Both the position numbers and the translations under genes were made by a program. Below the pieces are notes generated by a model. It was not told where the DNA came from, made no database searches, and was given only the letters and a program-made list of their open reading frames with translations. A DNA stretch of 20,491 bases from Gemmatimonadota bacterium (lineage in GTDB: Bacteria; Latescibacterota; UBA2968; UBA8231): assembly GCA_002712305.1 (NCBI GenBank), contig PATE01000146.1, forward strand, positions 1-20,491, written 5' to 3'. Of this stretch, positions 1 to 20,491 are shown piece by piece. The number at the start of each line of letters is the position of its first letter. Position 1 is the stretch's first letter.

Positions 1-92
1 ACGATGCAGCCGTTTCTGCGGCCCGTGGTCAGGTCGGCAGCGTTGGTGCAGGCGCTGGTGCGAGGCAGGCTGCCATTCCATCCGGTTCAACG

Positions 93-1610
93 ATGGCCGA
101 TCCTCGGTATGGCATCGTGCCACGTCCCTCCCAACTGCAGGTGACGGATGGGAGCTTCTCTCGCGACACGTCCATTGACTGCTTCGGCCCATCCGAGGCG
201 GCGTGTGCCATCGACTGGCTCGGAGGAAGCCTGTCTCTGCAGATGACAGCCGCCGACCAAGCGGGCGCACAGTTGCGATTCGTCGTCGATACAGACCTTT
301 CTCACGAGTCGTATCGACTCACCATCGATCCAGCAGGTATCACAATTCAAGGCGCCGACGCGGCGGGCTTCTTCAACGGAACCGCATCTGTTCTTCAACT
401 GGCTGAGCGCTCCGGCGATGGGAGAATCCTGTGGCCCTGCGGGGTCATCGAAGACACACCCCGCTTTGCTTTTCGCGGGCTCATGCTCGACTGTGCGCGC
501 CACTTCCACGACAAGGAAACGGTCCTTCGCACCCTCGATCTGATGGCACAGTTCAAGCTCAACCGCTTTCACTGGCATCTGACGGATGACGAAGGCTGGC
601 GCATTGAGATTCAGGCTTTCCCCGAACTGACCGAACGAGGAGCATGGCGCGGCGAAGGCGAAGTGCTGGAAGCCCAGTTTGGCACAGGTCCGAATCGCTA
701 CGGAGGATTCTACAGTCGCCAGGACGTACAGGATGTCATCGACTACGCAGCAGTGCGACAGATTCAGGTGATCCCTGAGATCGACATTCCCGGACATTCA
801 CGGGCGGCCATCAAGTCCTGTCCTGAATTGCTCGTGGAAGAGGCCGACGATTCCCACTACTGTGGTGCTCAACTCTACACGGACAATGTGCTGAACCCAG
901 CCCTACCTGGAACGTACCAGTTCCTGCACACCGTTCTCGACGAAGTGTGTGATCTGTTTCCGGGCGAGTATGTTCATGTGGGTGCCGACGAAGTTCCACC
1001 TGGGGTCTGGGAACAGTCTCCCGCCTGCCGTGATTTCATGGCCGAACATGGTTACGAGAATGCGCACGAGTTGCAGGGACATCTGCTACGTGATCTGCAG
1101 GAGCATCTGGCGAAAAAGGGCAAGAAGCTGATGGGGTGGGAAGAAGCGGTCCACGGTGACAAGCTCGATCACTCGGCCACGGTCAATGCCTGGGGGGGCA
1201 TTCCCATCGGTACCGAGCTCGCCAATGCGGGGTATGGCGTTGTCGCCTGTGCGGCACCTTTCGCCTATCTCGACCTGGCATGGGATGCCAATGCCTACGA
1301 GCCCGGGTATTACTGGGCAGGCACGAACGATTTGGCCCAGTGTTACGGCTATGAACCTGGAACACCAGAGCTCACCGAAGAGGGGGCAGCCCAAATGATC
1401 GGGGTGCAGGCAGCTCTATGGGGCGAATTGGTCAAAGGCCGGGCGCAGCTGGAATACATGTTGTTTCCGCGTCTGTTGGCGATGGCAGAGACCGCCTGGA
1501 CGGCAGCTGGAGACAAGGACTGGGAACACTTCGTCCAGCGACTACCCCGACAGATGACTCGTCTCCACGCTCAGGGCGTGAATCATCGCCCTGTCGATGC
1601 TGACTCGTAA
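93..1610 (+). CDS. Beta-N-acetylhexosaminidase, glycoside hydrolase family 20
   Basis: This 505-residue enzyme should release terminal GlcNAc or GalNAc from glycans or glycoconjugates by substrate-assisted catalysis. The start matches the GH20 N-terminal domain (IVPRP near residue 8, then GSF). The TIM barrel follows from about residue 125, with RGLMLDCARHF, FHWHLTDDEGWR at 159-170 and VIPEIDIPGHS at 226-236. The catalytic Asp-Glu pair is D299-E300 in HVGADE. The end of the barrel shows GVQAALWGE and AMAETAW. No signal peptide is visible, so it may act in the cytoplasm. However, the frame stays open upstream to the window edge, so the true start could lie further 5'. I kept the ATG because it sits just before the family's first conserved block, although no good ribosome binding site precedes it. 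The next gene starts 9 bases after the stop. Family assignment is firm; substrate is not. Confidence 0.94.
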   Translation: MADPRYGIVPRPSQLQVTDGSFSRDTSIDCFGPSEAACAIDWLGGSLSLQMTAADQAGAQLRFVVDTDLSHESYRLTIDPAGITIQGADAAGFFNGTASVLQLAERSGDGRILWPCGVIEDTPRFAFRGLMLDCARHFHDKETVLRTLDLMAQFKLNRFHWHLTDDEGWRIEIQAFPELTERGAWRGEGEVLEAQFGTGPNRYGGFYSRQDVQDVIDYAAVRQIQVIPEIDIPGHSRAAIKSCPELLVEEADDSHYCGAQLYTDNVLNPALPGTYQFLHTVLDEVCDLFPGEYVHVGADEVPPGVWEQSPACRDFMAEHGYENAHELQGHLLRDLQEHLAKKGKKLMGWEEAVHGDKLDHSATVNAWGGIPIGTELANAGYGVVACAAPFAYLDLAWDANAYEPGYYWAGTNDLAQCYGYEPGTPELTEEGAAQMIGVQAALWGELVKGRAQLEYMLFPRLLAMAETAWTAAGDKDWEHFVQRLPRQMTRLHAQGVNHRPVDADS

Positions 1611-1619
1611 CGAGATGAC

Positions 1620-1922
1620 GTGTCTGTGAGATCGATCCTGCTCTCTGTCGCCGTTCTGATAGCGGTCTCGGTCACCGGCGTCTCGGCTGAACCGAAGCCG
1701 GGCGACATCTACGCTGAATACGTGTGGCGGGGACCGTACTACAATGCCTCCACATGGCAACGGGTCACCGATCCCAACGCCGCCGCCGCCGGTGCCAGAC
1801 AATTCCTGCCCAACAGACGAAACCGCATCACCATCGAAGACCTCGATCGCGCGATTGTCGCCGAGTTTCATATCGAACAGTGGGGGGCCACTCGGGCACG
1901 ACGGACACAGCGATTCGCATGA
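1620..1922 (+). CDS. N-terminal part of a secreted protein, split by a frameshift
   Basis: The GTG-started frame encodes a signal peptide (MSVRSILL, a hydrophobic core, then VSA before EPKPG at about residue 23) and the start of a mature extracellular domain. I do not recognise the domain. After EFHIEQWG the frame turns into unrelated Arg-rich sequence (ATRARRTQRFA) and stops. The shift lies at the six-G run at 1882-1887. Adding one G would continue smoothly as EQWGGHSGTTDTAIRMNG in the frame that reaches 2602. The original protein was therefore probably one secreted polypeptide of about 327 residues. It lies 9 bases after the hexosaminidase gene, in the same orientation, so the two are probably co-transcribed. 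The break may be a real mutation, a slippage site or an assembly error. Confidence 0.7.
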   Translation: MSVRSILLSVAVLIAVSVTGVSAEPKPGDIYAEYVWRGPYYNASTWQRVTDPNAAAAGARQFLPNRRNRITIEDLDRAIVAEFHIEQWGATRARRTQRFA

Positions 1923-2602
1923 ACGGTTCGGCGTGGATCCCCGTCGAACACCCACAAGCGATCCCCTCAGGTCGGGGGAGTTCAGCTTTTCCATTTCCCG
2001 AGTGTTATCAGTATTTCGCCTGGACCTCCGTGCCTTTGCCTCTCGAAGATCTGATCGCAGGTGAGAACCTTTTCGAGTTCACATCCGGGGATCAGGAATG
2101 CCTGTCCTTTGGGTGGGGTCAGTGGGGTGCATACAGCGCCATTTTCCGAATCTACTACGACGAGACCGAGCCCCATCCCACAGGGCAGATCGTTTCGCCC
2201 GCCTATCTGGAAGCCCTACACTTTGACGAACGACTCAACGGTGCCTTCCTGATCGATGATGTGTCCGTCGTCGTCGGCAGTGCCCAGACCGCCATCGACG
2301 AGAGTTCGTCCGCCGTGTTGCCCACGGAACTGCAGCTGCATGCGAATGCGCCGAACCCGTTCAACGCCGAGACGATCATCTCCTTCGATCTGCCAGACGC
2401 GGGCGAAGCCAGGTTGGCCGTCTCCAATCTTGCCGGCCAGCAGGTGGCCCAACTCATCGATCGGCCCCTCGACGCCGGCCACCACACCTATCGTTGGAAC
2501 GCACGCACCGACGACGGACGGCCTCTATCAACAGGGGTGTATCTCTACCGGTTGGAGGCACTCGGCATGATTCGCAGTGGGAAACGGCTCCTGCTGCGCT
2601 GA
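1919..2602 (+). CDS. C-terminal part of the frameshifted secreted protein, with a FlgD-like/Por-type sorting tail
   Basis: This frame continues the protein begun at 1620. Its first ATG after the shift is at 1919, but coherent coding starts at the G-run near 1886. The middle is a beta-rich domain with aromatic clusters (CYQYFAWTSVPLP, FGWGQWG) that I cannot name. It is followed by a conserved C-terminal module with NAPNPFNAETIISFDLP, LAVSNLAGQQV, YRWNARTDDGRPLSTGVYLY and a basic RSGKRLLLR end. This is the FlgD-like immunoglobulin fold seen in Por/type IX-like C-terminal sorting domains of FCB-group bacteria. It implies export and surface attachment or release; whether this organism has a type IX system cannot be judged here. 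The 3' piece has no signal peptide of its own, so it would not be exported unless translated with the 5' piece. Confidence 0.75.
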   Translation: MNGSAWIPVEHPQAIPSGRGSSAFPFPECYQYFAWTSVPLPLEDLIAGENLFEFTSGDQECLSFGWGQWGAYSAIFRIYYDETEPHPTGQIVSPAYLEALHFDERLNGAFLIDDVSVVVGSAQTAIDESSSAVLPTELQLHANAPNPFNAETIISFDLPDAGEARLAVSNLAGQQVAQLIDRPLDAGHHTYRWNARTDDGRPLSTGVYLYRLEALGMIRSGKRLLLR

Positions 2603-2634
2603 TCGAGACGTTGCCAGGGGTGTCAGCAGCCGCG

Positions 2635-2666
2635 TTGCTCGGTATATTGGCACGATCATATTGGCA
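2635..2666 (+). promoter_or_regulatory. Possible promoter with a 9-base direct repeat upstream of the small ORF/PhyH operon
   Basis: The 109-base gap before the small ORF contains two exact copies of ATATTGGCA, at 2644-2652 and 2658-2666, 14 bases apart start to start. TTGCTC (2635-2640) followed after 16 bases by CATATT (2657-2662) could be a -35/-10 pair. This AT-rich patch stands out in G+C-rich DNA. The role as promoter or tandem operator is inference. Confidence 0.3.
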
Positions 2667-2711
2667 TACGCGAAATCACTGCACCCCACATCCTACAGGC
2701 CATTCACCTCC

Positions 2712-2987
2712 ATGCCCCTGCGACAGAAGCTTCTCGTTTTGTATGCCCACTCACCCGATCTCAAGAGTCGCGTCGTCAGTTGGGCCACCTACGACGGCAC
2801 GGGAAGGAGTTCTCCCGGGTCGGGAGATGAGGACAAACCGCCCTATGGCAGCGTCGTGGCGGCCATGGAAGATGGTTGGCGGGTGATTCAGTTTCCGCAA
2901 CAATCGATGGCCCATCCCGGCATGGAATACCACACATCCTATCTGCGTTACGAGTATATCCTGGAACAGCTCGAGGAGATCGACTGA
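2712..2987 (+). CDS. Unrecognised 91-residue protein, translationally coupled to PhyH
   Basis: I do not recognise a named family. The ATG at 2712 is chosen because sensible protein sequence begins there (MPLRQKLLVLYAH). The longer open frame from 2577 would overlap the secreted protein's coding end and is low-complexity. The protein is soluble, with no signal or membrane segment. It has a compact N-terminal half (VLYAHSPDLKSRVVSWATYDG), a Gly/Ser-rich loop (GTGRSSPGSGDEDKP), and a second half with AAMEDGWRVIQFPQ and an acidic end (YEYILEQLEEID). The stop overlaps the next gene's start as TGATG, and that gene's GAGGAG ribosome binding site lies inside this ORF. It is therefore very probably made together with the dioxygenase. 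A small accessory or regulatory partner is possible but unproven. Confidence 0.7.
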   Translation: MPLRQKLLVLYAHSPDLKSRVVSWATYDGTGRSSPGSGDEDKPPYGSVVAAMEDGWRVIQFPQQSMAHPGMEYHTSYLRYEYILEQLEEID

Positions 2988-3793
2988 TGGTCGCACGTGA
3001 ACACCTGCTCGACAGCAAACAGATGGCGCAATTTGTCGCCGACGGTTACCTGCGTTTCGATGAGATCGTTCCCGACGAACTCAACAAGGCAGCCTATGCA
3101 CAGATGGAAACCGGCGACATCGAACGACCTGGCTCGGGCACGAAATTGGCAGGCATGTGGCCCGATTCGGCCATTGGACAGATCATCCGTCTACCACAGA
3201 TCCAGGGCATCATGGCCAGTCTCGTGGGGCCTGATCCTCTGTACGATCACCACGCGGTCCACATCGTTCCGCCCACGCACAAACAGGGCCAGGTGTGGCA
3301 CGCCGATGCGATCATCGACCTGCGCCTCGACTTCGATATCCAATTCTTCTACTTCTGCCACGATACGCCGCGAGAGATGGGCGGCACCATGATCCTGCCC
3401 GGCTCACAGTATCGTCGCGTCTCTGAGTCCGATATCGGTCGTTACCAGAATTTCCTCGGTCAGCTGCCGATGGTGTGCAAGGCGGGAACTGTCATGGTCT
3501 GCCATCACGGGATCTGGCACTGTGCGCAGCCGAATCTCACCGAAGACACGCGCTACATGTTCAAACTGCGGCTCAATCCCACCGAGAAGCAGGAACAGCT
3601 GTGGAACACGGACGATCTCGAAGCCCCCGAGATCGGCGGCCTTCTTGGCAAGAACCACGAGTGGTATGGCAACGAGTCCCGCATCGAGGTGGTCAACCGC
3701 ATTCGCCAGTGGCGCCATCTAACGGGGAACGAAAAGTTCGATGTAAGCTACTGGATGGGTCGGCTCGAGAACGAGCCCGGCGGTTCGGCATAG
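2987..3793 (+). CDS. Phytanoyl-CoA dioxygenase (PhyH) family protein, copy 1
   Basis: A 268-residue non-haem iron(II)/2-oxoglutarate oxygenase of the PhyH superfamily, which hydroxylates or otherwise oxidises small organic substrates. The substrate is unknown. The proximal metal motif is HAD (H105, D107, in QVWHADAI). The distal metal ligand is probably H178 in WHCAQPN, and R189 in DTRYMFKLRL is the expected 2-oxoglutarate-binding arginine. GGTMILPGSQ (132-141) is the typical turn between them. All three iron ligands are present, so it should be active. The start ATG overlaps the stop of the 91-residue gene, with GAGGAG 8-9 bases upstream, which indicates translational coupling. The C-terminal 80 residues (from about 190) are an extra helical-looking region with LWNTDDLEAPEIGG. 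No transport signal is present; it is cytoplasmic. Confidence 0.9.
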   Translation: MVAREHLLDSKQMAQFVADGYLRFDEIVPDELNKAAYAQMETGDIERPGSGTKLAGMWPDSAIGQIIRLPQIQGIMASLVGPDPLYDHHAVHIVPPTHKQGQVWHADAIIDLRLDFDIQFFYFCHDTPREMGGTMILPGSQYRRVSESDIGRYQNFLGQLPMVCKAGTVMVCHHGIWHCAQPNLTEDTRYMFKLRLNPTEKQEQLWNTDDLEAPEIGGLLGKNHEWYGNESRIEVVNRIRQWRHLTGNEKFDVSYWMGRLENEPGGSA

Positions 3794-3883
3794 ATTCGTC
3801 GCTGTTCGAGAATCATTGCAGGCACGGAATCGGCTCCGAAATGGGCGCTGCTCCAGCACATTGCCGGCGTACGAGCGGGCTAT

Positions 3884-4111
3884 GTGTCCACGATCGCGAT
3901 CACGAGGGGAACAGTGACGGGCCAGGTAAAGAGACAGCCCGGGTACACGACCAAGGGGGTCTGTGTTGGCACGGACCTCGGCCTATCGATCTGCCATCAA
4001 ATTGTCAACGACCACAGAGGGCAGATCAACGTGGAAAGTGAGGAGGGCAAGGGCTCCACCTTCACCACGATCCTCTCCTACAATTTCAAGGGTATCGGAC
4101 TCGGCCACTAG
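3884..4111 (+). pseudogene. Orphan C-terminal fragment of a sensor histidine kinase (HATPase_c remnant)
   Basis: The translated frame contains YTTKG, then GTDLGLSICHQIVNDH, RGQINVESEEGKGSTFTTIL. This is the last ~45 residues of a histidine-kinase ATPase domain (family pattern FTTK, GTGLGLSI, GKGSTF). The G2 box reads GTDLGL, so its middle glycine is replaced by Asp. No N-box, F-box, dimerisation domain or sensor domain precedes it; the sequence upstream to the PhyH stop does not resemble a kinase in any frame I read. A 75-residue protein with only this part could not bind ATP or autophosphorylate. I read it as the 3' remnant of a lost kinase gene. It fills most of the otherwise gene-free stretch 3794-4157, in which I see nothing else recognisable. 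Confidence 0.7.
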
Positions 4112-4157
4112 CCATCCTAAAATGGCCCTGCAATAGGTAACGTCGTTCAGGCCGCCG

Positions 4158-5870
4158 TCACTCGGCGCCCTTTCCCTTCAGTAGGGCCACGATCTCTTCG
4201 TGCCCGTAGCGTTCTGCCCATGCCACCGGCCGGGCCCACTCTGTATCGCCACCATTCGGATCGGCACCGCGCTCAAGCAGGAAGTTGCATAGTTCCTTCT
4301 GACCATAGCGCGCCGCCCATCCCAGAGGTGTGCTGTGCATCTGTGACTCGATGGCGTCTATCTCGACGCCACCCTCGACGAAGATGCGGGCGAAGTCGAC
4401 CACCTCGTCTGTCGTGTGGCCATACATGCTGGGGTTGCAGGACCGTGCCGCCAGGTGATGGAGGATGGTGAAATTAGCTCGCCCACTTCGGTGGTTGCGC
4501 TGCGTGGGATCGAAGCCCGCATCGATCAGGCGCTTGAGGTTGCGCACATAGCTGCGTCGGTCCCAGCCCTCGTTGGCAATCTTGAGGTTTCCGAGCCGCC
4601 AGCCGCGAATCGTCTGCTCTAACAGGTTGAACTGCTCCTTCTCCGGAATGGCAGGGCCGTAAGCCAGTTCGTGTTCGACGATGGTCTCGTTGCCCGCCAG
4701 AATGGCACTCCACATGAGTCGCTCGCGGGCGTCCGGGTTGGCTCGCAGGTGCTCGGCCAGCGCTGCCACGTCGTTGGTGACGCAGTACGTCAACGGATGA
4801 CCGACTGCACCGTGGAGAAACAGCAGATTGGCGACCTGCGTATGGCCATGCAGCATGGACTGCTCGATGGCGCTGCCCGAGGCGTAGATCTCGATGGCGG
4901 CCTTTGCGCCACCCGCCAGCAGGGCGCTCACAACCTCCAGGTGGCCACGGTTGGCCGCCAGCCACAGGGGGCCGCCCTTCTGTTCAATGGTCTCACCGGC
5001 GACTTCGATGGAGTAAGTCGCGTCAGGATCGGCACCGGCTTCCAGGAGCATGCGGACGATGTCTGCGTGACCGCGAAATGCCGCGATCGTGAGGGGCGCT
5101 GCTTTGCCGCTGCCGTTGATCGGATCGGTACCTGCATCGAGCCTCTGGCGAACACCCGCCTTGTCGCCCAGACCTGCGGCGGACCACAGGTCGACGCGGG
5201 CACCGCGACCGACGAGCAGCCTCGCCATGGCCGTATACGCAGGGTAGTCCTCGTCGGGTACCTTCCAGCCGTGATCGAGGGCTCGGTGCAGCGGGGTCTG
5301 CCCGTCTGAGTCCTGTGCTTCGATGTCGGCGTCGCGGTCGAGCAGGAGAGTGGCCAAGTCGAGATCGGCCCGTTCGACGGCACGATGTAGAGGTGTACGG
5401 CCCCGGTTGTCGCGCGCTCCAATCAGCGCAGCGTCTGCGTCCAACATGGCCGTCACCTGGTCGATGTCGCTGCGCCCCGCCGCTTCACACAAATCCCGAC
5501 CGGCGTCGCTGGCACCGAGGCTGGTTTCAAGGTGTGCATCGATGGCTTCGACAATCGCGGTGTGTCCCCGGTCAAAGGCGATCGCACGCGGCGACGTCGC
5601 CTCGCGATGGGGATAGATCCCCTTGAGAGGATCGGCACCTGATTTCAACAGAAGCTGCACGATGTCGAGCTGATTGCCATAGACGGCGTAGTGAAGGGCC
5701 TGATGTTCGTTATTGGCCAGTGCGTCCTGGCGGGCAAGCTCGGGTGCGTCTGCGAGAATGCGGCGTACCTCTTCGATGTCACCGTGCTCACAGGCGGCAC
5801 CCAGCAGAACATGCGTCTCGAAGCGGTCGTTCCGCGATGGGGCGTCGTCGTGCAGGGTCTGTTCAACCAT
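4158..5870 (-). CDS. Ankyrin-repeat protein, probably the C-terminal part of a sigma factor-ankyrin fusion
   Basis: A protein of about 570 residues made almost entirely of ankyrin helices, a protein-binding scaffold. Clear repeats, counted from the chosen start, are ALHYAVYGNQLDIVQLLL (near 57), TPLHRAVERADLDLATLLL (159), LTIAAFRGHADIVRMLLEAGADP (260), LWLAANRGHLEVVSALL (302) and TPLGWAARYGQKELCNFLLERGADP (514). Degenerate repeats lie between. There is no signal peptide or membrane segment. I chose the ATG at 5870 because AAGGAAAGG (5880-5888) sits 9 bases upstream. The same frame is open back to 5963 and encodes the second half of sigma region 4 (VAAFLDISEGTVRKRLHDARKAL) before meeting the TAG that ends the sigma gene. 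The ankyrin part may thus be made by translational restart, or only as a fusion if the TAG is read through or absent in the organism. Confidence 0.85.
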   Translation of the reverse strand: MVEQTLHDDAPSRNDRFETHVLLGAACEHGDIEEVRRILADAPELARQDALANNEHQALHYAVYGNQLDIVQLLLKSGADPLKGIYPHREATSPRAIAFDRGHTAIVEAIDAHLETSLGASDAGRDLCEAAGRSDIDQVTAMLDADAALIGARDNRGRTPLHRAVERADLDLATLLLDRDADIEAQDSDGQTPLHRALDHGWKVPDEDYPAYTAMARLLVGRGARVDLWSAAGLGDKAGVRQRLDAGTDPINGSGKAAPLTIAAFRGHADIVRMLLEAGADPDATYSIEVAGETIEQKGGPLWLAANRGHLEVVSALLAGGAKAAIEIYASGSAIEQSMLHGHTQVANLLFLHGAVGHPLTYCVTNDVAALAEHLRANPDARERLMWSAILAGNETIVEHELAYGPAIPEKEQFNLLEQTIRGWRLGNLKIANEGWDRRSYVRNLKRLIDAGFDPTQRNHRSGRANFTILHHLAARSCNPSMYGHTTDEVVDFARIFVEGGVEIDAIESQMHSTPLGWAARYGQKELCNFLLERGADPNGGDTEWARPVAWAERYGHEEIVALLKGKGAE

Positions 5871-5963
5871 GTCGATCATCCTTTCCTTCAGGGCTTTTCG
5901 GGCATCGTGGAGGCGCTTGCGCACCGTGCCTTCGGTGATATCGAGAAATGCGGCGACCTGGGC

Positions 5964-6443
5964 CTACGAGCGCTCACCCATGTAGAACAAGGTGACCGTC
6001 TCGCGCTGAGCCTCTGGTAGAGCCGCTATCGCTTGGCGGACGACGGCAGCCGTCTCGGCGCGCTCGATGGTATCCAGGGCCGACGTCTGTCCCACATCGG
6101 CCGTCACCTGAGCCACAACACCCTCCAGCGGTACGGTCGGAATGCCAACCCGCCTGGTGCGCCGATCACAATGCTTGTGCACGATGCGGCGCAACCAGCC
6201 CCCCAAGGCCGCCGGCTCCCGCAGGCTGTCCAGATCGCCGAGGACCTGTATGAAGGCATCCTGCGCGGCATCCTCCGCCAGATGGAAATCTCCCAGCAGA
6301 GACCAGGCGTAGCCGACCGCCATATCCTGGAATTGTCTGACCAGGGCCGTGAACGCCGTCGAATCGCCTTCACGGGCGCCTCGGACGAGCTCGGCAGGTG
6401 GCGCTGACGGTTGGCCGCCCAGATCGGTGGTGGATGGAGTCAT
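5964..6443 (-). CDS. ECF-type RNA polymerase sigma factor, truncated in region 4 by an in-frame TAG
   Basis: The 159 residues carry sigma-70 region 2 (about 29-98: AFTALVRQFQDMAVGYAWSLL, HLAEDAAQDAFIQVL, LGGWLRRIVHKHCDRRTRR) and the first helices of region 4 (about 133-159: VVRQAIAALPEAQRETVTLFYMGERS). Region 2 binds the core enzyme and the -10 element; region 4 binds -35 DNA. A TAG at 5964-5966 cuts region 4 before its helix-turn-helix. The next in-frame codons encode exactly the missing part, AQVAAFLDISEGTVRKRLHDARK. Family members usually have Tyr where the stop lies (SYAQVA), and TAT or TAC to TAG is one substitution. As it stands, the truncated product should not recognise a -35 element. 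No anti-sigma gene is adjacent, so the ankyrin extension could serve as a built-in control domain. Confidence 0.85.
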   Translation of the reverse strand: MTPSTTDLGGQPSAPPAELVRGAREGDSTAFTALVRQFQDMAVGYAWSLLGDFHLAEDAAQDAFIQVLGDLDSLREPAALGGWLRRIVHKHCDRRTRRVGIPTVPLEGVVAQVTADVGQTSALDTIERAETAAVVRQAIAALPEAQRETVTLFYMGERS

Positions 6444-6483
6444 TCCGGCATCTCAGGGTTGAAGGGACCAGGTGCATACTACA

Positions 6484-6520
6484 AAGCCCCGGGCCACCCG
6501 TGATACGTTCCATGGGGCTT
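6484..6520. repeat. 7-base inverted repeat in the divergent gap between the sigma gene and the ceramidase-like operon
   Basis: AAGCCCC (6484-6490) and GGGGCTT (6514-6520) are exact inverted copies separated by 23 bases, followed by an A-run. The 150-base gap must hold promoters for both directions. The repeat could be an operator or an RNA hairpin in a leader. I could not assign a convincing -35/-10 pair for either gene. Confidence 0.3.
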
Positions 6521-6593
6521 CAAAAAATGCCTAAACGGGGTCCAGCCCCTACGTTTGTGCCCCTCGATTCCGCCCCAGAAAAGCTGAGGTCAT

Positions 6594-7880
6594 ATGCTGG
6601 CTGCTTTTGACAAGGTAGTGATCACCCCGCCCCTCGATAGGACCTGGCCTGACGCCTTCATTGATCTGAAGAGCGGCGTGTTGGATGACATCCACGCCCG
6701 CTTCCTTCTGATCGACGCTCAAGGGCAGGGAGGGGCTCTGCTGGTCAGTCTCGACGTGCTCAACGTGGGCCTGCCGGAAATGCAGCGCCTCGAAAGTGCA
6801 CTGTGTCACGTAACCGGTCTACCCTCCGAAGCGGTGTGGATCATGGTCAGCCACAGTCACTCGGCGCCCATCGTTGGTGCCATCGATGACTACACCGGAC
6901 TGGGGCCCTGGTGGTCGGCGGTGTGTGATCGAATCATCTCGTCGGTGCAAACCCTCGGCCGTCGTCTGCAGCCGGTGCACTTCGAGCACGGAATCGGCAC
7001 CTGTGGCTTCAACGTCAACCGAAGGCTCGTGGGGCCGGATGGCTGCAGCATGTTGCCGAACGAGGAGGGGGTCTGCGACAAACGCGTGCCCGTGCTTGCC
7101 TGTCGAAGTGAGGACAACTCGCTGATCGGCCTTTGCTACAGCTACTGCTGTCATCCGACGATTCTGCTCGGCCCGCAGATTTCTGGCGACTACCCGGGCC
7201 AGGCATCGTTGGCTCTCGAGGAAGAACACGGTGGGGTCGCCCTGTTTCTGCCGGGCACCTTCGGCAATGTTCGGCCGCATCTGGTCGACGACCGGGGCGC
7301 CTTCCGAACGTGTATCCCAGAAGATGCTGCCGACTGTGCGCGCCAATTGCAGATCGGCGTGAACGAGGGTCTCGTGTACACCGAAGATGTCGAGGGGGGC
7401 ACGGTTCTGGCGCGACGGCTACTTCACGACCTGCCCCTGGACTCACTGCCCACGGAGACAGAGATCGACGAGATCCTGTCGACCCAGTGGGATGACGCGG
7501 CCGGCCTGTCGGCAGTCGCTCATCACCAGCACCAGGGTCTGCGGCAGTGGGCGCAATCCGTGGAGGCCGCCCGGGCTCAACCGCCAACGGCCATGACTTT
7601 CCGGTTTTCGTCTCTCCGCATCGGTTCGGTACAACTGGTGGGCATGTCGGGTGAGTTCTTCCTCGAATATGGCATGCGGGCGGAAGAGATCTTCGGTCCG
7701 CAGACCATCGCCCTTGGATACACGCACGGGTGTCAGAGCTACGTGCCCACGGATCAGGCCCTGGTCGAGGGAGGCTATGAAACCGGAGCATGGAAGCGTT
7801 TTCATCAACTCGCTCCTTTCGCCCAGGGCGTGGAGGCCGCCGTGGGCGATGCCTTGCTGCAACTCAAGTCCATGAGCTAG
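6594..7880 (+). CDS. Neutral/alkaline non-lysosomal ceramidase-like zinc hydrolase (catalytic domain only)
   Basis: This 428-residue protein matches the catalytic domain of neutral ceramidases, which hydrolyse the amide bond of ceramide. The zinc motif appears as SHSHSAP (H87, H89; usual THTHSGP) and CCHPT (H187; usual ACHPT), followed by SGDYPGQASLALEE. Expected later ligands are E354 in SGEFFLEYG and a Tyr in the GYTHGCQSYVPTD block (Y376 or Y383). The region that usually reads GDVSPN or GDINP is FGNVRPHL (223-230), so the nucleophile region is altered. Full-length ceramidases are about 650-700 residues with a C-terminal beta domain; that domain is absent here. There is no signal peptide, unlike secreted ceramidases. 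TGAGGT lies just before the ATG. It heads an operon with a substrate-binding protein 24 bases downstream, so its substrate may be an imported amide or lipid rather than ceramide. Confidence 0.85.
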   Translation: MLAAFDKVVITPPLDRTWPDAFIDLKSGVLDDIHARFLLIDAQGQGGALLVSLDVLNVGLPEMQRLESALCHVTGLPSEAVWIMVSHSHSAPIVGAIDDYTGLGPWWSAVCDRIISSVQTLGRRLQPVHFEHGIGTCGFNVNRRLVGPDGCSMLPNEEGVCDKRVPVLACRSEDNSLIGLCYSYCCHPTILLGPQISGDYPGQASLALEEEHGGVALFLPGTFGNVRPHLVDDRGAFRTCIPEDAADCARQLQIGVNEGLVYTEDVEGGTVLARRLLHDLPLDSLPTETEIDEILSTQWDDAAGLSAVAHHQHQGLRQWAQSVEAARAQPPTAMTFRFSSLRIGSVQLVGMSGEFFLEYGMRAEEIFGPQTIALGYTHGCQSYVPTDQALVEGGYETGAWKRFHQLAPFAQGVEAAVGDALLQLKSMS

Positions 7881-7904
7881 AGCGGGGCGAGAGAAACCAA
7901 ACAG

Positions 7905-9629
7905 ATGCCGAATCGCATTTCCCGCACTCCCTTTCGTTCCTTCGCCGTCCTGGGTGGTCTGGTGCTCTGGGGCACCCTCGCCGTTGCCAACCCTCAGCAG
8001 ACGACGATCCTCGGTCAGGCCCTGCCCGCCGACGCGGTCCCCTATGCCCAACAGGTGCTGCGAGTCCCCTGCAACAACTCGCGCAATGAAGTCACCTTCG
8101 ATCATCCCATCAGTGTGTATCAGCGATACGGCTGCGTGCAGGATTTCTTCTCAGATACACTGGTCGATCTCGATCCGGAGTATCACCCCGAGCCTGCTGC
8201 CGCCGAGAGTTGGTCGGTGGCAGAGGACGGTGTGACCTGGACTTTTCGCTTGAGACCGGGGCAGATGTGGAACGACGGGACCCAACTGACCGCCCACGAC
8301 TACGTCGCCACGTTTCAATTGTGTGCCAGCCCCGAGCACGCCTGGGACTTCGCCTGGTTTTACTCGTTCCTCGGTGAGGGAGGGCTGCACAACTGGGATC
8401 GGATCGTGGCCGGTGAGTTGCCACCCGACTCGCTGGGTGTGACCGCCATCGACGATCTCACGCTGCAGTTGGTGACGGAAGGTCCCTTTCCAGCCATGCC
8501 CTCGGCGATGAAATTTGGATACACACTGCAGAAACGGGCATTGGAGGAACACGGCCCTTACTACAACAACGATCCCGCCACCTCCGTTTCGTCGGGACCC
8601 TTCATGCTCACCGAATTCGATCCCGGCTATCGCATCGTCGTCAGTGCCAACCCCGACTATCGCGGCTACCGGCCGCCACTGCTGTCCCGGATCGAAGGCA
8701 TCTACATGTCACCGGCGACCTACTTCCTCGCCTTTCAGCGTGGAGAAGTCGATCTGGTGGGGCACGAGGAACTGACGCCTGCTGATTTCGCCACGATCGA
8801 GACCGATCCACAACTCAGCAGCAACTATCTACGTCACTACGGCGATTTTCGCACGGACTACATCCTCTTCGACACCCACACACCGCCCTTCAACGATCTG
8901 AATGTGCGCCGTGCTTTCGCCCACGCCGTCGATAGGGAGGCGATCGTTGCTGGCGTGTACAGTCCGATCAAGGCGGTTCCCGCGCACTCCATGCTGATGC
9001 CGGGGTTTCCCTCTGCCGACAGCAACGGCGACCTCACGGATCTGCAGCGCTTTGACTGCGGTCTCGCACGACAGTATCTGGCGACGGCTGGATATCCGGG
9101 TGGCGCCGGATTCCCTCCTCAGGAGATGTGGCTGCGGGGAGAGTCGCCGGCTACGGCCGCTGTATACCAGGCGAGTGCAGCCTCGATCTCGCAGTGTCTG
9201 GGAATCCGCATTCAGGTGTCGAACAAGGACAGCCGTGTTTTCATGGAGGCCCTCCATGCTGAGCCAACTCGACTGCGGCTCGGTGCAGTCTCTTACGGCA
9301 TGGATTTCCTCGATCCGGCAAATCTGCTCGGCATCTGGATGTCTGGGGGCCGGCACGCATGGCGCAACGAGCATTTTGACCGTCTCGTGACCGACGCGGG
9401 AGCGATAATGGGGGAGCCGGCGCAACGGGATCGCATGTTCCGTGAAGCCGAGCGGATTCTCGTCGAAGATGTAGGTGGTGTTTTCATCGCCCACCGATGG
9501 GCCGGCGATTTGTTCCAACCCCACGTGCGTGGAGCCAGTTTCCGTACGCCTGACTCGCGAGGCATCGCGGGGCGGCGGTGGGGTGATGACAGTATCTGGG
9601 GCGATATCTACATCGGCCGCGGCCAGTAG
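7905..9629 (+). CDS. ABC transporter solute-binding protein, family 5 (peptide/oligopeptide type)
   Basis: A 574-residue periplasmic binding protein of the DppA/OppA family. Residues 1-28 form a signal peptide (basic MPNRISRTPFR, hydrophobic core, AVA before Asn29). There is no lipobox cysteine, so it should be a free periplasmic protein. Family blocks include PEPAAAESWSVAEDGVTWTF, QLTAHDYVATF, SGPFMLTEFDPGYRIVV, and NVRRAFAHAVDREAIVAGVY in the second lobe. The length is normal for the family. It is followed by both permease genes with almost no gap and preceded 24 bases upstream by the ceramidase-like gene, so one transcript is likely. Ligands in this family range from di- and oligopeptides to nickel, sugars and antibiotics, and the specificity cannot be read from sequence. 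Family 5 membership is clear. Confidence 0.93.
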   Translation: MPNRISRTPFRSFAVLGGLVLWGTLAVANPQQTTILGQALPADAVPYAQQVLRVPCNNSRNEVTFDHPISVYQRYGCVQDFFSDTLVDLDPEYHPEPAAAESWSVAEDGVTWTFRLRPGQMWNDGTQLTAHDYVATFQLCASPEHAWDFAWFYSFLGEGGLHNWDRIVAGELPPDSLGVTAIDDLTLQLVTEGPFPAMPSAMKFGYTLQKRALEEHGPYYNNDPATSVSSGPFMLTEFDPGYRIVVSANPDYRGYRPPLLSRIEGIYMSPATYFLAFQRGEVDLVGHEELTPADFATIETDPQLSSNYLRHYGDFRTDYILFDTHTPPFNDLNVRRAFAHAVDREAIVAGVYSPIKAVPAHSMLMPGFPSADSNGDLTDLQRFDCGLARQYLATAGYPGGAGFPPQEMWLRGESPATAAVYQASAASISQCLGIRIQVSNKDSRVFMEALHAEPTRLRLGAVSYGMDFLDPANLLGIWMSGGRHAWRNEHFDRLVTDAGAIMGEPAQRDRMFREAERILVEDVGGVFIAHRWAGDLFQPHVRGASFRTPDSRGIAGRRWGDDSIWGDIYIGRGQ

Positions 9630-9635
9630 GACCCG

Positions 9636-10601
9636 TTGATCGTCTATATTCTGCGACGACTGCTGTCCCTCGGTTTCGTGATGCTGGGAGTCTCCGTCAT
9701 CGTCTTCTGGCTCATGCATTCGGTACCGGGTGGCCCCTTTGACACCCAACAGGGGCGGCTAACATCCGCCACACGTGCGAATCTCGAAGCCAAATACGGT
9801 CTCCACGAGCCGGTGTGGCAGCAATACGTCAGCTACATGAGGCACGCTCTACGTTTCGATTTCGGGGTCCCCTATCAACAGCCACAGACCACGGTGGCCG
9901 CCCTGATCGGCAAGACCTGGATTGTCACCCTGCAGGTAGGATTGATGACGATTTTCGTCGCCTTCAGTGTCGGCATCTGTGCAGGTCTGTATGCCGCCTA
10001 TCACCAGAACTCCTGGCTGGATCATCTGGTCACCTTCGTCACAACCCTCGGCGTCACGGTGCCCAACTTCGTCATCGCCATGTGGCTGATACTGAGTTTT
10101 GCCGTCGCCCGGGCCTGGCTTCCTCTGGGCGGGTGGGGGACGTCCGACGTCTGCCTCTTCGGTCGCTATTTCTGTACGGACTGGATACTGCCCGTCGTCG
10201 CCTACGCCCTGGCGCCCATGGCCATCATCGCCCGCTATACCCGGTCATGCGTCGTGGAAGTGGTGCAGGAGGACTTCGTGCGCACGGCGCGAGCCAAAGG
10301 ACTCAGCGAAGTGACCCTGATGCGTCGGCACGTTCTTCCAAATGCGCAGATCCCCATGGTCACCGCGCTGGGCACGGAGATTCCCAATCTGATCACGGGG
10401 TCCATCTTCATCGAGACGATCTTTCGGATCAATGGCCTGGGGAAATACTTCGTCACCAGTGCCCTCAATCGCGACTACCCCATGATCATGGCCACCTTCC
10501 TGTTGATCGCACTGCTGTGGGGGGTGACCTACATGCTCACGGATATTGCCTATACCGTATTGGATCCGCGGATTCAGCTCGGCCAGCGGAGCCAACGATG
10601 A
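9636..10601 (+). CDS. ABC transporter permease, DppB/OppB type
   Basis: A 321-residue inner-membrane permease. The N terminus (YILRRLLSLGFVMLGVSVIVFWLMHSVPGGPFD) is the typical DppB first membrane helix plus the PG-P motif. Five more hydrophobic segments follow. The cytoplasmic EAA loop that docks the ATPase reads RTARAKGLSEVTLMRRHVLPNA, close to consensus. The start is a TTG, with AGG 5 bases upstream and only 6 bases after the stop of the binding-protein gene. Earlier starts would run back into that gene, and the family N terminus begins exactly here. The stop overlaps the next permease's start as ATGA. With its partner it should form the channel of a peptide-type importer. Confidence 0.93.
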   Translation: MIVYILRRLLSLGFVMLGVSVIVFWLMHSVPGGPFDTQQGRLTSATRANLEAKYGLHEPVWQQYVSYMRHALRFDFGVPYQQPQTTVAALIGKTWIVTLQVGLMTIFVAFSVGICAGLYAAYHQNSWLDHLVTFVTTLGVTVPNFVIAMWLILSFAVARAWLPLGGWGTSDVCLFGRYFCTDWILPVVAYALAPMAIIARYTRSCVVEVVQEDFVRTARAKGLSEVTLMRRHVLPNAQIPMVTALGTEIPNLITGSIFIETIFRINGLGKYFVTSALNRDYPMIMATFLLIALLWGVTYMLTDIAYTVLDPRIQLGQRSQR

Positions 10602-11512
10602 ACCAGCAGCCCACGATGAGTGTCGACGTCAGCGACGCTCAGCCGTCCCCAGACCTGCAGGCACTGCGTCGCCTGCTGCTCAATCGATTGGCTCTGCTCG
10701 GTCTGATCCTGGTCGGGGCTGTCATCTTCCTGGCCCTCTTCGCACAATGGCTGGCGCCCCATCCCTATGATTTCGCTCGTTTCGACCGCGTTTTGCTGAT
10801 GCCCCTCGAGCACCCCGATCACCTTCTGGGGACCGATGAAGTGGGACGCGACTATCTCAGCCGACTGATCTACGGGGCCCGCACATCGCTGACCGTGAGC
10901 TTGCTGGTGCAGGGGCTGGCCGTGTTGATCGGTGTGCCCGTGGGTGCCATGGCGGGATACTTCGGTGGGCACATCGGATTCGTCGTGTCTCGCTTGATCG
11001 ATGTGATGACGGCCTTTCCCAGTCTGCTGTTCGCCATCCTGCTCATCTCCGTCCTCGGCGGAGGTCTGTACTCGGTCGTACTGGCACTCAGCGTGACGGG
11101 GTGGATCCTCATCGCCCGACTCACAAGGGCGCAGTTTCTCGCCCTGCGTGAGCGTGACTTCGTGTTGTCCGCCCACGCCCTGGGTGTGCCAACCTGGCGG
11201 ATTGCGATCCGTCACGTGTTGCCCAACGCCCTGACCCCCATCGTCATCGCCGTCAGCTTTGGCATCCCCGCCACGATTTTCGCCGAGGCGGGGTTGAGTT
11301 TTCTCGGTCTCGGGATCAATGATCCACTGGCCAGTTGGGGAAAGATGGTGGGTGTGAGCAATGCCTACGTGCGGGTCTACTGGCATCTGGCACTTTTTCC
11401 AACGCTCGCGATCGCCCTTACCATGCTCGGCTGCGCCCTGCTGGGAGATGGTCTTCGAGATGCTTTGGACCCGCGTCAACGAAACCGACGAGTGGTCTCG
11501 CTTCCTGCCTGA
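10598..11512 (+). CDS. ABC transporter permease, DppC/OppC type
   Basis: A 304-residue partner permease. After a short polar N-terminal tail comes the first membrane helix (near residues 30-53, LALLGLILVGAVIFLALFA). The family block DHLLGTDEVGRDYLSRLIYGARTSL follows, then four or five further helices. The EAA loop reads SAHALGVPTWRIAIRHVLPNAL, and the end FLGLGINDPLASWG is a DppC hallmark. The ATG overlaps the stop of the upstream permease (ATGA), with GGAG 6 bases before it, which indicates coupled translation. No DppD or DppF ATPase follows; the next gene is on the opposite strand. The transporter must therefore borrow ATPases encoded elsewhere, or the locus is incomplete. Confidence 0.93.
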   Translation: MNQQPTMSVDVSDAQPSPDLQALRRLLLNRLALLGLILVGAVIFLALFAQWLAPHPYDFARFDRVLLMPLEHPDHLLGTDEVGRDYLSRLIYGARTSLTVSLLVQGLAVLIGVPVGAMAGYFGGHIGFVVSRLIDVMTAFPSLLFAILLISVLGGGLYSVVLALSVTGWILIARLTRAQFLALRERDFVLSAHALGVPTWRIAIRHVLPNALTPIVIAVSFGIPATIFAEAGLSFLGLGINDPLASWGKMVGVSNAYVRVYWHLALFPTLAIALTMLGCALLGDGLRDALDPRQRNRRVVSLPA

Positions 11513-11575
11513 GGACGAGGACGCCGCGATTGGGCTCTCTGTAGTCTGAACAGGAAGTCAGTCGAGCGAAACGAC

Positions 11576-12643
11576 TCAGCTCTCTGGCAGAACATGACGC
11601 AGCACGCGCAGGAAATTGCCTCCCATGATCGCAGCCGTATCGGCCTCGGTAAATCCGTCATCGAGCAGGGCATCGGTAAGCGCTGGCATGAGGGCCGTGG
11701 TGAAATGGGTACCGATGCCGACGGCCTCGACCCCCATCACATCCACCGCATAACGAATCTGCTCCAGCGTGCTGGCCATCTCGTCTGGGTCGATGGTTTC
11801 AAAGGGTGCCTCACCGGGTTGGCGGGAGATGGGTGGCATGATGCCGAGCACGCCGCCGCGCTTCGATATGGCTCGCATCACCTCATCCGGGATGGCACGG
11901 TTCTCACCAGGGCTCAGCGCACGCGGGCAGGAGTGGGTGTCAACGACTGGCGTTTCGGAGATCTCGATCACATCGAGGGCACAGGGGTCGTTCGAGTGCG
12001 CCAGGTCAATCAGGATGCCGCACTGATTCATCTCGGCGATCATGCGCACACCGAGCTCGGTCAGACGGCCGCCTGAGCGAGTTTCACTGGACGGATCCCA
12101 ACCCAACTCTCGGGTGGCCTGGCCGATGGTGATCATGCGCAGCCCAAGGCGCGAAAACTGTCGCAGTACACCGGGGCTGTCGCCAAACCAGTCGGCCCGG
12201 TTGGCCGCCATCAGTAGCGCGACCTTGCCGGCTTCGCGTGATCCGTCCAGGTCAGAGACGGTGCGTACCAGGTGAACGCTGTCCGGCGCCTTCTCCACGT
12301 TGAGGAGGAACCGATCCAACTCGGCGAGCACAGTCTGAGTGGCATTGGGTACGGCCAGCGTCAGGAAGAGCGATTCTCCATCACGCTTGGCGCGACGCTC
12401 GGGTTGCAGATTCCACAGGGCCCGGTACTCGTCGGTGAGCAGGGTAACGCCTCCTTTGGCGACGACAAGGTTCATGCCCCAGTCTCCAAACTTTGGAAAG
12501 TCGCCGCGGAAGTGATCCTCTGCCCGCTGCGTCAGATCCGTGTCATCCAGGACGAAGCGCGGATGATTGAGGTTGAGACCGAGCATGTCGCAAATGGGAT
12601 GATTCTGATGGAACTGTCGCGCTCGCTGAGAAACGACTCTCAC
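11576..12643 (-). CDS. Divergent membrane-dipeptidase (renal dipeptidase, peptidase M19) family protein with altered metal site
   Basis: A protein of about 355 residues with the M19 fold. I chose the GTG at 12643 because AAGGAG (12653-12658) lies 9 bases upstream; the frame is open to 12697. Family blocks seen are LIDLAHSND, VVDTHSCPRALSPGENRAIPDEVMRAISKRGGVLGI, AVGIGTHFT and MGGNFLRVL. Canonical M19 dipeptidases use two zincs held by HxD, Glu, two His and Asp. Here only the two His remain obvious (DLAHS and DTHSC). The N-terminal HxD region is ICDMLGLN, the EGGH block is replaced by MAANRADWFGD, and GSDFDG is GTHFTT. It may therefore bind a single metal, act on a different substrate, or be non-catalytic. 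It is convergent with the peptide-type transporter genes, which fits peptide metabolism but does not prove it. Confidence 0.85.
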   Translation of the reverse strand: MRVVSQRARQFHQNHPICDMLGLNLNHPRFVLDDTDLTQRAEDHFRGDFPKFGDWGMNLVVAKGGVTLLTDEYRALWNLQPERRAKRDGESLFLTLAVPNATQTVLAELDRFLLNVEKAPDSVHLVRTVSDLDGSREAGKVALLMAANRADWFGDSPGVLRQFSRLGLRMITIGQATRELGWDPSSETRSGGRLTELGVRMIAEMNQCGILIDLAHSNDPCALDVIEISETPVVDTHSCPRALSPGENRAIPDEVMRAISKRGGVLGIMPPISRQPGEAPFETIDPDEMASTLEQIRYAVDVMGVEAVGIGTHFTTALMPALTDALLDDGFTEADTAAIMGGNFLRVLRHVLPES

Positions 12644-12735
12644 GATCACTGTCTCCTTGGTCTGTCGCGTGGTTGGCCGCAGACACGGCTCGCACATCTG
12701 TCAGAGACCCTTCGCAGGGTTGTGGACTGAATGTC

Positions 12736-12745
12736 GAGAATTCTC
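12736..12745. promoter_or_regulatory. 10-base palindrome in the divergent gap
   Basis: GAGAATTCTC is a perfect palindrome, about 90 bases from the dipeptidase-like start and about 90 from the ADP-ribosylglycohydrolase start, which are divergent. The position suits an operator acting on both genes. Palindromes of this length do occur by chance, so this is only a candidate. A small hairpin (ACCCT, loop TCGC, AGGGT) lies at 12707-12720. Confidence 0.2.
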
Positions 12746-12837
12746 CCGCCAAGGAAAGCACCTTGACGCTCAACGCAGTGGTGGGTTCATGGTCGCCCAT
12801 CTTGTGGTCGGGCCGCAATGGAATGATCATAAGGCGC

Positions 12838-14979
12838 ATGCCCATTCCCCCTGACTACGAGGAGCGCGTCTACGCCGGCGTGCTTGGCAAGATCATTGGC
12901 GTCTATCTGGGACGGCCCTTCGAGGGCTGGTCGCACCGTCGCATCGAGGCCGACCTGGGCCCCATCGAGGGGTATGTGCACGAGCGCCTTGGCAAACCCC
13001 TCGTGGTCGCCGATGACGACATCTCCGGCACGTTCACCTTCGCACGCGCTCTCGAAGATCACGGCGTCTCTCCCGATCTGTTGGCCGAGCAGATCGGCCG
13101 CACGTGGCTCAATTATCTGATCGAAGAGCGCACGATTCTCTGGTGGGGTGGCATGGGTACATCCACCGAACACACGGCCTTTCTGCGGCTCAAACACGGC
13201 ATATCGGCGCCCGACTCCGGATCGATCGAGACAAATGGCCACGTCGTGGCCGAGCAGATCGGTTCGCAAATCTTTATCGACAGCTGGGCTATGATCGCCC
13301 CCGGCGAACCAGAACTGGCGGCGCGCCTTGCACGAGCAGCGGCCTCTGTGTCACACGATGGTGAAGCGATCTACGGCGCCCAGGTTGTTGCCGCCATGGA
13401 GTCGGCCGCCTTCTTCGAAGCCGATATGGACACCTTGATCGACGAGGGGCTGCGGCACATCCCTGACGAGTCTCTCATTGCGCAACTGATTCACGACATC
13501 CGTGAGTGGCACAGCCTCGATGGCGACTGGCGCACGACGTTCGAACGGATCGAAGCCACCTACGGGTACGATCGATATGGTGGCGGCTGCCACATGATTC
13601 CCAACCACGCCGTCATCATCCTGGCCCTGCTGTACGGCGAAGGTGACTTCGGCCGATCCCTGATGGTGGCCAACACGGCGGGCTGGGACACGGACTGCAA
13701 CTCTGGCAATGTGGGCTGCCTGCTCGGACTGCGGGGCGGATTGGCCGCCATCGATGGGGGAGACGTGGATTGGCGTGGCCCTGTGGCAGACCGCCTGTAC
13801 AAGATCTCGGCAGACGGCGGTGATGCCGTGACGGATGCTGTGCAGGAGACAGGTCGACTGGTGGCGATGGGCAGGTCGTTGCTGAGAACCGACGCAGAAG
13901 TGCCCCGTTCCACGCGTTACCATTTCGAATTGCCGGGGTCGGTGCAGGGGTTTGCCTTAGATGCTGGCGGCAGCCAGGACCCGGATACCGGCAGCCCGGA
14001 CACGGTGCCACGAACGCTGACCAACGTTTCCGGGCACAGCGCCCATGGTTCTCGGTCTCTCGCTATCCCCTTCGGAGCCGATATGGACGGGCCTGTCCGT
14101 GCCGGTGTGTACGTCTTCGCCCTGCTCGAGGATCTGGAGCAGCCCGGTTACCACATGACTCTGTCCTCCAGTCTCTACGAGGGCCACACGATCCACGCCG
14201 AGGTCGAGCTCGACACCGGCGTCGGTTCGCAGGTCGGCGTCGCGTTGTTTGTTGAGGTGTATCCGCACAAATCGGGTGCTGAACCGCGACGCTGCAGTGG
14301 GGAGGTGACGATGCTCGTCGCCGGTGATCGAACGCAGTTGCACTGGACGATTCCGTTCACCGGTGGTCTGCCCGTTCTGCGAGTCGGGCTCGAGATTCAC
14401 TGCGATGCAGGGGGCTTTGGCACCGTGTATCTCGACACGCTGACCTGGGATGGCGCCCCGTCCTGCCGGCTGCTGGGATCCGGGCTCGCCGAACGCGGTG
14501 CTCCTGTTGGTTGGACCGATGGTGTCGATCGGGTCCTTCTCGGCGAGGGCGGCGAGCAGCTGACGCTCATCCACAACGAAGGGCGGGGCCTGTTGATCAA
14601 CGGCAGCCGCCAATGGGCCGACTACCGATTTACGACGAGTGTGTCGCCCCACATGGCGGCCGAAGCCGGAATCGCGGTACGCGTGGGTGGGATGCAGCGT
14701 TGGGTTGGGCTGCTTCTCTGCCCACAGGGCAAGGTTCGACTCGTGGCGTGTGTGGACGGCGATCCCATCGTCCAGGAAGCAGATCTGAACTGGCAATCTG
14801 GTGAGTGGTTCGACCTGCAAGTCACCGTGCGGGGGAAAAAGCTTCGAGCCGCCGTCGACGGGCGTGAGTTGTTCGTCATCGATGATATCTCTCTAAGAGG
14901 TGGCGGCGTCGCCCTAGTCTGCTCAGAAGGACGGACGTTCTTTCGTGACACCGTCGTCCAGGCCGTAAGCGCCGACTGA
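12838..14979 (+). CDS. ADP-ribosylglycohydrolase family protein with a C-terminal LamG/DUF1080-like module
   Basis: A protein of about 713 residues. The N-terminal ~380 residues have the ADP-ribosylglycohydrolase fold: PDYEERVYAGVLGKIIGVYLGRPFEGW at the start, an acidic DDDISGTF (about 59-66), GGMGTSTEHTA, and AGWDTDCNSGNVGCLLG (D284-T285-D286). The last corresponds to the second magnesium motif of the family. The middle section (about 395-550) is a beta-rich region. The last ~160 residues (WADYRFTTSVSPHMAAEAGIAVRV to FFRDTVVQAV) resemble a concanavalin-like LamG or DUF1080 carbohydrate-binding fold. The start is uncertain: ATG at 12838 (after AAGG) or at 12823. The in-frame sequence back to 12673 is not family-like. 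No signal peptide is visible. Such multidomain members may act on glycosides or nucleosides rather than ADP-ribosylated proteins. Confidence 0.88.
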   Translation: MPIPPDYEERVYAGVLGKIIGVYLGRPFEGWSHRRIEADLGPIEGYVHERLGKPLVVADDDISGTFTFARALEDHGVSPDLLAEQIGRTWLNYLIEERTILWWGGMGTSTEHTAFLRLKHGISAPDSGSIETNGHVVAEQIGSQIFIDSWAMIAPGEPELAARLARAAASVSHDGEAIYGAQVVAAMESAAFFEADMDTLIDEGLRHIPDESLIAQLIHDIREWHSLDGDWRTTFERIEATYGYDRYGGGCHMIPNHAVIILALLYGEGDFGRSLMVANTAGWDTDCNSGNVGCLLGLRGGLAAIDGGDVDWRGPVADRLYKISADGGDAVTDAVQETGRLVAMGRSLLRTDAEVPRSTRYHFELPGSVQGFALDAGGSQDPDTGSPDTVPRTLTNVSGHSAHGSRSLAIPFGADMDGPVRAGVYVFALLEDLEQPGYHMTLSSSLYEGHTIHAEVELDTGVGSQVGVALFVEVYPHKSGAEPRRCSGEVTMLVAGDRTQLHWTIPFTGGLPVLRVGLEIHCDAGGFGTVYLDTLTWDGAPSCRLLGSGLAERGAPVGWTDGVDRVLLGEGGEQLTLIHNEGRGLLINGSRQWADYRFTTSVSPHMAAEAGIAVRVGGMQRWVGLLLCPQGKVRLVACVDGDPIVQEADLNWQSGEWFDLQVTVRGKKLRAAVDGRELFVIDDISLRGGGVALVCSEGRTFFRDTVVQAVSAD

Positions 14980-14982
14980 CGA

Positions 14983-15030
14983 CTACTTCCGCTTCGGCGG
15001 CGTGAACACCATCATCGTGCCCACTTCGAC
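14983..15030 (-). pseudogene. 3'-terminal remnant of a GNAT acetyltransferase paralogue
   Basis: Read on the minus strand, this stretch encodes VEVGTMMVFTPPKRK and a TAG stop. The intact GNAT gene nearby ends SEVGTMMVLTPKKK and a stop. The two ends match at both DNA and protein level apart from one inserted codon. Upstream (above 15030) the similarity ends abruptly, and no other GNAT sequence follows in this frame. The remnant lies just after the stop of the ADP-ribosylglycohydrolase-family gene. It is too short to be a gene; it marks a lost or rearranged copy. Confidence 0.6.
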
Positions 15031-15080
15031 GTGTTGGCGTGGCTCTGGCCGAGAGCATCGCACTATGGTGAAAACCGGGC

Positions 15081-15092
15081 ATGGTTTACCAT
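15081..15092. promoter_or_regulatory. Inverted repeat upstream of PhyH copy 2
   Basis: ATGGTTTACCAT consists of 5-base inverted arms (ATGGT, ACCAT) around TT. It lies 57 bases before the dioxygenase start, in a more AT-rich patch that also holds a second ATGGT at 15065. It could be an operator. Evidence is limited to the symmetry and position. Confidence 0.2.
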
Positions 15093-15148
15093 TTACCGCA
15101 GCTTGATGGACTCAGCCAGGATTGGAATCAAGAGAGGAACCAGCGCGC

Positions 15149-16066
15149 ATGACAGACAACGAGCCCTTCGTCGTCGACAAGAATCTGGGGAAGAAGCTAC
15201 AGCTCGGCCCAGATGATCTGCCCAAGACCAATGCAGACGGCGAGCCTGTCGTCGAATTGACACAAGAGCAGAAATATCTGTTCGACGCACGTGGCTGGCT
15301 GCTGGTGCCGGGCGCGATCGATCCGGACGAAGTCGAAGCGATGAGGCAACACGCAGAAGCCGTAAGAGATGAGCCTGAATCACTGCCCGAGCACGAGCGA
15401 AACTACATCTCGGGTCCCCTCGGCAAACTCACCGATCATCCAGTCGTCGTTGGTTTCCTCAATGAGTTTCTCAACCACCCCCATCTATCGAGCCCCTATT
15501 GCTATGGCTTCCGCATGGAAAGTTCCGGTCTCCGGTCGCCGTCCGCAGAGCCCGACAAACAGGGCAAGTTCAGCCCCCACAACGGCAGTGGCTTCTTTCG
15601 CTTCGCCGTCGACTCTCACCACTACCAGTGCGTCCCCGGCAAGGCCTTCAGCGGTCTGACGCGCGTCGTGTGGGAGTTGGCCCCCGTGAAGCACATGCAG
15701 GGCGGCACCCTTCTGGCGACGGGCAGTCACAAGGCCGCCTATACCGCCCCGGAGTCGATCCAGGATCCGCAATCTGAAGTGTGGGATACGTACGCATGCC
15801 CTGCGGGTTCTGTGCTGTTCTTCACCGAAGCGCTCGCACACAGCACCTGTCCATGGACGAACACCGAGAATGCACGTGTTGGAATCTTCAACCTGTACAA
15901 CAGTGTCGGTTCCAGTTGGGGTGACTGGCAACCACCGGAAGCATTGATCGAGAAAATGCCCCCGAAACGACAGACCTTGTTTCGCGGCGTGCATTGCGCG
16001 AACAACGTTCCCGGATTCCGCTACGGCGGACAGAACCAGGCAGACCGACCAAGAGCTGAAGTGTAG
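15149..16066 (+). CDS. Phytanoyl-CoA dioxygenase (PhyH) family protein, copy 2, divergent
   Basis: A 305-residue member of the PhyH superfamily. The ATG at 15149 has AGAGGA 10 bases upstream. The fold is indicated by LFDARGWLLVPGAIDPDEVEAMR near residue 45, RVVWELAPVKHMQGGTLLATGSHKA (172-196), and the distal block EALAHSTCPWTNTENARVGIFNLYN with H231 and R243. The usual proximal HxD motif is not obvious. H144 in SPHNGSG, or the HH in VDSHHYQ, may supply the ligand. This looks like a separate subfamily in which the first metal-binding block has changed, so iron-dependent activity is probable but not certain. It is not closely similar to the other two copies in this window. It lies between a GNAT remnant and an intact GNAT gene (convergent, 8-base gap). 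Confidence 0.85.
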   Translation: MTDNEPFVVDKNLGKKLQLGPDDLPKTNADGEPVVELTQEQKYLFDARGWLLVPGAIDPDEVEAMRQHAEAVRDEPESLPEHERNYISGPLGKLTDHPVVVGFLNEFLNHPHLSSPYCYGFRMESSGLRSPSAEPDKQGKFSPHNGSGFFRFAVDSHHYQCVPGKAFSGLTRVVWELAPVKHMQGGTLLATGSHKAAYTAPESIQDPQSEVWDTYACPAGSVLFFTEALAHSTCPWTNTENARVGIFNLYNSVGSSWGDWQPPEALIEKMPPKRQTLFRGVHCANNVPGFRYGGQNQADRPRAEV

Positions 16067-16074
16067 ACGAAGGA

Positions 16075-16890
16075 TCACTTCTTCTTCGGGGTAAGAACCA
16101 TCATCGTGCCCACCTCAGAGTAGCCCACGACAGGGTAGAGCTTGGCGCCAGCATGACTGGCCAACAGCGACGCCTGCCGCGCACCACCTTTGCGATCGTC
16201 GCGCAGCATCTTGGCCAGCAGGGCGCGGGCGATGCCCTGGCGCCGACACTCGGGTTGCACGTACATCCCGCCACAGTACGTCGCCTTGTCGGCAACCACA
16301 CTGTTCACCCAGCCCACGATGTCGTCTTTCACAAGAGCCACATAGACACGCATGGGCGGGTCTTCGGCATCGACGTGCTCGGGCAGGATCTGGCGACGGG
16401 CCGCCGTCTTGGCGAGACGTTCGGCCATTTCCATGGTGGTCACTCGCTTCAGGGTCACCGGCGAAACCACGCGGGGAATCCTCGACAGGGAGTGGATCAT
16501 GAAAAACTCTGTGTGATTGAGACGGTAGCCGAGGTCCTTGTAGGTGTCACGTATCAGGTCCGCATCGTCATCAGGGCCATGAATGGGGCACAGACAGTAG
16601 TGACCACGTGCGTGTTTGCGGGCCACGGCATGAACGTCGGTTGGATCCATGCGGTGGGAGATGAACTCTTCACGTCGCTCACCACCCTTCTTTCGGGGTT
16701 CGTCATACATGCGCCACAGCCCATCCACTTTCTCAAACAGATAGGGATGGGTGAAACTGCGCTGGAAGCCGTATCCACGAACGACGGTCTCGATAGCGAG
16801 ATCGATCTCGCGTTGCGTGACCTGCTTGCCACGGCTTTCCTCCTTCAGGTGGCCCGTCGAGGCGGGAAGACGAACCCACTTGCTGGACAT
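16075..16890 (-). CDS. GNAT-family N-acetyltransferase with an N-terminal extension
   Basis: A protein of about 271 residues. The C-terminal ~125 residues are a GNAT domain, with the acetyl-CoA-binding motif RRQGIARALLAKML (R216-Q217-G218 onwards), preceded by GGMYVQPE and followed by LASHAGAKLYPVVGYSEVGTMMV. The first ~140 residues (KWVRLPASTGHLKEES, YGFQRSFTHPYLFEKVDGLWRMYDEP, HYCLCPIHGPDDDADLI) form an extension with a Cys/His cluster near residues 97-104. I cannot name that extension; metal binding is possible. The ATG at 16890 is chosen because coherent family-like sequence starts there, although the frame is open to 17139. No ribosome binding site is evident; instead an inverted repeat sits directly upstream. 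The acetyl acceptor is unknown. The gene faces PhyH copy 2. Confidence 0.85.
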   Translation of the reverse strand: MSSKWVRLPASTGHLKEESRGKQVTQREIDLAIETVVRGYGFQRSFTHPYLFEKVDGLWRMYDEPRKKGGERREEFISHRMDPTDVHAVARKHARGHYCLCPIHGPDDDADLIRDTYKDLGYRLNHTEFFMIHSLSRIPRVVSPVTLKRVTTMEMAERLAKTAARRQILPEHVDAEDPPMRVYVALVKDDIVGWVNSVVADKATYCGGMYVQPECRRQGIARALLAKMLRDDRKGGARQASLLASHAGAKLYPVVGYSEVGTMMVLTPKKK

Positions 16891-16973
16891 CGGTGTCGTT
16901 GCTATTGGAGACACGACACGAGGGATGTCATACCATACGCAATGCAGAATCGTTTGAATCTCGTTCACGCGTG
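16891..16973 (-). pseudogene. Possible internal remnant of a GNAT paralogue fused upstream of the GNAT start
   Basis: In the same frame as the GNAT gene, just upstream of its ATG, the minus strand encodes RVN, then 12 residues, then IPRVVSP. The GNAT protein itself contains RLN, 12 residues and IPRVVSP (near residue 138-144) with identical spacing. Over the seven shared codons, the two DNA copies differ only at third positions. This is the pattern expected of diverged coding copies. I read it as a leftover of a second GNAT copy, or else an N-terminal extension with an internal repeat. Confidence 0.35.
16893..16919. repeat. 7-base inverted repeat directly upstream of the GNAT start
   Basis: GTGTCGT (16893-16899) and ACGACAC (16913-16919) are exact inverted copies with a 13-base loop. 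On the GNAT mRNA this hairpin would end 2 bases before the start codon and cover the ribosome-binding region. It may limit translation, or act as an operator in the divergent gap with the NHL gene. It overlaps the suspected coding remnant, so it may be incidental. Confidence 0.3.
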
Positions 16974-17006
16974 CATCGGAATCATTCACTCGAGTGCAGA
17001 GGCCAA

Positions 17007-17855
17007 ATGGCGGATGCTTATCGTTATCGTCCCGTCGAAGGATGGGGATTTTCTTCTGGCGGCCAGCCGATGGGAGGCGTCGTTCCGGACGCAGCCATCG
17101 ATTCGAAGGACCACGTTTATCTGACACGCCGCGATCCACCGGCCATCCTCGTCTACGATCGGGAGGGCAGGTTCCTCAGCACCCTGGGAGAGGGGATCAT
17201 CAGCAATCCGCACAACATCTGGATCGATCCATCGGACCGCCTCTTCTGCGCCGATGTCGACGATCACACAATTCGGATCTTCGATACATCAGGAGAGCTT
17301 CTGCACACGTGGGGCACGCCGAACAGGGTGGGCGCTTCGGATCACCCCTTCAACATGCCCACCAAAGCGATGGCCTCGGCCACAGGAGAGGTCTTTGTCT
17401 CCGACGGGTATGGTCAGCATCGTGTTCACCGTTTCAGCGCTGATGGCGAACTCGAACTCTCCTGGGGTGAAGAGGGAACCGGTCCAGGCCAGTTCGCTCT
17501 CCCGCATGATGTGTGCATCGACTCTCGCAATCGGGTGCTCGTCTCGGATCGGACGAACAACCGCATCCAGATATTCGACCGGGACGGCCGTTTTCTTGAG
17601 CAGTGGACGGACATCATGGCGCCGAACAACATCCACATCGATGAGAGCGAGATCGTGTACGTCGCCGAGGCGCCGCAGCGTGTGAGCATGTTCAATCTCG
17701 ACGGCCAACTGGTGGCGCGGTGGGGGGAGGAAGGGGAAGGCCCCGGTCAGTTCATCGATCCCGTCCACGGAATCAGCGTCGACTCGAGAGGGGACATCTA
17801 CGTGACGGAGGTGCCCCATCACGCAGACCGTGTACAGAAATTCACGCGCACCTGA
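17007..17855 (+). CDS. NHL-repeat beta-propeller protein
   Basis: A 282-residue protein built from NHL repeats, which fold as a beta-propeller. Successive blades show DAAIDSKDHVYLTRRDPPAILVYDREGRFL, NIWIDPSDRLFCADVDDHTIRIFDTSGELL, KAMASATGEVFVSDGYGQHRVHRFSADGEL and DVCIDSRNRVLVSDRTNNRIQIFDRDGRFL. The later blades contain HIDESEIVYVAEAPQRV and GISVDSRGDIYVTEV. GEEGTGPGQF and GEEGEGPGQF precede two blades. There is no signal peptide with the chosen start (ATG 17007, AGAGG 4 bases upstream); the frame is open to 16893 but that extension is not family-like. The family includes peptidyl-alpha-hydroxyglycine lyase-like enzymes and ligand-binding propellers. Which role applies here cannot be decided. 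Confidence 0.88.
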   Translation: MADAYRYRPVEGWGFSSGGQPMGGVVPDAAIDSKDHVYLTRRDPPAILVYDREGRFLSTLGEGIISNPHNIWIDPSDRLFCADVDDHTIRIFDTSGELLHTWGTPNRVGASDHPFNMPTKAMASATGEVFVSDGYGQHRVHRFSADGELELSWGEEGTGPGQFALPHDVCIDSRNRVLVSDRTNNRIQIFDRDGRFLEQWTDIMAPNNIHIDESEIVYVAEAPQRVSMFNLDGQLVARWGEEGEGPGQFIDPVHGISVDSRGDIYVTEVPHHADRVQKFTRT

Positions 17856-17958
17856 TACCGGGCCATTGCCTCGGTTGGCCCTGCTGTGCGGTGTGGTCAT
17901 AGATTCCGGCACTCGCAGCTTGAGGGACAAGCCCTGAGGCACCATGGCAGGAGGAGAG

Positions 17959-18009
17959 ATGGACGTGAACGTCGTGAATGCACCCCAGACTTTCGGACAG
18001 ATCCTATGA
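17959..18009 (+). CDS. Possible 16-residue leader peptide coupled to PhyH copy 3
   Basis: AGGAGGAGAG (17949-17958) precedes an ATG that opens a 16-codon frame, MDVNVVNAPQTFGQIL. Its TGA overlaps the dioxygenase ATG (ATGA at 18006-18009). The dioxygenase start itself has no comparable ribosome binding site. This arrangement suggests that ribosomes load at the leader and restart on the dioxygenase. I see no run of regulatory codons, so attenuation is not indicated. An in-frame ATG at 17944 would make it 21 residues, but the strong Shine-Dalgarno favours 17959. Confidence 0.45.
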   Translation: MDVNVVNAPQTFGQIL

Positions 18010-18953
18010 CCGGTATGCTGCTGTCACCGTCACAGCTGGATGAGTTCAAGGCCGAGGGAGCGCTTCAGATACGGGGTTTGATTCCTGCCGACGTAATCGA
18101 TGACTGGCAGGACCAATTGCGCGCCGTTTGCACCGGCGGAGTCGATCTCGACAAGCCGAGTACCTGGCCCGCTGGACGCTACGCACCAGAAGGTGGTTGG
18201 CCCGAGCTCAATCCAAATCAGTACGACGTGCTCAATCTGCAGTCCATCGTCGAACAGATCGGCGGTGGCGCCTTCGCGTCATCGCACCCAGCAGGTCACC
18301 CATGGTCGCCGCAGGTGCCCATGACCCGCGTAATCCTGCCGAGCGAGCCTGGCACCGAATGGACCGCCCCTCTTGATGGGCATCTCGATGGGTATGCCAC
18401 CGGTTGGGGTGGTGGCTTCATGGTGTTTTTCGCGGTCCTGCTTTGGGACGTCAGCAGTCCGACCGGCGGGGGGACCGCCTACTGGCCGCGGTCCCATCTT
18501 GCGAATCACCGACACTTCTTGAAGCATCCCGACCAGTTTGATGGGTCCTACCTCTTCACCGAGCCTGTGAAAAGCGGTGGACATCGAGCCCTGTTGGACG
18601 ATGACCCCAGCGTGGGGGACGTGGTCTGCATGACCGGGAACGCCGGGGATGCGATCATGGTCCACGGCCTCACGACACACATTGGATCGGTGAATGCGGC
18701 GGGATCTCAGCAGCCTCGCGTGGCACAGTTCGCCCGATTCTCTCACCGGGAAATGAGGGAGCAGGCACCGATGGTCATGTTCCCCGACAAGGACGGGACG
18801 CCGTGGAAACCACCACCGGGAACCCAAGACGACGACAATCAGGGGACCGGTTTTCTGCCACTCGGGCATCCGGGGCGCGATCTGATACGCTATGACGTTT
18901 CCGAGAATCTCTGGAAATACTGGTCCGACGCGCTCAACACCGAGCGGCCCTGA
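18006..18953 (+). CDS. Phytanoyl-CoA dioxygenase (PhyH) family protein, copy 3
   Basis: A 315-residue PhyH-superfamily oxygenase. The N terminus LSPSQLDEFKAEGALQIRGLIPADVID is the typical first helix-strand unit. The proximal iron motif is HLD (H126, D128 in PLDGHLDGY). GGGTAYWPRSH (154-164) is the usual turn, the distal ligand is probably H225 in HGLTTHIGS, and R238 in QPRVAQFARF should bind 2-oxoglutarate. All ligands are present, so it is probably active; the substrate is unknown. The start at 18006 overlaps the end of a short leader ORF. The frame is open back to 17886, but that part is Arg-rich and not family-like. An alternative ATG is at 18015. The NHL gene is 150 bases upstream, so they may be co-transcribed. 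Confidence 0.88.
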   Translation: MTGMLLSPSQLDEFKAEGALQIRGLIPADVIDDWQDQLRAVCTGGVDLDKPSTWPAGRYAPEGGWPELNPNQYDVLNLQSIVEQIGGGAFASSHPAGHPWSPQVPMTRVILPSEPGTEWTAPLDGHLDGYATGWGGGFMVFFAVLLWDVSSPTGGGTAYWPRSHLANHRHFLKHPDQFDGSYLFTEPVKSGGHRALLDDDPSVGDVVCMTGNAGDAIMVHGLTTHIGSVNAAGSQQPRVAQFARFSHREMREQAPMVMFPDKDGTPWKPPPGTQDDDNQGTGFLPLGHPGRDLIRYDVSENLWKYWSDALNTERP

Positions 18954-19017
18954 GCGTGTCCGAACCTGTTTCGCGATCGCTTTGTAGCGAGCCCCGAGTT
19001 TCATCAAGGACAACGTC

Positions 19018-19971
19018 ATGAGCCAGTTGCATCCCGAAATGCGCAAAATCATCGATCTCGTCGACGCCGATCTGCGTGAGCGCGGGTGGGCCGATCTACA
19101 CTCGGCGGGCGCCGAAGCGGCGCGGGAGTTTCTTGAAAGCTGGGTGCCGCCGGAACAGGATCGACCACCGATCTATCAGACCGAAGACCGACCGGTGCCG
19201 GGTCCAGCGGGAGATATTCCGGTGCGCATCTTCCGCCCACGCGAGACGTCAGAAACCATGCCCGTGCTCGTGTGGTATCACGGTGGTGGCTGGGTTCTGG
19301 GAAGTCTTGACCTGTCCGAGGTGAACTGCAGGCAACTGGCCAATGATGCGGACTGTGTCGTGGTCTCCGTCGACTACCGCCTGGCGCCGGAGCATCCCTT
19401 TCCTGCAGCCATCGAAGACTGCCTGGCAGCCACAGCCTGGATTCACGCCCATGCCGACGAGTTGCGTGTAGATCCTCAACGGATCGCTGTCGCCGGTGAC
19501 AGCGCCGGTGGCAATCTGGCAGCGTGTGTGGCGTACAGCGCCAAGGCGCTTGGATTGCCTCTCGTGCTGCAGTTGTTGGTCTATCCCGTCATAGACGCTG
19601 ATTTCGAGCGCCCCTCCTACGTCGACAATGCCGAAGGTTTCTTGCTGACGCGCGAGGCGATGCGCTTCTACTGGGATGCCTATGTACCGAACCTCACCCA
19701 ACGCACGGATCCGCGTGTCGCACCCATCCACGCCAGCGACCTGTCTGGTGTGGCCCCCGCATGGATCATCACGGCCGAGCTGGATCCATTACGTGATGAA
19801 GCCGAAGCCTACGGTGAGGCATTGAGGTTGGCTGGCGTCACCTCGACGACCCGTCGCTACGACGGCATGATTCACGCCTTCTTCAACATGGCTACCCAAG
19901 AGCCCGTCGATGCCGTTACCGAGGGGACTCGCGCCGCCACCGCCGCTTTGCGAGAGGCTTTCGAGAACTAA
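19018..19971 (+). CDS. Alpha/beta hydrolase, hormone-sensitive-lipase-type esterase
   Basis: A 317-residue esterase or lipase of the HSL (Aes-like) family, which cleaves short-chain carboxyl esters. The oxyanion-hole motif is YHGGGW (H88-G91). The nucleophile is S162 in GDSAGGNLAA, the acid is D256 in TAELDPLRDEAE, and the base is H286 in DGMIHAFF. SVDYRLAPEHPFPAAIEDC (117-135) is a further family block. The cap helices lie before residue 60. The length is normal. AAGGA lies 7 bases before the ATG. No signal peptide is seen, so it should be cytoplasmic. It follows PhyH copy 3 by 64 bases and could share its transcript. Confidence 0.94.
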   Translation: MSQLHPEMRKIIDLVDADLRERGWADLHSAGAEAAREFLESWVPPEQDRPPIYQTEDRPVPGPAGDIPVRIFRPRETSETMPVLVWYHGGGWVLGSLDLSEVNCRQLANDADCVVVSVDYRLAPEHPFPAAIEDCLAATAWIHAHADELRVDPQRIAVAGDSAGGNLAACVAYSAKALGLPLVLQLLVYPVIDADFERPSYVDNAEGFLLTREAMRFYWDAYVPNLTQRTDPRVAPIHASDLSGVAPAWIITAELDPLRDEAEAYGEALRLAGVTSTTRRYDGMIHAFFNMATQEPVDAVTEGTRAATAALREAFEN

Positions 19972-20073
19972 CCTTCTGGGGGTTCCAAACCTCAGCGGGA
20001 TTGCGCTACATTCTCATTCTATAGCTACCTGCGCGACGATCTCTCTGCTGCTTCCCAATGCGGAGCCTGTCCG

Positions 20074-20491
20074 ATGAAGAAGATTCTCGTTGCTGTCGAT
20101 TTCTCTGACGCCTCCATCACCGCCGTGCGCCAGGCTCTGGTCCTGGCTGAAGCTCTTGACTCGGTGGTGACTCTCCTCCACGTACTGCACGTGCCCGCCG
20201 AAGATCCGGGATTCTACTCATCTCGAAAGCTTGGCAAGAAGCTGTTTCGAAACATTGAAGAGGCAGCGACGGGGATGATGGCCGAATTCGTGGGTAAACA
20301 CACGAAAAAGGCGAAGGCGAAAGTACAAACACAGATCCTGCCGGGTCTCCCTGGGGACGAGATTGTGCGTCAGGCCCGCAAGCTGAAGGCGGACCTCGTC
20401 GTGATCGGCACCCGCGGCTATTCCGGTCTCAAGCGGTTTCTTCTCGGTTCGGTTGCCGAGCACGTCATCCCACGACGTGCTGCGTCGTGGG
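20074..20491 (+). CDS. Universal stress protein (UspA family), partial at window end
   Basis: The frame runs from an ATG with GGAG 8 bases upstream to the edge of the window, giving 139 residues. It begins MKKILVAVDFSDAS, the usual first beta-strand and loop. It ends in the nucleotide-binding signature ADLVVIGTRGYSGLKRFLLGSVAEHVI, which fits the G-2x-G-9x-G-S/T pattern of ATP-binding family members. A Lys-rich stretch (KHTKKAKAKV) lies in the middle. The last residues read PRRAASW rather than the usual RRAPCPVL, within a perfect inverted repeat at the extreme end. That may be a contig-end artefact. The family acts in stress survival by binding ATP or other nucleotides in the cytoplasm. Confidence 0.88.
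   Translation, partial: MKKILVAVDFSDASITAVRQALVLAEALDSVVTLLHVLHVPAEDPGFYSSRKLGKKLFRNIEEAATGMMAEFVGKHTKKAKAKVQTQILPGLPGDEIVRQARKLKADLVVIGTRGYSGLKRFLLGSVAEHVIPRRAASW
20469..20491. repeat. 9-base perfect inverted repeat at the window end
   Basis: CCCACGACG (20469-20477) and CGTCGTGGG (20483-20491) pair perfectly around TGCTG. The repeat lies inside the universal stress protein frame, where the family would normally continue with a different sequence. It ends exactly at the last base. A fold-back assembly artefact is as likely as a biological hairpin. Confidence 0.5.

Follow-up and report, generated by a model that had tools for sequence, protein, structure and literature searches.

The window, that is, the whole stretch of 20,491 nucleotides analysed here, carries on its minus strand (6443..4158) a frame of 762 codons that ends in TGA and contains one internal stop, a TAG at codon 160 (Table 1). 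Pfam places along this frame Sigma70_r2, then Sigma70_r4_2, whose match spans the TAG, and then ankyrin arrays of about 550 residues. Chance falls far short of explaining a frame of this length that has a single stop and matches two domain sets, and the single-frame sigma-ankyrin fusion with one internal TAG described in an earlier note on this DNA is borne out. The sigma part has the makeup of an ECF (group IV) factor by sequence: regions 2 and 4 are present and directly joined, with 36 residues between the Pfam matches, and no Pfam model for region 3 matched. The TIGR02937 score is 71 bits against a cut-off of 42.9, and PF04542 and PF08281 also exceed their cut-offs. As the sequence reads, the window allele would encode a sigma factor truncated in region 4, and the long C-terminal extension that follows region 4 in frame in intact relatives is reached in the window only when the TAG is disregarded. 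An AlphaFold model built on a 23-row alignment shows the ankyrin part as paired helices with high confidence and gives low confidence to region 4 and the linker; Foldseek searches with the model returned ankyrins and DARPins. We infer that the ankyrin array acts as a sensor or partner-binding domain.

Table 1. Features of the sigma-ankyrin gene and its upstream region, with positions in the window
Feature	Position	Strand	Basis or remark
Promoter-like motif GGAACG-N14-CGGGGCTTTG	6482..6511	-	Upstream of the sigma start; common to most of the family
Native ATG that opens the sigma-ankyrin frame, weak Shine-Dalgarno	6441..6443	-	The G001 ortholog starts at the same position
Sigma region 2, residues 34-98	6150..6344	-	Pfam PF04542, E 7e-10
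Sigma region 4, residues 135-185, TAG inside	5889..6041	-	Pfam PF08281, E 4.6e-13
In-frame TAG, codon 160	5964..5966	-	Same-genus ortholog reads CAG (Gln)
Internal Shine-Dalgarno-like AAGGAAAGG, codons 186-188	5880..5888	-	Nucleotide-level conservation in the family
Internal ATG (Met192), candidate start of a free ankyrin tail	5868..5870	-	ATG in 29/33 relatives; 0/36 tail-less ECF controls; start of four stand-alone paralogs
Linker motif DAPSRNDRF, between sigma and tail	5820..5846	-	Common to members with different tails
Ankyrin-repeat array, residues ~210-757	4173..5816	-	Pfam Ank families, best E 1e-43; paired-helix model, high confidence
Predicted free tail, 570 aa, ATG192 to TGA	4158..5870	-	Open frame; initiation inferred from conservation

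Comparison with relatives indicates that the sigma-ankyrin fusion is genuine, because a collinear ortholog in the same genus (G001; public JABJJN010000056.1), 83% identical at the protein level over residues 1-760, is free of the stop and because further fusions are spread over the class. Two MAGs labelled Candidatus Poribacteria encode collinear fusions that are about 50% identical, and dozens of related long-tailed sigma factors are present among 47 genomes of the class; in the rest of the phylum, close matches came only from one further family (f5). Homologues in which the sigma and ankyrin parts are always separate genes, the finding that had been named earlier as fatal to a functional fusion, are not what these genomes hold: many of them carry intact fusions, and split genes as the usual state are ruled out by how common the fusions are. 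The gene neighbourhood is partly common with G001, where genes that we read from their sequences as ADP-ribosylglycohydrolase-like and alpha/beta-hydrolase-like lie near the sigma gene; in the window they lie farther away. The window also contains, by eye, three phytanoyl-CoA dioxygenase-family-like genes within 20 kb (2876-3793, 15122-16066 and 17886-18953, plus strand). A further gene at 1620-2602 (plus strand), for a secreted protein with a sorting-type C-terminal domain, is seemingly interrupted: the signal-peptide start is in one frame and the body in another, near a six-G run (1883-1888). The homolog in G001, a frame of 711 aa, is longer.

Judged by sequence, the gene belongs to a modular ECF sigma family of this uncultured class, with close relatives labelled Candidatus Poribacteria. 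Sigma factors of this same type carry ankyrin arrays, leucine-rich repeats (LRR; L080), GNAT-like domains (L119 and L120), or a tail with a weak FliM-like match (L081), and the tail of L154 had no Pfam match. Two members, L082 (2062-4194) and L126 (2295-4487, minus strand), have an unusual combination of sigma and ankyrin parts with a nucleotide-binding domain that resembles ATP synthase alpha/beta. The GNAT acetyltransferase-like tails of L119 and L120 were recognized through a match to Acetyltransf_9, and those of L124, L128, L135, L136 and L162 by eye. In the sigma tree, the LRR-tailed sigma clusters with the sigma parts of the window gene, G001 and G012 with full support, so tails have been exchanged even inside this small clade. 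The other sigma-ankyrin member of the window genome (L075, 1700-2700 in G000:C7) has decayed to a remnant, its sequence broken by several stops and frame changes.

ECF sigma factors with TPR tails (ECF42) and WD40-like tails (ECF57) have been described (PMC8999054). The family studied here resembles them in joining an ECF core to a repeat tail that is presumed to bind a partner protein and to take over control of the sigma from an anti-sigma factor, but differs in that ankyrin, LRR, GNAT or other tails occur on one sigma family and are combined with a conserved putative internal start; ankyrin goes unmentioned in that review (PMC8999054). Membership in ECF42 or ECF57 was rejected, as the tail is an ankyrin array and Pfam gave neither a TPR nor a WD40 match. 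Among named sigma proteins, this analysis met ankyrin similarity in MzaA only, the sigma of the MZA anti-phage system (NCBIfam NF041931). It is likewise named a sigma-70 family protein, and its model matches ankyrin repeats; however, the match here covers only the ankyrin part and scores 102 to 105 (102.3 bits) against a cut-off of 800. With the sigma part alone as query, MzaA was not among the best matches and PADLOC returned no match. An MZA defence identity is ruled out by this sub-cut-off, ankyrin-only similarity and by the PADLOC result. Ankyrin-repeat proteins of Poribacteria, which parallel the present case in being ankyrin-rich proteins of related genomes, have been discussed as possible host-interaction proteins, with sigma factors unmentioned (PMC3909097). 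Our search of the open-access literature found no report of a sigma-ankyrin fusion, and an existing ECF group name may apply to the family.

At codon 160, the nearest relatives have glutamine (CAG in G001, Gln in G012), and farther relatives mostly have Gln or His. From the CAG in G001, the change in the window is C to T, turning CAG into TAG. The earlier note had expected tyrosine as the usual residue at this position, which these relatives do not bear out, and the peptide that it gave after the stop, DISEGTV, is corrected to AQVAAFLDITEGTV. Between the window gene and G001, the dN/dS ratio is 0.08 over residues 18-159 and 0.03 in region 2; past the TAG, residues 161-212 give 0.04 and the ankyrin part 0.07. 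With G012 as outgroup, the sigma part has accumulated 5 non-synonymous and 20 synonymous changes on the window branch, and 4.5 and 20.5, respectively, along the branch to G001, so that no acceleration of dN/dS is seen on the window branch. Given these low ratios and the unaccelerated branch, the sigma factor was under full constraint until very recently.

The TAG is most likely due to a recent one-off mutation, a nonsense allele, with a base-call error or a strain polymorphism as the other candidates. A nonsense mutation and a sequencing error had both been proposed before and are retained; the third proposal, conditional readthrough, is not. Under it, the TAG would act as a switch that decides whether a short sigma fragment or the full fusion is made, and the codons after the TAG are indeed conserved (residues 161-212, above), but such conservation is expected equally from a recent mutation. 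No relative examined has a stop at codon 160, RF1 is intact in the genome, no suppressor tRNA with a CUA anticodon occurs in the incomplete set of tRNAs read, and TAG is an ordinary stop that ends 4 of the 13 other genes in the window, on which usage was counted. Programmed readthrough and stop reassignment are out on these grounds, and we regard the switch as very improbable. A base-call or assembly error, with an intact fusion in the organism itself, is a possible if rather unlikely account. It agrees with a single substitution in 762 codons, with the lack of evident relaxed selection and with the apparent interruption of the neighbouring gene at 1620-2602; against it, this part of the gene shows many breaks in relatives that look real, so that a true nonsense allele would be unsurprising.

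The earlier note had also pointed to a ribosome binding site at 5880-5888 ahead of the ATG at 5870. This site is present and has proved meaningful, being conserved at the nucleotide level across relatives of the family. The segment from 5888 to 5868 is kept in about 33 relatives with different tails (ankyrin, LRR and GNAT); codons 186-188 form a purine run in nearly every member (AAGGAAAGG, AAGGAGAGG, AAAAAGGAG and TCAGGAGAG), and ATG follows at codon 192. Because Lys-Glu-Arg codons are purine-rich anyway, the Shine-Dalgarno (SD) signal was tested against the protein sequence. Arg188 is encoded by AGG in 17 of 22 members and by AGA in 3, compared with 0-4 AGG codons at other conserved Arg columns and 8.8% overall. 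After clustering at 60% identity, AGG still accounts for 15 of 19 (P ~5e-13 against background); P values in this analysis are optimistic since the member sequences are related, and the signal survives clustering. Relative to synonymous shuffles, SD energy is lowest at columns 187, 188 and 186 among 210, and the ten columns with the weakest predicted mRNA structure out of 201 all fall within columns 189-200. The SD signal persists in 11 members that do not have Arg188, and it holds separately in 18 intact fusions and in 15 broken or incomplete members. It is missing in some relatives (the second copy of L077, and L131), and in the window gene by itself SD energy is no better than in synonymous alternatives, so that the case is one made from the family.

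Control sequences were examined in the same way. Among tail-less ECFs of the same class, Met192 occurs in 0 of 36 and AGG at Arg188 in 1 of 9, in a set where several of the 40 ORFs came from the wrong strand and the effective n is about 30. For other ECF groups, those with TPR or HEAT tails, the count of Met192 is 11 of 18, and the SD and structure signals are weaker. In the family, then, the SD-like stretch and the ATG are more conserved than the protein requires, as is expected of a gene with an in-frame internal start.

SD-like stretches within genes may serve other roles. One such role would be to slow the ribosome, through the AGG codon or the SD-like stretch, at the boundary between sigma and tail so that the two parts fold separately, with no start at this point. 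The site does lie where two domains meet, and these genes use AGG less than other codons. We nonetheless consider ribosome slowing unlikely, as the signal persists in members without AGG and as a near-invariant ATG stands at start-like spacing with minimal mRNA structure around it. Moreover, four ankyrin-only paralogs without a sigma part (L010-L013) start at the ATG homologous to ATG192 and have purine runs upstream.

Ankyrin-tailed members were examined in all frames for breaks, with the remnants L134 and L075 left out of the count. Twelve breaks lie upstream of the internal ATG (one each in the window, L079, L083, L117, L131, L133, L147 and L149, and two each in L150 and L152; that of L079 is a frameshift at a six-G run) and four downstream (L132, L122, L131 and L133), with 174 of 744 codons lying upstream (P ~2e-5, or ~2e-4 when one upstream break is counted per gene). 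The breaks are scattered over the sigma tree and fall at different positions, and are therefore probably mostly independent. Sigma parts of the members are graded, from the pristine one of the window to remnants. Such a graded series, together with many paralogs per genome and the remnant state of the window genome's other member, could also be read as simple decay, in which sigma genes turn into pseudogenes after duplication and their ankyrin tails are carried along as passengers. This is hardly likely, since the tail, with about 77% of the length, is largely spared (4 of the 16 breaks), 14 of 15 broken members keep the internal SD and ATG, and the window gene is under strong purifying selection.

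Sensor-tailed sigma factors are usually regarded as one-component switches. The reading that we favour, with a probability of roughly 0.7, is instead that one gene has two starts and encodes both a sigma-sensor fusion and, from the conserved internal start, the free tail. Regions 2 and 4 and the linker, shared by the family, carry a C-terminal module that can be exchanged, presumably for sensing or binding; here it is the ankyrin array. Translation from the native ATG would give the full fusion, and initiation at the internal SD and ATG, where region 4 ends, is predicted to give the tail alone (570 aa here). As a guess at its role, the free tail would probably either compete with the fused tail for a common partner or pair with it, and this would set the signal level needed before the sigma factor activates its own promoter. 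In the window genome, the recent C-to-T stop at codon 160 should leave only a region-2 fragment and the free tail to be made. A known parallel is the in-frame internal start of cas8 and cas10, which yields Cas11 (PMC11899642). There, an SD-like sequence and an ATG inside a long gene yield its C-terminal part as a separate subunit; the present case, in which the same is predicted from conservation only, concerns sigma genes with exchangeable tails.

More tentatively, and on balance doubtfully, the whole sigma family may be dual-coding, each gene providing a fusion and the same sensor without sigma. The free sensor would then act in trans as a decoy or anti-sigma factor, and its independence would explain both the repeated loss of sigma parts and the swapping of sensors. 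A conserved second start would make sensor-tailed sigma factors into two-protein systems hidden in one gene, their ratio set by translation, and a simple rule to recognize them would be a purine run followed by an ATG past the region 4 helix. It would also give a reason for the exchange of sensor types on one sigma factor and suggest a route from sigma factors to stand-alone repeat proteins, which have been noted as a class in bacteria associated with sponges.

Upstream of the sigma start, the family motif gtAACc-N14-TGGGnCTTTa was recovered by motif sampling from 35 upstream regions with a score of 538, against 400-409 in four shuffled sets. It resembles an ECF -35/-10 pair, which suggests autoregulation. 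The 16-mer core of the window's motif occurs only at the window gene in its own genome (G000) and only at the ortholog in G001, and a search of these two genomes with it gave no target genes beyond the gene's own promoter. Many members (L126, L116, L130, L141, L151, L131 and L135) have a palindrome-like element, AAGGCCTT(C), after the promoter motif and immediately past the presumed -10; it may be an operator, a processing site or something else.
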